Positions 1 to 64,000 of a DNA stretch of 64,000 bases are shown one piece after another. The DNA lies in contig NZ_AP014879.1 of assembly GCF_002355735.1 (NCBI RefSeq), positions 1,860,001-1,924,000 of the forward strand, read 5' to 3'. The stretch is from Sulfuricaulis limicola. GTDB taxonomy: Bacteria > Pseudomonadota > Gammaproteobacteria > Acidiferrobacterales > Sulfurifustaceae. The translations under genes and the position numbers were made by a program. How positions within the stretch are numbered: the stretch's first letter is position 1; every line of letters starts with the position of its first letter. A model generated the notes under the pieces. The model was given only the letters and a program-made list of their open reading frames with translations, was not told where the DNA came from and searched no databases.

Positions 1-123
1 GGCATTCCACTGACTTACGAACTGTTCAACCGCCGCGTGCGCTGCCGCGATGATCTCGAGCGCCATCACGGGATTCCGGTGCTGGCGGAATTCGGCGCGC
101 TAACGATGAGGACAACCGCATGA
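1..123 (+). CDS. Chain-length determinant protein (Wzz/EpsF type), C-terminal end only
   Basis: The frame is open from the left edge and ends at TGA 121-123, giving 40 residues. The end contains FNRRVRCRDDLERHHGIPVL. This matches the stretch after the last membrane helix in Wzz/GumC/EpsF chain-length proteins, typically a basic 'R+VR..eDLe..lGlPVLg' segment. Such proteins sit in the inner membrane and set polymer length with a cytoplasmic P-loop partner. That partner is exactly what follows, its ATG overlapping this stop by 4 bases. Most of the gene lies outside the window, so the family call rests on this short match and the context. Confidence 0.6.
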   Translation, partial: GIPLTYELFNRRVRCRDDLERHHGIPVLAEFGALTMRTTA

Positions 124-860
124 ACATAAAAACTGCCAGCCACGGCGCCGTCGATACCAAACACGCATCGCATGGAGGCGCCGATCAGGCCTCGAGGTCC
201 AGGAGCGAAATCACACAGATCGAGAGCATGGTGGAACCCAGTGACCGCTTGATCGTGGCGCACGACCCTTACGACCCGCGCTACGAAAAAATCCGCGCGC
301 TGCGGACCGAGCTGCTGTTGCGACGCGAGTCGGTTGATCGCGCCGACATCGTCGCGTTGTTGAGCCCGTGTCCTGGCGAAGGCCGCTCGCTGCTGGCGGC
401 GGAACTCGCCATTTCCTTCGCGCAAATGGGCCGTCCGACGCTGCTGGTCGATGCGGATTTGCGCCACCCGCAGCAGCATTTGTTTTTCGGCACCGACAAC
501 CGTCAGGGACTGTCGCAGGCGATCGAGTACGGCACAAAACCGCAGCTTCATGCCGTGCGCGGTTTGCCGCGAATGTCGGTGTTGACGGCGGGCGAGGTAC
601 CGGCCAATCCGCTGGAGTTGCTGTCCAGCAGCGCCTTCGCCTCGATGATCGAGGATTGGCGCGACAATTTTGAATTCGTCGTGATCGATACGGCACCGGT
701 CATGCATTTTTCAGACGGACTGGCGGTGGCGAGTCTGGTCGGCCGCGTGCTGGCGCTGAGCCGCGCGCACCATACGCCTTACAAGGACATGCAGGACATG
801 TTGCGGCGACTGGCGGCCACGCGTTCACTGATTCTCGGCGCCGTCATCAGCCATTTCTGA
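120..860 (+). CDS. CpsD/EpsG-type polysaccharide P-loop ATPase (tyrosine-kinase-like)
   Basis: A 246-residue cytoplasmic BY-kinase-like protein that should pair with the chain-length protein just upstream (4-base overlap). A Walker A-type loop lies at residues 86-90 (GEGRS), Walker A' at 108-116 (LLVDADLRH, with Asp111 and Asp113) and Walker B around Asp190 (FVVIDTAPV). The usual Walker A lysine is arginine here (codon CGC at 384-386). The C-terminus (TRSLILGAVISHF) has no tyrosine cluster, although BY-kinases normally autophosphorylate on one. This agrees with EpsG-like partners that regulate chain length without classical kinase activity, or with a degenerate kinase. Family call firm; catalytic activity doubtful. 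Confidence 0.85.
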   Translation: MNIKTASHGAVDTKHASHGGADQASRSRSEITQIESMVEPSDRLIVAHDPYDPRYEKIRALRTELLLRRESVDRADIVALLSPCPGEGRSLLAAELAISFAQMGRPTLLVDADLRHPQQHLFFGTDNRQGLSQAIEYGTKPQLHAVRGLPRMSVLTAGEVPANPLELLSSSAFASMIEDWRDNFEFVVIDTAPVMHFSDGLAVASLVGRVLALSRAHHTPYKDMQDMLRRLAATRSLILGAVISHF

Positions 861-926
861 TTTTCATGCCGGTCCGCCGCATCGCTTTGCCTGGCGCCGG
901 CGCCTCATCCAGAAAAAGCGATAGTT

Positions 927-2360
927 ATGGAACTGACAACATCGAACCCCGCGCAACCCCACGGCATGACGTGGCTGCGAGACGACCGGTATTCCTGGTT
1001 CCTGGCGGGAATGATGTGGGTGCTGATCGTGCTGATGATCGTGCCGGAAGGCTTCGATTATCAGAGGCTCGCCACAGCCAGTGCGCCCAGTTCAGGCGGG
1101 CCCATCAGCCGCATGCTGTGGCTGTTGCTGCTGGCGCTGGGCATCATGATGGTATCCTGGCGCGCGGGTCTGGCCTGGCTGCTGGCGCGCGTGCTGAATC
1201 CTTTTTTTCTCCTTTTCGTCGCGCTCGCGATTGTCAGCGTCGCCTGGTCCATTGACCCAGCCCTGAGCATCCGGCGTCTTATCCGCCTGGGCACGATTGT
1301 GTTGGCCTGTGTCGCATTCGTGTTGATGAGCTGGCACGCGCGACGCTACCAGAACGTCGTACGCCCGATACTTACCATCGTGCTGCTGGGCTCGATCATT
1401 TTTGGTCTCGTGTTTCCAGCGCTCGCCATCCATCAGCAAACCACGCCGGAACTCATCGGCGCATGGCACGGACTCGCGAATCACAAGAATGGCCTTGGCG
1501 CCCTGGCCTGCATTTCTCTGATTTTCTGGTTTCATGCCTGGCTGACCCGGGAGGTCAGATTCCTGCCGGCGTTGACCGGTGGCGCGGTCGCTGTAACCTG
1601 CCTGGTGCTGTCGCGCAGTTCGACATCGCTGGCGGCCACTTTATTCGTGATGGCCGTGCTGCTCGTGCTGTTGCGCTCGCCTCAGGGCCTGCGTCCTTAT
1701 ATGCCCTATCTGGTCTCGATGCTGGTGGCGCTGCTCCTGATATACACCCTCGCTATCCTGAATCTGATCCCGGGGCTGGGAACCCTGATGGCCCCCGTCA
1801 CCGCGCTGACCGGCAAGGACACGTCGCTCACCGGCCGCACTGAAATCTGGACGATTCTTTCCGAGCATATCAGTTACCGTCCCTTCCTCGGCAGCGGCTA
1901 CGCGGCCTATTGGACCGCCGGACCGGTCCCCGGAGCGGACTCGTATGCGTTCGTGTGGCGCATGGGCTCCTTTTATCCCGGATCCGCCCACAACGGCTAT
2001 CTGGAAATCGTCAACGATCTGGGTTGGATCGGCCTGCTGTGCCTGATCGCCTATATCGTCGTGCATATCCGGCAGTCGCTGCAGCTGCTGGAAATCGACC
2101 GCCATCAGGGCGCCCTGTTTCTGGCCCTGTTCTTTCAGCAAGCGATCACGAACCTCTCCGAAACACACTGGTTCAGCGTGCAGAGCGTCGACTTCGTGAT
2201 CATGGCGCTGGCGACGACGGCGCTGGCACGCAGCCTTCTGGAACATCGACTGCGTCTGGTTTTTGGCCAGCCTCAGCCCTCCACGATCGGGACATCCCAC
2301 GGGATGGCCTTACCGCTGGCGCGCGAATCTTTCGATCGCACTCCGGATGGCGGAGCCTGA
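927..2360 (+). CDS. O-antigen ligase/polymerase family membrane protein (Wzy/WaaL type)
   Basis: A 477-residue polytopic inner-membrane protein with about 10-12 hydrophobic helices. Near residues 290-360 there is a large periplasmic loop containing GKDTSLTGRTEIW and, later, SAHNGYLEIVNDLGW. That pattern (a TGR..iW segment followed by a His-Asn-Gly-Tyr element) is typical of the Wzy_C/O-antigen ligase family. Within an exopolysaccharide operon, polymerisation of undecaprenyl-linked repeat units is the likeliest job; ligase activity cannot be excluded. The ATG follows the previous gene by 66 bp, the only sizeable gap in this run of genes, so a secondary promoter could lie there. Confidence 0.85.
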   Translation: MELTTSNPAQPHGMTWLRDDRYSWFLAGMMWVLIVLMIVPEGFDYQRLATASAPSSGGPISRMLWLLLLALGIMMVSWRAGLAWLLARVLNPFFLLFVALAIVSVAWSIDPALSIRRLIRLGTIVLACVAFVLMSWHARRYQNVVRPILTIVLLGSIIFGLVFPALAIHQQTTPELIGAWHGLANHKNGLGALACISLIFWFHAWLTREVRFLPALTGGAVAVTCLVLSRSSTSLAATLFVMAVLLVLLRSPQGLRPYMPYLVSMLVALLLIYTLAILNLIPGLGTLMAPVTALTGKDTSLTGRTEIWTILSEHISYRPFLGSGYAAYWTAGPVPGADSYAFVWRMGSFYPGSAHNGYLEIVNDLGWIGLLCLIAYIVVHIRQSLQLLEIDRHQGALFLALFFQQAITNLSETHWFSVQSVDFVIMALATTALARSLLEHRLRLVFGQPQPSTIGTSHGMALPLARESFDRTPDGGA

Positions 2361-3489
2361 TCTCATGACGCCCGTCAGCGACCGCCCCCAGTACGCAACC
2401 GGCACGATCCCGTCCCTGGATGGCATCCGCGCCATCGCGGTGGCGCTGGTGTTCTTCGCCCACAGTGGATTCGATGCCATCATTCCCGGCGGCCTCGGTG
2501 TCACCATTTTTTTCGTGCTGAGCGGCTACCTCATCACCACCCTCATGCGCATCGAGCACGCCCGCCGCGGCCGCATCAGCTATCGTGGCTTTTACCTGCG
2601 ACGTCTGCTGCGGCTGATGCCGCCTTTGTTCATTGTTGTCGTGGTAACCGGCCTGCTGGCCGCCTTCTCCGTCATCGATGGCGGTTTCACAACGGGCGGC
2701 CTGTTCTCGGCCCTGTTTTATTTCGGCAACTATCATGTGATTGCGAACGACTACCATGGCATGCCCGTGGGTCTCGGCGTGATATGGTCGCTGGCCATCG
2801 AGGAACACTATTATCTTTTTTATCCTCCGCTGGCGGCGCTGTTGCTGCGTGTCGGCCGCGTCGGACTGTCCGTCACCGCGCTCTCGATACTCTGCGTCGT
2901 CGTTTTGGCGTGGCGTTACTGGCTCGTGTTTCATGGCGGCACGGAAGCGCACATCACGATGGCCACCGACACGCGGGCCGACGCCATCCTGATCGGTTGT
3001 ATCATGGCATTGTTGTTCAATCCCCGGCTGGATCCGGTCCCGGCCCCGAAAGCACTCAACGACTTGGGCATCGCCGCGGTCTGCGTCGCCGTGTTGGCAG
3101 GCACTCTGCTGTATCGCGACGAAGTCTTCCGCCTCACGGCCCGCTACACCCTGCAATGCCTGGCGATCGCACCCCTGATCTATCTGGCCGTGGCCCGGGC
3201 GGACCGGCTGCCGTTTCGCTGGTTGAACGCCCGACCGCTCGTGTATATCGGAACGATTTCCTACACCATCTACCTTTCGCATCACGTGATTCTGCTGGGG
3301 CTCGCCAAACACTGGCCGCAGCTGGGCTGGATCGGGCTGACGCTGCTGGGGGCCATCATGACGCTGGCGGTGGCGGAACCGATGCGCCGCTGGGTCGAAG
3401 AGCCCTGCGCCAGGCTGCGCAAACGGCTGCATCGAAAAACCCTCGCGCGCGAGCCGGCGCCGGGCATTCTCCCCGTGGGTGCGCCATGA
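2347..3489 (+). CDS. Acyltransferase 3 family protein (OafA-like polysaccharide O-acyltransferase)
   Basis: A membrane acyltransferase that would add acetyl or another acyl group to sugar hydroxyls of the polymer or its precursors. The start of the domain (SLDGIRAIAVALVFFAHSG, with the family's catalytic His), then GGLGVTIFFVLSGYLITTL, YLRRLLRLMPPLF and WSLAIEEHYYLFYPPL are hallmark segments of Acyltransferase_3, followed by about ten helices. The frame stays open further upstream inside the previous gene, but the domain begins just after the ATG at 2347; another ATG lies at 2365. I use 2347, which overlaps the previous gene by 14 bases. About 380 residues, normal for the family without an SGNH domain. 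Confidence 0.88.
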   Translation: MAEPDLMTPVSDRPQYATGTIPSLDGIRAIAVALVFFAHSGFDAIIPGGLGVTIFFVLSGYLITTLMRIEHARRGRISYRGFYLRRLLRLMPPLFIVVVVTGLLAAFSVIDGGFTTGGLFSALFYFGNYHVIANDYHGMPVGLGVIWSLAIEEHYYLFYPPLAALLLRVGRVGLSVTALSILCVVVLAWRYWLVFHGGTEAHITMATDTRADAILIGCIMALLFNPRLDPVPAPKALNDLGIAAVCVAVLAGTLLYRDEVFRLTARYTLQCLAIAPLIYLAVARADRLPFRWLNARPLVYIGTISYTIYLSHHVILLGLAKHWPQLGWIGLTLLGAIMTLAVAEPMRRWVEEPCARLRKRLHRKTLAREPAPGILPVGAP

Positions 3490-4925
3490 AATGCGCTGAA
3501 GCCATCACGCCGCATGACGTATCTCCGGAAGCGGCCATCAGCGCCATCCTGAGCCACGGCGGGCCGGTTCTGCTCGACCTGGATGAAACACTGTATCTGC
3601 GCAACTCCACCGAGGACTTCATCGATTCGGCGCGTCCGCGCCTGCCGGCGCTGTTGCTGATGAGGATGCTGGATGCCGTCAAACCGTGGCGCTGGACCGG
3701 CGGCGAAACCACCCGCGACGTGTGGCGCGTGCGCCTCATCGCGACATGCTTTCCCTGGACCGTGAAGCGCTGGAAAAACCAGGTTATCGGGCTCGCGAAA
3801 AACTTCACCAACCTGCGTCTGTTGGAAGCGCTGAAAACGCCGGGCACGACGCCGATCATCACCACCGCCGGATTCCAGCCTATCGTCGCCCCGCTGGTGG
3901 CGGCGCTGGGTCTGCCGCAGGCGCAAATAATCGCCGCGCGCCTGTCGAGCTTCGCCGACCGCCGCGATGGAAAACTTCATCTGGTCGTCGGCGCGCTCGG
4001 TGATGACACCGTTCGCCGCGCGCTCGTGCTTACCGATTCGGCGCAGGACCTCACGCTGCTCAATGCGTGCGCCCGCCCATTGCGGGCGGTGTGGCCGGAG
4101 GCGCGTCACCAGCACGCCTTGAGCGGTGTCTACCTGCCCGGTCAGTACCTGACGCATGTCAAACGACCCGGTGCGCGCTATATCGTGCGCGGCATCCTGC
4201 AGGAGGATTTCGCCTTCTGGGTCTTGAGCTCGATAGCACTGGCGGCGCTGCCGCTGCTGCATGTCCTGGGGCTGCTGTTCCTGCTGGTGTCGTTCTGGGC
4301 GATCTACGAGCGCGGCTACGTTGACAATGATCTGATCGCGGCGCGCTTCGAGACAGACCCGAAACTCAGCGCGGCATTTATGGATTCGCCGGTGGCCACA
4401 CCGCGCTGGCAACCGTGGATCTGGGCGTTCGCCTGTGGCGCGATCGCCATTGTTCTGCTGCGCTGGCCGGCAACCCCCGTGCCCATGGACTTCGCCGCAT
4501 GGGCCGCAGTACTGCTGGCGACCCACGGCTGGTTCATGCTGTACAACCGATTTGACAAGGGCGCGCGCGTCTGGATGTTTGCGGGTTTGCAGTTCGCACG
4601 CAGCGCGGCCTTTATCGCGCTGGTGCCGATCGGTCTGATCGGCGCGCTGGCGCTCGGCGCCCATGTCCTGGCAAAGTGGGTGCCCTATTACGTATACCGG
4701 CTCGGCGGCAAGGAATGGCCCGAGGCGCCATTTCATCTGATACGGTTGTTATTTTTCCTGGTATTGGCGCTGTTGCTGGGGTTTTCCCAGGGAATCGCGT
4801 CACTGTTGAGCGGAACCGCGCTGGCGCTGCTGGCCTGGAATTTGTTCAGGGCCCGCCAGGAACTGGCCGCGGCCTTGAAGGCGGCCAGACGTCTGGACCG
4901 GGCCGGCACCCGGCCCCTGCCATGA
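3486..4925 (+). CDS. HAD-family phosphatase domain fused to a polytopic membrane domain
   Basis: A 479-residue two-part protein. The N-terminal half carries HAD motif I as LLDLDETLYLR (about residues 30-40, nucleophile Asp plus Asp+2), motif II-like PIITTAG near 120 and motif IV-like ALVLTDSAQD near 180. The C-terminal half (from about 235) has six or more hydrophobic helices plus the charged segment YERGYVDNDLIAARFE. This layout resembles HAD domains fused to UbiA-like prenyltransferases, but I do not see clear UbiA Asp-rich motifs, so I leave the membrane half unnamed. The ATG overlaps the upstream stop (ATGA). A role in processing a lipid-linked or phosphorylated precursor is inference. 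Confidence 0.65.
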   Translation: MKCAEAITPHDVSPEAAISAILSHGGPVLLDLDETLYLRNSTEDFIDSARPRLPALLLMRMLDAVKPWRWTGGETTRDVWRVRLIATCFPWTVKRWKNQVIGLAKNFTNLRLLEALKTPGTTPIITTAGFQPIVAPLVAALGLPQAQIIAARLSSFADRRDGKLHLVVGALGDDTVRRALVLTDSAQDLTLLNACARPLRAVWPEARHQHALSGVYLPGQYLTHVKRPGARYIVRGILQEDFAFWVLSSIALAALPLLHVLGLLFLLVSFWAIYERGYVDNDLIAARFETDPKLSAAFMDSPVATPRWQPWIWAFACGAIAIVLLRWPATPVPMDFAAWAAVLLATHGWFMLYNRFDKGARVWMFAGLQFARSAAFIALVPIGLIGALALGAHVLAKWVPYYVYRLGGKEWPEAPFHLIRLLFFLVLALLLGFSQGIASLLSGTALALLAWNLFRARQELAAALKAARRLDRAGTRPLP

Positions 4926-5842
4926 ACATCAGCCTGTGCATTGCCACCTACCGCCGGCCGGAACGTCTGGGCGCACTGCTCGATGACCTCGTCAAACAGC
5001 AGCAACTTCCAATAGACGTCGTGGTAGTCGATAACGATGCCGCGGGCAGCGCACGCGCGGTGGTGAAGCGGCGGCGCGAGCTGGGTGCTCCGTTTCCGAT
5101 TCACTACGATATCCAGCCCGTGAAAAATATTTCGCTGACACGCAACCGCACCGTGGCGCTGGCAAACAGCGACTGGATCGCCTTTATCGACGATGACGAA
5201 CGCGCGCCGGCGGGCTGGTTAAAAAAACTGTCTGAAGCCGCTATCCGCTGCAATGCCGATGGCGTGCTGGGTCCGGTCGAGCCGGTCGTACCCGCCAATG
5301 CGCCGGCATGGATCCAGCACGGCAGCTTTTATGAATGGTGGCGAATGAAAACCTGCGCCGTCATTCCTCCCAACAAACTGCGCTTTGGCAACGTGCTGCT
5401 GCGGGGCGCACTTCTGCGCGATACACCGACACCCTTCGATCCGGACTACGGCCTGACCGGCGGCGAAGACGGCGATCTGCTCGGGCGTCTGGTACAGCAG
5501 GGCGCGCGCATCGTGTGGTGCGACGAAGCCATCGTGCACGAGCCGGTCGAAGGCGCACGCCTGTCGTTGCGCTGGCTGCTGCTGCGGGCATTGCGCGGCG
5601 GACAGGACTTCGCGCGACACTGGCTGGCGGGAAGTTATGGACAACTCACGTCGACCGGGCGCGTGCGCCTTTTTCTGCGCGCACTCCTGCAGTCGGCACT
5701 GGCGGCCGGGTTGGCGTTTCTGTCCTGGCCACTCGGCCGACATCGCGCCGTGTATTGGCTGCTGAAGGCTTCAGCCAATATCGGAAAGATAACGATTTTG
5801 CTTGGTTGGCATTACCGTGAATACGGGGGCAAGGACACATGA
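4922..5842 (+). CDS. Family 2 glycosyltransferase
   Basis: A 306-residue GT-A glycosyltransferase. It opens with ISLCIATYRRPERL, continues with VVVVDNDA near residues 33-40, a conserved arginine stretch SLTRNRTVALANSDW, and the metal/nucleotide-sugar binding acidic motif IDDDE near residues 89-93. A later GGEDGDLLGRL (about residues 180-190) fits the acceptor or catalytic-base region. A hydrophobic segment near residue 270 may tether it to the membrane. The start overlaps the preceding stop as ATGA, and the stop overlaps the next start the same way, so translation is probably coupled. It most likely adds one sugar of the repeat unit. Donor and acceptor cannot be read from sequence. Confidence 0.88.
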   Translation: MNISLCIATYRRPERLGALLDDLVKQQQLPIDVVVVDNDAAGSARAVVKRRRELGAPFPIHYDIQPVKNISLTRNRTVALANSDWIAFIDDDERAPAGWLKKLSEAAIRCNADGVLGPVEPVVPANAPAWIQHGSFYEWWRMKTCAVIPPNKLRFGNVLLRGALLRDTPTPFDPDYGLTGGEDGDLLGRLVQQGARIVWCDEAIVHEPVEGARLSLRWLLLRALRGGQDFARHWLAGSYGQLTSTGRVRLFLRALLQSALAAGLAFLSWPLGRHRAVYWLLKASANIGKITILLGWHYREYGGKDT

Positions 5843-7023
5843 CAACCATGATGAACATGATCTTGTTTGTGTTGGCGCTGCCGGCGACCGCGGTGAGTTT
5901 ATATTTGCTATTGTTTACGCTGTTGTCGAGCGCACCACCGGCGACGCTGCGCTCATCGCGACGGCCGCACTTTGATGTCATCGTCCCGGCCCATAACGAG
6001 GCGGCGGTCATCGAAGGCGTCATCGCCAGCCTGCGCCAGCTTGATTGGCCGGCCGACGGCTTTCGCATACTGGTGGTCGCCGACAACTGCACGGATACAA
6101 CCGCGGAGCTGGCGCGCGCCGCCGGCGCCGAGGTGCTGGAACGCCACGATACCCAGCGTCGCGGCAAAGGTCATGCGCTGGACTTCGCTTTCCGGGCGAG
6201 CCAGGTGCACGGTTCGGCCTATGCCGTCGTCGTCGTGGATGCCGACACCCAGGTCTCGCCGAACCTGCTCGAAGCGTTTGCCGCGCGCATTGAGCTCGGG
6301 GCCAAGGTCATACAGGCGCATTATGGCGTGCTCAATGCACAAGCATCCTGGCGCACGCGCCTCATGGCCATTGCCTTGGCTTCGTTTCACCGGGTGCGTT
6401 CGCGCGGACGCGAACGCCTGCAACTTTCCTGCGGCATACGCGGCAACGGCTGGTGCATTACGCACCGGCTGCTGCGCCAGGTGCCGTATCAGGCATACTC
6501 CCTGGCCGAGGATATCGAATACGGAATCGATCTGGGCCTCGCCGGCTTTCGCGTGCACTACGCCGATGAAGCGCAGGTCGCCGCCATGATGGTGACGGAT
6601 GAGCAGGCGGCGCGCAGCCAGCGCCAGCGCTGGGAGGACGGGCGCTGGCAGCTGATCCGTTCCAGGACCCTGCCACTGTTGCAGGCAGCCATGGGTCGCG
6701 GCGGCCGGGTCTGTCTGGATCTGGCACTCGACCTGCTGGTGTTACCCCTGTCCTATGTGGCTCTCAATACCGCAGTGTTGATTGTCCTCGCCGGGATTGC
6801 ATGGTTGTGGGAGCCTTCCATGGAGATCTGGTTATGGCTGGGACTTGGCTGTGGCATGGGCCTGCTGCTCTATGTGTTGCGCGGCTGGCAGCTCAGCAAT
6901 GTCGGCTGGCGTGGTCTCGTGGATTTGTTGCGTGCTCCGTTTTTCGTGCTTTGGAAAGTGCTGCTGATGCTGCGTGCGCGCGGGTCGGTTGAATGGATAC
7001 GCACCAAGCGGGAACAATCGTGA
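5839..7023 (+). CDS. Membrane-bound family 2 glycosyltransferase
   Basis: A 394-residue GT2 enzyme with an N-terminal helix (residues 5-30), a GT-A core starting DVIVPAHNEA, the nucleotide-binding VVVDADT (DAD at 134-136), an EDIEYGIDLGLAG segment containing the catalytic acid, and QRQRW, a QxxRW-type acceptor motif. Two or three helices follow (about 285-370). This resembles processive or membrane-associated enzymes that work on lipid-linked acceptors at the cytoplasmic face. It overlaps both neighbours by 4 bases. Two downstream Met codons close to the start (MTTMMNM) make the exact start slightly uncertain. Confidence 0.87.
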   Translation: MTTMMNMILFVLALPATAVSLYLLLFTLLSSAPPATLRSSRRPHFDVIVPAHNEAAVIEGVIASLRQLDWPADGFRILVVADNCTDTTAELARAAGAEVLERHDTQRRGKGHALDFAFRASQVHGSAYAVVVVDADTQVSPNLLEAFAARIELGAKVIQAHYGVLNAQASWRTRLMAIALASFHRVRSRGRERLQLSCGIRGNGWCITHRLLRQVPYQAYSLAEDIEYGIDLGLAGFRVHYADEAQVAAMMVTDEQAARSQRQRWEDGRWQLIRSRTLPLLQAAMGRGGRVCLDLALDLLVLPLSYVALNTAVLIVLAGIAWLWEPSMEIWLWLGLGCGMGLLLYVLRGWQLSNVGWRGLVDLLRAPFFVLWKVLLMLRARGSVEWIRTKREQS

Positions 7024-8315
7024 ATGATCGCCGTCAGCGGCATTTCGCCTTCGCGCGCCTGCTCAGCAGCGCGGTGGTCAGTCAGGCCGTGCTTTCCGCC
7101 GCCAGTTTTGCCATCGGCCTGATCCTCATTCGCGGCACGACCGATACTCAGTACGGCTATTACATCCTGGCGTCGAGCGCCATTCTCCTGCTGGTTTCCC
7201 TCCAGAACGCGTTTTTCAGCCCTCCCCTGGCAATTCGCCTGACGCGGCTCGATCGCCCGGGACGCGGCGATCTGGTCGGCGGCCTGTATCGCGAGCAACG
7301 GCGGTTGCTGCCGGCGCTCGGCGCCATTACCGTCGTCATGGCGCTCGGCCTGTGGTACGCCCGGGTACTGGACGCCGACACCGCGCCGCTGGTGCTCGCC
7401 ACGGTAGCCGCCACCCTCGCGATCCTGCATCGCGAGTACTTTCGCATGGTGCTGTACGCGCATCGCCGGCCGCATGACGTGCTCCGCACCGACATGTTCT
7501 ATGTCGTGCTGATGGTGGCGGGTGCTTTCGCTGCCACCCTCACGCCGGCGCCGGCGGTAACGGCTGTCCTCACCCTGAGCCTGGCCGCCGTGGTGAGCGG
7601 AATTCTGTTGTCGCGGGCATTGCAGCGTCACGAACCCTGGAACATTCAGGGCGCGCCGGGCATCCTGCAGGAAATTGCCCCGCTCGCCGCCTGGTCCACC
7701 GCGGGCGCGGCGATTCATTGGACCTTCAGTCAGGGGTATATTTATCTGGTCGCCGGCACCCTCGACATCGCCGCCGTGGCGGCGATCGCGGCCACGCGCC
7801 TGCTGATGATGCCCGTGAACCTGCTGTCAACGGGAATCGGCTCGCTCATGCTGCCGCTGGCATCGGGCTGGCTGCATCGACACGGCATTCTGATGTTGCG
7901 ACGTCGCCTGTACCTCTTCGCCCTGGGCCTGGCCGCGGCGACGCTTTGCTACTTCGTCATCCTGTGGTTCTTGCGCGACTGGATTTTCGCCGTTGTCCTC
8001 AAGAAACAGTTCATGCAGCGCGATGCATTATTGCTGCTGTGGGGAGCTGTTTTTCTCGTGATGGCGGTCCGTGGCCAGCTGGTTTATCTGCTGGCGGCAC
8101 AAGGACGTTTCCGCGTCATGTCCCTGCTCACGCTCGTGAGCGCCGTGATAGCGCTCACCGCCAGTTACGCGGGAATGCTGCGGTTCGGGGTGGCCGGCGC
8201 GCTGGCAGGCATGCTGATCGGTGAACTGGTCAACGCGGCCGGTATCGTGATCCTTTCATTCCGCCAGGCGCCGCAACCGCTCGCCGCACAACGTTTTGGT
8301 ACAAGCTCGCCATGA
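7020..8315 (+). CDS. Wzx-like polysaccharide flippase (MOP superfamily)
   Basis: A 431-residue integral membrane protein with about 12 predicted helices and short polar loops, typical of Wzx/MATE-type exporters of lipid-linked repeat units. Early QYGYYILASSA and the even helix spacing fit the family; there are no catalytic motifs to test. I chose the GTG at 7020 because it forms a GTGA overlap with the previous stop, matching the ATGA overlaps at most other junctions of this operon. A start at 6993 would add nine residues inside the neighbouring gene. It would supply the flipping step between the glycosyltransferases and the polymerase encoded at 927. Confidence 0.82.
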   Translation: MNDRRQRHFAFARLLSSAVVSQAVLSAASFAIGLILIRGTTDTQYGYYILASSAILLLVSLQNAFFSPPLAIRLTRLDRPGRGDLVGGLYREQRRLLPALGAITVVMALGLWYARVLDADTAPLVLATVAATLAILHREYFRMVLYAHRRPHDVLRTDMFYVVLMVAGAFAATLTPAPAVTAVLTLSLAAVVSGILLSRALQRHEPWNIQGAPGILQEIAPLAAWSTAGAAIHWTFSQGYIYLVAGTLDIAAVAAIAATRLLMMPVNLLSTGIGSLMLPLASGWLHRHGILMLRRRLYLFALGLAAATLCYFVILWFLRDWIFAVVLKKQFMQRDALLLLWGAVFLVMAVRGQLVYLLAAQGRFRVMSLLTLVSAVIALTASYAGMLRFGVAGALAGMLIGELVNAAGIVILSFRQAPQPLAAQRFGTSSP

Positions 8316-9757
8316 CCGACCACTATGATGCCATTGTAGTTGGCACCGGTTTCGCCGGTGCATTTTTCCTGTTGCGATACCTGCAGCACGCGCCACCCAA
8401 AGCGCGCGTCCTGGTGCTGGAACGCGGCAGGAACGACTGCAAGGTGTGGCAATTGCGGAATCGCCGCACCTCGAGCCTCAATACCGAAGAATTCTTCATC
8501 AACAACAATCCGGAAAAGGAATGGCTGATGAGCCTGGGTTTCGGCGGCAGTTCGAATACCTGGTGGGGCGGCGTCGCGCGCATGATGCCCGGTGACTTCC
8601 AGTTGCAATCGCGTTACGGGGTAGGCACCGATTGGCCGTTGCGCTACGAGGATCTGGAAACCTATTACGGAGATGCCGAAGTCATCATGGCGGTATCGGG
8701 CCCGGCGGACAGTCCCATGCCGCGCTCGCGTCCTTTCCCGTTACGGCCGCATCGCTTTTCAGATACCGACGCGCTGTTGAAAAAGACCTTCCCGGACGGC
8801 TGGTTTCACCCGGCCACGACACGGGCCAGCGCGCCCACCGGGACTCGCGGTATTTGCTGCGGCGCCGGTATCTGCGAGCTGTGCCCGCACGATGCGAATT
8901 TCAGCATCTCCAATGGCCTGCGGCGCCTGCATGACGACCCGCGCGTCACCCTGCGACTGCAAGCCACCGTGGAACAAGTGGAAACAAGCGGCGATCTGGC
9001 GCGGGGAGTGAGCTACACGAGCGACGGACAATTGCGCCGGGCGACCGCCGATCTGGTGGTGCTGGCGGCAAGCGCCCTGTTCAATCCGCACATCCTGCTC
9101 CGCTCCGGCATTACGCACGAGCTGCTGGGCAAGCGTCTGCATGAACAAATGCCCGTGGATGTCTGCCTGAACCTGCGCGGCGTCAAGGGTTACAACGGCA
9201 GTACCATAATTTCCGGTAACGGTTATTTGTTTTATGAGGGTGAGCACCGTCGCCAGCACGCCGCCTGTTTGATCGAAACATGGAATTCGCCGTTCAACTA
9301 CCGTCGAGCGGCCCTGCGCGCCGAACGTGGCCGGTGGACGGAACGCGCTTTCTTTCGTTTCATGTTTGACGATCTTCCGCGCGCCGATAACAAGGTTACG
9401 GTAAACGCGGCCAATCCGCACTTGCCCGAAGTCACCTTCAACGGCTACTCGGACTATGCGCAGCGCGGCGTGGATCGCATTCCGGCCATGGTCGATACCC
9501 TGGCGAAAGCGCTGCCCATTGAAGAGATCGAGAGCATCGAGGTGGCGCGCAGCACTTCGCATATTCAAGGCACCGTGGTGATGGGTAACGACCCCGCGAC
9601 CAGTGTCGTCGACCGATACCTGATGCATCATCGGATTCGCAACCTGCTGGTGCTGGGCTCAAGCGCGTATCCGACCGCCAGCCCGGCATACCCGACCCTT
9701 ACGCTCTCGGCCTTGTCGCTATGGGCAGCGGATCATCTGTTCACCAGGAGCGCCTGA
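8312..9757 (+). CDS. GMC-family FAD-dependent oxidoreductase
   Basis: A 481-residue flavoenzyme. The Rossmann FAD site is at the very N-terminus (AIVVGTGFAGAFFLLRYL, then VLVLERG). GFGGSSNTWWGGVARMMPGDF near residues 72-92 is the GMC FAD-attachment and active-site entry region. The C-terminal block has HIQGTVVMG, NLLVLGSSAYPTASPAYPTLT and a final hydrophobic helix, which is the conserved GMC_oxred_C pattern. GMC enzymes oxidise sugar or alcohol hydroxyls; here the substrate could be a sugar of the polymer. No Tat signal is evident, so a cytoplasmic location is likely unless its small partner escorts it. Its start overlaps the flippase stop (ATGA). Confidence 0.85.
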   Translation: MTDHYDAIVVGTGFAGAFFLLRYLQHAPPKARVLVLERGRNDCKVWQLRNRRTSSLNTEEFFINNNPEKEWLMSLGFGGSSNTWWGGVARMMPGDFQLQSRYGVGTDWPLRYEDLETYYGDAEVIMAVSGPADSPMPRSRPFPLRPHRFSDTDALLKKTFPDGWFHPATTRASAPTGTRGICCGAGICELCPHDANFSISNGLRRLHDDPRVTLRLQATVEQVETSGDLARGVSYTSDGQLRRATADLVVLAASALFNPHILLRSGITHELLGKRLHEQMPVDVCLNLRGVKGYNGSTIISGNGYLFYEGEHRRQHAACLIETWNSPFNYRRAALRAERGRWTERAFFRFMFDDLPRADNKVTVNAANPHLPEVTFNGYSDYAQRGVDRIPAMVDTLAKALPIEEIESIEVARSTSHIQGTVVMGNDPATSVVDRYLMHHRIRNLLVLGSSAYPTASPAYPTLTLSALSLWAADHLFTRSA

Positions 9758-9758
9758 A

Positions 9759-10202
9759 ATGCTTAATCGCCGCCGATTTCTTGTCGCAGGCATGGCCGGC
9801 CTCGCCGGACTCGTTGCATGGCGCCTCATCCGCAGCAGCGACGAGGATGCCATCATTGCGGTACTGAAAAAACGGCTCGATTATTTAAGATTGGACGAAA
9901 ACGGCCTGCGTGTTTTCGCCAGGGATCTGGTTGCGCAGCAGATCATAGCCAGCCATAAGCTGCGTTTGCTCGATTTCGCGGGACCTGTTTATACGCAGCT
10001 TTCCCTTGCCGCGCACGGCAACGCGCTGACACGCGCCATACGGCATGGCGAGGAACGCATCGTCACTCAATATCTGCTGTCCAGCGATTTTTTCCAGAAT
10101 GGCGCCGATGAAACCAGGGAAGTTCACTATTATCGCTACTACGATCCCACGCGCACCTCTCGCCCCTGCGGCACTCCCTTTGCCCGATCGATCATGAGTT
10201 GA
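9759..10202 (+). CDS. Small Tat-signal protein next to GMC oxidoreductase, unknown function
   Basis: A 147-residue protein that begins MLNRRRFLVAGMAGLAGLVA, a twin-arginine style signal (RRRF followed by a hydrophobic stretch). The rest is mostly helical, with charged segments (LKKRLDYLRLDENG) and no recognised motif. CAGGAG sits 8 bp before the ATG, and the gene starts one base after the GMC stop. Small Tat-exported proteins paired with GMC flavoenzymes occur in gluconate and sorbitol dehydrogenase complexes, so a partner role is plausible, but the sequence alone does not prove it. It is the last plus-strand gene of the locus. Confidence 0.7.
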   Translation: MLNRRRFLVAGMAGLAGLVAWRLIRSSDEDAIIAVLKKRLDYLRLDENGLRVFARDLVAQQIIASHKLRLLDFAGPVYTQLSLAAHGNALTRAIRHGEERIVTQYLLSSDFFQNGADETREVHYYRYYDPTRTSRPCGTPFARSIMS

Positions 10203-10231
10203 CTGTTGAAACAAGTCTCAGCCAGGATATT

Positions 10232-11590
10232 TCATTCCGCGTAAAGCGCATGGCGCTGCCGCAACGGGACTCCCGCTACCCGCTGCGTCTCGAATGGCAT
10301 CACCGCGGCCAGCTCCGTCGCGGACAGGAATTCACCCCGGCCTTTCCGGACCTCGGTAATCAGCGCGGCAATGGACGCGCGCTCCTCGGGGCTTGTCTGG
10401 AAATCGGGGAGCTTGCCGGGCTCGGCCGGCCCGTTTTCTTGCCTGTTGACATCCCGGCGCACGGGATTGAAAGACATGGGTGCCTCCTTCGATTTGGCAA
10501 CAAACACCCGGCGCTTCCAGTCTCCGAGCTTCCGGTGCCAGAATGGAAGACTGCCCACGCGGTATATCTGCGCGATTCGGGTTTCGGTTATCTCCGCCAG
10601 CCAGCGAACCTTGAAATATCCAAAGCCCGAAAGCAGATTGAGAAACGTGTGGCGGCCATCGATGGCCTGACGCATCGCCATCAGCTGCAATGCCGATCCG
10701 GGCGCGAGGTGTCGCAGGCGGTCGTCGTAAACCATTTGCAACGCGTAGAGCCCCTGCATGAATGCGCCCCTGATGAAACCGGCGATGGGATGTCCGTCAA
10801 ACAGGAGTATCTCGATCGATATCCGCATCGGTTGCCGCGCATCGAGCAGGCCCTTGACGTACTCGACCCGCTCGGGATGCCGGCCAATGATCGCATTGGC
10901 CTTCGACTTCCAGCTGCGCCGTTCTATGCCGCGGTAGAGTTCAAAAAGTGCCGGCGTGATGGCCGGGTCTGACGACGCCAGCAACTCCACGTTGCCCGCC
11001 GCGAGCAGGTGGTGCACCTGCCGTTTGACGTTATGGCGGGAATTCTTCGCAAGTGCCTTGAAATATTCGTGCAGCGTCCCCCAACGCACCTGAATGGTTC
11101 CGTTCTCCAGGCTTGGCCACGGGCGCACCAGATAACCTTCAAGAGAGACCGTGGCCGGTGGCGGAAACAGCGTCGAAGTATCGTCCTGTTGCTGGAATTC
11201 CAGAACGCTCCATTCCTGTTTGCGACCGAGCAGGTAAGCGTAAAATGCCTCGCTGACCCGGATCAGGTGCTCGGGCCGCGCCACCACATGCGGCCGATCG
11301 GTGTCGTGGGTAACCAGGAAACCGATTTGGGATGTCCGCAGTCCCAGAATTTTTCGCGTGACCTGTTTGAGCGCCAGGTAGCCGGCGAGCCGACCGTCGA
11401 GAAAGGCAGCGAGGAACCACAGGCGCACACCCCGGCCTCCGGGAAAGTACTCGTCATGCCGGAGAAAGTTTTCGAAGAACTCGAAGGTCGAGAAGGGATC
11501 CGGCCGCGCGGAGACCAGATTCAGCGCATTAACCTCGTTTCGCAGGGCTTCGGCCTCCTCGAACGCATGGAAACATCGAACCTCGATCAA
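10232..11590 (-). CDS. GNAT-family acetyltransferase-like protein (CelD/BioF2-like)
   Basis: A 452-residue protein of the Acetyltransf_6 (CelD/BcsL, FemAB-like) type often found with exopolysaccharide genes. The core is visible as FEFFENFLRH, a long middle region, SRHNVKRQVHHL, LFELYRGIERRSWK, and the acetyl-CoA-binding-like end LLFDGHPIAGFIRGAFMQGLYALQMVYDDRLRHL. The only start that keeps the whole domain is a TTG at 11590; no in-frame ATG exists nearby. A weak GGAG/CAGG lies before it. It follows the cupin gene by 23 bp and converges on the polysaccharide operon, ending 30 bp from it. Probable acyl or aminoacyl transfer to an envelope or polysaccharide component; substrate unknown. Confidence 0.72.
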   Translation of the reverse strand: MIEVRCFHAFEEAEALRNEVNALNLVSARPDPFSTFEFFENFLRHDEYFPGGRGVRLWFLAAFLDGRLAGYLALKQVTRKILGLRTSQIGFLVTHDTDRPHVVARPEHLIRVSEAFYAYLLGRKQEWSVLEFQQQDDTSTLFPPPATVSLEGYLVRPWPSLENGTIQVRWGTLHEYFKALAKNSRHNVKRQVHHLLAAGNVELLASSDPAITPALFELYRGIERRSWKSKANAIIGRHPERVEYVKGLLDARQPMRISIEILLFDGHPIAGFIRGAFMQGLYALQMVYDDRLRHLAPGSALQLMAMRQAIDGRHTFLNLLSGFGYFKVRWLAEITETRIAQIYRVGSLPFWHRKLGDWKRRVFVAKSKEAPMSFNPVRRDVNRQENGPAEPGKLPDFQTSPEERASIAALITEVRKGRGEFLSATELAAVMPFETQRVAGVPLRQRHALYAE

Positions 11591-11613
11591 ATACCTGTCT
11601 CCATCGATTGGCT

Positions 11614-12651
11614 TTATTCCTCGAGCGCCACCACGCCCCCGGGGGCGTCGGGGTCAACCCGCATCGAAGCCGTGTGTTGTTTTGCCGGCAGCCGGTCCAG
11701 CCCGGCGCGACGCGCCAACCGCTGCGCCACGGTTTTCATCAGCGCCGCCGGCCCTTCCTCGCGCGTCGACAATCCGCGCAGGCCGAGCCGGGTGCGGAAA
11801 AAGCGGTTGGCGACGTAGATTCGCGCGCGCTGCCGGCTCTGCCGGGTAAAGTGCTCGGTCGAGAGCGAGACATTCACGCTGTCCAGGTTGGTCACGCGGT
11901 GCGGGGCATTCTGGGGCCAGGCAACCCACTGCCCCGGTTCGAGATCGTAAACCACCGCCGCCCGGTCAAAGACATGCTCGTAAGGCAGATATTCATGCCG
12001 AACACCGGCAAAGATGTCTTCCAGGTGCTCGCGCCTCACGTAACGCTCGTCGAGCGCGGGATAAACCCAGACCCGCTTGCGCCCCCGGATATGCCACAAC
12101 ACCGAGGCCGGGCCATCGGCATGGTAGTAGACGAGCGCGTGCGGCGACGAGATGAGCAGGGTTCCCTGGCTGAAGTCGGGCAGGAAGCCGGGCACCTGTT
12201 GCGCGAGCTGCACATAAAGCTGGTCGATGAGCGCGCGATAACGCCGGTCGGCGCGATCGACCCGGGTGATGTTGAGCCACAAGCGTCCGTTCCTGACTGC
12301 CTGCAAAAGCTCGGCGCCGCTCACGCCGTCGTGGAGCGCGAGCCGGTTCTCGATCCGGGAGGGATCGGCACCCATGGTCAATGCATGGAGGTTCTTCCGT
12401 GGAAAATGGTCGAGCAGGTCGATCAGCGCGGCGTCCGTGAACAGATCCAGCTCATGCAGATTGTGGGACGCCACCAGCGGTTTCCGGCCAAAGTCGGCTT
12501 TATTTACGTCAAACAACCGGACCGTCGGCATCAGTCTCAGGTGTTCCTTCTGCGGAATCGCCCAGGCGGTGACAAAGAGCTGCGCCGGAGAACTCGCCAT
12601 ATGCCTCCATCCTTGCGTGAAGCGACCGGCTTTAAGCTCGGAAGAGGACAT
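11614..12651 (-). CDS. Cupin/JmjC-like domain protein
   Basis: A 345-residue protein with a C-terminal half that looks like a JmjC/cupin_8 oxygenase fold. The metal-binding pattern is visible as VYYHADGPASVLWHIRGRKRVWVYP (His and Asp of an HxD) and, about 75 residues later, GQWVAWPQNAPHRVTN with the distal His. The family includes Fe(II)/2-oxoglutarate hydroxylases and non-catalytic relatives. It heads a two-gene operon with the GNAT-like gene. I chose the ATG at 12651, preceded by CAGG; a GTG at 12657 and an ATG at 12600 are alternatives. A copy of the TGTnCGnTAnCGnACA palindrome lies about 105 bp upstream. Confidence 0.72.
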   Translation of the reverse strand: MSSSELKAGRFTQGWRHMASSPAQLFVTAWAIPQKEHLRLMPTVRLFDVNKADFGRKPLVASHNLHELDLFTDAALIDLLDHFPRKNLHALTMGADPSRIENRLALHDGVSGAELLQAVRNGRLWLNITRVDRADRRYRALIDQLYVQLAQQVPGFLPDFSQGTLLISSPHALVYYHADGPASVLWHIRGRKRVWVYPALDERYVRREHLEDIFAGVRHEYLPYEHVFDRAAVVYDLEPGQWVAWPQNAPHRVTNLDSVNVSLSTEHFTRQSRQRARIYVANRFFRTRLGLRGLSTREEGPAALMKTVAQRLARRAGLDRLPAKQHTASMRVDPDAPGGVVALEE

Positions 12652-12756
12652 AAACACCTGCCTGGTAAAGACATGGGAAATCGCACAAACCGCCGCACCG
12701 CATGCGAAACTGAATTACGCCGGGCAATAATAATGAACCCGGGAACCAGGCGGGTC

Positions 12757-12772
12757 TGTTCGATAGCGCACT
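12757..12772 (-). promoter_or_regulatory. Palindromic operator candidate, site 1 (upstream of cupin-GNAT operon)
   Basis: The plus strand reads TGTTCGATAGCGCACT. It matches TGTnCGnTAnCGnACA at every defined position except the last. It overlaps the stop codon of the GGDEF-EAL gene and is upstream of the cupin gene, which is read away from it. Part of a set of six (see the findings). Confidence 0.55.
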
Positions 12773-14387
12773 AAAGGAGAGTTCCCGATATTCCGTTTGC
12801 CAGCAAGCCGGCGAATTCACCGGCCTGGACCGGACGGCCGAAATAGTATCCCTGGCCCTCGTCGCAATGCCGGGCCAGAAGAAATGCGTATTGCTCCGGT
12901 GTTTCCACGCCCTCGGCAATCACGCGTCGCTTGAGGCTTTTACCCAGGCTGATCACGGCACTGACGATAGCCGCATCGTCCGGGTTGCTGGTTATCTGGC
13001 GCACGAACGAGCGGTCGATCTTCAGGGTATCGATCGGAAACTTGCTCAGATAACTCAGGCTGGAATAGCCGGTGCCGAAGTCATCGAGCGTCAGCTTCAC
13101 GCCCAGGTCCGCGAGCGCATGCAGCACTTCATCGGTATATCCGACAACACGCATGAGGATGCTTTCGGTCAGCTCGAGTTCCAGGTAGCGCGGCTCCAGA
13201 TGCGTCTCTTCAAGCGCGGCGCGTATATTTTGGAAAAAATCCTTGGCGCGAAATTCGAGCGCGGAGGTGTTGATGGCAACGATGATCGGCGGCAAGCCGG
13301 CCTGCCGCCAGGCCCGGGCCTGGCAGCAGGCCTCGCGAAGCACCCAGCGGCCGATCGGCAGTATCAGCCCGCAATCCTCGGCAACGGGCACGAACTGCGC
13401 CGGCGGCAGCAGCCCTTGCTCCGGATGCTGCCAGCGGATGAGCGCCTCGACACCGACAATCGCGCCGCTGTGGAGATTGATTTTCGGCTGATAGTGCAGC
13501 ACGAATTCCCGCCGTTCCAGCGCGCGACGCAGGCCGGCCTCGGTGGATTGCCGCTGGACAGCGCGGGCGTTCATGTCCTGTTCGAAGAACATGTAATTGT
13601 TGCGGCCATTTTCCTTGGCGTGATACATCGCGGTGTCGGCGCTCCGGATGAGGGTTTCCGCATCCTGGCCATCGTCGGGGTAGATGCTGATGCCGATACT
13701 CACGCTGATATGGAGATCATGCCGGTCGATACGGTGTGGCGCCGTCAGCGCCGTGAGCATCTTGTGCGCCGAGAGCGCCGCGTCTTCGGCGCGCTCAATG
13801 CAGGGAAGCAGCAGCACGAATTCATCCCCGCCCTGGCGACTGATGGTGTCCGATTGGCGCACGCAACCCACCAGGCGCTGCGCCACCGACTGCAACAGTT
13901 GGTCGCCCACCGCGTGCCCGAGGGAGTCGTTGATATGCTTGAATTGGTCGAGGTCCATGAACATTACCGCCAGTTGCCGGCCCTGGCGACGGGCCAGCTC
14001 AATCGCCTGGTTGAGCCGGTCTTGCAGCAACACCCGGTTGGGCAGATCGGTGAGAACATCGTGATGCGCCAGATGATCCAGCTGAACCTTGGCAATCTGG
14101 ACCTGCTCGGCCAGTTTGTTGGCTTCAATGCTGGCGATTACCAGGTGCGCGTTCGCCTGTTGCAGCATGGCCACGTGATCGTCGGACGCCGCCTGCGTCG
14201 CCCCGGCCGCGCGAATTTCCCGCTTCTTGCGGGCGGGAGCGGCCGCCTTGCCGCCCCGGACCGCCTTTCCCCTGCGCGGGACATTTTTTTTCATGGCAGC
14301 CGGCGACCTGTCCGGACGCCGGCTGGACGCAACCGCGTGACCCGATTCATTGGTATCCGATGCGTCGTCTTCATCGCTTCTGTTCAT
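12771..14387 (-). CDS. GGDEF-EAL cyclic-di-GMP turnover protein
   Basis: A 538-residue cytoplasmic protein. Residues 1-55 are basic and disordered-looking, 56-108 form a coiled coil, 109-275 are a GGDEF domain and about 285-530 an EAL domain. The GGDEF motif is intact (186-190), and RQSD at 177-180 is a correctly spaced inhibitory I-site, so diguanylate cyclase activity is possible. The EAL domain keeps EALIRW (314-319), ELTES, DDFGTGYSS and AEGVET, so phosphodiesterase activity is expected. There is no sensor domain; input may come through the coiled coil, which is nearly the same as the linker of the hybrid kinase upstream. It lies 203 bp downstream of that kinase. Confidence 0.92.
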   Translation of the reverse strand: MNRSDEDDASDTNESGHAVASSRRPDRSPAAMKKNVPRRGKAVRGGKAAAPARKKREIRAAGATQAASDDHVAMLQQANAHLVIASIEANKLAEQVQIAKVQLDHLAHHDVLTDLPNRVLLQDRLNQAIELARRQGRQLAVMFMDLDQFKHINDSLGHAVGDQLLQSVAQRLVGCVRQSDTISRQGGDEFVLLLPCIERAEDAALSAHKMLTALTAPHRIDRHDLHISVSIGISIYPDDGQDAETLIRSADTAMYHAKENGRNNYMFFEQDMNARAVQRQSTEAGLRRALERREFVLHYQPKINLHSGAIVGVEALIRWQHPEQGLLPPAQFVPVAEDCGLILPIGRWVLREACCQARAWRQAGLPPIIVAINTSALEFRAKDFFQNIRAALEETHLEPRYLELELTESILMRVVGYTDEVLHALADLGVKLTLDDFGTGYSSLSYLSKFPIDTLKIDRSFVRQITSNPDDAAIVSAVISLGKSLKRRVIAEGVETPEQYAFLLARHCDEGQGYYFGRPVQAGEFAGLLANGISGTLL

Positions 14388-14590
14388 TTACCCGCCTTCC
14401 ATGGCCCGGACGTCCCGGCGATGGGCTGACCATCGGCCGGTGTGTACCGTACGTTTGCAGACCTCATTCAGATCGGTCTGACAACCAATACGGAATTAAA
14501 AAACAAGGGCTGGAGCACAGAAAGGCTAGGCGCGTCGACCACAACGGTCGGTACGATGGCGCACATAGCCTGGGGTCATACCTCTGCGGA

Positions 14591-16189
14591 TCACGGGCCC
14601 GACGCGGGTGGCGGTGTGCCGTCTTGTCCTGTTTCCACGCGTTGCAGCGCCATGTCCAGCGCCAGCATGAACTCCTTGATCCTGATCGGCTTGGTGAGAT
14701 AACCGAGGAATCCCGCCTCCAGGCCTCTCTGGATATCGCGTGGCATGGCATTGGCGCTGATGGCCAGTACCGGGATGTGCGCCGTGGCCGGGTCGTCACG
14801 CAGGATTTTCAGCGCCTGGAAGCCGTTGATGCCGGGCAGATTGATGTCCATCAGGATCACGTCCGGGAGCTGGGTGCGCGCCAGTGCGATGCCATGATTG
14901 CCATCAAGCGCGCTCAGCATGCGCAGCTGCGGGATATTCTCGATCATGTGCTCGACCAGCAGCAGGTTGGCCGGATTGTCTTCCACATACAGCAGGGTGC
15001 GCCGCCGTCCCGCGCCTTCCCGGGCTTGCGGCGAAAGCATCGCGGGCATGGCGTTGTCAGCGGCCGATTGGGGGGGGCTGACATCGCGGATCAGTTCAAA
15101 CCAGAATTCGCTGCCCGCGCCGACGGTGCTTTCCGCGCCGATGCTGCCGCCCATCATTTCGACCAGTTGCTTGGAGACCACCAGGCCGATGCCGGTGCCT
15201 TCCTCGTCGCCGGTCTCCTGCCCGAGACGATTGAACGGCTGAAACAGCTGCGCCAGCTGTTGCGGGGACAATCCCGCGCCGCTGTCCTTGATGCTGATGC
15301 GCAGGCGTTCCGGGGTCGCGCTGCACGCCACCTCGACCGTTCCATGCTGGCGGCTGTATTTGATCGCATTGGAAAGCAGGTTGATCAGAACCTGCTTGAC
15401 CCGGGTCCGGTCGGCGCTGGCAACCCAGCCGTGGTCGAACGGCAGATAGTTGATATGGGTGTCGTGTTTTTGCGCCTGCGATTCGATCATGGCCTGGCAT
15501 TCGCGCATCACCTCGATCAGTGACACCGATTCCCGGGACAGCGACAGCTTGCCGGACTCGATCACCGCGAGATCGAGAATCTGGTTGATCAGTTCCAGCA
15601 GGTACCACCCGGCCTTGATAATCTGCTGCAGCCGTTCGGTCTGGGTGTCCGTTGGCGGCGGTGAACCGGCCTCCAGCAACTGGGCGAAGCCGAGGATGGC
15701 ATTGAGCGGGGTGCGCAGCTCATGGCTCATGCTGGAAAGGAATTCCGATTTCGCGCGATTGGCTTTTTCCGCGACGAGCTTGGCGCCCTCCAGCTGGACC
15801 TTGGCCTTTCCGAGCTGTTCGGCCAGTTTCTGCGCTTCGAGGGTGGCGATGACCAGGCGTGTGTTCGCCTGCTGCAACATGGCCATGTGATCGTCGGCCG
15901 CCGCCTGTGTCGCGTCGGCCGCGCGAATTTCCCGCTCGCGCGAGGCGGCCGTCCCTTCGCGCGCGTCGACGGCGTTTTCGCGCCTGTCCACGGCACCTTC
16001 GCGGGCCGTGACCAGGGTCTCGCGGTTTCGAACGGCCGCTTTATCGCCAATCACGGCACTTTTTCTGCCCGGGTGGTCTTTTGCCCGGGCGGCGGGCAAG
16101 CTGCCTTTGCGCCGGCTGGTCACGCGCGGCTGACCTCGTTCACTGGATTCAGCGGCGTTGTGCTTGTCATTTCCATGCATTCCCGCCAT
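14591..16189 (-). CDS. Hybrid histidine kinase (coiled coil-HisKA-HATPase-REC)
   Basis: A 532-residue soluble sensor kinase without transmembrane or PAS regions. Residues 60-90 hold 7-residue repeats beginning RE (REGAVDR, RENAVDA, REGTAAS), followed by a coiled coil to about 145. The HisKA phosphoacceptor is His156 in MSHELRTPLNAILGFAQLL. The ATPase has LINLLSNAIKYS, DSGAGLS and EGTGIGLVVSKQL. A receiver domain from about 390 has its phospho-Asp at 448 (ILMDINLPG). The REC end is nearly identical at DNA level to that of the kinase at 35394. It sits 16 bp after the second KaiC-like gene, suggesting a kinase output for that protein, as in other KaiC-linked systems (inference). Confidence 0.92.
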   Translation of the reverse strand: MAGMHGNDKHNAAESSERGQPRVTSRRKGSLPAARAKDHPGRKSAVIGDKAAVRNRETLVTAREGAVDRRENAVDAREGTAASREREIRAADATQAAADDHMAMLQQANTRLVIATLEAQKLAEQLGKAKVQLEGAKLVAEKANRAKSEFLSSMSHELRTPLNAILGFAQLLEAGSPPPTDTQTERLQQIIKAGWYLLELINQILDLAVIESGKLSLSRESVSLIEVMRECQAMIESQAQKHDTHINYLPFDHGWVASADRTRVKQVLINLLSNAIKYSRQHGTVEVACSATPERLRISIKDSGAGLSPQQLAQLFQPFNRLGQETGDEEGTGIGLVVSKQLVEMMGGSIGAESTVGAGSEFWFELIRDVSPPQSAADNAMPAMLSPQAREGAGRRRTLLYVEDNPANLLLVEHMIENIPQLRMLSALDGNHGIALARTQLPDVILMDINLPGINGFQALKILRDDPATAHIPVLAISANAMPRDIQRGLEAGFLGYLTKPIRIKEFMLALDMALQRVETGQDGTPPPASGP

Positions 16190-16205
16190 CCATCACGCGG
16201 TCGTT

Positions 16206-17663
16206 CTAGTCAGTCTTCTGCGTCGGCCGGCCCGACAGGATTCCGGCGTACCCGGACATGGTCTCGCCGATAACGATGCCCTTGTCGGTAATGGTAAAAA
16301 ACCGGATGTCCTTGCTGTGCTGGCTGCCGCGGACTTTGGCCACCGTGAAGGCACGTTTCAGCTGGCCCGCGATTTCGACATAGCGCTGCACGATAATGGC
16401 GTCGGCGAGAAAGGCGCTCCCCGACGGACTGAAGCGCAAATCGGTGAAGCGATCCTCCAGTTCCGAGGTCATCATGATGGTCAGGCCCATGCTCGTCAGC
16501 TCGGCAACCATCCGGTACAGCGATCCGCGAAAATCCTCGCTGAACTCGGGCGCCAGCGCCAGCTCGAATCCTGACAGGGAATCGATGACAACTCGCTTAG
16601 CCTGCATCCGTCTGATCATTTCGATCAGATCGTGCAGGGTTTCATCGATCGACAAATCCAGGGAGCGCGTGTTGATGACCCCCACTTTCCCGGTCTTGAC
16701 CAGCTCGGACAGTTTGTTGTTCAGCAGCTGGCTCGGGCTTTTCTCGAACGCCGCGATCACGCCGGGTTCGCCCCGGCGCGCGCCTTCGGCGAGAAACTCC
16801 GTCGCCATGATGGTTTTTCCGGAACCGGATGGCCCGACCAGCAGCAGCGAATAGCCGGCCGGCAAGCCGCCGCCCAGCATTTCATCCAGGCCGGGTATCC
16901 CCACGGGCACACGTGCCTCTCCCGTGGACGTCCCGGACCCGATTACCCCGCCCGGTTGGACGATCGCCCGCGGGAAAATCCGGAGTCCGGCATCGCCGAT
17001 ACGGAACGTATGCAAACCCGGCGCCTGGGCCTGACCGCGCATTTTGACCACCTGCATCTTGCGCACCATGGAATTGCGGTGCAGGTTTTGCGACAGCCAC
17101 AGGATGCCGTCCGCCACGGTAAAGATCGGGCTCGATTCCTGCTCCGGCGTCAGATATTCACCTATCAAAAACGTGGTGGCCTGCCAGCTCGTCATTTGCA
17201 GGCCCAGTTGCTGCACGAACCGCTGCAGATCGGACACGCCCTGGTCTGCGTGATTTATGGAATGCACGACGGATCGAAACGAGTCCACGAACACCAGGCT
17301 GGGTTCATAGGCCTTCACCTCGTCGGTGATGCGTTTCAAAACGCGGTCAAAATCTCCCGCCTGGAGTTCTGCCGACAGGTTGACGAAGCGGATCGAGTCA
17401 TTGACTTTATCCGGATCGAAAAACGTGAATTGCTGTTGATAACGGAGCATCTTCAGGGCCGGTTCCCCGAGCACCGTGAAGAACAGCGCCCGGTATTTCG
17501 GGTTGGCCAGCGAGAACATGATCTGCTGGGCCAGCGTGGTTTTCCCGCTTCCCGGCGTGCCCGCAATCAGGTTAAACGAGAATTCCGGCAGGCCTCCGCC
17601 CAACAGGTTGTCCAGGCCGGGAACGCCGGATGGCAGGCGACGTATCTTTACCTTGCTACTCAT
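16206..17663 (-). CDS. KaiC-like double RecA-domain ATPase (second KaiC homologue)
   Basis: A 485-residue tandem RecA/KaiC protein. Domain 1 starts SGVPGLDNLLGGGLPE with Walker A GTPGSGKT (35-42). Domain 2 starts VGIPGLDEMLGGGLPAGYS with Walker A GPSGSGKT. Domain 1 has a single Glu (VLGEPA) and domain 2 FEKSP where KaiC has a glutamate pair. The KaiC Ser-Thr autophosphorylation pair is missing; the aligned segment reads GSAFLADAIIVQRYVE, as in KaiC-like ATPases outside the clock group. AAGGAG about 8 bp before the ATG at 17663 decides the start, although the frame runs on to 17699. It overlaps the unknown gene upstream by 8 bp. It probably signals to the hybrid kinase downstream. Confidence 0.9.
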   Translation of the reverse strand: MSSKVKIRRLPSGVPGLDNLLGGGLPEFSFNLIAGTPGSGKTTLAQQIMFSLANPKYRALFFTVLGEPALKMLRYQQQFTFFDPDKVNDSIRFVNLSAELQAGDFDRVLKRITDEVKAYEPSLVFVDSFRSVVHSINHADQGVSDLQRFVQQLGLQMTSWQATTFLIGEYLTPEQESSPIFTVADGILWLSQNLHRNSMVRKMQVVKMRGQAQAPGLHTFRIGDAGLRIFPRAIVQPGGVIGSGTSTGEARVPVGIPGLDEMLGGGLPAGYSLLLVGPSGSGKTIMATEFLAEGARRGEPGVIAAFEKSPSQLLNNKLSELVKTGKVGVINTRSLDLSIDETLHDLIEMIRRMQAKRVVIDSLSGFELALAPEFSEDFRGSLYRMVAELTSMGLTIMMTSELEDRFTDLRFSPSGSAFLADAIIVQRYVEIAGQLKRAFTVAKVRGSQHSKDIRFFTITDKGIVIGETMSGYAGILSGRPTQKTD

Positions 17664-18078
17664 TTTTGAACTCCTTGCCGGCTTTATTCGAAGCATCATC
17701 GCCCCAGGCCGAACGCATAATGCTGGTCGTCAACGGCTCGCCAATCAGCGAGGCCAGGATGTCGGTGAAAGTGATTAGCAGCAGCCGGTTGGCGGCGCCG
17801 GCCTGCGCGGGCGTTTGTCCTGCCATGCACATTTTCAATTCCGCGAACCGGTAATCGTTGTGCGGCGACGATGAACCGGTCGCGAGCCAGGGAAAGGCCG
17901 GCTGGGTCAGGAATACGCTTCTCGCGTAAAGTGAATTGAATCCTCCTTCACCGACGATCGAAATGATCTCGGTCGCCAGCTTTCCCCAGGAATCAATCGC
18001 GCCATCCGCCACTTTATCGGAGTGGCGCGCCATGAGGTCTTCGATTATCCGGTGTCGTAGCGGAACACTGGTTGGCAT
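17656..18078 (-). CDS. Conserved-looking hypothetical protein coupled to KaiC-like gene
   Basis: About 140 residues, no recognised domain. Recognisable segments are IDSWGKLATEIISIVGEGGF, SVFLTQPAFPWL and RLLLITFTDILASLIG; it looks soluble and helical. The stop overlaps the start of the KaiC-like gene, so the two are translationally coupled and probably work together. The ATG at 18078 (MPTSVPLRHRIIEDL) is the most sensible start, but it has no clear ribosome site; the frame extends to a TTG at 18135. Its position suggests an input or adaptor protein for the KaiC-like ATPase; that is inference from gene order only. Confidence 0.65.
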   Translation of the reverse strand: MPTSVPLRHRIIEDLMARHSDKVADGAIDSWGKLATEIISIVGEGGFNSLYARSVFLTQPAFPWLATGSSSPHNDYRFAELKMCMAGQTPAQAGAANRLLLITFTDILASLIGEPLTTSIMRSAWGDDASNKAGKEFKNE

Positions 18079-18336
18079 AAGAAACGTATAATCGCGATAT
18101 CGACGACGTTGGTGGAAAATTAATCGCTGTTTCAAACCGACAGCGGCGTATCAGCTAAAGATACTTGTCTACAGTGTGAATCTTGTCCCCGCCGAACGGG
18201 CGCCGGTGCAGATCTGCGCCCGGGCGGGATTTGTGCCGTCCCGCCAAAAATCTGCGCCAGGTGCTCATCAAGAAATGCGTTGTCTTGTTGCAACGCTTGG
18301 TCAGTTACGCAGAATACACTCGCTCCTGTTTTTATT

Positions 18337-20256
18337 CTATAAGCCGGCTTCGCGCAACGCTATCTCGGCGCGCTTGCGCCGGGTGATGTCCAAACCGGTA
18401 CCGTGAAACCCGGTGAAGGCGCCGGCGGCATCGTAAACCGGCTCGCCGCTGATGAGGTAGTAGCCGAGCTGTCCATCCGGAAGGATGGCGGCATATTCAA
18501 AATCGCAGAATGACCATTGCGCGGCAAGTTCCGACTTGTGTCTGATCCATTCGTCTTCGCCGAGGACGATGGTCGGCAGCTCCCAGAGGGTCTTGCCAAG
18601 GATGTCGCCGGTGCCGGCCATGCCGGTGCCGGTAATTCTGGTAAACCGGAACTGGCTGTCCAGTTCCCAAACCCAATCGGATGAAAGCTCGGTCAGCCTG
18701 CGAAAGCGCGTCTCGCTCCGGCGCAGAGCGTCTCCGATCTGCCGCTGTTTCAGAAATTGGCCGAGCTGATGGCCGATGGCCCGCGCCGCCTGCAGCAGCC
18801 GGTCATCCGGTTCGTGGACAGTACGGCTCGCGAAAGCGAGCACGCCCACCGTCGTGTCGTCGGCGATAACCGGAAAGACAAAAGCGCCATCCATGCCGGT
18901 TTCGTGCGCCAGCGCCGTGTGCGCCGCGCGCGCGTCTTTCGACCTGCTGAGTATCCATAGCGGCTGACCCGACTGGCACACCCGGCCCGCCAATCCGGCG
19001 CCCGGACGGAACACCGCGCCGCGCGACTTTTCCATGAATTGCTCGACCGCAGCCACCGGCATACCCCAGGACTCGTCAAGCTGAAGCACGCCCGACGCCG
19101 GCTCCAGGCGAAAGTATCGGCCGCAATCCCACTGCTGTGTTTCGCATACCGCGCGGATTACGGCTTTCAGCGCCGCGGAAGTGTTGTTAACATCGCTCAG
19201 ACAGCGCGCCACGGTGCACTCAAGTCTCTGCAGTTGCTCCGCGTGCTTGATCTCGGTGATGTCCTCATAGGAAACGATCGCACGCGCCTCGGTGTTTCCG
19301 TGCAAGCACGTGACACTGGCCATGAACCAGCGTTGCCCGGACGGCGCGTCGCAGAAATACTCATAGCGAAAAACTTCGCGTTCGCCGGCAATAACCTGGC
19401 GCATCCCCGCGACCATCGCGCTGGCGTCGAGGCGCTCGTTGCCGGCGATCTGGCCGCACACGGTGAGATAGTTACTGCCCTCGGAGACCTCCGCGCCGAT
19501 GCCACGCTGGCTGGCGGCAAAAGCACGCCAGGCGGTATTCGCCATAATAATCACCCCGCCCGCATCGAGCACGCAGACCTGGGCGGCGAGCGCATCGAGA
19601 GCGGCGCGGGCAAAGCGCTCCGATTCTGGTGCCGCGGTTTCCGCCTGCCTGCGCGCGGTAACATCCCGCGTGATTCCGCGATAGCCCTTGAACTGACCCT
19701 GCTGGTCGTACATCGGCTCGCCGCTGATGCTGATGGTGCGCCGCTCGCCGGCCTGGCTCACGTAACTGAGTTCCAGATCGCGGAATATGGCGCGCCATTC
19801 CAGTTGTGTCCGATGCGTCTGCCAATCGACCTCGTTGCTGTTGTCGAACGCCAGATCCCAGAGGGTTTTACCGAGAATGCCTGCGTCACCGGTGCGCTCG
19901 CCACCGATGGCGGCGCCGGTATGGGCAACGAAGCGATAGTGTTCGTCCTGTTCCCAGTATCCGTCCGTGGCCAGTTCCACCAGGCTGCGGAACCGTTCCT
20001 TGCGTTCGAGCAACGCCGCCTGCGCATCGGGCAACAGAATGGCGCGGCCGCTGGCCGGATCCATGATGGCGTCAACCTCACCCGATTTGATGGCCCGCCG
20101 CTCACGCGCGCCCTTGACCAGCCGCAGGATCTTGGCCTCGAAACCAGAGTCTGCCTGCTTCCTGGAGGAGTCTGGGTCAGGCGCGTGAACATCAGGCTTC
20201 ATAGGCTTCATAGGCTTCATAGGCTTCATAGGCTTCATAGGCTTCATAGGCTTCAT
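18337..20256 (-). CDS. PAS-PAS-GAF-PAS sensory protein with a repeat-encoded N-terminus and no output domain
   Basis: A 639-residue cytoplasmic protein. It begins with seven Met-Lys-Pro repeats, each Met being a possible start codon. PAS 1 spans about 85-205 (ELATDGYWEQDEHYRF, GYRGITRDVTAR), PAS 2 about 215-325, a GAF domain about 335-480 (GRYFRLEPASGVL, FPVIADDTTVGVLAFASR) and PAS 3 about 495-630 (ELSSDWVWELDSQFRF). It stops right after the last PAS (KRAEIALREAGL) with no kinase, GGDEF or other output, so it must act through partner proteins. An AAGGA ribosome site lies 5 bp before the first ATG. It is 53 bp downstream of kaiB, suggesting one operon. Confidence 0.88.
   Translation of the reverse strand: MKPMKPMKPMKPMKPMKPMKPDVHAPDPDSSRKQADSGFEAKILRLVKGARERRAIKSGEVDAIMDPASGRAILLPDAQAALLERKERFRSLVELATDGYWEQDEHYRFVAHTGAAIGGERTGDAGILGKTLWDLAFDNSNEVDWQTHRTQLEWRAIFRDLELSYVSQAGERRTISISGEPMYDQQGQFKGYRGITRDVTARRQAETAAPESERFARAALDALAAQVCVLDAGGVIIMANTAWRAFAASQRGIGAEVSEGSNYLTVCGQIAGNERLDASAMVAGMRQVIAGEREVFRYEYFCDAPSGQRWFMASVTCLHGNTEARAIVSYEDITEIKHAEQLQRLECTVARCLSDVNNTSAALKAVIRAVCETQQWDCGRYFRLEPASGVLQLDESWGMPVAAVEQFMEKSRGAVFRPGAGLAGRVCQSGQPLWILSRSKDARAAHTALAHETGMDGAFVFPVIADDTTVGVLAFASRTVHEPDDRLLQAARAIGHQLGQFLKQRQIGDALRRSETRFRRLTELSSDWVWELDSQFRFTRITGTGMAGTGDILGKTLWELPTIVLGEDEWIRHKSELAAQWSFCDFEYAAILPDGQLGYYLISGEPVYDAAGAFTGFHGTGLDITRRKRAEIALREAGL
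20194..20256 (-). repeat. Seven tandem 9-bp repeats (ATGAAGCCT), each with an in-frame start codon
   Basis: On the minus strand ATGAAGCCT is repeated seven times without error at the 5' end of the PAS-GAF gene. An eighth, changed copy (AGGAAGCCT, 20257-20265) comes just before and contributes part of the AAGGA ribosome-binding site. The 9-bp unit keeps the reading frame if copies are gained or lost. Confidence 0.97.
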
Positions 20257-20309
20257 AGGCTTCCTTTGACTTGCGGAAGCCCGGAAGAAATAACGCCCGG
20301 ATCATCCCT

Positions 20310-20636
20310 TCACGGCGCGTATCCGCTTATTCCGAGCGCGCGCATCACGCCGCTTTTATCGCTGAGGTTACCGACGATATTCGCCGCCGGCGATGGGGAC
20401 AATTTGGCAAGGCTGGGTGTAACGACGATGCCATCGGCCAGGGCGCGCAACGGCTGCTCGAGAACGTCGACGACCTCCAGCTTGTAGTTGTCTTTCAGGA
20501 ACTCCTTGCAGATGGCCGCCAGATTGGCGATGGCCAGAAGCGAATTGGGCGCGCTGTTCACCACGTATAGACACATGACAAGCGCTGGCGTAATCGCGGA
20601 AGCGGACGATTGGGCCGGTGTTTTTTTACGGCGCAT
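20310..20636 (-). CDS. kaiB: KaiB-like protein
   Basis: A 108-residue KaiB-family protein with a thioredoxin-like fold. After a basic N-terminal tail of about 15 residues come MCLYVVNSAPNSLLAIANL, AICKEFLKDNYKLEVVDVLE, the cis-Pro segment DGIVVTPSLAKLSP and the end NIVGNLSDKSGVMRALGI, all in family order. KaiB binds the CI ring of KaiC in clock and stress systems. The ATG at 20636 has AAGGAGG upstream and overlaps the kaiC stop by 11 bp, so the two are translationally coupled. No KaiA gene is present, so this is a KaiBC-type system as in many non-cyanobacteria. Confidence 0.92.
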   Translation of the reverse strand: MRRKKTPAQSSASAITPALVMCLYVVNSAPNSLLAIANLAAICKEFLKDNYKLEVVDVLEQPLRALADGIVVTPSLAKLSPSPAANIVGNLSDKSGVMRALGISGYAP

Positions 20637-22437
20637 CGCGCGCCTCCTTCCGGGCCTTCTTGCCGTTTCCGGAATTTCCCGAACCGTTGGCCCCCCTGAC
20701 TTTTGCGTCCGCGGGGGTCAAGGCGGCGCGTCCCGCCGGGTCGGCACTGCGCAACTTGCGCAGTTCGTTCTCTTTTTCGCTCGAGGACAGCATGCGCGCC
20801 TCATTGTCACGGGAGTACGACGCCAGTTCCGCGCGCTGCCGATGAAGATCCAGCTCCAGCGCCTTGATCCGGGCACGGGTATCGGCTTCGGTGAATTGCA
20901 GCTCGCGTTGCTTATGATCGGCGTCGGCGCGGCGCTGTGTCTTTCTGGCTTTCTCCTCGGTCTCTTTTTCCCAGCGCAAGGTGCCCATCAGCACTTCGCC
21001 CCCGGCGGTATAGACATCCGCCAGCATCGGGCCGGTTTCGCTCAGGATCAGCTCGCGCACCTGGTTGGAATGCCAGGTTCCGCGCGATTTGATAATGGTC
21101 AGCGCGCGGTTGCGTTCACCGCTGCGAACGACGTAGGAAAGATGGATCCAGGTATCGGCTACCGTTGAAATCTGCAGCTCGGTCGCTTCCGTCTGCGGAT
21201 CGTCGCCCTCGCTGATGGCGGTGATCATCACGGTGACTTTCTCGTCCTTCGCCATATAGATGAGCCGATTGGCGACGGCGCGGGCCGCGGCCAGTCCCCC
21301 GGCCTTGGCGATGGCCGAAAGCGGATCGATCACCATGCAGCGTGGCCGATGCTCGCGGATCAAGGCCTTGAGTTTTATCAGATGTTCTTCCGCGCCGATG
21401 GATTCGGTGCGCGCCGAATACATGCGCAACAGCCCGGACTGGACGTGCGGCTTGAGCTGAATGCCGACCGAGGCCAGATTGCGCATGATGGGTTCGGCGC
21501 CTTCGTCAAAGCTCACGAACAGCGTGCGCTCGCCGCGCCGGCAGGCGGCCTCGGCAAACTTGCCCGTCAGCGTCGTCTTGGAGGTCCCGGGCACGCCCGT
21601 GATCAGGGTGCTGCTGCCGCGGAACAAACCGCCGCCCAGCATCGTATCCAGGCGCTCGAATCCGGCGGAAATCCGCTCGGTCGATGCCGCGTGACTGATT
21701 TCGGCCGGTTCGGGAGCGCCCACTTCCATGCCGGAAGGCCCGAAGCTCACCGGATATTCCCCGGCCACGAAATCCGAGCCGCGATATTTCGTGATCTCGA
21801 GCCGGTGCAATGAAACACCGTGCTCCAGGCGCCGGCCCAAACGGATCACGCAATCCATCATGAACTGCATGAAGCCGTAGTTGACGGCCTCGGAGGATCC
21901 GCCCTCGATTTTGGCCGTGACGATGGCATTCATCTCATTGTCCGCCAGCCAGTCGCGGATACGATAAATTTCCCGCATTTCCGCGATCGGGTTCTGCAGC
22001 AGGGTCAACAGCACATCGATGCCGTCAAACACGACCCAGCGTGCGCCTATCTCCTGCTTCTTGGCTTTGAGCATGGCCAGCATGCCGCTCAAGTCGAACT
22101 CGCCGGACTGGACCACCTCGGGCGACAGTTGTGCCTCCAGGAAAAACAGCTTGTTCCTGGCCAGGGCCGGCAGACCCCAATTGAAGCAGGCGGCGTTGGC
22201 GATAATCCGGCGGGTGGTTTCCTCGAAGGCGACGAAAATCCCGGGCTCGTCGCGCCGGCGCGCGGCGTTGACAAGAGTTTGCAGCGCAAACACGGTTTTG
22301 CCCGAGCCCGGACCGCCCAGGAGCAGGGTGGTACGGTTGGGCGTCAGTCCGCCGTGGCTCAGCTCGTCGAACCCCTGGATGCCCGTGGCCAGCTTGGATG
22401 GGAGTTGTCGGGGAGCCGCTGTCTTTTTCACTTTCAC
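20626..22437 (-). CDS. kaiC: KaiC family autokinase/ATPase with coiled-coil tail
   Basis: A 603-residue double-domain KaiC. CI: TGIQGFDELSHGGL, Walker A GGPGSGKT (41-48), Glu pair E72-E73 in FVAFEET. CII: Walker A GVPGTSKT (280-287) and FDE at 309-311. The segment TELQISTVADT (418-428) keeps the Ser-Thr pair (S423, T424) and the nearby Thr (T418) that match S431, T432 and T426 of cyanobacterial KaiC, so autophosphorylation is plausible. From about 490 a long, charged, helical tail replaces the KaiA-binding end. The GTG at 22437 is chosen because AAGGAGG precedes it by 4 bp; the frame continues to 22542. It lies 17 bp after the Crp-type gene. Confidence 0.94.
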   Translation of the reverse strand: MKVKKTAAPRQLPSKLATGIQGFDELSHGGLTPNRTTLLLGGPGSGKTVFALQTLVNAARRRDEPGIFVAFEETTRRIIANAACFNWGLPALARNKLFFLEAQLSPEVVQSGEFDLSGMLAMLKAKKQEIGARWVVFDGIDVLLTLLQNPIAEMREIYRIRDWLADNEMNAIVTAKIEGGSSEAVNYGFMQFMMDCVIRLGRRLEHGVSLHRLEITKYRGSDFVAGEYPVSFGPSGMEVGAPEPAEISHAASTERISAGFERLDTMLGGGLFRGSSTLITGVPGTSKTTLTGKFAEAACRRGERTLFVSFDEGAEPIMRNLASVGIQLKPHVQSGLLRMYSARTESIGAEEHLIKLKALIREHRPRCMVIDPLSAIAKAGGLAAARAVANRLIYMAKDEKVTVMITAISEGDDPQTEATELQISTVADTWIHLSYVVRSGERNRALTIIKSRGTWHSNQVRELILSETGPMLADVYTAGGEVLMGTLRWEKETEEKARKTQRRADADHKQRELQFTEADTRARIKALELDLHRQRAELASYSRDNEARMLSSSEKENELRKLRSADPAGRAALTPADAKVRGANGSGNSGNGKKARKEARDAP

Positions 22438-22454
22438 GGTTCCTCCTTTCAAGC

Positions 22455-23222
22455 CTAATGGCTGATTAGCGCAGGCACTGAACTTATATTTTTTGCATGG
22501 GACAGCAAGCGATCGTACTCTTTCTTGACCACCGCGTAGCATTCACATACCCGCGCCTCCAGGCCCGGCCGGTCGAGAACCGTAATGCGGCCGCGGCTAT
22601 AGTGGATCAGGCCCAGGGCCTGCAGTTTTCCGGCCGCCTCGGTGACGCCTTCGCGGCGCACGCCGAGCATGTTCGCGATCAACTCCTGGGTCATGGTGAG
22701 TTCGTTGGTCGCCAGGCGATCCAGGCTCAGCAGCAGCCAGCGGCAGAGTTGCTGATCCACCGAATGATGCCGGTTGCACACGGCGGTCTGCGACATCTGC
22801 GTGATCAGCGCCTGGGTGTAGCGCAACAGCAAATGCTGCAGCCCGGTATGACGCTCGAATTCCCTTTTCAGCGCATGCCCCGGAAGCTCAAGCGCCTGGC
22901 CGGCGCTTTGCACCAGGGCCCGGCTGGGCGTGGTGTCGCCGCCCATGAACAGGGCAATGCCCACCATGCCTTCATCGCCAACCACGGCGATTTCCGCCGA
23001 GGCGCCATCCGCCATGACGTAGAGCATCGAAATGATGCAGCCCGGGGTGGGAAAATAAACATGACCCAATTCAACGCCGGGTTCATAGATCACCTTGCCC
23101 AGCGGCATGCCGACCGGCTTCAGGTCGGGCAGCAGGCGATCGAACACTTCCGCCGGCAAGGCGGCCAGAAGGTGGTTATCTTTTGGTCTTATTTTTGTTT
23201 TCGGCTCAAGACCAGCTGGCAT
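22455..23222 (-). CDS. Crp/Fnr-family transcription regulator, paralogue 1 (upstream of kaiC)
   Basis: 255 residues: an N-terminal cyclic-nucleotide-binding-like beta barrel (HLLAALPAEVFDRLLPDL, PTPGCIISMLYVMADG, VVGDEGMVGIALFMGG) and a C-terminal winged helix (LTMTQELIANMLGVRREG, VTEAAGKLQALGLIHYSRGR). The cAMP-binding Arg-Ser/Thr signature of true CRP and the N-terminal FNR cysteines are not seen, so the signal is unknown. The ATG at 23222 has AAAGGA upstream; the frame runs on to 23417 but earlier residues look non-coding. It is first in the operon with kaiC and kaiB. A perfect copy of TGTnCGnTAnCGnACA sits 87 bp upstream, which suggests autoregulation. Confidence 0.9.
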   Translation of the reverse strand: MPAGLEPKTKIRPKDNHLLAALPAEVFDRLLPDLKPVGMPLGKVIYEPGVELGHVYFPTPGCIISMLYVMADGASAEIAVVGDEGMVGIALFMGGDTTPSRALVQSAGQALELPGHALKREFERHTGLQHLLLRYTQALITQMSQTAVCNRHHSVDQQLCRWLLLSLDRLATNELTMTQELIANMLGVRREGVTEAAGKLQALGLIHYSRGRITVLDRPGLEARVCECYAVVKKEYDRLLSHAKNISSVPALISH

Positions 23223-23308
23223 AATTTGTAGTCCTTTACCGTAACCCATGGCGCTGGTGCAGAGGAAAATGAGGAAAACCGACTCTACTCGAAACCCGGC
23301 GTGCACTA

Positions 23309-23324
23309 TGTACGATACCGAACA
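23309..23324. promoter_or_regulatory. Palindromic operator candidate, site 2 (crp-kaiC-kaiB promoter region)
   Basis: TGTACGATACCGAACA, a full match to TGTnCGnTAnCGnACA. It is framed by a longer inverted repeat with perfect 8-bp arms, CACTATGT (23304-23311) and ACATAGTG (23322-23329). Confidence 0.7.
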
Positions 23325-23598
23325 TAGTGTATGGCGCGCATTAGGGAGCCGTAAATGACCAGGCGATGAGAGGCTGCTGTTGATGGTCCACGCACCCGAT
23401 GTTGCTGACACGCTCAATATCCCTGCATTCCGTGATACCCGGCCTGTTGTTGGCGCAAGTGTCCGGACTTGACGCTGATCGATTTTCTTTGCCGGCTGCG
23501 GTTTTTAAGGAAACCGACGATATAGCGCGGGATCTCATCCCGCCCGGCGCGGGAAAAGCCGGGCATTTCTAAAGATTATGCGACTCGTCACCCGATTA

Positions 23599-23614
23599 TG
23601 TTCGCTATCGCACG
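23599..23614 (+). promoter_or_regulatory. Palindromic operator candidate, site 3 (upstream of GGDEF gene)
   Basis: TGTTCGCTATCGCACG, matching the consensus except at the last base, preceded by TA and followed by GAATCCATGCG. It lies 109 bp before the GGDEF start at 23723. The downstream flank resembles that of site 6 at 40710 (AGAATCCACGCG). Confidence 0.55.
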
Positions 23615-23722
23615 GAATCCATGCGTTTTTCCCTGTATTCAGGCAACAGGCAATGGGAGGCCGCGCCCGGGAAAGGGTGCGCACCGCTCAGGCGCCACAA
23701 CCAATTCAGGGAGAGATCAGCC

Positions 23723-24634
23723 ATGGCGCGTCATTCAGATTCCAGCGGGGTCGTGTACCTCAAGGCAGTCAGGTCGAAACTTCGTGCCAAACGGGCCAAT
23801 TCCGGCGCCACCGGGAAAGCCGCCTCCGGCCCCGTAGTGACGCACGCACTGCCGGCGCCGGGCCTGAGGGCATTCATCAAGGAAATATACGCCTGCAAAC
23901 AGCTGGTCAAAAGCGCGCAACATCAGATTGAAATTCTTGCCGAGCGCAATGCCGGTTTACAACAAGAACTCATTGAACTCACGCGCCAGGAGGCCAAGGC
24001 GCGCTACCTGGCCTATCACGATGGGCTGACCGGTCTCCCGAATCGCAGCCTGCTGCAAGACCGGTTCCAGCAGGCCATGTCCCAGGCGGAACGGCGCCAC
24101 AAACCGCTGGCGCTGCTGATGCTGGACCTGGACGAATTCAAGCTCGTCAATGACCGGCTGGGGCATGTCAGCGGCGACAAGGTCTTGCAGGCGGTGGCGC
24201 AGCGCCTGACCAGGGGCATCCGCGGCGCCGACACTGCCTGCCGCTACGGCGGAGACGAGTTCGTCATCATGCTGCCGGAAATCGACAGCTCGGACAGCGC
24301 CACCGCCCTCGTCGCGGAGATCGGCAAGCGTCTCAGCGAACCCTATATTATCAACGGTCACAGGATTTTCATGGCCGCCAGCATCGGCGTTGCCATCTAC
24401 CCCGGCGACGGCAGAACACTCGACGACTTGATGAAGCAGGCGGATATCGCCATGTATCGCGCCAAGGGTACGGGAAACAGCACCTGCATCATCGAACAGC
24501 GCAAGGAAAACGCCGGTCAGGCTGCATTGTACAAACCCGCCGATCCCAAAAACGCCGGCCGCGTGCGCGATTTTTTTATTGAGAGCGAGCTAATGCACGC
24601 ACAGGGGCAACACAAGAAGCATCAACAAATTTGA
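23723..24634 (+). CDS. Diguanylate cyclase (GGDEF)
   Basis: 303 residues: a basic N-terminus, a coiled coil (about 45-95) and a complete GGDEF domain (about 100-265) starting YHDGLTGLPNRSLLQDR, with LMLDLDEFKLVND, an intact GGDEF in CRYGGDEFVIMLPE and a correctly spaced I-site RGAD 5 residues before it. It should make cyclic-di-GMP and be product-inhibited. No separate sensor domain is visible. The ATG at 23723 follows GGGAGAG; an in-frame start at 23621 would add 34 unlikely residues. Divergent from the crp-kaiC operon, with an operator candidate in front; the small DUF2188-like gene follows by 11 bp. Confidence 0.92.
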   Translation: MARHSDSSGVVYLKAVRSKLRAKRANSGATGKAASGPVVTHALPAPGLRAFIKEIYACKQLVKSAQHQIEILAERNAGLQQELIELTRQEAKARYLAYHDGLTGLPNRSLLQDRFQQAMSQAERRHKPLALLMLDLDEFKLVNDRLGHVSGDKVLQAVAQRLTRGIRGADTACRYGGDEFVIMLPEIDSSDSATALVAEIGKRLSEPYIINGHRIFMAASIGVAIYPGDGRTLDDLMKQADIAMYRAKGTGNSTCIIEQRKENAGQAALYKPADPKNAGRVRDFFIESELMHAQGQHKKHQQI

Positions 24635-24645
24635 GGAAAGCCATC

Positions 24646-24885
24646 ATGGGATTTGATCAAAAAGGATTTTTGGTATTTCGTGTGAAACAGGGCAATGCCG
24701 GTAAATGGAATGTCATGGAAGCAGGGATCGAAAAACCGCTGGCCTCATTCGATACCCAAAAGGATGCGATTGAATATGCGCACGATCTGGGCAGCACCAA
24801 AAACGGGTCGAAGCTGGAAATCTTCAACGAACGTGGCGTGCAAATAGCGGAAGTCGATACCACCAGTTCACCCCGCCGGGAATAA
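24646..24885 (+). CDS. DUF2188-like small protein
   Basis: 79 residues, soluble. FRVKQGNAGKWNVMEAG, SFDTQKDAIEYAHDLG and SKLEIFNERGVQIAEVDT match the pattern of DUF2188 proteins (a tryptophan, a TQ..A..A helix, then a beta-rich end). Function is unknown in the family. GAGGAAA lies before the ATG at 24646, which I prefer to the upstream TTG at 24631. Only 11 bp after the diguanylate cyclase gene, so co-transcribed. Confidence 0.7.
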   Translation: MGFDQKGFLVFRVKQGNAGKWNVMEAGIEKPLASFDTQKDAIEYAHDLGSTKNGSKLEIFNERGVQIAEVDTTSSPRRE

Positions 24886-25404
24886 TGACTGTGGTGGTCC
24901 CCACTGCCGGTTTATGCACTGCCGCCATGATGGATCAGTCTCCGCCCTGCCCTGCCGCCTTATTCACGCCTGAGCTATTCCGCTGAATCCTGAATTTTCA
25001 GAAAGGAACCAACGCCATCGGCGTGGGTCATCGGCATCTGTTTGCGCGATGCGGCGCACTGTCAAGCGCCATGCTTGATAAAGGATGTTTATGTGCGCTG
25101 TCATACGGAACTTGCCGCAGCACCAATGAGATAATGGATTTATCAAGGGGCGGCGGTTCAACTTCATTATCGGTAAACACGCAGGTTTGTGGTTAGAATA
25201 GGTGCGCTCCAGGATCAAAATCCTGGCACGGACCTGGTCTCCGCGAATATTGCGCATTATTTCCGCCAGTCACCGGCATTATCCAGTACAAGCCCGGGCT
25301 TCAGGCACCACTCTGAGAAATTTGTAAGCGCTTCTGCCTGACATCAAGCGGCGGTTCTTGCGCTCAAGAACGCCCATGTCGCCAACTTTCTGGAGACTTC
25401 CATC
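24886..25404. other. Intergenic region before the cyclic glucan synthase gene
   Basis: 519 bp with no supported gene. A 7-bp-stem hairpin (GTTCTTG, CGCT, CAAGAAC, 25354-25371) lies in the probable leader of the next gene. No copy of the palindromic operator was found here. Nothing else recognised. Confidence 0.5.
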
Positions 25405-28400
25405 TTGACGGCGAATAGCAAGTCTGTCTCCAGGAACTGGCTCTACTTAAGAGCTTCCTTCCGCAAAAATCACCTGGCGTCCCATTACGCCGGCGACGAA
25501 CCTCCGCTGCGATCGGAGTTGTTCAGCAGCGACCAGATGGACCAGCATGGCAAGGCCCTGGCAGGTTCGCACAAACTGGGCCTGGGACGCGCCCCGGACC
25601 GGCTCCTGACGCGGTTGGCGGAGAATGAAAACGTCCTGATCGGCGCCTGTCATGTGCTCACGGCGGCGGTCACGGCGAACCACCGGATTACGCCGGCCGG
25701 GGAATGGCTGCTCGATAACTTCTACCTGGTCGAAGAACAGATTCGCACGGCCAAGCGGCACCTGCCGAAGGGTTACAGCCGGGAACTCCCGCGTCTGGCG
25801 CACGGCCCTTCGGCCGGGCTCCCGCGCGTGTATGACATCGCGCTGGAGACGATCGCGCACGGCGATGGACGGGTGGATCCGGAAAACCTGCGCCGTTTCG
25901 TCGCGTCCTACCAGTCAGTCACCGCCCTCAAGCTGGGCGAATTGTGGGCCATCCCCATCATGCTGCGCCTGGCCTTGATCGAGAATCTCCGGCGCGTTGC
26001 CGCCCGCAGCGCCGCCGGCCGGATCGACCGGAACCTGGCCGGTTCCTGGGCCGACCAGATGCTGGCGATGGCCGACCAGGATCCGAAGAGCCTGGTTCTG
26101 GTGATCGCGGACATGGCGCGGTCGAACCCGCCGATGTCGACCCCGTTCGTTTCGGAATTTGCGCGCCGGCTGCAGGGACAGAGCCCGGCCCTGGCATTGC
26201 CGCTGACCTGGATTGAACAGCTGCTGTCCGAGTCCGGCCTGACGATCGAGCAGTTGGTGCAATCGGGAAACCAGCAACAGGCTGCCGACCAGGTCTCCAT
26301 CAGCAACAGCATCAGCAGCCTGCGGTTTCTGGGCACGATGGACTGGCGCGACTTCGTCGAGACACTGAGTGACGCCGATCAAAAACTGCGGGAGGATCCC
26401 GCGGCCATCTACGGCAGGATGGATTTTGCCACCCGTGATCGCTACCGCCACGTCGTGGAAAAGATCGCCAGGCAGAGTCGCCTGCCCGAAGCCGAGGTGG
26501 CGGAGCGGGCCATCCGGCTGGCGCGCGATGGCGCGGCCCGCCGGGGCGGCGATGATCGCACCGCGCATGTGGGTTTCTATCTGGTCGACAAGGGATTGCG
26601 CGAACTCGAACACGCGGCGCAGGCGCGCCTTTCCGCCGTCGAGGCGTTCACCCGGGCGGCCGGCCGGTTTCCGTTGTTCCTGTATCTGGGCGCGATCATG
26701 CTGATCACGCTGATTCTCACCCGGGATCTATTGATGCAGGCGCAGGCCGGCGGCGGGCCGGATTGGCTGCTGGCGTTGCTGGCGGTGCTGGTGCTGCTGT
26801 CCACCAGCCAGCTGGCGGTGGCACTGGTGAACTGGACGGCGACGTTGCTGGCATCGCCGCATCCACTGCCGCGCATGGATTTTTCCCGGGGGATCCCGCC
26901 GGAATCGCGCACACTGGTCGTGGTTCCGGCGATGCTCGGCGGCGAGCAGAACATCGAGGAGCTGGTCGAGGCGCTGGAAGTCCGGTTCCTGGCCAATCGG
27001 GACGAGCATCTGCGCTTCGGCCTGTTGACCGATTTTCCGGATGCGCGCGAGGAAACGCTGCCGAAGGACGAAATTCTGTTGCGACTGGCGGCAACGCGGA
27101 TCGGGGAACTGAATGAAAAGTATCGCGGTGCCAACGGCGACGCGTTCTTTCTGTTTCACCGTCCGCGCCGCTGGAACCCGCGCGACCGGATCTGGATGGG
27201 CTACGAGCGCAAGCGCGGGAAACTGGCGGATTTGAATGCGCTGCTGCGCGGTGGCGTCACCGACCGTTTTTCGTTCATCGCCGGCAACACCGGCGTTCTG
27301 GCGAACGTGAAATATGTCATTACCCTCGACACGGACACGCATCTCCCGCGCGATTCGGCGCGGCAGTTCGTGGGGACCCTGGCGCACCCGCTGAATCGCG
27401 CGCGCTACGACGAAGACAGGCAACGTGTCGTCGAGGGCTACGGCATCCTGCAACCGCGCATGGGCGTCAGCCTGCCCGGTACGCGGCGTTCGCGCTATGC
27501 CCGCCTGTACGGGGACGAGCCGGGCATCGACCCCTACACGCGCGCCGTCTCCGACGTCTACCAGGACCTGTTCGGTGAAGGCTCGTTCATTGGCAAGGGG
27601 ATCTACGACGTCGATGCGTTCGAGCAGTCGCTCAAGGACCGCTTTCCCGAGAACCGCATCCTCAGCCACGATCTTCTCGAAGGCTGTTACGCGCGCGCCG
27701 GGCTGGTGAGCGACGTGTTGTTGTACGAGGAATACCCGTCGCGCTACAGCGCGGACGTGAATCGCCGGCACCGCTGGATCCGCGGCGATTGGCAGCTTGC
27801 CGGCTGGCTGCTGCCGCGCGTTCCCGGCCCCGGTGCGCGCCGGCAGAAGAACCCGTTGTCATGGCTGTCGCAATGGAAGCTGTTCGACAACCTGCGGCGC
27901 AGTCTCGTGCCGGCGGCGTTGACGCTGCTGTTGCTGCTGGGCTGGACCGACCTGGCATCGGCCTGCTTCTGGACCCTGGCGGTGATCGGAATCATCCTCA
28001 TCCCGTCCCTGATGGCCGCCACGCTGGAATGTTTTCAGAAGCCGGTCGACGTGCTGCTGGGTCAGCATCTCGCCGCCGTTATGCGCGACGTCGGCAGGCG
28101 TCTCGCCCAGGCGGGCTTTACGCTCGCCTGCCTCCCCCATGAAGCCGTCTTCAGCCTGGATGCGATTGTGCGCACGGTTGGACGGATGCTGTTCACACGC
28201 AAGCGGCTTCTCGAATGGAATCCCTCGAGCGATGCGGATCGCAACAGCCACGCGAACCTCGCCGCCTCGTTCCGGTCGATGTGGGCCGCCCCGGCGATCG
28301 CCCTTGGCGCGACGCTGATCCTGGTGCTGTCGAGCCCGGCCGCGCTGGTCGTGGCGGGACCGATACTGATCTTGTGGCTGGTCTCGCCCGCCATCGCCTG

Positions 28401-31400
28401 GTGGATCAGCCGGCCGCGCGCCCACCGCGAAGCCAGGCTGACGGCCGACCAGACTTTTTTCCTGCGCAAGCTGGCGCGCAAGACCTGGGGATTCTTCGAG
28501 GCCTTCGTCGGCCCGGAAGATCATTGGCTGCCGCCGGATAACTACCAGGAGTATCGCGGCCCCGTGGTGGCGCACCGCACCTCACCGACCAACATGGGGC
28601 TGGCGCTGCTCGCCAATCTGTCCGCGTACGACTTCGGTTACATTCCCGCCGGACAACTCATCGAGCGCACGACAAGCACGCTGCACACGATGCAGTCCCT
28701 GGAATGTTACCGCGGCCACTTCTACAACTGGTACGACACGCTGTCACTGAAACCGCTTCACCCCGCCTACGTTTCGACGGTGGACAGCGGGAACCTCGCG
28801 GGTCATCTGCTGACCTTGCGCCCGGGTCTGTTGTCACTGCCCGATCGCCCGATCCTCGAGGCGCACTGGCTTGACGGGCTGCGCGACACGCTGGGGGTCC
28901 TGGTGGAGGCTGTGGGAGGCGATACGCCGGCGGTACTCGTCTCATTTCAGAAAGACCTGGAATCCGCCTGCGATTACCGGCCAGGCACGCTCGCGGCGAC
29001 GCGTCTCGCCCTTGACCGGCTGACAACACGCGCGACGGAGTATGCCGGCAACTTCGACGCCGGTTCCGTGACCGACGCGAGCGGGTGGGCGCGAATGCTG
29101 GCGCGGCAATGTCAGAGCATGCTCGATGAACTGACGTTTCTCGCCCCGTGGACGTTGCTGCCGGCGGCGCCGGACGGACTTGATGAAATTTCCGGCCTCG
29201 GCGAAATACCCACGCTGCGCGAAGTGGCCGGACTCGCCGGAACACTGCCAGCGGCCATCGCGCAACGTCCGGGCGACGCGCTGACACCCGAACAACGCGG
29301 ATGGCTGAATGAATCGCAGCCGCTCATTCTCGAAGCCAGCCGCCGCGCCCGGGAACGGATCGCGGCGGTCGAACGTCTGGCGTCGCAGTCCGCGGAACTC
29401 GCGCACATGGAGTACGACTTCCTGTACGACAAGGCATCGCGTCTGCTGGCGATCGGCTACAACGTGGATCAGCGGCGGCGCGACGCGAGCTACTACGATC
29501 TACTGGCCTCCGAGGCAAGATTGATCAAATTTGTCGCGATCGCCCAGGGGCAGGTGCCGCAGGAGAGCTGGTTTGCCCTCGGGCGCCTGCTCACGTCCGC
29601 CGGTGGCGAGCCGATTCTCCTGTCGTGGAGCGGATCGATGTTCGAGTACCTCATGCCGCTCCTGGTCATGCCCACCTACGAGAACACCCTGCTCGATCAG
29701 ACCTGTCAGGCGGCGGTGCAGCGACAGATCGAGTACGGGGGGTTGCGCGGCGTGCCGTGGGGCATGTCGGAATCCGGCTACAACACGGTCGACGTTCATC
29801 TCAACTACCAGTACCGTGCATTCGGCGTGCCCGGCCTGGGGCTCAAGCGCGGACTGGCGGAGGATCTGGTCGTGGCCCCCTATGCCTCGGCGCTGGCATT
29901 GATGGTGGCGCCGGAAGCGGCGTGTCTGAACCTGCAACGGCTGGCCCATGCGGGACTGCTCGGAAAATTCGGTTTCTATGAGGCCATCGATTACACCCCA
30001 TCACGGCAACGACGCGGTGAGCCGAGCACGGTGGTCCGCTCCTTCATGACCCATCACCAGGGGATGAGCCTGCTGTCCCTGGCCTATCTGCTGCTTGACC
30101 GTCCGATGCAGAAACGCTTTGTGTCGGACCCGTTGTTGCAGGCGACCCTGTTGTTGCTCCAGGAGCGGATTCCCAGGGACACGGCGTTCTTTCCGCACAC
30201 GGCCCAGCTGTCTGACATTCGTCCCACTTCCGGCGCCCCGGAGACACCGATTCGCGTTTTCGCCAGCCCCGACACACCGACACCGCAGGTACAGTTGCTT
30301 TCGAACGGCAGATATCACGTGATGGTCACGAACGCGGGAGGCGGCTACAGTCAGTGGAAGAATCTCGCCGTGACCCGCTGGCGCGAAGACGCCACCCGCG
30401 ATAACTGGGGCATCTTCTGTTACCTGCGCGATGCAGCGAGCGGCGAATTCTGGTCTACCGCGTACCAACCGACGCTCAAACGACCGGACAGATACGCCGC
30501 CATTTTATCGGAAGGACGAGTGGAATTTCGTCGTCGCGACCACGACATCGATACCCACACCGAGATCGTGGTTTCGCCGGAAGACGATATCGAGCTGCGC
30601 CGGGTCCATATCACCAACCGATCCCGAAAGCGCAGAACGATTGACGTGACGAGTTACGTGGAAGTAGTCCTCGCGCCCGCGGCCGCGGAAGCGCTGCATC
30701 CGGCGTTCAGCAATCTCTTTGTTCAGACCGAGATCCTCGAATCGCGACGGACGATCCTGTGCACGCGCCGGCCGCGCTCGCGCGAGGAAGCGACGCCATG
30801 GATGTTTCATCTGATGGCCGTGCACGGAGCGGACAGTGGAGATATCTCCTGCGAAACGGACCGCTTGCAGTTCATCGGACGCGGCAATACGGTCGCCGAT
30901 CCCCAGGCCATGAATGGCACGGACGCGCTTTCGGGTACCCAGGGTTCGGTGCTCGATCCGATTGCCGCCATCCGCCATCGCATCACGCTCGATCCGGACG
31001 AAGCGGCAACGATCGATATCGTTTCCGGCATCGGCGAAACCCGCGACGCCGCCCTGGGCCTGATCGACAAATACCAGGATCAACGCATCGCGGATCGCGT
31101 CCTGGAGCTGGCATGGACCCACGCCCAGGTGGTGCTGCGGCAGATCAATGCCACCGAGGCCGACGCGCAGCTCTATGGGCAACTTGCCAGCTCCATCATC
31201 TACGCGAACTCCTCGTTGCGCGCCGACGCCGCCGTCATCGCCAAAAACCGCCGCGGCCAATCCGGCCTGTGGGGTTATGCCATTTCCGGTGACTTGCCGA
31301 TCGTGCTGCTGCAGATCGGCAACCCGGCCCATATCGATCTGGTGCGCCAACTGGTCCAGGCCCACGCGTACTGGCGCCTGAAGGGACTGGCCGTCGACCT

Positions 31401-34176
31401 GATGATCTGGAATGAAGACCGCGGCGGTTATCGGCAGCTGCTCCAGGAACAGATCATGGGGCTGATCGCCGCGGGTGTCGAAGCCCACGTGATCGACCGG
31501 CAAGGCGGCATCTTCGTGCGGCCGGCGGAACAGATATCGCACGAAGACCGCATACTGCTGCAATCGGTGGCACGCGCCATCATCACCGACGGCGGTGGAA
31601 CGCTGATGGACCAGATCAATCGTCGCGGGCCGGCGGAAGTGCGCATTCCGCGCCTCACGCCGACCCGCCCCCGGCGCGCCGAACTCCCGGCCGCCACCGG
31701 CTTGCCGCGCCGCGATCTGATCCTCTTCAATGGGCTGGGAGGATTCACCCGTGACGGGCACGAATACGTCATCGTGACCGCGCCGGGCCAGGTGACGCCG
31801 GCACCGTGGGTAAACGTGCTGGCGAATCCGCACTTTGGCAGCGTCATCTCGGAGAACGGCCTGGCCTATACCTGGAGCGAGAACGCCCACGAGTTCCGCC
31901 TCACGCCCTGGTACAACGACCCGGTGAGCGATGCCAGCGGAGAAACGTTTTACCTGCGCGACGAAGACAGCGGCCATTTCTGGTCGCCCACGCCGTTGCC
32001 CCGTCGGGGAGCCGGTTATTACGTCAGCCGGCACGGCTTCGGCTACAGCGTCTTCGAGCACGTGGAGGGCGGCATTCGCTCGGAACTCACGGTTTACGTG
32101 GACGTGGACGCCGCGATCAAGTTCTCGGTGCTGAAAGTGCGCAACGAGTCGGGCCAGCCGCGCAGGCTCTCCGCCACCGGTTACGTGGAGTGGGTGCTGG
32201 GTGACTTGCGGCCGAAATCGGCCATGCACGTGACCACCGATATCGACCCGCGCAGCGGCGCACTGTTTGCGCGCAACCCGTACAACACGGAATTCACCGG
32301 CCTGGTGGCGTTCTTCGATGTGGACGAGACAACCCGGAGCGTCAGCGGCGACCGCGCTGAATTCATCGGGCGCAACGGCACGCTCGGGAATCCGGCGGCG
32401 ATGGCGCGTGCGCGCCTTTCCGGCAAGGTGGGGGCGGCCCTCGATCCGTGCGCCGCCATCCAGGTCGGCTTCGAGCTGGCCGACGGGCAAGAGCGCGAGA
32501 TCATCTTCCGGCTCGGCCTGGCAGGAAGACGCGGGACGGATGATGCCAGCAAGCTGGTGCATCGCTTCCGCGGATCAACCGCCGCGCGCGGCGCGCTCGC
32601 CGCGGTGCACCAGTACTGGAATCGCACGCTCGGCGCGGTGCAGGTGGAAACGCCCGACCCGGCGCTCAACGTGCTGACCAACGGCTGGCTGGTGTACCAG
32701 ACGCTGGCATGTCGTCTGTGGGCGCGCAGCGGCTACTATCAATCGGGGGGCGCCTTCGGCTTTCGCGATCAATTGCAGGATACGATGGCGCTGGTGCACA
32801 CGGAGCCGCAGCGGTTGCGCGCGCAACTGCTGCTGTGCGCCAGCCGGCAGTTCCTGGAGGGCGACGTCCAGCATTGGTGGCACCCGCCGGCGGGCCGTGG
32901 CGTACGTACACATTGTTCGGATGATTACCTGTGGCTGCCCCTGGCGACGTGCCGCTATGTGCTGACCACCGGCGACACCGGGGTGCTGAGTGAATCCGTT
33001 CACTTCCTCGAAGGCCGCCCGGTCAATCCCGAGGATGACTCTTATTATGATCTTCCCGGCCGGTCCGGCGAGACGGCCAGCCTGTACCAGCACTGTGTGC
33101 GCGCCATTCAGCGGGGACTCCAGTTTGGCGGGCATGGCCTGCCGCTCATGGGCACCGGTGACTGGAACGACGGCATGAATCTGGTGGGCCATCGCGGCCA
33201 AGGCGAAAGCGTCTGGCTGGGATTCTTCCTGCACAGCGTGCTCACCCAGTTCACGGCGGTGGCGCGCCTGCAGGATGATCCGGACTTCGCCGAACATTGC
33301 GAAGCGGCGGCGCTGCAGCTACGCCGGAATATCGGACAGCATGGCTGGGATGGCGCGTGGTACCGCCGCGCCTACTTCGACGACGGCACGCCGCTGGGAT
33401 CGGCCGCCAACCCCGAGTGCCAGGTTGATTCGATTTCGCAGAGCTGGTCGGTGTTGTCCGGGGCGGGCGATGCCGGGCGCGCGCGCCTGGCCATGGAGGC
33501 GGTGGATCAGCGCCTGGTGCGCCGCGATTCAGCGCTGATTCAGCTTCTGGACCCGCCATTCGACAAATCGGCGTTGAATCCCGGCTATATAAAAGGATAC
33601 GTCCCGGGCGTGCGCGAGAATGGCGGGCAATACACGCATGCGGCCATCTGGGCGGCCATGGCGTTCGCGGCCCTGGGCGACAACCGGCGCGCGTGGGAAT
33701 TGCTGGCCATGATCAACCCGGTGAATCATGCCAGCTCGCCCGCGGGGGTGGCAACCTACAAGGTCGAACCGTATGTCATCGCGGCCGATGTCTATGCGGT
33801 GACGCCCCACACCGGCCGCGGGGGCTGGACCTGGTACACCGGCTCGGCCGGATGGATGTACCGGCTGATCGTGGAATCGCTCCTCGGCTTGAGACTGGAA
33901 GTGGACAAATTGTATTTCGCGCCATGCCTCCCGGCGGAATGGAAGGACTTCACACTGCACTACCGGTATCGGGAGACGATCTACCATATCATCGTCTCGC
34001 AAACGCGCGCCGATGAGGATGCAAAGATCAGCGAGACACGTTTAACGGTGGACGGCGTCGAACGCCACGACAAGGCCATTCCGCTGGTTGACGATCGCCA
34101 GGATCACGCGGTCGAAGTGAAAATATTGGCACTGTCCCCGGCTCACGAACGGCCAAGGATGGAAACGCTGGCATGA
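25405..34176 (+). CDS. ndvB: Cyclic beta-1,2-glucan synthase (NdvB/ChvB family)
   Basis: 2923 residues, the size of rhizobial NdvB/ChvB. It makes cyclic beta-1,2-glucan from UDP-glucose at the inner membrane. The N-terminal part is soluble, with hydrophobic segments near 425-480, 830-870 and 970-1010. The GT84 domain shows ITLDTDTHLPRD (near 640), SHDLLEGCYARAG (near 752) and RHRWIRGDWQLAGW (near 788). A glycoamylase-like domain contains SESGYNTVDVHLNYQYRAFG (near 1455). The C-terminal half is GH94-like, with GTGDWNDGMNLVG near 2587 carrying the catalytic Asp, and probably sets ring size. The start is a TTG with GGAGA 8 bp upstream; no ATG lies earlier in frame. A lone gene with its own upstream region. 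Confidence 0.94.
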   Translation: MTANSKSVSRNWLYLRASFRKNHLASHYAGDEPPLRSELFSSDQMDQHGKALAGSHKLGLGRAPDRLLTRLAENENVLIGACHVLTAAVTANHRITPAGEWLLDNFYLVEEQIRTAKRHLPKGYSRELPRLAHGPSAGLPRVYDIALETIAHGDGRVDPENLRRFVASYQSVTALKLGELWAIPIMLRLALIENLRRVAARSAAGRIDRNLAGSWADQMLAMADQDPKSLVLVIADMARSNPPMSTPFVSEFARRLQGQSPALALPLTWIEQLLSESGLTIEQLVQSGNQQQAADQVSISNSISSLRFLGTMDWRDFVETLSDADQKLREDPAAIYGRMDFATRDRYRHVVEKIARQSRLPEAEVAERAIRLARDGAARRGGDDRTAHVGFYLVDKGLRELEHAAQARLSAVEAFTRAAGRFPLFLYLGAIMLITLILTRDLLMQAQAGGGPDWLLALLAVLVLLSTSQLAVALVNWTATLLASPHPLPRMDFSRGIPPESRTLVVVPAMLGGEQNIEELVEALEVRFLANRDEHLRFGLLTDFPDAREETLPKDEILLRLAATRIGELNEKYRGANGDAFFLFHRPRRWNPRDRIWMGYERKRGKLADLNALLRGGVTDRFSFIAGNTGVLANVKYVITLDTDTHLPRDSARQFVGTLAHPLNRARYDEDRQRVVEGYGILQPRMGVSLPGTRRSRYARLYGDEPGIDPYTRAVSDVYQDLFGEGSFIGKGIYDVDAFEQSLKDRFPENRILSHDLLEGCYARAGLVSDVLLYEEYPSRYSADVNRRHRWIRGDWQLAGWLLPRVPGPGARRQKNPLSWLSQWKLFDNLRRSLVPAALTLLLLLGWTDLASACFWTLAVIGIILIPSLMAATLECFQKPVDVLLGQHLAAVMRDVGRRLAQAGFTLACLPHEAVFSLDAIVRTVGRMLFTRKRLLEWNPSSDADRNSHANLAASFRSMWAAPAIALGATLILVLSSPAALVVAGPILILWLVSPAIAWWISRPRAHREARLTADQTFFLRKLARKTWGFFEAFVGPEDHWLPPDNYQEYRGPVVAHRTSPTNMGLALLANLSAYDFGYIPAGQLIERTTSTLHTMQSLECYRGHFYNWYDTLSLKPLHPAYVSTVDSGNLAGHLLTLRPGLLSLPDRPILEAHWLDGLRDTLGVLVEAVGGDTPAVLVSFQKDLESACDYRPGTLAATRLALDRLTTRATEYAGNFDAGSVTDASGWARMLARQCQSMLDELTFLAPWTLLPAAPDGLDEISGLGEIPTLREVAGLAGTLPAAIAQRPGDALTPEQRGWLNESQPLILEASRRARERIAAVERLASQSAELAHMEYDFLYDKASRLLAIGYNVDQRRRDASYYDLLASEARLIKFVAIAQGQVPQESWFALGRLLTSAGGEPILLSWSGSMFEYLMPLLVMPTYENTLLDQTCQAAVQRQIEYGGLRGVPWGMSESGYNTVDVHLNYQYRAFGVPGLGLKRGLAEDLVVAPYASALALMVAPEAACLNLQRLAHAGLLGKFGFYEAIDYTPSRQRRGEPSTVVRSFMTHHQGMSLLSLAYLLLDRPMQKRFVSDPLLQATLLLLQERIPRDTAFFPHTAQLSDIRPTSGAPETPIRVFASPDTPTPQVQLLSNGRYHVMVTNAGGGYSQWKNLAVTRWREDATRDNWGIFCYLRDAASGEFWSTAYQPTLKRPDRYAAILSEGRVEFRRRDHDIDTHTEIVVSPEDDIELRRVHITNRSRKRRTIDVTSYVEVVLAPAAAEALHPAFSNLFVQTEILESRRTILCTRRPRSREEATPWMFHLMAVHGADSGDISCETDRLQFIGRGNTVADPQAMNGTDALSGTQGSVLDPIAAIRHRITLDPDEAATIDIVSGIGETRDAALGLIDKYQDQRIADRVLELAWTHAQVVLRQINATEADAQLYGQLASSIIYANSSLRADAAVIAKNRRGQSGLWGYAISGDLPIVLLQIGNPAHIDLVRQLVQAHAYWRLKGLAVDLMIWNEDRGGYRQLLQEQIMGLIAAGVEAHVIDRQGGIFVRPAEQISHEDRILLQSVARAIITDGGGTLMDQINRRGPAEVRIPRLTPTRPRRAELPAATGLPRRDLILFNGLGGFTRDGHEYVIVTAPGQVTPAPWVNVLANPHFGSVISENGLAYTWSENAHEFRLTPWYNDPVSDASGETFYLRDEDSGHFWSPTPLPRRGAGYYVSRHGFGYSVFEHVEGGIRSELTVYVDVDAAIKFSVLKVRNESGQPRRLSATGYVEWVLGDLRPKSAMHVTTDIDPRSGALFARNPYNTEFTGLVAFFDVDETTRSVSGDRAEFIGRNGTLGNPAAMARARLSGKVGAALDPCAAIQVGFELADGQEREIIFRLGLAGRRGTDDASKLVHRFRGSTAARGALAAVHQYWNRTLGAVQVETPDPALNVLTNGWLVYQTLACRLWARSGYYQSGGAFGFRDQLQDTMALVHTEPQRLRAQLLLCASRQFLEGDVQHWWHPPAGRGVRTHCSDDYLWLPLATCRYVLTTGDTGVLSESVHFLEGRPVNPEDDSYYDLPGRSGETASLYQHCVRAIQRGLQFGGHGLPLMGTGDWNDGMNLVGHRGQGESVWLGFFLHSVLTQFTAVARLQDDPDFAEHCEAAALQLRRNIGQHGWDGAWYRRAYFDDGTPLGSAANPECQVDSISQSWSVLSGAGDAGRARLAMEAVDQRLVRRDSALIQLLDPPFDKSALNPGYIKGYVPGVRENGGQYTHAAIWAAMAFAALGDNRRAWELLAMINPVNHASSPAGVATYKVEPYVIAADVYAVTPHTGRGGWTWYTGSAGWMYRLIVESLLGLRLEVDKLYFAPCLPAEWKDFTLHYRYRETIYHIIVSQTRADEDAKISETRLTVDGVERHDKAIPLVDDRQDHAVEVKILALSPAHERPRMETLA

Positions 34177-34267
34177 CGTCAAGCACCGCTGCGTCGTTTC
34201 GCCGCTCGCCGGAATGCATGCCTCGGCCTGGCAAGAACACGGCGGCATACTTTCGCTGTAGAAAAAA

Positions 34268-34281
34268 TTGACCCAAATCAA
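34268..34281 (+). promoter_or_regulatory. FNR-like box upstream of crp paralogue 2
   Basis: TTGACCCAAATCAA matches the FNR/ANR box TTGATnnnnATCAA at 9 of 10 defined positions. Its centre is 68 bp before the ATG. A GATATT hexamer about 30 bp downstream could be the -10 of a promoter activated from -41.5. Suggests oxygen control of this regulator. Confidence 0.5.
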
Positions 34282-34342
34282 TGTCACGCCTGTGAATCAG
34301 GTGGATATTTAATATTCGCCCGATTCCTCCCGGAGGCGGTGC

Positions 34343-35122
34343 ATGGAATGCGCGCCCAGCCCCATTCGAAACCATCTTCTCGCCGCCCTGCCCGCGGCTG
34401 AGTACGCACGCATCCTTCCCCATCTGGAATTGCTTGCCATGCCGCTGGGCAAGGTTCTTTATGAAGCCCGCGGCGGGATATCGCACGCCTATTTTCCGAC
34501 GACCGCCGTCGTATCCCTGGACTATGTGATGCAGAACGGCGCGGAGTCCGAAATCACGGAAGTGGGCAACGAGGGCGTGGTCGGCATTTCACTTTTCATG
34601 GACGGGCAGGCCCCGCCCGGCATGGCCATTGTGCATATCGGCGGTTATGGCTACCGGCTGAAGGCACGGATGCTGATGGAGGAATTCAATCGCGACGGGG
34701 CGATGCAGCATTTGTTGCTGCTCTACACCCAGGCGCGGATTACACAGGTATCCCAAACCGCGGTATGTAATCGCCACCATACGGTGGAACAGCAACTGTG
34801 CCGCTGGCTGTTGCAGACCCTCGATCGCCTGCCCTCGGGTGAGCTGACCATGACGCACGAACTGATTGCCGGCATGCTCGGCGTGCGGCGTGAAGGCATT
34901 ACCGAGGCCGCCGGACATTTGCAGCACGCCGGCTGCATTCGCTACCGTCGCGGCCACATCACCGTGCTTGGCCGGTCGGGTATCGAGTCACGCGCTTGCG
35001 AATGCTATGCGGTGGTCAAAAACGAATTCACCCGTTTGCTTGCCCGTGCGCAAAGCCATCAGACCCTTCCCTCGGCCGGTCATGACCAACCTTCGCCCCG
35101 GTTTCATCTGGCTAAAACCTGA
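34343..35122 (+). CDS. Crp/Fnr-family transcription regulator, paralogue 2
   Basis: 259 residues, same layout as the paralogue at 22455: HLLAALPAAEYARILPHLEL, SEITEVGNEGVVGISLFMDG, then a winged helix with LTMTHELIAGMLGVRREGIT and RYRRGHITVLGRSG. It lacks recognisable cAMP-binding residues and FNR cysteines. GGAGG lies 6 bp before the ATG. It differs from the other two by an FNR-like box in place of the 16-bp palindrome in its own upstream region, while a palindrome sits just downstream in front of the next operon. Very close in sequence to the paralogue at 38362. Confidence 0.9.
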   Translation: MECAPSPIRNHLLAALPAAEYARILPHLELLAMPLGKVLYEARGGISHAYFPTTAVVSLDYVMQNGAESEITEVGNEGVVGISLFMDGQAPPGMAIVHIGGYGYRLKARMLMEEFNRDGAMQHLLLLYTQARITQVSQTAVCNRHHTVEQQLCRWLLQTLDRLPSGELTMTHELIAGMLGVRREGITEAAGHLQHAGCIRYRRGHITVLGRSGIESRACECYAVVKNEFTRLLARAQSHQTLPSAGHDQPSPRFHLAKT

Positions 35123-35195
35123 AAAGCGGAGGGTATCGGTTTTATAGTATTGACAGCCGGTCACAATTCCTCATTTTCGACCGGTATCACGACTA

Positions 35196-35211
35196 TGTGC
35201 GATAACGCACA
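35196..35211 (+). promoter_or_regulatory. Palindromic operator candidate, site 4 (upstream of second hybrid kinase)
   Basis: TGTGCGATAACGCACA, a full match to the consensus and a near-perfect palindrome, flanked by TA upstream and GAGAA downstream. It is 183 bp before the kinase ATG and 73 bp after crp paralogue 2. Confidence 0.68.
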
Positions 35212-35393
35212 GAGAACGACGGGCCTGATCCCTATAGTGCGAAACTTGATCAGGATTCATCAACAAACTCGTCACCCACGGCACCTGCAGGCAGAAACAT
35301 GCGTTCTTTCATGCAGATGAACGTATAGGCAGGTGAGGTGCCACCCACACCTTCGGCCACGCGATCCGCCAGACTAATTCGCGCATTCACAGA

Positions 35394-37517
35394 ATGGCCA
35401 TGCCCTTGACTGTCCACGATTCCGCCGTTCGCAAGCCCGCCACAGGCGCGACGGAGGGTCTCACCGAGTTCCAGCGCCAGGAGGCCTTGCTTAAAACCGG
35501 GGCCTTGCAGAACGCGATCCTCCACAGCGCCAATTTCTCGATTATTGCCACCGACGAGAAAGGCATCATTCAATTGTTCAATATCGGCGCCGAGCGCATG
35601 CTGGGCTATCGGGCCGCCGAGGTCGTGAACAAAATCAGCCCCAGCGACATTCATGATCCGCAGGAAGTGCTGGCGCGCGCGCAGGCACTGAGCCTCGAAC
35701 TCGCCACCCCCATTACGCCGGGCTTCGAGGCCCTGGCCTTCAAGGCCTCGCGCGGGATCGAGGACAGCTATGAATTGACCTACATCCGCAAGGACGGCAG
35801 CCGTTTTCCGGTCATCGTGTCGATCACGGCGTTGCGCGGTGACCATGATGCTATCATCGGCTACCTGCTGATCGGCGCCGATAATACCGCGCGTCAGCGG
35901 GAGAAAGAGGCGCTGCACGAGAGCGAGGAGCGCTATCGCACGCTCTTCGAATCAATCGACGAAGGCTTTTGCCTCATCGAAATGATTTTCGACGAGCACA
36001 AAAATCCGGTCGATTACCGGTTTCTGGAAGTAAATCCTTCTTTAGAGACGCTGACCGGACTGCGTGTGACAGCGGGGGACCGGATGCTGGAATTGTCTCC
36101 GAATCATGAAGCACATTGGTTCGAAACTTATGGCAAAGTCGCCATGACGGGCGAACCGATTCGCTTTGTAAACGAGGCGAAAAACCTGGGTGGCCGCTGG
36201 TTCGATGTCTATGCCTTCCGGGTCGGCGGGAGGGACAGCCGCAAAGTTGCCGTGCTTTTCACCAACATCACCGAACGCAAGCGCCTGGATCAGGTACTGC
36301 GGGACCAGAACGCCGAGTTGGAGAGAGCCAGGTTCGTGGCGGAAAAAGCCAACAGCGCCAAATCGGATTTCCTTTCCAGCATGAGCCATGAGCTGCGCTC
36401 CCCGCTCAACGCCATTCTCGGTTTTGCCCAGCTCATGGAGTCGGGTTCGCCGCAGCCAACATCCGCCCAACAAGCCAGCATCGGCCAGATTCTCCAGGCG
36501 GGATGGTATCTGCTGGACCTGATTAACGAAGTCCTCGATCTCGCGTTGATCGAGTCCGGCAAGCTTTCAATATCGCAGGAACCCGTGTCACTGGTTGACG
36601 TCATGCTCGAATGCCAAGCCATGATTGAACCACAGGCGCAAAAAAGCGGCATCCACATGAGCTTTCCCCGGTTCGAAGCCCCTTACTTCGTTAAAGCCGA
36701 TCGGACCCGGGTCAAGCAGGTGCTCATCAACCTGCTTTCCAACGCGATCAAATACAACCGCGCGCAGGGTACGGTCGAAGTGACGTGCCTCCTGAAAACC
36801 GCGCAACGCCTGCGCATCAGCGTGCGGGATAGCGGCGAAGGATTGTCTCCGGATAAACTCGCGCAATTGTTCCAGCCATTCAATCGCCTCGGGCAGGAGG
36901 CCAATACCGAGGAAGGCACCGGCATCGGCCTGGTGGTGAGCAAACAGCTGGTGGAATTGATGGGGGGTGAAATCGGCGTGGAAAGCACCGTCGGGGTGGG
37001 CAGTATCTTCTGGATCGAACTGAACGTGGCGGCAGAACCGCAACCTGGCACCGGTTCCGACGAACTGTTCGCGCCGATTCAGGCGCAGTCGGCGCGTGGC
37101 GCGGCGTTGCGTACCCTGCTGTATGTGGAAGACAACCATGCAAACATGCAGCTGGTCGAGCAACTCATCGCGCGTCGTCCCGATATGCGCCTGCTGATGG
37201 CGGGGGATGGCTCGCACGGCATCGCCCTGGCGCGCACCCATCAGCCGGAGGTAATCCTGATGGACATCAATCTGCCCGGCATCAACGGCTTTCAGGCGCT
37301 GAAAATCCTGCGTGACGACCCGGCCACGGCGCATATCCCGGTGCTGGCCATCAGCGCCAACGCCATGCCACGCGATATCCAGAGAGGCCTGGAGGCGGGA
37401 TTCCTCGGTTATCTCACCAAGCCGATCCGGATCAAGGAGTTCATGGAGGCGCTGGACAGGGCGCTGGAATTTTCGGAAACAGAATTGGACGGGGTAATTA
37501 ACCCGGGGAGCCTGTGA
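35394..37517 (+). CDS. Hybrid histidine kinase (PAS-PAS-HisKA-HATPase-REC)
   Basis: 707 residues, soluble. PAS 1 (about 35-165: ANFSIIATDEKGIIQLFN, GAERMLGYRAAEV) and PAS 2 (about 180-295: YRTLFESIDEGFCLIEMIFD). HisKA has His332 in MSHELRSPLNAILGFAQLM, the ATPase LINLLSNAIKYN and EGTGIGLVVSKQL, and the receiver phospho-Asp624 (ILMDINLPG). The catalytic and receiver parts are closely related to the kinase at 14591, and the last 190 bp of REC are about 96% identical in DNA. The downstream REC-PAS gene begins on its stop codon (TGATG), so the two form a signalling pair between two Crp paralogues. Confidence 0.92.
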   Translation: MAMPLTVHDSAVRKPATGATEGLTEFQRQEALLKTGALQNAILHSANFSIIATDEKGIIQLFNIGAERMLGYRAAEVVNKISPSDIHDPQEVLARAQALSLELATPITPGFEALAFKASRGIEDSYELTYIRKDGSRFPVIVSITALRGDHDAIIGYLLIGADNTARQREKEALHESEERYRTLFESIDEGFCLIEMIFDEHKNPVDYRFLEVNPSLETLTGLRVTAGDRMLELSPNHEAHWFETYGKVAMTGEPIRFVNEAKNLGGRWFDVYAFRVGGRDSRKVAVLFTNITERKRLDQVLRDQNAELERARFVAEKANSAKSDFLSSMSHELRSPLNAILGFAQLMESGSPQPTSAQQASIGQILQAGWYLLDLINEVLDLALIESGKLSISQEPVSLVDVMLECQAMIEPQAQKSGIHMSFPRFEAPYFVKADRTRVKQVLINLLSNAIKYNRAQGTVEVTCLLKTAQRLRISVRDSGEGLSPDKLAQLFQPFNRLGQEANTEEGTGIGLVVSKQLVELMGGEIGVESTVGVGSIFWIELNVAAEPQPGTGSDELFAPIQAQSARGAALRTLLYVEDNHANMQLVEQLIARRPDMRLLMAGDGSHGIALARTHQPEVILMDINLPGINGFQALKILRDDPATAHIPVLAISANAMPRDIQRGLEAGFLGYLTKPIRIKEFMEALDRALEFSETELDGVINPGSL

Positions 37518-38332
37518 TGATCAGCGTCGACGATTTTCTTAACGCCAGCATCCTGATCGTGGACGACCAGGAAGCCAATGTGCAGCTGCTGGAGCAAATG
37601 CTGCGCGGGGACGGCTACCGGTGCGTCACGTCGACGAAGGACCCGCATTCCGTCTGCGCGCTGCATCGCAAGAACCGCTACGACCTGATTTTGCTCGACC
37701 TGCAGATGCCTGGCGTGGATGGCTTCCAGGTGATGGAAGGCCTCAAGGCCAATGATGCGGACGGCTACATTCCGGTTATCGTGATCACCGCGCAGCCGGG
37801 TCACAAGCTGCGCGCGTTGCAGGCCGGCGCCAGGGACTTCATCAGCAAGCCGTTCGATCTGGTCGAAGTCAAAACGCGCATCCACAACATGCTGGAAGTA
37901 AGGCTGTTGTACAAAAAACTCGAGGATTACAACAAGGTGCTGGAACAGACGGTGCAGGAACGGACCGCCGAACTGCGCGAAAGCGAAGCACGCTATCGCA
38001 GCCTGACCGAACTGGCCTCCGACTGGTACTGGGAACAGGACGAAGACGGGAACTTCATCAAGGTTTCCGGACCGGTCCTGGAGATGCTCGGAATCCGGGT
38101 CGGCGACCTGTCGGGGGATCCGGGCGGCATTCAGGCGACCGGCTGGAATGAGAAGGAACGGGAAACGCTCAAGATGAAGATTGCCGCGCGGCAGCCATTC
38201 CTGGATTTCACCTTCAGCCGCGTCAATCCCGATGGCTCGCAACAGAAGTTCCGGGTCAGCGGGGAGCCGATGTTCAACCAGTCCTGCCGCTTCATCGGTT
38301 ATCGCGGGATCGGCGTGGAACTCACGGCATAA
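37517..38332 (+). CDS. Response regulator with receiver and PAS domains
   Basis: 271 residues. An N-terminal receiver (residues 10-125) with ILIVDDQEAN, phospho-Asp61 in LILLDLQMPG, and FISKPFDLVE with the conserved Lys. A coiled coil (about 135-160) leads to a PAS domain (about 165-268: SLTELASDWYWEQDEDGNF, GYRGIGVELTA), which resembles the PAS domains of the sensor at 18337. No DNA-binding or enzyme output. GGGGAG is 6 bp before the ATG, which shares a base with the kinase stop. It likely passes the signal of the upstream kinase to another partner through its PAS domain. Confidence 0.9.
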   Translation: MISVDDFLNASILIVDDQEANVQLLEQMLRGDGYRCVTSTKDPHSVCALHRKNRYDLILLDLQMPGVDGFQVMEGLKANDADGYIPVIVITAQPGHKLRALQAGARDFISKPFDLVEVKTRIHNMLEVRLLYKKLEDYNKVLEQTVQERTAELRESEARYRSLTELASDWYWEQDEDGNFIKVSGPVLEMLGIRVGDLSGDPGGIQATGWNEKERETLKMKIAARQPFLDFTFSRVNPDGSQQKFRVSGEPMFNQSCRFIGYRGIGVELTA

Positions 38333-38361
38333 AACAAAACCCGGGGTTTCCATCACTTTTC

Positions 38362-39105
38362 ATGTCATCGTCCCGTCGTCCGAATCCAAACCATCTTCTC
38401 GCCGCCCTGCCCGCGGCGGAATTCGAGCGCCTGGCTGCCCACCTGGAACTGGTCCCGCTGCCGCTCGGTGAACTTCTCTACGAACCCGGCATAAAGTTGC
38501 AGCACGCCTATTTCCCCACCACCGCCATCGTGTCGCTGCGCTATGTCATGGAGTCCGGCGCATCGGCCGAAACCGCGGGAGTGGGCAATGAAGGCGTGGT
38601 CGGCATTTCCCTGTTCATGGGAGGAGATACCATGCCCAGCTCGGCCGTGGTGCAGGTCGCGGGCCACGCCTACCGGCTGGAGGGCCGCCTGCTGCAGCAG
38701 GAGTTCGGCTGCACCAGCCTGTTGCGGCGTTTGTTGCTGCGCTACACCCAGGCGCTGATTACGCAGATGACCCAGACCGCGGCCTGCAATCGGCACCACT
38801 CGATAGAGCAGCAACTGTGCCGCTGGCTGTTGTTGACTCTCGATCGATTACCCTCGAATGAGCTGATCATTACGCATGAGATGGTCGCCAGCATACTCGG
38901 CGTGCGCCGGGAAGGCATTACCGAGGCCGCCGGGAAATTGCAGCGCGCCGGGTTTATTCGCTACCGCCGTGGTCACATCACCGTGCTTGAGCGGTCGGGG
39001 CTGGAGACCCATGCGTGTGAGTGCTACACCGTAGTCAGGAAGGAATTGAGCCGCCTGCTGTCCGATGTGCGATTCCACCAGGACAATACTGCTGCCGTCC
39101 ACTAG
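38362..39105 (+). CDS. Crp/Fnr-family transcription regulator, paralogue 3
   Basis: 247 residues, closest to paralogue 2: HLLAALPAAEFERLAAHLEL, TAGVGNEGVVGISLFMGG, QQLCRWLLLTLDRLPSNEL and the winged helix MVASILGVRREGITEAAGKL with RYRRGHITVLERSG. The DNA for the NHLLAALPAA start is almost the same as in paralogue 2, so they are recent duplicates. The GVRREG/TEAAG recognition-helix region is shared by all three, so one DNA site is expected for all. No clear ribosome site before the ATG. It follows the response regulator by 29 bp and is probably co-transcribed with it. Confidence 0.9.
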   Translation: MSSSRRPNPNHLLAALPAAEFERLAAHLELVPLPLGELLYEPGIKLQHAYFPTTAIVSLRYVMESGASAETAGVGNEGVVGISLFMGGDTMPSSAVVQVAGHAYRLEGRLLQQEFGCTSLLRRLLLRYTQALITQMTQTAACNRHHSIEQQLCRWLLLTLDRLPSNELIITHEMVASILGVRREGITEAAGKLQRAGFIRYRRGHITVLERSGLETHACECYTVVRKELSRLLSDVRFHQDNTAAVH

Positions 39106-39125
39106 CCCGCCCCGGCGCTGGCGGG
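39106..39125. terminator. GC-rich hairpin between convergent genes
   Basis: CCCGCC and GGCGGG can pair around an 8-base loop, directly after the crp paralogue 3 stop and before the convergent lipoprotein gene. No T-run follows, so terminator function is tentative. Confidence 0.3.
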
Positions 39126-39127
39126 AC

Positions 39128-39712
39128 TCAAGGCGCCGAGATGCTGTTACGAAAGGCTGACTCGCCTGAACCCTGGAGCGGACCGAGGGGATTCTTGCTT
39201 TCCTCGAGCATGTAAATGGCAGGCTGGCCGCCGGCGAGCGTGTAGATGACGACGTTATCCCTGACCAGGATGACGCCACTGAAACTCCAGCCGGTAACCT
39301 CGACCTTGCGTTTGAAATTCAGGAAATCCGACCAGAAATTCCCATAGCGCTTGCGTACGCTGGACTGCTGCACGATCTCATAGCCGTTGCAGGCCCCCTT
39401 GGCCAGGATGCACTCCCTTACCCCCGGAGCCAGATCTTCTGCGCTGACAGAGGGGCTCGGGATGAAACGCCGTATCACATCGGAATAGTTCAGGATGGTG
39501 ATATTCGGATTGGAGGCCGGATCCAGCCTGAGTGTCTTGAGGTCCTCGAGCGTGGTCTGGTAGGGAACGATCTTGCCGAAGGCTTGCTGCGCTTCATGGT
39601 AATTCTGCCAGGGACCCACGGTGCTGGTATGCGCGCGCGGAAGCAAGGATGCGCAAGCGGTCAGGATGAGCGGCAAAAAAAGGATTGCCAGCCTTATGGT
39701 GACCCGTGGCAT
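39128..39712 (-). CDS. Predicted lipoprotein, unknown function
   Basis: 194 residues. The signal peptide MPRVTIRLAILFLPLILTAC ends at a lipobox (LTAC), so it should be a lipid-anchored envelope protein. The mature part (FGKIVPYQTTLEDLKTLRLD, GWSFSGVILVRDNVVIYTLA) is mixed alpha/beta and has no motif I know. GGAGG before the ATG at 39712 sets the start. It ends convergent with crp paralogue 3 and diverges from the export lipoprotein; the 252-bp region between holds operator site 5. Confidence 0.75.
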   Translation of the reverse strand: MPRVTIRLAILFLPLILTACASLLPRAHTSTVGPWQNYHEAQQAFGKIVPYQTTLEDLKTLRLDPASNPNITILNYSDVIRRFIPSPSVSAEDLAPGVRECILAKGACNGYEIVQQSSVRKRYGNFWSDFLNFKRKVEVTGWSFSGVILVRDNVVIYTLAGGQPAIYMLEESKNPLGPLQGSGESAFRNSISAP

Positions 39713-39886
39713 CGACGCCGCCTCCACGTCAGTTGACGGTTGTTCCTGCCAAGCTGCCTGAAAGGCTGCCGCAAGAATTCAGGCTGTTCAGGAGTGAGGT
39801 GACTGACATTTTTAATACCAGGCTGATTGAAAACAAATTATTCCCCGTCCCTGGCGAATTATTTTAGCAATTCATGTCCCCTTGTA

Positions 39887-39902
39887 TGTTCGATAGCGCA
39901 CA
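39887..39902 (+). promoter_or_regulatory. Palindromic operator candidate, site 5 (upstream of polysaccharide export lipoprotein)
   Basis: TGTTCGATAGCGCACA, a full consensus match with TA before and GAATG after. It lies 62 bp before the export lipoprotein ATG and 175 bp from the divergent lipoprotein gene, so it could serve either. Confidence 0.68.
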
Positions 39903-39964
39903 GAATGTCGCTGTTTCGCAGCGTATGATGTTTTTCAAGCACAGGAAATGTCAGCGGGATACCA

Positions 39965-40594
39965 ATGAATTCGTTTCGTATTGTTTCGGTATTGGCGTCA
40001 GTGATGATTTTTCTGACTTCAGGTTGTGCCTCGGTACCGGATGAGGAAGAAAACGGGGAGGCTAACCGCTTTGCCTCATACACGGAGGGCGACTACCGTA
40101 TTGGTGCCGATGACCGTCTCCAGATCACGGTATGGCGCAACCCGGAACTGTCAACGACCGTCCCGGTACGACCGGACGGAAAGATATCCGTACCCTTGAT
40201 TGGCGATGTGCAGGCCGGTGGCAAGACCCCGACGCAGGTTGCGGCTATTATCAAGGACAAGCTGTCAGCGTATATCCGTGAACCGAATGTCGCGGTCATT
40301 CTGACGGAGCTGCGCAGCCATGAGTTTCTTTCACGCGTGCGGGTAACGGGGGCTGTGCGCACCCCGCGTTCCATGCCCTATCGTCCGGGTATGACGGTGC
40401 TGGATGCCGTGCTGGAAGCAGGCGGCACCAACGATTTTGCCGCGCCGAACCGGACCAAGCTGTACCGCAAGACTAAAACAAAAACTGACTTACTCGACAT
40501 TAATCTCGCCGATATTCTGGTCAAGGGAAAGCTCGAATCCAACTATGACCTCAAGCCCGGCGACGTGGTTACGGTTCCTGAAAGACTTTTCTAG
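39965..40594 (+). CDS. Polysaccharide export lipoprotein (Wza/Poly_export family, SLBB domain)
   Basis: 209 residues. A lipoprotein signal ends FLTSGC. The Poly_export domain (about 50-130) shows YRIGADDRLQITVWRNPELS, VRPDGKISVPLIGDVQAGG and IKDKLSAYIREPNVAV. An SLBB-like domain (about 135-200) shows VRVTGAVRTPRSMPYRPGMT and LKPGDVVTVPERLF. Members form or assist outer-membrane export channels for capsule and exopolysaccharide. It has no Wzc or glycosyltransferase neighbour, so it may serve the locus at 1-10 kb or another one. Operator site 5 lies close upstream. Confidence 0.9.
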   Translation: MNSFRIVSVLASVMIFLTSGCASVPDEEENGEANRFASYTEGDYRIGADDRLQITVWRNPELSTTVPVRPDGKISVPLIGDVQAGGKTPTQVAAIIKDKLSAYIREPNVAVILTELRSHEFLSRVRVTGAVRTPRSMPYRPGMTVLDAVLEAGGTNDFAAPNRTKLYRKTKTKTDLLDINLADILVKGKLESNYDLKPGDVVTVPERLF

Positions 40595-40904
40595 ACAAAG
40601 GATAATGCGCCATGATCCTGCGCGCCGAAGCGTTCCGGTGAAAGCGCCGGCGGTGTTTGGCGCCCGGCATGCCGGCATGCATCTTCTTCAGCAGGGCCTT
40701 TCCCATATATGTTCGATAACGTACAGAATCCACGCGTCCATGCGTATACCGTGCATGGATCAACAAGAGCAGAAACCGGGATCGCCACCATGGCGCCCAC
40801 AGGTCTTTTTCCTGGATCGAAATGCAAAAGCCGGGCACCCCAAGAGGTGTTGATCGATGGCACGATCCTGGTACGTGGAATGAATCTAACGCGAGGAAAC
40901 TACG
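40595..40904. other. Intergenic region before the BON lipoprotein gene
   Basis: 310 bp with no supported gene. It contains operator site 6 at 40710-40725 and would give a 5' leader of some 150 bp if transcription starts near that site. Nothing else recognised. Confidence 0.5.
40710..40725 (+). promoter_or_regulatory. Palindromic operator candidate, site 6 (upstream of BON-CsbD-DUF1328 genes)
   Basis: TGTTCGATAACGTACA, a full consensus match, with TA before and GAATCCACGCG after. The right flank resembles that of site 3. It lies 180 bp before the BON gene start. Confidence 0.68.
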
Positions 40905-41216
40905 ATGAAAAGTTTATTTGGCAAAAGCTGGATATGGGTGGCTGTGCTGCTGATCGGTCTGGCGGGCTGCGCGGGCACGCAGACACGCGACAGCACCGGC
41001 GAATATATCGATGACGCCGCGATCACGACCAAAGTGAAGTCTGCGCTGATCGCCGACAAGCAAGTCAGCGCCTTCCCTATCAGCGTCGAAACCGTTAAAG
41101 GCGTGGTGCATCTGACCGGAACCGCCGACACCCGGGCAGAAGCCGATAAAGCAACGACGATTGCCCGCGGCGTTGCCGGAGTAAAATCGGTCGTCAACAA
41201 GATTCAGGTGAAGTAG
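40905..41216 (+). CDS. BON-domain lipoprotein (OsmY-like)
   Basis: 103 residues. The lipoprotein signal ends LAGC. One BON domain (about 38-103) is visible as DAAITTKVKSALIADKQVSA, VKGVVHLTGTADTRAEADKA and VAGVKSVVNKIQVK. BON proteins bind membranes or peptidoglycan and are often induced by osmotic or envelope stress. GAGGAAA precedes the ATG. It leads a run of small stress-type genes; the CsbD-like gene follows by 19 bp. Confidence 0.88.
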   Translation: MKSLFGKSWIWVAVLLIGLAGCAGTQTRDSTGEYIDDAAITTKVKSALIADKQVSAFPISVETVKGVVHLTGTADTRAEADKATTIARGVAGVKSVVNKIQVK

Positions 41217-41235
41217 CAGATGCAGGAGGCTTGCC

Positions 41236-41454
41236 ATGAATTGGGACACCGCCAAAGCCAACTGGACCCTGTTCAAAGGAAATGTGAAGTTACAGTGGGG
41301 TAATCTGACCCATGATCACCTGAGCAAGATTGCGGGCAGGCGCGACCGGTTGACCGGAAAAATGCAGAAGACCTATGGCGCCACAAAACAGGTGATTAAT
41401 GAGCAGGTCAAGGAATTTGTCGGGCCCCGAAAAGACCATGGTCCCCGTATTTAA
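41236..41454 (+). CDS. CsbD-family stress protein
   Basis: 72 residues, charged and helical. NWDTAKANWTLFKGNVKLQW, then IAGRRDRLTGKMQKTYG follow the CsbD pattern (W..GkvKe.wGkLt.d.l..i.G.rd.l.Gkiqe.YG). The role in the family is unclear but it is commonly stress-induced. AGGAGG sits before the ATG. Cotranscribed with the BON lipoprotein gene. Confidence 0.85.
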   Translation: MNWDTAKANWTLFKGNVKLQWGNLTHDHLSKIAGRRDRLTGKMQKTYGATKQVINEQVKEFVGPRKDHGPRI

Positions 41455-41541
41455 TGCACGGCAAAGGACAGGGTGTACGTAGATGTCTGTGACGCATAAC
41501 TTCTTCCTTGGCCGCGACACGCATTAAAAAAGGAGTCGGTC

Positions 41542-41715
41542 ATGCTTTACTATGCTGCGGTATTTTTCGTAATCGCCATTATCGCCGGTATCTTCGGGTT
41601 CGGCGGTATCGCGGCAGGCGCTGCTGAAATTGCACGCATCCTGTTTTTCATCTTTATCGTGATATTTCTCGTCAGTCTCATCATGGGTCTCGGTAAAGGA
41701 AAATGGCGCTCTTGA
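41542..41715 (+). CDS. DUF1328 small membrane protein (YtjA-like)
   Basis: 57 residues, two transmembrane helices. It begins [20 protein letters not shown], continues with [20 protein letters not shown] and ends [10 protein letters not shown]. This is the DUF1328/YtjA pattern (A.iFf.iAliAa.lGFggiA..aa.iAkilFfifli.f..sl). An AAAGGAG ribosome site lies about 7 bp before the ATG. Function is unknown; often found with BON and CsbD genes. It is short, but pattern and spacing make it convincing. Confidence 0.88.
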
Positions 41716-41771
41716 TTAATTAAGGGCGACAACAACACGTAATACGTCCAGCCATATTCAGGAGATTTAAA

Positions 41772-42173
41772 ATGAAACTACTTCGTCGCCTTACCAAACC
41801 CGTCAGTCATCTGGTCGTTTTCGGTCTGCTCGCGCTGACCCTGCATCTGCCCGCGGCACACGCCGGCATGATCGGCACCGAGGCGGTAGTCAACGCCGCC
41901 CAGACCCAGCAAAACCGCGAGCGCGTGTACAGCGCGCTCAACCGCGGCGATGTGCAGGCCCAGCTTCTGGCCCGCGGCGTGGACCCGACGCAGGTTCAGG
42001 CGCGCCTGGACAGCCTGACGGATGAAGAAATGCAGACCCTGGCGACCAACATGGATCAGCTGCCGGCCGGCGGCGGCGTCGTCGGTGCCCTGGTATTGAT
42101 CTTCCTGGTGCTGCTGCTCACCGACCTCATGGGTCTGACCAACATCTTCCCGTTCGTCAAACACAATCGCTAA
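41772..42173 (+). CDS. PA2779-like exported membrane protein
   Basis: 133 residues. A signal peptide ends at AAHA (about residue 31). The mature protein has QQNRERVYSALNRGDVQAQL, ARGVDPTQVQARLDSLTDEE, then a hydrophobic C-terminal helix (VVGALVLIFLVLLLTDLMGL) and NIFPF. This matches the PA2779 family, which usually sits beside a PA2778-type cysteine peptidase gene; none is seen here. CAGGAG precedes the ATG. Last of the small envelope genes. Confidence 0.82.
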   Translation: MKLLRRLTKPVSHLVVFGLLALTLHLPAAHAGMIGTEAVVNAAQTQQNRERVYSALNRGDVQAQLLARGVDPTQVQARLDSLTDEEMQTLATNMDQLPAGGGVVGALVLIFLVLLLTDLMGLTNIFPFVKHNR

Positions 42174-42368
42174 GCACGGCGCTTTGCATTTGTCGAACGA
42201 GTGACGCGCAGACCGTCCGGAGCAGTCCGGGCGGTGTTTGCGACTCCGTCCCGACGTGTGCGGCCGCAAGCCACGTCAAGGCGCACGGAATGATGGCGGC
42301 ATGCGGCGCCATGCCGGGGAAGTCATCGCGCGCCGAAGGTGGGATCGAACAACAGGGATCGAGTCGCC

Positions 42369-44294
42369 ATGCCAAGCTCACTCCAAGGCCGTCCCGTGCG
42401 GTTGCTGCTGATCAACCCCAAATTTCCGGAGAGCTTCTGGAGCTTTCGTTGGGCACTGGAAAACATCCTGCCTGACAACAAACGCGCACTCAATCCGCCG
42501 CTCGGGCTGGCCACGCTGGCGGCGCTGTGCCCGCCCGGCTGGCAGGTGGAAATCATTGACGAGAACATCGAACCGGTGCCGTTGCATCCGCAGGCGGATA
42601 TCGTCGGCATCTGCGGCATGGCCGTGCAGTTCCGACGCCAGCAGGAGCTGATCGAATACTACCGCCGGCAGGGCCATTACGTGGTGGCCGGCGGCAGTTT
42701 TGCCTCGTTGTGCCCGGAGCGCTTCGCGGATCTGGCCGACACCGTCGTGGCCGGCGAGGCCGAATATATCTGGCCCGAATTCTGCCGTGACTTCGAACGC
42801 AACGCGCCCCAACCCCGCTACCGGGAGACCGGCGTGGTCAGGCTGGAAGACTCGCCGACGCCGCGTTTCGACCTGCTGAAGCTGGATCGTTACGTCACCG
42901 CGAGCATGCAGTTCTCGCGCGGCTGCCCTTACCGTTGTGAATTCTGCGACATCATCGTCATGTTCGGACGCCGCCCGCGCACCAAAAGCCTGGAGCAGAT
43001 CGGCCGCGAGCTCGACCGGCTGCGCGGTCAGGATATCCACAATGTATTCTTCGTGGACGACAACCTGATCGGTAACCCCAAACTGGCGAAAGTACTGCTG
43101 CGTTATCTCGCGGTTTATCAGGAACGCCATCACTATGTCTTCCAGTTCGGCACCGAGGCGTCGATCAACCTGGCGGATGACGCCGAGCTGTTGCAGCTGT
43201 TTCAGGCCGCGAATTTTGCCTGGGTGTTCATCGGCATCGAGTCGCCGGATGAAGACAGCCTGAAGGAGACGCTCAAAACCCAGAACACCGGTCGCGACCT
43301 GCTGTCTGCCGTACGCACCCTCTATGCCCACGGGTTGGACGTGCTGGCGGGGTTCATCATCGGTTTCGACAACGACACGCTCGACAGCTTCGACAAGCAG
43401 TACCGCTTCATCACCGGCGCCGGTATCCAGGTTTCCATGGTCGGCCTGCTCACGGCGCTGCCGCGCACGCCGCTCTACGAACGCCTCCGGCAGGAGGGGC
43501 GGCTGATCGCCGGGGCCGAACACGGCGACAACACCAAGCCGGGCACCAATATCATTCCCAAACACATGGGCTATGAGGCCATGGTGCAGCATTATCAGGT
43601 GCTGTACCGGCGCTTGTTCGGCGACTCGGGAATCGCCCAGCGCATCGGCAACAAATTCCGCTATCTCCGGAACCCGGTTTACCAGGGAAAGTATTCACGG
43701 CACGAGCGCCTGGTGATAGTGCACCGGCTGTTTACGCGTGCCCTGCTCAATGGCGGGCCGATGCGGTTGCTCCACATTTTGCGCACCCTGACCGCCGCGC
43801 CGCCGCGCGCCTGGCCGCAGGTGCTCGCGGACTGGATCGCGGGGCTGGCCATGCGCGACTATATCGAGCGCCACTTCCTGACTGACCGCCATCGGGAGCA
43901 GCACCTGGCGCAGCGCACCGCCGCCATGTTGCACAAACTGTGTGCGGCCGAGATACGTCGTGGTGTGGTAGAAATTGGCAGCCGCGTCGGTGAGGGCGGC
44001 GCGCATTTGCAAATCCTGCTGCGCGGCTACGTCGGTCGCGTATTCTTCGCGCGCGCCGCGCGGCGTCTGGAGAAAATGCTGCACCGCTCCGCCGCTACCG
44101 TAACGCTGCACATCGAAGCACTGCGCGCGGATCAGCAGCGGCAGCTCGAACGCCTGCTCAAGCGTCTTGCTCCCCATGGCGATCGCGTTTCAGTCTGGAT
44201 CGATGAGCGTGTACGGCCGCTGGTGCCGATCGACTCCTCGGTATTTCATGTGCTGCTGACGCGCGACCCGCACAACAACCTCCCTTCGGCTTGA
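42369..44294 (+). CDS. B12-binding radical SAM protein (DUF4070-like)
   Basis: 641 residues. The N-terminus (10-150) is a cobalamin-binding-like Rossmann domain (VRLLLINPKFPESFW, NPPLGLATLAALCP, VVAGGSFAS, VVAGEAEYIWPEF). The radical SAM core starts at SRGCPYRCEFCDIIVMFGRR with the CxxxCxxC cluster motif, then FFVDDNLIGN and FIGIESPDE. A DUF4070-type region follows (GAGIQVSMVGLLTALPRTPL). The last 190 residues, about half of them basic helices, match nothing I know. The substrate is unknown. I chose the ATG at 42369 (AGGGA upstream) over the GTG at 42339. A stand-alone gene. Confidence 0.85.
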   Translation: MPSSLQGRPVRLLLINPKFPESFWSFRWALENILPDNKRALNPPLGLATLAALCPPGWQVEIIDENIEPVPLHPQADIVGICGMAVQFRRQQELIEYYRRQGHYVVAGGSFASLCPERFADLADTVVAGEAEYIWPEFCRDFERNAPQPRYRETGVVRLEDSPTPRFDLLKLDRYVTASMQFSRGCPYRCEFCDIIVMFGRRPRTKSLEQIGRELDRLRGQDIHNVFFVDDNLIGNPKLAKVLLRYLAVYQERHHYVFQFGTEASINLADDAELLQLFQAANFAWVFIGIESPDEDSLKETLKTQNTGRDLLSAVRTLYAHGLDVLAGFIIGFDNDTLDSFDKQYRFITGAGIQVSMVGLLTALPRTPLYERLRQEGRLIAGAEHGDNTKPGTNIIPKHMGYEAMVQHYQVLYRRLFGDSGIAQRIGNKFRYLRNPVYQGKYSRHERLVIVHRLFTRALLNGGPMRLLHILRTLTAAPPRAWPQVLADWIAGLAMRDYIERHFLTDRHREQHLAQRTAAMLHKLCAAEIRRGVVEIGSRVGEGGAHLQILLRGYVGRVFFARAARRLEKMLHRSAATVTLHIEALRADQQRQLERLLKRLAPHGDRVSVWIDERVRPLVPIDSSVFHVLLTRDPHNNLPSA

Positions 44295-44330
44295 TCCCCC
44301 GGCTGTGGTGCCGGTTCCAATGCCATCCAT

Positions 44331-45758
44331 TCATTCCGGCGGCGCCACCGAACCGGCGTAGAACACCTCGCACTCTCCGCCCGGAAAAAGGTCCCTCCCC
44401 TTCTTGAGCAGCTTGCGCGCCGGCCCGGTGAGGGACATGAGGATGTTCGGCTTCTCCACCACCGGTTTCTGGAAGCTGCCACGGATTTTTTGCCGTACCT
44501 TGACACAGCCCTTGGCGTCGATGGTTGCCATGGTCACGTCATTGAATTGCTCGTTGACGAAATCGAGTCCGCCATGAAGGGCAATCCGGTTCTGCTTCGT
44601 CGCCATGGCCACATCCTGCGCCTGCGCCACGCCGCGTTCGACCTTCCAGTCGGATACCAGCGTCCGGATCTCGCTGTGACCCTCCGATCCCTGAAAGATG
44701 CTGGCGAAGTTGTACCCCTTGGTGACCGCCAGACCGATGGGTCCGGCGAAGAAGAAGGCGCCCACGTCGACGAGGTTGAAGTTCTGGCTGGATTCGAACC
44801 GGGACAGCACCCGGTCGAGGTCGATGCCGTCGAACGTGATATTCTCGCCCTTCAGGTAGGCCTCTCCTTCCGCTGTCTGCTTCATCTCGCTCACGGTCTT
44901 TCCCTGCATTGACAGGTTCGCGGAAAAATCCATCGCGCCTTGCGCGACCTTCTGCGGCGACAGGGTCTTGAGGAACTCCTCGCTGCGGAACTGCGGCAAA
45001 GAGTAGAGCACGTGGTAACGCGGCACGCTGTCCGAAAAGTCCGCCTGCATGCTCCCCGATCCCTGCGCGCCAAAAATACGCATCGTCACCGGCTTGAGTT
45101 CGTAGACCCCATTCTTTCCCTTAAGCGTGAGTTTCAAATTGGATGCCGTGAGATCATTTTTCCGGATCTCGTCGCAGTCGAGCTGCGCGGTGAAGGAAAG
45201 TCGCTTCATAAGATCCGGTCTTGCCCCGCCCGGAAGCCGCAGGCGGCGCAGATCCAGCTTGCAGTTTGCCGCCTCGAATCCCTGCCCGGATTGCTGGTCC
45301 GTGTAGACGATAGTCCCATCCGAAAAGGAAACCTTCGCCAGGTCCAGAACGGGTAACGGTTTGTCAGAGGCTTCCGATTTCTGGAAGTTGAACTTGCCGT
45401 CGCGATCCCGTTCGATGGAAATCGCAGGTTGCTTCAGTGTGATCCTGTCGATCCGGACTTTCTGATAGAACAGAGGCAGGATTTCGATCCCGATGCTGGC
45501 TTGTCTGGCGGAGACCAGGTCCGTTCCCCGGTTGCGGATGCGTCCATCCTCCAGCGTGAGGTGCAGGCCCGGGAAAAAACCGATGCCCAGGCGTCCGCCG
45601 GCACTGACTTCCATCCCCAAAGCCTTTGAAGCGGCCGCTTCCAACCGGGGTTTATAGGCATTGGCGTCTACAAAAAACAATAGGGCGAGCGCGGCCAGAA
45701 CCAGCAGGCCAACGAACCCGCCGACGGCTAGCAGGATGATTTTAAGTGATCTGGACAA
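44331..45758 (-). CDS. AsmA family protein
   Basis: 475 residues. One N-terminal transmembrane helix (5-30), then FFVDANAYKPRLEAAASKAL and LHLTLEDGRIRNRG of the AsmA N-terminal domain and a long beta-rich periplasmic part ending FVNEQFNDVTMATIDAKGCV with QKIRGSFQKPVVEKPNILMS. AsmA-type proteins are bridge-like proteins linked to phospholipid transport and outer-membrane assembly. The start is a TTG at 45758; an in-frame stop lies four codons upstream and no ATG fits. Convergent with the radical SAM gene, 36 bp apart. Confidence 0.87.
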   Translation of the reverse strand: MSRSLKIILLAVGGFVGLLVLAALALLFFVDANAYKPRLEAAASKALGMEVSAGGRLGIGFFPGLHLTLEDGRIRNRGTDLVSARQASIGIEILPLFYQKVRIDRITLKQPAISIERDRDGKFNFQKSEASDKPLPVLDLAKVSFSDGTIVYTDQQSGQGFEAANCKLDLRRLRLPGGARPDLMKRLSFTAQLDCDEIRKNDLTASNLKLTLKGKNGVYELKPVTMRIFGAQGSGSMQADFSDSVPRYHVLYSLPQFRSEEFLKTLSPQKVAQGAMDFSANLSMQGKTVSEMKQTAEGEAYLKGENITFDGIDLDRVLSRFESSQNFNLVDVGAFFFAGPIGLAVTKGYNFASIFQGSEGHSEIRTLVSDWKVERGVAQAQDVAMATKQNRIALHGGLDFVNEQFNDVTMATIDAKGCVKVRQKIRGSFQKPVVEKPNILMSLTGPARKLLKKGRDLFPGGECEVFYAGSVAPPE

Positions 45759-45833
45759 TGTCTTGATTCAGCCTTGCGGAAATTCTACCAGCAGCCGGCA
45801 AGCACGCGTACCGGAGCCTAAGCTGGCTTGCCG

Positions 45834-46487
45834 CTAGTGGCGCGCTTTTTTCTGTTTGCGCGGCGGTTTTGCCGCCGCCTTGAGGCCGTCGAGATAGCCG
45901 TCGATCAGGGGCGCGGCGGTTTTGGCGAGCGCCACGTATTTCGGGTCGAGCACCCAGTTGGTGATCAGGCCATCCACCAGCGCATGCAGCCCGACCGCTG
46001 CGAGCCGCGGGTTGACCGATGCGGCGAGCAAGCCTTTTTTGGCGGCGTTGCGCAGCCCGCGCTCGATGCGGCCGAGGCACTCGGTGCGGCACTCGATGTG
46101 GCGCGCGCGCAGCGGCTCCATTTCGTCGGCATACTCGACCTTGTAGCGCGAAATTTCCGCCACACGCCGGGACTGCGGGTCGGTGGTCACGCGTTCGAGC
46201 ACGGCCAGGGCGCAGCGGCGCACGTAGGCCAGCGGGTCCTCGATGTCCTCGTCACCGGCGCGCGCCACCATTTCCTCCATCGGCAGCGACACGCGCTGCA
46301 TCATGGCGTCGAACAGGTCGGCCTTGTTCTTGAAGTGCCAGTAGATGGCGCCGCGGGTGACACCGGCGGCGTCGGCCACGTCGGCCAGCGAGGTGCGCGC
46401 CACCCCCTTCTTGATGAAGACGCGCTCGGCGGTATCGAGAATACGATCGCGCGTTTCCAGTGCCTCTTTCTTGGTACGTCGGACCAT
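45834..46487 (-). CDS. TetR/AcrR-family repressor of the RND efflux operon
   Basis: 217 residues. The N-terminal HTH shows TRDRILDTAERVFIKKGVAR, TSLADVADAAGVTRGAIYWH and FKNKADLFDAM, the classic AcrR/TtgR pattern, and the C-terminal domain is of the TetR_C_2 (AcrR) type (REISRYKVEYADEM-like region). It should repress the divergent efflux genes and itself and be released by drugs or other hydrophobic ligands. The AcrR-like palindrome between the two genes supports this. Confidence 0.9.
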   Translation of the reverse strand: MVRRTKKEALETRDRILDTAERVFIKKGVARTSLADVADAAGVTRGAIYWHFKNKADLFDAMMQRVSLPMEEMVARAGDEDIEDPLAYVRRCALAVLERVTTDPQSRRVAEISRYKVEYADEMEPLRARHIECRTECLGRIERGLRNAAKKGLLAASVNPRLAAVGLHALVDGLITNWVLDPKYVALAKTAAPLIDGYLDGLKAAAKPPRKQKKARH

Positions 46488-46575
46488 CAGATATGGATCT
46501 CCGGTGTTACGAACCGCGGCTCATACCCCTACGGGTAAAATGGGTTCAGGATCTGAAAAAACCGCGTCAGGCTAT

Positions 46576-46599
46576 TTACATACATTCATGAATGTATAT
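46576..46599. promoter_or_regulatory. AcrR-type operator
   Basis: A 24-bp element around the perfect 18-bp palindrome ATACATTCATGAATGTAT (46579-46596). It agrees with the known E. coli AcrR operator at 21 of 24 positions, as I recall that sequence. It lies between the divergent tetR and efflux genes. Confidence 0.8.
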
Positions 46600-46695
46600 A
46601 GTATACCGCCTTCGATGGGATGTCATCTGTGCGGATGACGACTGCATCGGCCCAGCCCGGCGCGCTCACGCGCCGGATGAATCGAGACAACAAAC

Positions 46696-47892
46696 ATGAG
46701 AAGCAGAAGCTCGACAATGCCCGCCGCCGTCCGTATCCATGGATGGTTTTTTCCGGCACTCGCCGCGATTCTGATCGCCGGTTGCGATGGCGCCAACTCG
46801 CAGCCGCCCGGCGGCATGCCGCCGCCCGAGGTGGCGGTGGTGACGATCGAGCCGAAAAATATTCCCGCGACATTTGAATATACCGGCCAGACCGCCGGCT
46901 CGCGCGAGGTCGAGGTGCGGGCGCGCGTCACCGGCATTCTGCAAAAACGCAATTACACCGAGGGCGGCAGCGTCACCGCGGGTCAATCGCTGTTCACCAT
47001 CGACCCGGCTTTATACGACGCGGCGCTCAAACGCGCTCAAGCCGATCTCGGCGCGGTGCAGGCGCGGCTCCAGCAGTGGCGGCGCGAGGTGGCGCGCCTC
47101 AAACCGCTGTTCAAGGCCAAGGCCGTGAGCCAGAAGGATTACGACGACGCCGTGTCGAACGAGGCCATCGCCTCCGCCGACGTCAAGGCGGCGCAGGCGC
47201 GCGTCGTCGAGGCGCGCCTCAATCTCGAGTACACGCGCGTCGAGTCGCCGATACCCGGCATCGCCGGCCGCGGATTGCGCTCCGAGGGCAATTACGTGTC
47301 CGGTCCCGACGTATTGCTTACGACGGTGACACAGATCGATCCGATTTACGTGTTGTTCGGCATTTCCGACCAGGATCGCCTCAAGCTGCATCGTGAATCC
47401 GAGGCCGGACGCCTGGTGCTGCCGAAGGACGGGCAGTTCGACGTGCAGGTCAAGCTCGCCGAAGGCGGCCTGTACGCCAAAACCGGAAAAATGAATTTCA
47501 CCGGCGTGATCGTTTCCGGCACCACCGGCACCAGCGAGGCGCGCGCCGAACTGCCGAACCCGGACGGGCTGCTGCGCCCCGGCCAGTTCGTGCGCGTGAT
47601 CCTGGGCGGCGCGCAGCGCCCGAACGCCATCCTGGTGCCGCAACGCGCGGTGCTGGAAGGTCCGAACGGAAAATTCGTCTACCTCGTGAACAGCGAGGGC
47701 AAGGCCGAAGCACGGCCGGTGCAGCTCGGCGACTGGCAGGGCGACGACTGGATCATCATTGCCGGACTCAACCCCGGAGACAAGGTGATTGTGGACGGCG
47801 TCATGAAAATCGGTCCCGGCGCGCCGGTGCGCGTGGCCGATCCGAACGCGCCCAAGCCGGGTCCCGCCGCTCCCAAGGCGGCCGCAAAATAA
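46696..47892 (+). CDS. RND efflux periplasmic adaptor (AcrA/MexA type)
   Basis: 398 residues. A lipoprotein signal ends LIAGC. Barrel-sandwich halves (AGSREVEVRARVTGIL, EGGSVTAGQSLFTID) flank a helical hairpin (about 100-170), then LNLEYTRVESPIPGIAGR and beta-barrel and membrane-proximal domains (LLRPGQFVRVILGG, AILVPQRAVLEGPNGKFVYL). It links the inner-membrane pump to the outer-membrane channel. First gene of a three-gene operon under the AcrR-like operator. Confidence 0.92.
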   Translation: MRSRSSTMPAAVRIHGWFFPALAAILIAGCDGANSQPPGGMPPPEVAVVTIEPKNIPATFEYTGQTAGSREVEVRARVTGILQKRNYTEGGSVTAGQSLFTIDPALYDAALKRAQADLGAVQARLQQWRREVARLKPLFKAKAVSQKDYDDAVSNEAIASADVKAAQARVVEARLNLEYTRVESPIPGIAGRGLRSEGNYVSGPDVLLTTVTQIDPIYVLFGISDQDRLKLHRESEAGRLVLPKDGQFDVQVKLAEGGLYAKTGKMNFTGVIVSGTTGTSEARAELPNPDGLLRPGQFVRVILGGAQRPNAILVPQRAVLEGPNGKFVYLVNSEGKAEARPVQLGDWQGDDWIIIAGLNPGDKVIVDGVMKIGPGAPVRVADPNAPKPGPAAPKAAAK

Positions 47893-47913
47893 ACCGGTAC
47901 CGACGGCGCCACC

Positions 47914-50900
47914 ATGTTCTCGCGCTTCTTCATTGACCGCCCTATTCTTGCGGCCGTGCTGTCGATCTTCATCGTCATCGCCGGCCTCGCGGCGATGCGC
48001 GATCTGCCCATCGCCCAGTACCCGGAAATCGCCCCGCCCGTCGTCACGGTGCAGGCGGTCTATCCCGGCGCCTCCGCCGAGGTTCTCGAACAGACCGTGG
48101 CCGCGCCGCTCGAGAGCCAGATCACGGGCGTCGAGGACATGATCTACATGAGCTCGAACTCCGGCTCCAACGGCGTGGTGCAGATCCAGGTCACCTTCGA
48201 TATCGGCAGCGACTCCGACCAGGCCGCGCTCAACGTCAATAACCGCGTCAAGCAGGCCGAGCCGCGGCTGCCGGAGGAAGTACGCCGCCAGGGCGTGACG
48301 GTGCAGAAAGGTTCGTCGTCCTTCCTGCAGGTCATCGCCTTCTACTCGCCCGACGGGCGCTACGACAACCTGCACATCAGCAATTACATCACGCTCAACG
48401 TGCTCGACGTCCTGAAGCGCGTGCCCGGCACCACCAACGTCCAGATCTTCGGCGCCAAGGACTACGCCATGCGCATCTGGGTCAAGCCCGACCGCCTGAC
48501 CCAGCTGCGGCTGACGCCGAACGACCTGATCCGCGCGATCAACGAGCAGAACGCCCAGTTCGCCGCCGGCAAGATCGGGCAGTCGCCGTCCGGCGGCCCG
48601 CAGGAGCTGGTCTACACCATCACCACCAAGGGACGACTGAGCGAGCCGCGCGAGTTCGAGGACATCATCGTGCGCGCCAATCCCGACGGCTCGACGCTGC
48701 GTCTCAAGGACGTCGCGCGCGTCGAACTCGGCTCCAAGGATTACGAGTTCATCGGTCGCGTCAACGGCAAACAGGCGACATTGGTCGGCATCTTTCTCCA
48801 GCCGGGCGCCAACGCGCTCGAAGTCGCCGATAACGTCACCAAAACGGTCAACGAGCTGGCCCAGCGCTTCCCCGACGGCATCGAGCACAAGGTCGTGTAC
48901 GACACCACGCGCTTCGTAAAAGTGTCCATCCGCGAGGTGGTGAAGACGCTGGCCGAGGCCATGCTGCTGGTATTCCTCGTCGTGTACCTGTTCCTGCAGA
49001 ACTGGCGTGCCACGCTCATTCCGTTCGCGGCCGTGCCGGTATCGCTGATCGGCACCTTCGCGGGGATGTACCTGCTTGGCTACTCGATCAATACGCTGAC
49101 GTTGTTCGGCATGGTGCTGTCCATCGGCATCGTGGTCGACGACGCCATCGTGGTGCTGGAAAACATCGAACGCATCATGCACGAAGAAAAGGCCGAAGTG
49201 CGCGACGCGGCCGTCAAGGCCATGAACGAGGTGTCCAGCCCTATCGTCGCCATCGTGCTGGTACTGTGCGCGGTGTTCGTGCCAATCGCCTTCCTCGGCG
49301 GCCTGACCGGCGAGCTCTACCGCCAGTTCGCGGTCACCATCGCCATCGCGGTCGTGATCTCCGGCTTCGTGGCGCTCACGTTGACGCCATCGCTGTGCGT
49401 GTGGATCCTGAAACACGAACACAAGGTGCCCAACCGGTTTTTCAACTGGTTCAATGACTGGTTCCACCGCGTCACCGGCCACTACACCAGCGGCGCGGCC
49501 TGGATCGTCCGCCGCGGCGGGATCGGCCTGGGCCTGTTCCTGGTCATGGTTGTGGTCGCCGTCGGTCTGTGGCGCTTCACGCCGGGCAGCCTGGTGCCGG
49601 ACGAGGATCAGGGCTATTACATCGCCGCGGTGATTCTGCCCGACGGCGCGACGCTGGAGCGCACCGACAAGGTGGTCTCCGAAGTGGTGCAGGCGATCCG
49701 CTCCAACCCGGCCAACGAGAACGCGGTGGCCTTCACCGGCTTCGATTTTCTCGCCGGTTATTTTCACAATAATGCCGCCACCATCTTCGTCACCCAGAAA
49801 CACTGGGATGAACGCCATGTCACGAGCAAGCAGCTCGTGGGCGAGTTGTTCATGAAGACCGGGCACATCAAGGAGGCACTGGTGCTCGCCTTCACCCCGC
49901 CGCCGATCTTCGGCCTCGGCCAGGCGGGCGGTTTCGAGTTCTACCTGCAAAACCGCGGCGAAGGCGGCGCCCAGCGTCTGGCGCAGGTGATGGGCCAGTT
50001 TCTGCAAAAAGCCAACAGCGACCCGATGCTGGGCGGCGTGCAGACCCTGTGGCGCGCGAATGCGCCGCAACTGTACGTGGACGTGGATCGCGAGAAGGCC
50101 AAGGCGCTGGGCGTGCCGCTTGGCGATCTGTATGGTGCGCTGTCCGCCACGCTCGGAAATTATTACGTCAACGACTTCAACAAGTACGGCCGCACCTGGC
50201 AGGTGCTGATGTCGGCAGAGCCGGAATACCGCAAACAGCCGGACGCGATCGGCGATATCTACGTGCGCTCCGACAAGGGCCAGATGGTACCGCTGAGCGC
50301 GCTGGCCGCGGTTCGTTACAGCGCCGGCCCCGACCTGCTTACCCGCTTCAACAATCTCCCGGCGGTGAAGTTGTTCGGCCAGGGGGCACCCGGCGTGTCC
50401 TCGGGCCAGGCCATCGCGGAAACCGAGCGCATCGCGCGCGAAGTGCTGCCGGCCGACTTCGGTTATGACTGGGGTGGCGCCTCGTACCAGGAGAAAAAAT
50501 CCGGCGGTACCTCCGGACTCGCGCTCGGGCTGGCGGTGGTCATGGTGTTCCTGATCCTGGCCGCGCAATACAGCAAATGGTCGCTGCCGTTCACCGTGCT
50601 CATGGCCCTGCCCTTCGGCACCTTCGGCGCGCTCGCCGCGGTGTGGCTGCGCGGTTTCACCAACGACGTCTATTTCCAGATCGGCCTGGTGACGCTCCTC
50701 GGACTGGCCGCCAAGAACGCCATCCTGATCGTCGAATACGCGCTGCTCAAGCACCACGAGGGCCTGTCGGCCTCGGCCGCCGCGCTCGAAGCGGCGCGGC
50801 TGCGCTTCCGCCCCATCCTCATGACTTCGCTCGCCTTCATCCTTGGCGTGTTGCCGCTGGCCCTGTCCACCGGCGCCGGCGCCGGCGCGCGCCAGTCGGT

Positions 50901-51120
50901 CGGCACCGGCGTTATGGGCGGCATGATGGCGGCGACCTTCCTGGCGATTTTCTTCGTGCCCATGTTCTTCAAGCTCATTACCGACCGGCACCTGCTGGAG
51001 AAGCGATCAACGAAGGACATCCGGCACGAGATCGAGCGTCACAAGGAACTGCAACACAAATTGATACAGCAGCCGCATGTGGCGCCACGCATGAAGGGGG
51101 AAGGCGATGTCGAGATTTAA
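47914..51120 (+). CDS. RND multidrug efflux pump (AcrB/MexB, HAE1 family)
   Basis: 1068 residues, normal for HAE1 pumps. It starts MFSRFFIDRPILAAVLSIFI, has SIGIVVDDAIVVLENIER with the proton-relay Asp pair (residues 409-410, matching AcrB D407/D408), GLAAKNAILIVEYALL with the essential Lys, 12 predicted helices and two large periplasmic loops. Exports drugs or other amphiphiles by proton antiport. It starts 21 bp after the adaptor gene and overlaps the outer-membrane factor gene by 14 bp. The long open frame on the opposite strand here is a codon-bias artefact. Confidence 0.95.
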   Translation: MFSRFFIDRPILAAVLSIFIVIAGLAAMRDLPIAQYPEIAPPVVTVQAVYPGASAEVLEQTVAAPLESQITGVEDMIYMSSNSGSNGVVQIQVTFDIGSDSDQAALNVNNRVKQAEPRLPEEVRRQGVTVQKGSSSFLQVIAFYSPDGRYDNLHISNYITLNVLDVLKRVPGTTNVQIFGAKDYAMRIWVKPDRLTQLRLTPNDLIRAINEQNAQFAAGKIGQSPSGGPQELVYTITTKGRLSEPREFEDIIVRANPDGSTLRLKDVARVELGSKDYEFIGRVNGKQATLVGIFLQPGANALEVADNVTKTVNELAQRFPDGIEHKVVYDTTRFVKVSIREVVKTLAEAMLLVFLVVYLFLQNWRATLIPFAAVPVSLIGTFAGMYLLGYSINTLTLFGMVLSIGIVVDDAIVVLENIERIMHEEKAEVRDAAVKAMNEVSSPIVAIVLVLCAVFVPIAFLGGLTGELYRQFAVTIAIAVVISGFVALTLTPSLCVWILKHEHKVPNRFFNWFNDWFHRVTGHYTSGAAWIVRRGGIGLGLFLVMVVVAVGLWRFTPGSLVPDEDQGYYIAAVILPDGATLERTDKVVSEVVQAIRSNPANENAVAFTGFDFLAGYFHNNAATIFVTQKHWDERHVTSKQLVGELFMKTGHIKEALVLAFTPPPIFGLGQAGGFEFYLQNRGEGGAQRLAQVMGQFLQKANSDPMLGGVQTLWRANAPQLYVDVDREKAKALGVPLGDLYGALSATLGNYYVNDFNKYGRTWQVLMSAEPEYRKQPDAIGDIYVRSDKGQMVPLSALAAVRYSAGPDLLTRFNNLPAVKLFGQGAPGVSSGQAIAETERIAREVLPADFGYDWGGASYQEKKSGGTSGLALGLAVVMVFLILAAQYSKWSLPFTVLMALPFGTFGALAAVWLRGFTNDVYFQIGLVTLLGLAAKNAILIVEYALLKHHEGLSASAAALEAARLRFRPILMTSLAFILGVLPLALSTGAGAGARQSVGTGVMGGMMAATFLAIFFVPMFFKLITDRHLLEKRSTKDIRHEIERHKELQHKLIQQPHVAPRMKGEGDVEI

Positions 51121-52540
51121 ACCTCATGGCGTCGTCTTCGTCCTGACCCTGGCGCTCGGCGGCTGCATCAATCTGGCGCCGAAATATGAGCGCCCGGCGG
51201 CCGAACTGCCCGCGGAGTGGAAAGCCCCCGAGGGCCAAAGCGCCGCCGCCCTGGGCGCGCCATGGTGGAAGATCTACGGCGACGCGCAGCTCGACCGCAT
51301 GGTGGACGAGGCGCTGGCGCACAACGCCAACCTGGCCGTGGCGGTGGCGCGGGTGGACGAGGCGCGCGCCCTGCTCGGCGAAACACGCTCCGGGCAATTT
51401 CCGACCGTGGACGCTGCTTACAGCCGCGACCGCACCCAGTCTTCGCTGCGCACCGCCATGCCCTTGCCGCCGGGCGTGATACGCCAGCGCGACAATTACC
51501 GCGGCACATTGAATGTCTCCTATGAGCTGGATCTGTGGGGCCGCCTGCGCAACGCCACCCGGGCCGCGCGCGCCGAACTGCTGGCCACCGAGGCGGCGCA
51601 GGAAACGGTGCGGATCGCGCTGGCCGCGGACGTGGTGCAGGCTTACTACTCCCTGCGCTCGCTCGATGAGCAGGTGGCCGCGACACAACGCTCGGTGACC
51701 TCGCGCGCCGAATCACTGGCACTGCAAAAGAAACGTTACGACGCCGGCGTCATTTCCGAATTCGAGTATCGCCAGCTCGAAGCCGAGGAACTGGCGGCGC
51801 GCGCCCAATTGCCCGTGCTCGAAAGCCGGCGCGCCCGGCAGGAAAACGCGCTGGCGGTCCTGCTCGGCCGCAGTCCCCGCGCCATCTATTCGGACACGGT
51901 CGTGGCAACGGCAACGCCGGCGGAAGCACCGGCCCGGGAACAGGCGCTCGTGGTGCCCACGGGCCTGCCCTCGGAACTGTTGTTGCGCCGGCCTGATCTG
52001 ATCGAGGCCGAACAGCGCCTGATCGCCGCCAACGCCCGTATCGGCGCCGCGCGCGCGGCGTACTTCCCGTCGCTGTCCATCACCGGATTTTTCGGCGGCG
52101 AGAGCGCCGCCATGAGCGAGCTGTTCACCGGTCCCGCCGGCACCTGGCAGGCGGCGGCGTCGCTCACGCAACCCATCTGGAACGCCGGACGCGTCGGCGC
52201 GCAGGTGGATGCCGCCAACGCGCGCCAGCGTCAGGCCCTGGCGCAGTACCAGCTGGCCATCCAGAACGCGTTTCGCGACGTACGCGACGCCATCGTGGCG
52301 CAATCCAGGACGCGTGAGCAGTTCGAGGCTGAAGACAAGCGCGCCGCGACCCTGCGCGAAGCACTGCGCCTGGCCAAGCTGCGCTATGAGAGCGGCGTCG
52401 CCAGCCAGCTCGATGTGCTCGACGCCGAACGCAACCTGCTGGCCGCCGAGCTCAATCGCAGCGATGCCCTGCGCGCGCAGCGCGCCGCGGTCGCCGACCT
52501 GTTCAAGGCGCTCGGCGGTGGCTGGGACGCCGGTGCCTGA
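51107..52540 (+). CDS. Outer-membrane efflux lipoprotein (NodT/OprM type)
   Basis: 477 residues. A lipoprotein signal ends LALGGC, followed by INLAPKYERPAAELP, the typical start of NodT-type factors. Two repeated outer-membrane-efflux domains show LDRMVDEALAHNANLAVAVA, NYRGTLNVSYELDLWGRLRN, LLRRPDLIEAEQRLIAANAR and YESGVASQLDVLDAERNLL. It forms the TolC-like exit duct with the two upstream gene products. A strong terminator follows 10 bp after the stop. Confidence 0.94.
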   Translation: MSRFKPHGVVFVLTLALGGCINLAPKYERPAAELPAEWKAPEGQSAAALGAPWWKIYGDAQLDRMVDEALAHNANLAVAVARVDEARALLGETRSGQFPTVDAAYSRDRTQSSLRTAMPLPPGVIRQRDNYRGTLNVSYELDLWGRLRNATRAARAELLATEAAQETVRIALAADVVQAYYSLRSLDEQVAATQRSVTSRAESLALQKKRYDAGVISEFEYRQLEAEELAARAQLPVLESRRARQENALAVLLGRSPRAIYSDTVVATATPAEAPAREQALVVPTGLPSELLLRRPDLIEAEQRLIAANARIGAARAAYFPSLSITGFFGGESAAMSELFTGPAGTWQAAASLTQPIWNAGRVGAQVDAANARQRQALAQYQLAIQNAFRDVRDAIVAQSRTREQFEAEDKRAATLREALRLAKLRYESGVASQLDVLDAERNLLAAELNRSDALRAQRAAVADLFKALGGGWDAGA

Positions 52541-52549
52541 CCCAAAATA

Positions 52550-52573
52550 CAAAGGGCCCGCAAGGGCCCTTTG
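52550..52573. terminator. Bidirectional intrinsic terminator
   Basis: A perfect 10-bp stem CAAAGGGCCC / GGGCCCTTTG with a GCAA tetraloop, followed by TCATT on the plus strand. It lies between the efflux operon and the convergent gene at 52594 and can serve both, although the T-rich tails are short. Confidence 0.8.
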
Positions 52574-52593
52574 TCATTCCTCGTCCGACGCGA

Positions 52594-53163
52594 TCAGTGA
52601 ACGCGCGCGGCCCGTTCGGGGCGCGCCGGGCGCTCCGGGCGGGACACCCGTTCAGGCCGTCCGGCCCTTTCAACCCTGGTCGCGGTGGCGGGTTTCCCGG
52701 ACTTGCCGACGTTCGAGGCTGCTGTAGTGCGCGCCTCATTGCGCACGTGCTGCGCGGCGCTGACTACCGGACCGAGCTTGAAACCGAAATAATTGGCGAT
52801 CTTGCCCCAGCCCATTTTCTGGCCCCGAAGCGTTTCGATTTTGTTCAGCGCCGCAGTCATCGTCGGGTAGGTGTTGGCATCGGTCTGCATCAGCTGCTGC
52901 GCCATGGACAGTTCAATGGTGGTTTCGCCCCATCCCTGCTTGTTGGCGCGCAGGCTCTCGACCACGCCGGGCTCGACATTGAACTGTTTGGCCAATGACT
53001 GAATCCGGTCAGCCTGTCCCGCATGCGCCCAGTCTTTGTCGATATCCTTGCGGACGGTTTCGAGTTGCGCCTCGTCGGCGTCAACCCGTGCCCACAACGG
53101 CGTGCTGATCGAAAACAGCAGAATCAATCCGCCCAATACGGCTGTCGTCAGTGTTCCATTCAT
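52594..53163 (-). CDS. Exported protein with Arg/Pro-rich tail, unknown function
   Basis: 189 residues. A signal peptide (LTTAVLGGLILLFSISTPLW, cleavage near ARV) is followed by a helical, mixed-charge region (VDADEAQLETVRKDIDKDW, QSLAKQFNVEPGVVESLRAN, GWGKIANYFGFKLGPVVSAA) and a tail with RPER repeated three times. No family recognised. The ATG at 53163 has AAGGAGG upstream and is preferred over an upstream in-frame extension. The very basic tail could bind nucleic acid, anionic polysaccharide or LPS (inference). Confidence 0.7.
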   Translation of the reverse strand: MNGTLTTAVLGGLILLFSISTPLWARVDADEAQLETVRKDIDKDWAHAGQADRIQSLAKQFNVEPGVVESLRANKQGWGETTIELSMAQQLMQTDANTYPTMTAALNKIETLRGQKMGWGKIANYFGFKLGPVVSAAQHVRNEARTTAASNVGKSGKPATATRVERAGRPERVSRPERPARPERAARVH

Positions 53164-53250
53164 GATGGCCTCCTTCCTGCTTGACTGAGTTATGTTTGAG
53201 TCATTAACGCACGAAAGGATCAAACAGACGATAGCCGTTCGGCGGCGAAA

Positions 53251-53478
53251 TCAGGCCTCCCATTCCTCCAGCGGCGAGGATGGCTGGCGTCTTTCGGCGA
53301 GCAGGTTTTTCGCCTTGACCTCGGTTTCGGCAAAGGCCATGCGGATACCATTGGGATTGTCGGGGGATTCGGACGCGCGCAACTCGCGGCAAAGATCTTT
53401 CGCTTCCTTGAATTTTTCGCAGGTTTTGACGAGGCTCAGTTCCCTGTTGGCCGAGATGCGGAAGACGAAATAAGGCAT
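53251..53478 (-). CDS. Small hypothetical protein
   Basis: 75 residues, soluble. PYFVFRISANRELSLVKTCE, EAKDLCRELRASESPDN and IRMAFAETEVKAKNLLAERR resemble small proteins found widely in Beta- and Gammaproteobacteria but with no assigned role. Composition and length fit a real gene. It lies just after a repeat-rich intergenic segment in its own reading direction. Confidence 0.6.
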   Translation of the reverse strand: MPYFVFRISANRELSLVKTCEKFKEAKDLCRELRASESPDNPNGIRMAFAETEVKAKNLLAERRQPSSPLEEWEA

Positions 53479-53520
53479 GGTGTATCCCCGTGTATTAAAA
53501 CCTGGAAAAAAGAAAATTAG

Positions 53521-53591
53521 ACAGGATTTACAGGATTAACAGGATTCCTGTTTCGCAATATTTTTAATCCTGTAAATCCTGTTAATCCTGT
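53521..53591. repeat. Large inverted repeat of ACAGGATT units
   Basis: The left arm (53521-53546) is three copies of an ACAGGATT-type unit joined by T or A; the right arm (53566-53591) is the complement with the unit order slightly changed. The arms are 26 bp with a 19-bp spacer and can form a long stem between two minus-strand genes. Typical of dispersed intergenic palindromes. Confidence 0.85.
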
Positions 53592-53639
53592 CCATTAATT
53601 TATATCCCGGAATGCTACCCCGGCGCCGATCTTGTGTCA

Positions 53640-54467
53640 TCACTCGCCGACGTGCAACAACTGCCCGCGCACGCGCGCGACCTTGAAGAACGCCAGGAAC
53701 GCGGCAAAACCCGCGGTGAGATAGACCACGTTGAGCAGCACCGCGTGCAGCAGCAAATCCGCGCGGAAGACATGGTCGAACAGCACCGAGCGCATACCCT
53801 CGAACACATGGCTCGACGGCAGGATGGCCGCGACATATTGCAGCCATTCCGGCAGGGTCGCGATCGGGTAATACACGCCGCTGATGGGTTGCACCGCGAA
53901 AATGGCGATCCACGCCATGCTCTCGGCGCCGAGGCCGTAGCGCAGCACGATGCCCGACACCAGCAGGCCGATGGCCCAGCCCATGACGATGAGATTGATG
54001 AAAAACGCCAGCAGCGGCAGGCCCAGACTGAAAACGGAGAAATCAAACAACGGAATGGCAATCAGCGCCGCGCCGCCTACGCCTATGAGCGTGCGGATCA
54101 GGCTCATGGTCAGCAGCGCGCAACCCAGCTCGAACGGCCGCAACGGACTCACGAACAGATGCCCCAGGTTGCGCGACCACATCTCTTCCATGAACACCAG
54201 CGACACCCCGAGCTGGCCGCGGAACAGCACGTCCCACAACAGCACACCGGAGAGCAATACCCCCGAGGCCTGCGCGATCCAGGAGCTGTGATTCACCAGG
54301 AATACCGTAATGAATCCCCACAGGATCATCTGCACCGTCGGCCAGTACACCAGCTCCAGGATGCGCGGCCCGGAGCTGCGCAGCAGATAGGTATGCCGCA
54401 GCACCAGCGCGTAAACCCGCCGCAGGGACGGAACAAAACCGGTATGGGCGCGCGCGATCACGCTCAT
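53640..54467 (-). CDS. ABC-2 type transporter permease
   Basis: 275 residues, six predicted helices. LRSSGPRILELVYWPTVQMI, the DVLFRGQLGVSLVFMEEMWS stretch, NLGHLFVSPLRPFELG and the end GVYYPIATLPEWLQYVAAIL match ABC-2 membrane components that export polysaccharides, lipids or drugs. The ATG at 54467 overlaps the ATPase stop (ATGA). The frame continues upstream inside the ATPase gene, but that part is antisense to the domain start. Substrate unknown. Confidence 0.87.
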   Translation of the reverse strand: MSVIARAHTGFVPSLRRVYALVLRHTYLLRSSGPRILELVYWPTVQMILWGFITVFLVNHSSWIAQASGVLLSGVLLWDVLFRGQLGVSLVFMEEMWSRNLGHLFVSPLRPFELGCALLTMSLIRTLIGVGGAALIAIPLFDFSVFSLGLPLLAFFINLIVMGWAIGLLVSGIVLRYGLGAESMAWIAIFAVQPISGVYYPIATLPEWLQYVAAILPSSHVFEGMRSVLFDHVFRADLLLHAVLLNVVYLTAGFAAFLAFFKVARVRGQLLHVGE

Positions 54468-55234
54468 GGCTTCACCGCCTGCCTGTCGGCCGGGGCCAGA
54501 TCGCGCCGGCGCTCGCGCGCGATGTCGATAAACACCTCTTCCATGTTGTGCCGCCCGTAGCGCGCCAGCAGCTGCGCCGGCGTGCCGCGGTCCACCACCT
54601 TGCCGGCGCGCAGCATGATGACGTCGTCGCACAGGCGCTCCACCTCCGACATGTTGTGCGAAGCCAGCAGGATGGTGGTGCCGGTGCGCTTGCGATAAGC
54701 CTCCAGCATGCCGCGCACGTAATCGGCGGTGTCGGGGTCGAGCGAGGCGGTCGGCTCGTCGAGCAGCATCAGTTCCGGCTCGTTCAGCAGCGCCTTGGCC
54801 AGCACCACGCGGGTTTTCTCCCCCGCCGACAGCTGCCCGTAGGGACGGCTCAGGAAACGTCCGATCTGGAGTTCCTCGCTGAGCGCATTGATGCGCGCGG
54901 GGATGTCGATAATGCCGTAAAGCCGCGCATAGACCGTGAGGTTTTCGCGCACCGTGAGCCGGCGCGGCAGATCGACATACGGCGAGGAGAAATTCAGGCG
55001 CGGCAGCACGCGGTAACGGTGGCGCAGCATGTCCACGCCGAACACGGAAACGTTGCCTGAGGTCGGCAGCAGCAGGCCGAGCAGCATGGACAGCGTGGTG
55101 GTCTTGCCGGCGCCGTTACCGCCCAGCAGCGCCGTGGTCGATTGCGCCGCGACATCGAAGCTGATGTCATCGACGGCGATGACGCTGTCGAAATGCTTGC
55201 TGACGCGGGAAATGGAAACAACAGATGCAGACAT
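54464..55234 (-). CDS. ABC transporter ATP-binding protein
   Basis: 256 residues. Walker A GGNGAGKTTT (about 35-44), the signature LSAGEKTRVVLAKALL, Walker B LMLLDEPTASLD and the H-loop in LLASHNMSEVERL are all present, so it should be an active ATPase. It belongs to the ABC-2 exporter type (multidrug or Nod-factor-like). Forms an overlapping pair with the downstream permease. First gene of the pair. Confidence 0.9.
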   Translation of the reverse strand: MSASVVSISRVSKHFDSVIAVDDISFDVAAQSTTALLGGNGAGKTTTLSMLLGLLLPTSGNVSVFGVDMLRHRYRVLPRLNFSSPYVDLPRRLTVRENLTVYARLYGIIDIPARINALSEELQIGRFLSRPYGQLSAGEKTRVVLAKALLNEPELMLLDEPTASLDPDTADYVRGMLEAYRKRTGTTILLASHNMSEVERLCDDVIMLRAGKVVDRGTPAQLLARYGRHNMEEVFIDIARERRRDLAPADRQAVKP

Positions 55235-55332
55235 GAGGCGCGCAGATTAGCGCAAGGCAGCAAGCTTGTCAGCCAAGCCAGATATTCATGTAGGTTGGGG
55301 TGAGGCGCGGTACGCCGAACCCCAACATTGCT

Positions 55333-55399
55333 GTCATTCCAACGAAAGCCGGAATCCAGACTATTTAATTAACTGGATGCCGGCCTCCGCCGGCATGAC
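55333..55399. repeat. Intergenic inverted repeat
   Basis: Arms of 27 bp (55333-55359 and 55373-55399) pair with about 7 mismatches. They begin GTCATTCC and end GGCATGAC, with a TATTTAATTA-type spacer. It lies between the exporter genes and dnaQ and could serve as a terminator. A common kind of dispersed palindrome. Confidence 0.75.
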
Positions 55400-55407
55400 G
55401 ACTGACT

Positions 55408-56157
55408 TCAGGTGCCAGCAGTCACCAGCTTCTTCCACAAACACTTCCCGCCGCTTTTCTTGTCCAGTTCCTCCAGCCAAGCCTGATGCGCGGCCAGTTC
55501 CTCGGCGGTAGCCACTATCACCGGCAGCTTCGGGCGGTTCGGGTCGAGGCGGCGGATATCCGAGGGCGCGGCGACGACGTTGCCGGTCGTGGCGCCTTTC
55601 ATGTGGCTGTGCGCATCCTCGAACAGCCCGGTCTGGCCGCCGGTCATGGCCAGATACACGTCCGCCAGGATCTCGGCGTCGAGCAACGCGCCATGCAGCG
55701 AACGGTGCGAATTGTCCACGTTGTAGCGCCGGCACAGCGAATCGAGGTCGTTCTTCTGGCCCGGATGCATGGAACGCGCCAGCTTCAGGGTGTCCACCAC
55801 GGAACAGATTTCCTCGATGCGCACCGGCTTCCCGCCGTTCGTCACCCGGGACAATTCACTATTGAGGAATCCGATATCGAACGGCGCGTTGTGAATGATC
55901 AGCTCCGCGCCCTCGATGAAATCCAGCAGCGCCTGCGCGATGTCGGCGAATTTCGGCTTCTCCGCCAGCATCTCGTTGGTGATCCCGTGCACCTCCATCG
56001 CCCCCGCGTCGATCTCCCGCCCCGGGTTGATGTACTGCTGATAGCGGTTATTGCTCGCGCGCCGGTTGATCAGCTCGACACAGCCGATTTCAATGATCCG
56101 GTGGCCCTCGGAAGGTTCGAGGCCGGTGGTTTCCGTATCGAGAATTATCTGGCGCAT
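55408..56157 (-). CDS. dnaQ: DNA polymerase III epsilon subunit (3'-5' proofreading exonuclease)
   Basis: 249 residues. The DEDDh exonuclease motifs are complete: LDTETTGLE (Asp7, Glu9), HNAPFDIGFLN, and SLHGALLDAEILADVY with the His and last Asp. The C-terminal end continues past the domain as in bacterial epsilon subunits, where it binds the alpha subunit. AAGGAA precedes the ATG. In Gammaproteobacteria dnaQ lies beside rnhA; here a Coa1-like gene separates them and both are on the minus strand. Confidence 0.95.
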   Translation of the reverse strand: MRQIILDTETTGLEPSEGHRIIEIGCVELINRRASNNRYQQYINPGREIDAGAMEVHGITNEMLAEKPKFADIAQALLDFIEGAELIIHNAPFDIGFLNSELSRVTNGGKPVRIEEICSVVDTLKLARSMHPGQKNDLDSLCRRYNVDNSHRSLHGALLDAEILADVYLAMTGGQTGLFEDAHSHMKGATTGNVVAAPSDIRRLDPNRPKLPVIVATAEELAAHQAWLEELDKKSGGKCLWKKLVTAGT

Positions 56158-56221
56158 TGTGATTTCCTTCCGTGCATTCTATCAAAATAAAAAGGTCAAC
56201 CTGTTGATGCATACAAACTAT

Positions 56222-56827
56222 CTATTTTGGTGAGAGATCGATTCTTGCCTCACGTCCTTCTATTTCAAGCTCAAGTCTATTAATACGCCATGCACCCATA
56301 TCTTTAGTGGCATCTATATACAACATGCCTTTGGCTTTCGTACCTTCGACCGGAACTGTTAATTGTGCAGTCCCAGTGGGCCCGGAAGATTGAAAGTTAC
56401 CCTGCACCATCCCCGTGGTGATCGGGGCGCCCAATACCGATACTGCTTCCTGACTTTGCTCCAACCTTGAATAAGCTAATTGATATGCATCAGAACTTTT
56501 GAGGGCAGATGACACAAAGAAAAAAACTGCCACGAAAAAACAGATGAAGAAGACGATGACAATAATGCCCCATATAGCCCATTTTTTCTGAATACGCTTA
56601 AATTGCTCAACGCTTTCCCAACGCTTATTTCTCCATGCCCAGACACTCCCTTTGGCGCCCAAAACGAATGGCATGATTATATTTACCAGAGGGACGAACA
56701 TCAGCAATGCAATATAGGTGTTGTTGCCAATCCCCCAGATCCAGTTCAATAAAAACGCGCCCCAATTCCAACGATCGATTTCGGCCGGTACTGCGGCCAA
56801 TTTCCCTTGACCCGAAGTGTTTTCCAT
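56222..56827 (-). CDS. Coa1/Tim21-like membrane protein
   Basis: 201 residues. It has a hydrophobic N-terminal part (NWGAFLLNWIWGIGNNTYIA, LMFVPLVNIIMPFVLGAKGS), a helix near 80-110 and a C-terminal domain (LGAPITTGMVQGNFQSSGPT, AQLTVPVEGTKAKGMLYIDA, WRINRLELEIEGREARI) that fits the cytochrome-oxidase-assembly Coa1 family. The gene is clearly more AT-rich than its neighbours and has many A/T-ending codons. It sits between dnaQ and rnhA, unlike the usual order, so it may be a later insertion. Confidence 0.72.
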   Translation of the reverse strand: MENTSGQGKLAAVPAEIDRWNWGAFLLNWIWGIGNNTYIALLMFVPLVNIIMPFVLGAKGSVWAWRNKRWESVEQFKRIQKKWAIWGIIVIVFFICFFVAVFFFVSSALKSSDAYQLAYSRLEQSQEAVSVLGAPITTGMVQGNFQSSGPTGTAQLTVPVEGTKAKGMLYIDATKDMGAWRINRLELEIEGREARIDLSPK

Positions 56828-56891
56828 TTTTCTTCTCGACTAAGGTAGGACAACTGTTATTAAAATAACATCGCTGATATTTAGGCCGAGT

Positions 56892-57329
56892 TTATGACAA
56901 CATCTCCTCAATCGCCCGATTCGCCAATTGATCCGCCCTCTCATTCTCCTCATGCCCGCTATGCCCCTTGATCCACTTCCAGTGGATCTTGTGCTTGTGC
57001 GCGGCTTCGTCGAGGCGCTGCCATAAGTCCTGGTTTTTCACCGGCTTCTTGTCCGCGGTCTTCCAGCCGCGACGCTTCCAGCTGGCGAGCCATTCGGTGA
57101 TGCCTTTTTTCACATACTGCGAGTCGGTAGTGAGCGTGACATCGCACGGTCGTTTCAACGCTTCGAGCGCCTGGATCGCCGCCATGAGCTCCATGCGGTT
57201 GTTGGTGGTCTCGCGCTCGGCGCCGTAGAGTTCCTTCTCGTGGTCGTCCTTGAACAGGATCGCGCCCCAGCCCCCGGGTCCGGGATTGCCGCGGCAGGCG
57301 CCGTCAGTGAAGATCGTGACTTTGTCCAT
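56892..57329 (-). CDS. rnhA: Ribonuclease HI
   Basis: 145 residues. It starts [20 protein letters not shown] with Asp8 (TDG), then [11 protein letters not shown] (Glu), [13 protein letters not shown] (Asp) and [20 protein letters not shown] (His and last Asp), the full catalytic set. Cuts RNA in RNA-DNA hybrids. Normal length. Convergent or nearby genes match the gammaproteobacterial dnaQ-rnhA neighbourhood. Confidence 0.95.
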
Positions 57330-57338
57330 GAAGGAAAA

Positions 57339-57420
57339 TCACCGCAAAGACGCAAAGGACGCAAAGAAAAGCATTTTTAAATTTCAAGAATTCTTTGCGC
57401 TCTTTGCGCCTTTGCGGTGA
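57339..57420. repeat. Intergenic inverted repeat between rnhA and the methyltransferase gene
   Basis: Arms of 30 bp (57339-57368 and 57391-57420) pair at 27 of 30 positions. They carry GCAAAG/CTTTGC units at a 10-bp spacing and enclose an AT-rich centre. This can form a long stem between two minus-strand genes. Confidence 0.85.
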
Positions 57421-57437
57421 AAATTCATAAAAAGCAT

Positions 57438-58205
57438 TTATTGTTTGCGGAACGGCAGGATCATCCCGCGCGCGGCGGGTTGGGCCGCGCCCGAGGCGGC
57501 GGTGCGTTTGGTTTTCCAGCTCACCGGCAGCGGTGTCACGCCGACGACGCGCTTCTTCGCCACCACCAGATACACCCCCGCCATCATCGGCCACCAGCGG
57601 TCGCCCATCTTGTCGAGGAAGTGCAGGCGGTGCATGAAACCTTCGTTTCGCAGCGGCGGACGGTAATACAGCATCATGCCGTGCGTGGTCTCGAAATCGA
57701 GCAGCGCCAGCCAGTCCTTGATGCGCGCCAGGCGGAAGAATTTTCCGCACCACGGCGCGGGGCGCGGCCGGCGCGCGACGAGGCGGCGGAGTCCCCACAT
57801 GCTCATGGGATTGAAACCCAGGATCACGACATGCCCTTCGGGGCGCAGCACGCGGCTGACCTCGCGCAAGACCTGGTGCGGGTCGTCGCAGAAATCGAGG
57901 GTGTGCGGCAGGATCATGACGTCGGCGCTCCTGGTGTCGAGCGGGAGTTCTTCCGGGACACTGCGCACCCGGCATCTGCCGGGTTCGGCCTGGTCGTCGA
58001 GCAGGATGCGCGTGGGGGCTATGCAGGCATCCATCAGGTCGAAATCGCCGATGCGCCCGAGCTGGGCCGCCACGGTGCCGTAAAGATTAGGTAGCACCGC
58101 GCGCAGATGATGCGCCTCGTGCGCCTGCAGCGACCGCCCGAGCGGCGAATCGAACCACTGGTTGAGTTGCTGGCGCTGCATGGAACAGGAATCGCGCTCG
58201 CTCAT
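57438..58205 (-). CDS. Class I SAM-dependent methyltransferase (YafS-like)
   Basis: 255 residues. The methyltransferase_11-type core shows EELPLDTRSADVMILPHTLD, DDPHQVLREVSRVLRPEGHV and VILGFNPMSMWGLRRL. The usual SAM glycine-rich loop is not well kept, which is common in this group. The position next to gloB and rnhA, as in enteric yafS, supports the YafS-like call. Substrate unknown. Divergent from gloB with only 34 bp between the starts. Confidence 0.83.
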   Translation of the reverse strand: MSERDSCSMQRQQLNQWFDSPLGRSLQAHEAHHLRAVLPNLYGTVAAQLGRIGDFDLMDACIAPTRILLDDQAEPGRCRVRSVPEELPLDTRSADVMILPHTLDFCDDPHQVLREVSRVLRPEGHVVILGFNPMSMWGLRRLVARRPRPAPWCGKFFRLARIKDWLALLDFETTHGMMLYYRPPLRNEGFMHRLHFLDKMGDRWWPMMAGVYLVVAKKRVVGVTPLPVSWKTKRTAASGAAQPAARGMILPFRKQ

Positions 58206-58239
58206 TGACGTTCCCCCTGTGGCATCTCAAACTGGATGC

Positions 58240-59016
58240 ATGACCGATGTTTTACACGTCCGCGCCTTCGCCGACAACTATATATGGCTGATCCGCGGGA
58301 AATCGCAGGGCCATGTGGCCATCGTCGACCCCGGCGACGCCGATCCGGTGCTGGCAGCGCTGGAAAAACAGCGCCTCACGCCCGCCGCCATCCTGTGCAC
58401 CCATCATCACGGCGATCATGTCGGCGGCGTGGCGGATATTCTCAAACATTACTCCATCCCGGTGTACGGCCCGGCGCGCGAGCGCATCCCGACCCTCACG
58501 CACCGGCTGCAGGATGGCGATCATATTAATATTGCCGAACTCGGCCTCGAATTCGACGTGCTCGACGTCCCGGGCCATACCGCCGGGCATATCGCCTTCT
58601 CCGGCGGCGGCATGCTGTTCTGCGGCGATACCCTGTTCTCCGCCGGCTGCGGGCGGCTGTTCGAGGGCACCGCCGAGCAGATGCACGCCTCACTGTCCCG
58701 TTTCGCGGCGCTGCCCGAGGCCACCCGCATGTACTGTGGACATGAATATACCGAGGCCAACCTGCGCTTCGCGCTCACGGTCGAGCCGGACAATGCCGAC
58801 ACCCGTGCCTATCGCGAGCGGGCGCAGGCGCTGCGGAAGCAAAATCTCCCCACTCTGCCCTCCACTATCGGCCTAGAGCGACGCATAAACCCGTTTTTGC
58901 GCTCCGGGGTGGCTGGAGTGCGCCAAGCCGCGGAAAAACAGGCGGGTCATGCCCTGGTTTCGGAGGTGGAAGTATTCGCGGCACTACGCCGATGGAAGGA
59001 CGGTTTCAGGGGATGA
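58240..59016 (+). CDS. gloB: Hydroxyacylglutathione hydrolase (glyoxalase II)
   Basis: 258 residues. The beta-lactamase fold has its metal site THHHGDHVGGVAD (about 53-65), further ligands in PGHTAGHIAF, FCGDTLFSAGCGR and YCGHEYTEANLRFA, and the glutathione-binding C-terminal part (NPFLR, about residue 220). Hydrolyses S-lactoylglutathione to lactate and glutathione. The ATG at 58240 begins the domain directly (MTDVLHVRAFADNYIWLI); the frame extends to 58162 over the neighbour's start. Confidence 0.94.
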   Translation: MTDVLHVRAFADNYIWLIRGKSQGHVAIVDPGDADPVLAALEKQRLTPAAILCTHHHGDHVGGVADILKHYSIPVYGPARERIPTLTHRLQDGDHINIAELGLEFDVLDVPGHTAGHIAFSGGGMLFCGDTLFSAGCGRLFEGTAEQMHASLSRFAALPEATRMYCGHEYTEANLRFALTVEPDNADTRAYRERAQALRKQNLPTLPSTIGLERRINPFLRSGVAGVRQAAEKQAGHALVSEVEVFAALRRWKDGFRG

Positions 59017-59151
59017 GCGGAGGGTATTGTTTCGGACAAGAGTACCGAATCTGGTTACTCTCGCACTGGACAAATCGTGAAATTCGCATTTACTTAGTCA
59101 TGTAGTTCAAAGAGTTGACGCTACTTCCTCCAACAAATACTATTGCCCCAG

Positions 59152-60606
59152 ATGGATTGGAAAAGAAGCAAGAATCAGGTCCTGTCCGTTGTTTTGCTGC
59201 TGGCCACCGCCGGATGCGCGACAACTTCCCCGGAGACCGCTCAGACCGCCAAGGATTCGGCGCCGGTCGCGGCTGTTCCATTCGTTTCTGAAAATGACTC
59301 ACCCGCCCCGGTCGCGGCAACCGCTGCCAAGCCGGAGCGCAGCAAACCCCACGCCACTTTCGACGAGCAAGCAGCGAGCGGTAATTCCGATATCTGGACC
59401 AGAATCCGCGCCGGATTTTCCATTCCGCCGCTCGACAGCCCGCTGGTGGAGCGCGAGGCGCAATGGTTCGCCAACAACCCCGAATACATGGCGCGCATGA
59501 TGGAGCGCGCCAAGCTCTATCTGTATTACATCGTGGACGAAGTGGACAAGCGCGGCATGCCGATGGAAATCGCGCTGCTGCCCGCCATCGAGAGCGCCTA
59601 CAAGGCGAACGCCTACTCGCGCGCCCGTGCCTCGGGCCTGTGGCAATTCATTCCGTCCACCGGCCGCTTGTACGGCCTGAAGGCCAACTGGTGGTACGAC
59701 GGCCGGCGCGACGTGCAGGCCTCCACGCAGGCGGCGCTGGATTATCTCGAAAAGCTCTACAACGATTTTGATGGTGATTGGCACCTTGCCATCTCGGCCT
59801 ACAACGCCGGCGAAGGCCGCGTGATGCGCGCCCGCGAGCAAAACCGTCGCAAGGGCAAGCCGGACAGCTATACCGATCTGAAACAGCTCAAGGCCGAAAC
59901 GCGGCATTACGTGCCCAAGCTCATGGCCATGGTCAGCATCGTCGCCGACCCGGCCAAATATGGCGTCAAGCTGGCCGATATCCCCAACGAGCCTTACTTC
60001 GCGCGCGTCGAGACCGGTTCCCAGGTGGACCTCGGCATCGTGGCCAAGCTCGTGGATCTGTCGGTGGACGACCTGCAGGATATCAACCCCGGCTATCGGC
60101 GCTGGGCCACGGACCCCAATGGACCGCATCACCTGCTGGTCCCGGCCGACAAGAAAGAGGCGTTGATCGAGGGGCTCAACAATCTGCCGGAAGCGGAAAG
60201 AATCCAGTGGCAACATCACGCGGTCAAACGCGGCGAGACCCTGCATGAGATCGGCCGGCGTTACGGGCTCAACATCGAGACGCTGCGCACCGCCAACAAT
60301 ATGCGCAGCAACCTGCTGCGTGTCGGACAAGACCTGCTGATCCCGATTTCAGCCCGTCCGCTCACAGTGGCGGCGGTGCGCACCACCTACCGCTCGACCG
60401 CCAGCCACGGCGAGGCCATCATTCACCGCGTGCGCCGGGGCGATACCCTGTCCAGCATCGCGCGGCGCTACAACGTGATGGTGCGTCAATTGGCCAAATG
60501 GAATTTCATGAGCGTGAACGGCGTCCTGCGCATGGGGCAGAGACTGAAAATCTGGCCCAACGGCGCGCCTACCGCCGCGATCGATAATCCTACCCCGAAC
60601 GGTTAA
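59152..60606 (+). CDS. mltD: Membrane-bound lytic murein transglycosylase D (MltD-like)
   Basis: About 484 residues. A lipoprotein signal ends TAGC. The SLT domain shows EIALLPAIESAYKANAYSRA with the catalytic Glu, SGLWQFIPSTGRLYGL and HLAISAYNAGEGRV. Two LysM domains follow (HAVKRGETLHEIGRRYGLN, about 360-400, and HRVRRGDTLSSIARRYNVM, about 425-465); E. coli MltD also has LysM repeats. Cuts glycan strands at the outer membrane face. Start chosen as ATG 59152; a TTG at 59143 is open too, and neither has a clear ribosome site. Confidence 0.92.
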   Translation: MDWKRSKNQVLSVVLLLATAGCATTSPETAQTAKDSAPVAAVPFVSENDSPAPVAATAAKPERSKPHATFDEQAASGNSDIWTRIRAGFSIPPLDSPLVEREAQWFANNPEYMARMMERAKLYLYYIVDEVDKRGMPMEIALLPAIESAYKANAYSRARASGLWQFIPSTGRLYGLKANWWYDGRRDVQASTQAALDYLEKLYNDFDGDWHLAISAYNAGEGRVMRAREQNRRKGKPDSYTDLKQLKAETRHYVPKLMAMVSIVADPAKYGVKLADIPNEPYFARVETGSQVDLGIVAKLVDLSVDDLQDINPGYRRWATDPNGPHHLLVPADKKEALIEGLNNLPEAERIQWQHHAVKRGETLHEIGRRYGLNIETLRTANNMRSNLLRVGQDLLIPISARPLTVAAVRTTYRSTASHGEAIIHRVRRGDTLSSIARRYNVMVRQLAKWNFMSVNGVLRMGQRLKIWPNGAPTAAIDNPTPNG

Positions 60607-60642
60607 GCCGTTCTTCGCTTACTCAAGAAAGCTCTGATCAAG

Positions 60643-60742
60643 TTTCCCGTTCGCCCTGAGCTTGTCGAAGGGTGAACGGGAAATTCCGTAAATTGGAAAC
60701 CTTCCGTCCGTTCGTGGTTCGACAAGCTCACCACGAACGGAC
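60643..60742. repeat. Two neighbouring palindromes after mltD
   Basis: The first pairs TTTCCCGTTCGCCC with GGGTGAACGGGAAA (60643-60683); the second pairs GTCCGTTCGTGGT with ACCACGAACGGAC exactly (60706-60718 and 60730-60742). Both contain a GCTTGTCGA or TCGACAAGC core. They lie between convergent genes and may act as terminators. Confidence 0.85.
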
Positions 60743-60757
60743 TTAATCAGATCTTCC

Positions 60758-62800
60758 TTAATTCTTCTTCTCCGTCGTAAACAGGTGGCAACGCGCTTCG
60801 TGCGCGCCGCCGAACGGCGTCGTCGCGGGATATTCCCGGCGACAGATATCCATCGCCTGCGGGCAGCGTGGATGGAAATGACAGCCCGAAGGCGGATTGC
60901 TGGGTGACGGCATGTCGCCTTGCAGCCGGATGATGGTGCGCTTCTCGCGGGGATCGATCACCGGCACCGCCGACAGCAGCGCCTCGGTGTAGGGATGTTT
61001 CGGGTTTTCGAGCACCTCGTCCACCGGCCCGCGCTCCACGATGCGGCCGAGATACATGACTGCCACCTCGTGCGCCAGATACTCCACCACCGACAGGTTG
61101 TGCGTGATAAAGAGATAACTCAGCCCCAGCTCGTCCTGCAGGTGCTTGAGCAGGTTCAGCACCTGCGCCTGAACCGACACGTCGAGCGCGCTGGTGGGCT
61201 CGTCGCACACGATCAGCTCCGGCTCGACCGCCAGTGCCCGGGCAATGCTGATACGCTGGCGCTGACCGCCTGAGAACTCGTGTGGGTACCGCTGGCGCGC
61301 ATCTGCCGGCAGCCCCACCTGTTGCAGCAACTTCGCGATTTTTTCCTGACGCTCGACACGACCGGCGCCGATGCTTTGGGCGCGCATACCCTCCTCCAGG
61401 ATCTCGCCCACCAGCATGCGCGGGTTGAGCGAGGCATAGGGGTCCTGAAAGATGATCTGGAAGTGGCGCCGCAAGGCGCGCAGCTCCTCGCCTTTCAGTT
61501 GCGTCAGCTCGCGATTGTCGTACCGGACCCGACCGCCCGTGGGCGACACCAGCTGCAGGATGCCCTTGCCGACGGTGGTCTTGCCGCAACCGGACTCGCC
61601 TACCAGTGCCAGCGTGCGCCCGCGTGCAATGTCGAGCGATACCCCGTCCACCGCCTTCACCTGACCCACGACGCGCTGGAACACGCCCCTGCGGATCGGA
61701 AAATGCACCTTGAGATCATGCACCTGCAACAGTGGCCCGCCCGCCTTGCCGGCCTTCTCCGGCGCCGTTTTACGGGCTTTGCGACGTGTTACTGGCGGTG
61801 CGGCCGGCGCGGAAACCGACTCGTCGTACAAATGACAGCGCACGCCACGGCCATCCCGCTCGATCCAGACCGGCAACTGTTTGTGACACAGATCCCAGAC
61901 CCGGTCACAGCGATCGGCGAAGCGGCAACCGCGGAATTCCTGCCGCAGTGAGGGCACGCTGCCGCTGATCACTTCGAGCGCGACGCCGCGCTGCATCCGC
62001 CCCGGCACGGAGCGGAACAACTTGCGCGAATAGGGATGCTGCGGATCGGTGAAAAACTTTTTGCGCGGCGCCAGTTCGACGATCTGGCCCGCATACATCA
62101 CCGCCACCCGGTCCGCCATCTCGGCCACCACGCCGAGATCGTGCGTGATGAGCAGCATCGCCATGCCGGTCTTTTTCTGCAGCTCCTTGAGCAGGGCCAG
62201 GATTTGCGCCTGGATCGTGACATCGAGCGCCGTGGTCGGCTCGTCCGCGATCAGCAGGTCAGGCTGCGTGGCCAGCGCCATGGCGATCATGACGCGTTGC
62301 TTCATGCCGCCGGAAAGCTGGAACGGATATTCATCGTAGCGTCGCGCGGCATCGGCAATGCCGACTGCCTTGAGCAGTTCGGCGACGCGAGTGCGTTTGT
62401 CCTGGCGCGAAAGCTTATCAGCCTGCGGAATCGCCTCGCTGATCTGCTCGCCCACCGTCAGCACCGGATTGAGCGACGTCTGCGGTTCCTGGAAGATCAT
62501 GGCCATGCGCCTGCCGCGAATGGCGCGCATGTCGCGCTCGGGCAGCGCCAGCACATCCTGCCCGCGCAGCCGCGCGTGCCCGGCGGCGATGCGTCCCGCC
62601 GGCTCCGGCACCAGTTGCAGCAGCGACAACGCGGAGACGGATTTGCCGCAGCCGGATTCACCGAGCAGCGCGAGCGTCTCGCCGGAAGCGATGTCGAAGT
62701 CGATCCCGTCGACCGCGCGCACGGTACCTTCCGGCGTGTCGAACCAGGTTTTGAGGTTTTCGACCTGCAACAGTGTTTCGCGCATCCCGGTCTTTTTCAT
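60758..62800 (-). CDS. yejF: Peptide ABC transporter ATPase, two fused domains (YejF-like)
   Basis: 680 residues with two complete ABC domains. Domain 1 has [12 protein letters not shown], the signature [12 protein letters not shown] and [11 protein letters not shown]. Domain 2 has [24 protein letters not shown] and [11 protein letters not shown]. Each is followed by the oligopeptide/dipeptide transporter C-terminal extension with CxFxxRC-type cysteines ([16 protein letters not shown]). It powers oligopeptide or microcin C-like uptake with the permease encoded upstream. The ATG overlaps the permease stop (ATGA). Confidence 0.9.
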
Positions 62801-64000
62801 TTACGCAGCCTCGGGTCGAAGGCGTCCCGCACGGCGTCGGAAAACAGGTTGGCCGCCAGCACCAGCGCGAACATGAACACGAACGCGGCGGCCAGGCTCC
62901 ACCACACCAGCGGGTCGCGCGCCATTTCCAGGCGCGCACTGACGATCATGTTGCCCCAGCTGTCCATGGTCGGGTCCACGCCGACGCCGACGTAGGACAG
63001 CACCGCCTCGGCCAGCACCAGCCCGCTGAAATCCAGCACCACCGTGATGAGAATGATGTGCATCACGTTGGGCAGGATATGGCGCACCATGACGGAAAGG
63101 TGGCTCGCGCCAAGGGCGCGCGCGGCCTGGATGTAGTCCACCTCGCGCAGCTTCAGCGTTTCGCCGCGTAACAGGCGGCACAGGCCGGTCCAGCTGGTGA
63201 CGCCCAGTATCAGACACAGGAACAAGAGCCGGGTATCGGCGCGTTCGGTGGCGCTGGCGAACGACTCGGGATGGGCTGCGATATACACCTGCAAGCTCAG
63301 GATGGCGGCGGCAATCAGGAGCACACCGGGAATCGAGCTCAGGGTGGTATAGACGTACTGGATCACGTCATCCACCCAGCCGCGGAAATACCCGGCCATG
63401 ATGCCGAACAGCGCCGCGAACGGCAGCATGACCAGTGTGGTCAGCGTACCGATCACCAGTCCGGTGCGGACGCTTTTGATGGATTTGTAAAACACGTCCT
63501 GCCCGACCTGATCGGTGCCGAAGATATGATAGTAGCGCGACAGGTACGCGGCATTCGCCGTCAGAACAATCAGAACGCCAACCGTGACCAGCACGGTGCG
63601 CCAGGGGAAATCGCCGTTGCCGCTCAACAAGCGACGCAGTGTCTGCAACCAGGGTTCGCTGCGCCGGTGCCAGAGCAGCAGGAAGCCGGCCACCAGCAAC
63701 AGCCACAGGACAAGCCCTGCCAGTGTGGCGGCGGCCGCACGCGACTGGATATCGCCGGCGCGTTCACCGGGGTCCGGCAAATGCGCGCCGCCGTGACGCA
63801 GGCGCGGATACTCGCGCACGTGCCGGCCGTCCGGGTATTCCACGGTTTCCATGGTGTGCGCCTGCATGGCAAACGGCGCGGAATAGGTTTTCTCCGTGCG
63901 GCTGCGCAATGGTTTGGCGAGGGTATCGAGCAGGCTCAGGACTTCGTTGGCGTAGACCGATTCGGTATCCGCGCCGCCGGACAGACGCGGCTTGTAGTGA
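62797..64000 (-). CDS. yejE: Peptide ABC transporter permease (YejE/OppC-like), 5' end outside the window
   Basis: The frame is open to the right edge, giving about 401 residues here. A periplasmic-looking segment is followed by helices and the BPD_transp_1 domain: [20 protein letters not shown], then [20 protein letters not shown] carrying the EAA-type ATPase contact loop, and [20 protein letters not shown]. It ends [13 protein letters not shown]. The region before the TTG at 63907-63909 reads as normal protein ([18 protein letters not shown]), so the gene begins beyond position 64000. Confidence 0.85.

Follow-up and report, generated by a model that had tools for sequence, protein, structure and literature searches.

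A GMC-type flavoenzyme and a small twin-arginine protein close an exopolysaccharide cluster in Sulfuricaulis limicola as a candidate polymer-tailoring pair

Results

A two-gene unit at the end of a polysaccharide cluster

The window, a 64,000-nucleotide stretch of the S. limicola genome (contig NZ_AP014879.1), carries a polysaccharide cluster encoded on the forward strand. Its genes specify a polysaccharide tyrosine autokinase (120–860; EpsG-like, with an eps_fam match above and the EpsG-like match under cut-off), a member of the Wzy/O-antigen ligase family (927–2360; Pfam Wzy_C), an acyltransferase-3 (2263–3489 as the ORF is listed, the true start being probably further downstream), a HAD-type protein with a C-terminal membrane part (3486–4925, ATG at 3486), a GT2 glycosyltransferase identified by Pfam (4676–5842 as listed, start probably near 4925), an EpsU-like GT2 glycosyltransferase (5839–7023; EpsU-like match under cut-off) and a polytopic putative flippase (6993–8315). 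The last of these had no Pfam or NCBIfam match and was named from its hydrophobic sequence and its place. Genes for Wzz and a GDSL hydrolase lie upstream of the window. The Wzx/Wzy-type set of chain-length kinase, polymerase, glycosyltransferases and flippase is complete, with the flippase identified solely from the character of its sequence and its position.

Two further genes on the same strand follow. The first (8312–9757, ATG, 481 amino acids) overlaps the flippase ORF by four bases (ATGA) and encodes a GMC-type FAD oxidoreductase, the catalytic, alpha-like subunit, as judged from Pfam matches (GMC_oxred_C, E = 1.4e-13; GMC_oxred_N, E = 9.9e-9), PDB matches and alignment; no signal peptide of its own is apparent. 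The second (9759–10202, ATG, 147 amino acids) starts one base past the GMC stop and encodes a small twin-arginine protein, here called TatS and proposed to be the hitchhiker (gamma-like) subunit, for which Pfam and NCBIfam searches returned nothing at E ≤ 1. Both ORFs were confirmed where the initial annotation had placed a GMC enzyme and, starting one base after it, a small Tat-type protein (8312–10202). Its further claim that the pair ends a polysaccharide operon agrees with the Pfam and NCBIfam assignments of the cluster genes and with the next gene, a GNAT gene at 10232–11590, which is convergent with the pair and so makes the pair the last in the cluster. Judged only from the ORF overlaps, the pair is probably co-transcribed with the cluster.

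Relatives and active-site residues of the GMC enzyme

Among solved structures in the PDB, the GMC enzyme is best matched by 8hdd and 6a2u, both named 'Glucose dehydrogenase', which we take to be the FAD glucose dehydrogenase of Burkholderia cepacia (BcGDH). The second best is the large subunit of fructose dehydrogenase (7w2j, E = 2.2e-30, aligned over residues 75–477), a three-subunit enzyme with a cytochrome. In these glucose and fructose dehydrogenase relatives, a small Tat subunit carries the catalytic subunit to the periplasm. The window pair resembles the gamma–alpha(–beta) organization of BcGDH in its GMC sequence, catalytic His and CC..C..C motif, and in a small Tat subunit whose C-terminal Cys is positioned to form a bond with the second motif Cys in alpha. 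It differs in gene order (alpha–gamma instead of gamma–alpha), in having no multihaem beta gene nearby, in its position within a polysaccharide cluster and in three features of the catalytic subunit described below; fructose dehydrogenase differs from the pair in the same way as BcGDH.

The first of these features is the cysteine motif C182-C183-x4-C188-x2-C191 (8855–8884), in which residues 182, 188 and 191 are the proposed Fe-S ligands and Cys183 the proposed intersubunit disulfide partner. The CC motif is present in 22/22 pair-type alphas, and so are the three motif cysteines, with a C-x5-C-x2-C spacing that is one residue shorter than the C-x5-C-x3-C of BcGDH and the solved 3Fe-4S enzymes. 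Second, Thr83 (8558–8560) occupies the site of the flavin-bonding His105 of BcGDH. None of 19 pair-type enzymes has a His here (16 Cys, 2 Ala and, in the window, Thr); four of five classical enzymes do. Third, alignment shows that the FAD motif and the catalytic His (His417, 9560–9562) are conserved, while Tyr460 (9689–9691) replaces the second catalytic residue, Asn519 of BcGDH. Tyr is found at this position in eight of the nine enzymes of the window clade and His in one, and all ten pair-type enzymes read outside the clade have the His/Asn catalytic pair. The Asn-to-Tyr change could modify or abolish dehydrogenase chemistry.

To our knowledge, the glycoside 3-oxidases and pyranose oxidases have no Tat partner, and they differ from the window enzyme in reducing O2; their match to it was also much weaker (8qve, E = 1.5e-8). 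They too are GMC enzymes, some of which oxidize glycosides at C3 according to PMC10646112.

TatS as a putative Tat-exported partner

TatS is encoded directly downstream of 20 of the 22 GMC genes examined, and none was seen at locus L069. Among 17 aligned TatS sequences only R4, R5, F53, C137 and P140 are invariant, which in the window protein include the twin arginine R4-R5 (9768–9773) and Cys137 (10167–10169), the proposed disulfide partner of GMC Cys183. The alignment was made without L009 (where the contig ends in the gene), L032 (a near copy of L031) and L068; the TatS of L032, which has the Cys, and that of L068 were read apart from it. The C-terminal Cys occurs in all 19 full-length TatS. 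A further alignment (A5) omitted L009, L032 and L034. The window's genome encodes TatC. Window TatS has no AxA-like cleavage site, so it probably remains as a membrane anchor.

The FAD-SLDH small subunits (PF12318) are likewise Tat proteins of small size whose C-terminal end is conserved, and their Cys is present or absent according to whether alpha has the CC motif. They differ in that Pfam does not detect TatS, which had no match to PF12318 at E ≤ 1. A search of the TatS structure model against the PDB gave nothing below E = 0.001, a result that carries no weight in either direction because the model is poor (pLDDT 68.5). When profiles of mature TatS and mature gamma subunits were compared, the score was 21.5, above a column-shuffle null (mean 10.9, maximum 17.9, 0/200 as high) but on a par with the reversed controls with the same cut (reversed TatS, 20.1; reversed gamma, 21.3), so this score is no evidence of homology. 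The full-length comparison scored better (37.3, probability 79.9%; reversed, 21.1 and 21.8), but part of what it compares is the Tat signal, which all Tat proteins share. An earlier profile set, with three gamma rows cut at the wrong RR, had given a full-length probability of 27.5% (P = 0.00065) and a mature-only score of 15.1, under the reversed control of 21.7; the gamma rows of L056, L058 and L059 were removed before the final comparison.

Co-occurring cysteines and a predicted intersubunit disulfide

PMC6719666 describes a bond between Cys213 of BcGDH alpha and Cys152 of gamma, beside the 3Fe-4S ligands 212/218/222. The C-terminal Cys of TatS is placed where this solved small subunit is disulfide-bonded to the CC motif of its enzyme. 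In pair-type complexes both cysteines are present, the TatS Cys accompanying the second one of the CC motif in alpha. Of 20 classical complexes, 11 combine the second alpha Cys with a gamma Cys and nine lack both (ten with both and seven with neither among 17 readable complexes, plus L036 with both and L014 and L038 with neither). The seven both-absent complexes of the readable set all come from one family (f212), so these counts do not represent independent events. No alpha could be read for L053, and L035/L043 and L037/L049, which are the same genes, were each counted once.

Distribution of the pair and alternative functions

The pair recurs in Gamma- and Alphaproteobacteria and is therefore no chance neighbourhood; a Sinorhizobium fredii strain (L040) is among its carriers. 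Polysaccharide genes lie close to it at 15 of 21 loci, and the linked loci fall in two separated branches of the tree, which was built without the weak matches L003–L005 and G1032 and the cut-off alphas of L042–L059. Two congeneric genomes (G004 and G006) have the same cluster, otherwise complete, without the GMC and TatS genes. L002 and L006 denote a single locus, and one MAG supplied both L011 and L012. Further relatives on seven of ten plasmid records (H1–H6 and H8) stand outside these counts.

This distribution bears on an alternative that we consider unlikely, in which the pair is a periplasmic respiratory dehydrogenase that oxidizes free sugars for energy and has polysaccharide genes as incidental neighbours. 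Such a role would suit an enzyme whose best solved relatives are free-sugar dehydrogenases, and also the four of 21 loci at which no polysaccharide genes were recognized (L019, L030, L068 and L069). However, both separated branches are linked to polysaccharide genes, the GMC ORF overlaps that of the flippase, and a frame with at least two CxxCH motifs, the mark sought for a multihaem cytochrome, was found within 5 kb at 0/21 pair loci (the flank being shorter at five) versus 2/5 classical loci.

It is also quite improbable, in our judgement, that the GMC enzyme, working with the cluster's HAD/membrane protein, oxidizes a polyprenyl-linked sugar to a rare sugar donor, after the model of the mycobacterial DprE1 step. 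The HAD/membrane protein has the size and order of HAD–UbiA fusions, and at L011 GT87 and UbiA genes adjoin the pair, but the protein itself has no Pfam UbiA match, its model is poor (pLDDT 58) with no solved fold matching at E ≤ 0.001, and G004 and G006 retain its gene without the pair. That the Tyr variant of the window no longer dehydrogenates, and acts as an oxidase, a lyase or a non-catalytic binder, is suggested by the prevalence of Tyr in its clade but is highly doubtful, as the enzyme keeps its catalytic His, its FAD and Cys motifs and its partner, and Asn-bearing relatives show the same gene pairing.

A gene overlapping TatS at L013 encodes a PF06439 protein. There were eight PF06439 matches in 7 of the 19 pair-holding genomes or records and none in the window's own genome. 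L013 is the one locus of 21 where a strong match lies next to the pair; two weak ones (G528 and G677), some 2 kb away from it in L033 and L034, are probably the GH16 gene seen in L031, and the other five lie outside every fetched pair neighbourhood.

Discussion

We propose, with about even confidence, that the pair encodes a Tat-exported dehydrogenase that tailors the polymer in the periplasm, and that its genes form a removable cassette ending a Wzx/Wzy-type exopolysaccharide cluster. The gene pair, its conservation, the co-occurrence of the cysteines, the linkage and the presence/absence pattern are read directly from sequence. On this basis export, dimer formation, an Fe-S cluster and anchoring appear plausible, and what we say of substrate and regiochemistry is conjectural. 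The GMC subunit would take up FAD, and probably also an iron-sulfur cluster, on folding in the cytoplasm; TatS would bind the folded enzyme, which the Tat pore would carry to the periplasm as a hitchhiker. A disulfide between GMC Cys183 and TatS Cys137 may lock the dimer, with TatS probably keeping it at the membrane. There, the enzyme would act on the repeat unit after its export, or on the nascent chain, and oxidize a hydroxyl to give an oxo-sugar, passing electrons from FAD through the cluster to an acceptor that is presumably separately encoded, because no cytochrome subunit is encoded nearby.

The initial annotation had suggested that the pair could oxidize a sugar of the polymer after export. 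Carriage by a Tat partner is well supported, though indirectly, by the position of TatS, its invariant arginines, a cysteine pair as in the alpha–gamma disulfide and the presence of TatC. Action on the polymer is supported by the linkage and by the presence or absence of the pair at a complete cluster, and stays putative given the four loci lacking recognized polysaccharide genes.

More tentatively, and with rather low confidence, the two-subunit FAD/Fe-S dehydrogenase may introduce keto groups into the polymer as it grows, perhaps at C3, and represent a so far unannotated system by which Gamma- and Alphaproteobacteria tailor exopolysaccharides. C3 oxidation was suggested by the PF06439 gene that overlaps TatS at L013. 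If this reading is true, the keto groups would provide reactive positions at which chains could be cross-linked, or cleaved in a controlled way by a 3-keto-glycoside hydrolase such as the product of that gene, and the window clade would use Tyr as its second catalytic residue.

We know of no established tailoring step in which a dedicated Tat-exported flavoenzyme oxidizes an extracytoplasmic polysaccharide. Among the matches listed in the open-licence literature, titles and abstract openings held no such pair in a polysaccharide cluster, and nothing relevant on Sulfuricaulis exopolysaccharide was found in that literature. Closely related genomes in which this cluster either carries or lacks the cassette would provide a natural test. 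If the proposal is right, redox decoration would join acylation and pyruvylation, and a small protein family without a name would gain a role; a removable two-gene unit that decorates a slime polysaccharide would be an unusual mode of polymer modification.

Gene organization at the end of the polysaccharide cluster

The GMC-type FAD oxidoreductase (GMC, 481 aa, window 8312–9757, forward strand) and the small twin-arginine protein (TatS, 147 aa, 9759–10202, forward strand) described in the initial annotation are both present as open reading frames (ORFs), with a single base between the GMC stop and the TatS ATG. Their polysaccharide setting was confirmed by the genes preceding GMC. Wzz and GDSL hydrolase genes lie upstream of the window, and ahead of the pair within it are genes for a tyrosine autokinase, Wzy_C, an acyltransferase-3, a HAD/membrane protein (3486–4925, forward strand), a GT2 protein, a second, EpsU-like GT2 protein and a putative polytopic flippase with no Pfam or NCBIfam match. 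The flippase stop and the GMC start share ATGA (8312–8315, junction read), and TatS is followed on the opposite strand by a gene for a GNAT-domain protein (10232–11590). The genome is a single contig of 2.86 Mb; the closest named relative is a Sulfuricaulis MAG, with a GMC that is 91% identical. The HAD/membrane protein joins a HAD phosphatase domain to a conserved membrane part with an invariant YERGYVDNDL, and is possibly a diverged UbiA-like fusion. Upstream of the cluster at locus L015, two Wzz-type ORFs in succession (12542–15123) have one segment in common, resembling the outcome of a partial tandem duplication. Also upstream, on the other strand (7005–11201), is a gene for an NRPS with a single module of condensation, adenylation, carrier and thioesterase domains.

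TatS as a probable gamma-like partner of GMC

Among solved proteins, GMC is most closely related to glucose dehydrogenase (E 1.2e-33) and to large subunits of fructose dehydrogenase (E 2.2e-30). The FAD motif stands at the very start of GMC, and no signal peptide is apparent. Alignment placed the catalytic His at 417 and revealed the motif C182-C183-x4-C188-x2-C191. For the Burkholderia cepacia FAD glucose dehydrogenase (BcGDH), the structure paper (PMC6719666) assigns a 3Fe-4S cluster to Cys212, Cys218 and Cys222 and describes a disulfide between Cys213 and Cys152 of the gamma subunit, which is carried by Tat, together with FAD bonding to His105 and a catalytic His/Asn pair. If the second Cys of the alpha subunit bonds the gamma Cys, both should appear and vanish together. 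A search with PF12318, the Pfam family of FAD-SLDH small subunits, recovered 18 classical complexes (18/299 genomes), of which 17 were readable: ten had both cysteines and seven had neither, all seven belonging to one family (f212) that also has four with both. With three further complexes (L036, both; L014 and L038, neither), concordance extended to 20/20, which do not amount to 20 independent events. The CC motif is present in every pair-type alpha (19 + 3 = 22), and the Cys in all full-length TatS (n = 19). Because the cysteines co-occur in classical complexes and the pair-type proteins have both, the pattern supports TatS as a gamma-like subunit. A profile comparison of mature TatS with mature gamma parts scored not above reversed controls and lends no further weight.

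The partnership also recurs. Among 22 pair-type GMC genes, including that of the window, from a set that covered three of ten plasmid records with relatives, 20 have a small twin-arginine ORF directly 3′, counting L009, where the contig end truncates the ORF. The L068b GMC has a TatS in common with its tandem neighbor, placed between the two GMC genes (L068:8723–12251), in surroundings that resemble fatty-acid synthesis rather than polysaccharide genes. No TatS was found beside the GMC of L069, from a genome listed as 10% contaminated. R4, R5, F53, C137 and P140 are invariant in 17 aligned TatS and A142 almost so, the C-terminal end reading C-x-x-P in 16 and C-x-P in L030; RR and Cys are also present in the TatS of L032 and L068, outside this alignment. 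Conservation is therefore concentrated in the Tat signal and in a Cys-Pro element at the C terminus that resembles the Cys152 region of the BcGDH gamma subunit. TatC is encoded in the genome. The window TatS has no AxA-like site at the usual place and would therefore probably remain as an anchor; its relatives differ in this respect.

Divergence from classical complexes

In a midpoint-rooted tree of 27 sequences, the branch splitting the 22 pair-type from five classical enzymes had support of 100/100. The pair-type gene order is alpha-gamma, unlike that of classical complexes, and the Cys spacing is one residue shorter (22/22). The flavin-bonding His is absent from all 19 aligned pair-type enzymes (16 Cys, 2 Ala and, in the window, Thr), and likewise from classical L014. 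Frames with at least two CxxCH within 5 kb were found at 0/21 pair loci (flanks shorter at five), compared to 2/5 classical loci. Tyr460 of GMC aligns with the catalytic Asn of BcGDH; this substitution is seen in the clade of the window alone (Tyr in 8/9, His in L012), whereas pair-type enzymes outside it have Asn in 10/10 read. The pair would work like the BcGDH gamma-alpha core, yet it lacks several defining features of the BcGDH family and is therefore not classed as a member.

Association with polysaccharide genes

Polysaccharide genes occur in the fetched neighborhood (about 10 kb) of 15/21 pair loci, spread over two separated parts of the tree. These comprise the window, L002/L006, L007–L010, L013, L020 (PF00953 transferase and nucleotide-sugar dehydratase), L031 (by domain scan), L032–L034 (by tblastn matches and ORF reading), L039 (annotated lipopolysaccharide biosynthesis protein and glycosyltransferase), L040 (Wzx) and L041 (glycosyltransferases and pyruvyl transferase). 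GT87 and UbiA genes adjoin the pair at L011, and L012 has a glycosyltransferase. None were recognized at L019, L030, L068 and L069, which were read by eye with a partial domain scan. The window's polysaccharide genes gave no tblastn matches at classical L035–L038, a weak control, as pair loci L019, L020 and L030 also had none and classical loci were compared by tblastn alone. Near the pair and flippase of alphaproteobacterial loci, a phosphoribosyltransferase-like gene recurs (L031:5630–6652, L039:12165–13139 and L040:16933–17928), with a weak Pfam match for L040 and none for L031. The polysaccharide cluster of L010 contains a second GMC-type gene (10070–11857) with an HHIGT and NPTLT signature.

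The HAD/membrane protein was found in 4/145 genomes searched, all of the same genus (G000, the window's own, and G004–G006), and GMC in only G000 and G005 of these (E ≤ 1e-20). In G004 and G006, draft genomes compared inside contigs, the cluster keeps the same order as far as the flippase and is then directly followed by the convergent GNAT gene. Window positions 8287 and 10274 correspond to 9146 and 9234 of L086, about 2 kb versus 87 bases; the pair is absent as a unit from both congeneric clusters (L086 and L087). Because these clusters are intact without it, the pair acts as a single add-on to an otherwise complete polysaccharide cluster, as expected of a decoration module. Gammaproteobacterial L007 shares the window's arrangement, which would favor loss in G004 and G006. 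Downstream of TatS in G005, a fragment (L002:3522–3608) resembles the flippase C terminus (query 403–431, 45% identity), as if the cassette had been gained or lost along with a duplication of the flippase tail. The pair is rare: the TatS profile matched 3/369 gammaproteobacterial genomes, and the GMC profile matched 6/398 in Pseudomonadota (E ≤ 1.7e-132, counting the window's genome; four more weakly), 3/289 in Alphaproteobacteria (E below 1e-180; two more weakly) and 3/293 in Gammaproteobacteria.

Proposed function

Among the matches listed, titles and the starts of abstracts contained no description of a GMC–TatS pair in polysaccharide clusters. Glycoside 3-oxidases are GMC enzymes that oxidize glycosides at C3, according to one report (PMC10646112), and another describes low holdfast staining in a Caulobacter mutant in CC_1278, a GMC family oxidoreductase (PMC13001252). 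The best hint of regiochemistry comes from L013 alone: its gene for a PF06439 3-keto-disaccharide hydrolase (11946–12749, E 8.6e-29) overlaps the TatS end, a possible clue to C3 oxidation; PF06439 had no match in the window's genome. GH5 genes are found in the neighborhoods of L008, L010 and L013.

The initial proposal that a Tat-carried GMC oxidizes the polymer after export is largely reasonable. The Tat partnership of TatS with GMC is well supported, though indirectly, by cysteine co-occurrence, recurrence, the invariant twin arginine and the presence of TatC, while oxidation of the polymer is likely only. Most likely, GMC would be carried through Tat by TatS and would oxidize a hydroxyl of the exported polymer or of its lipid-linked unit.
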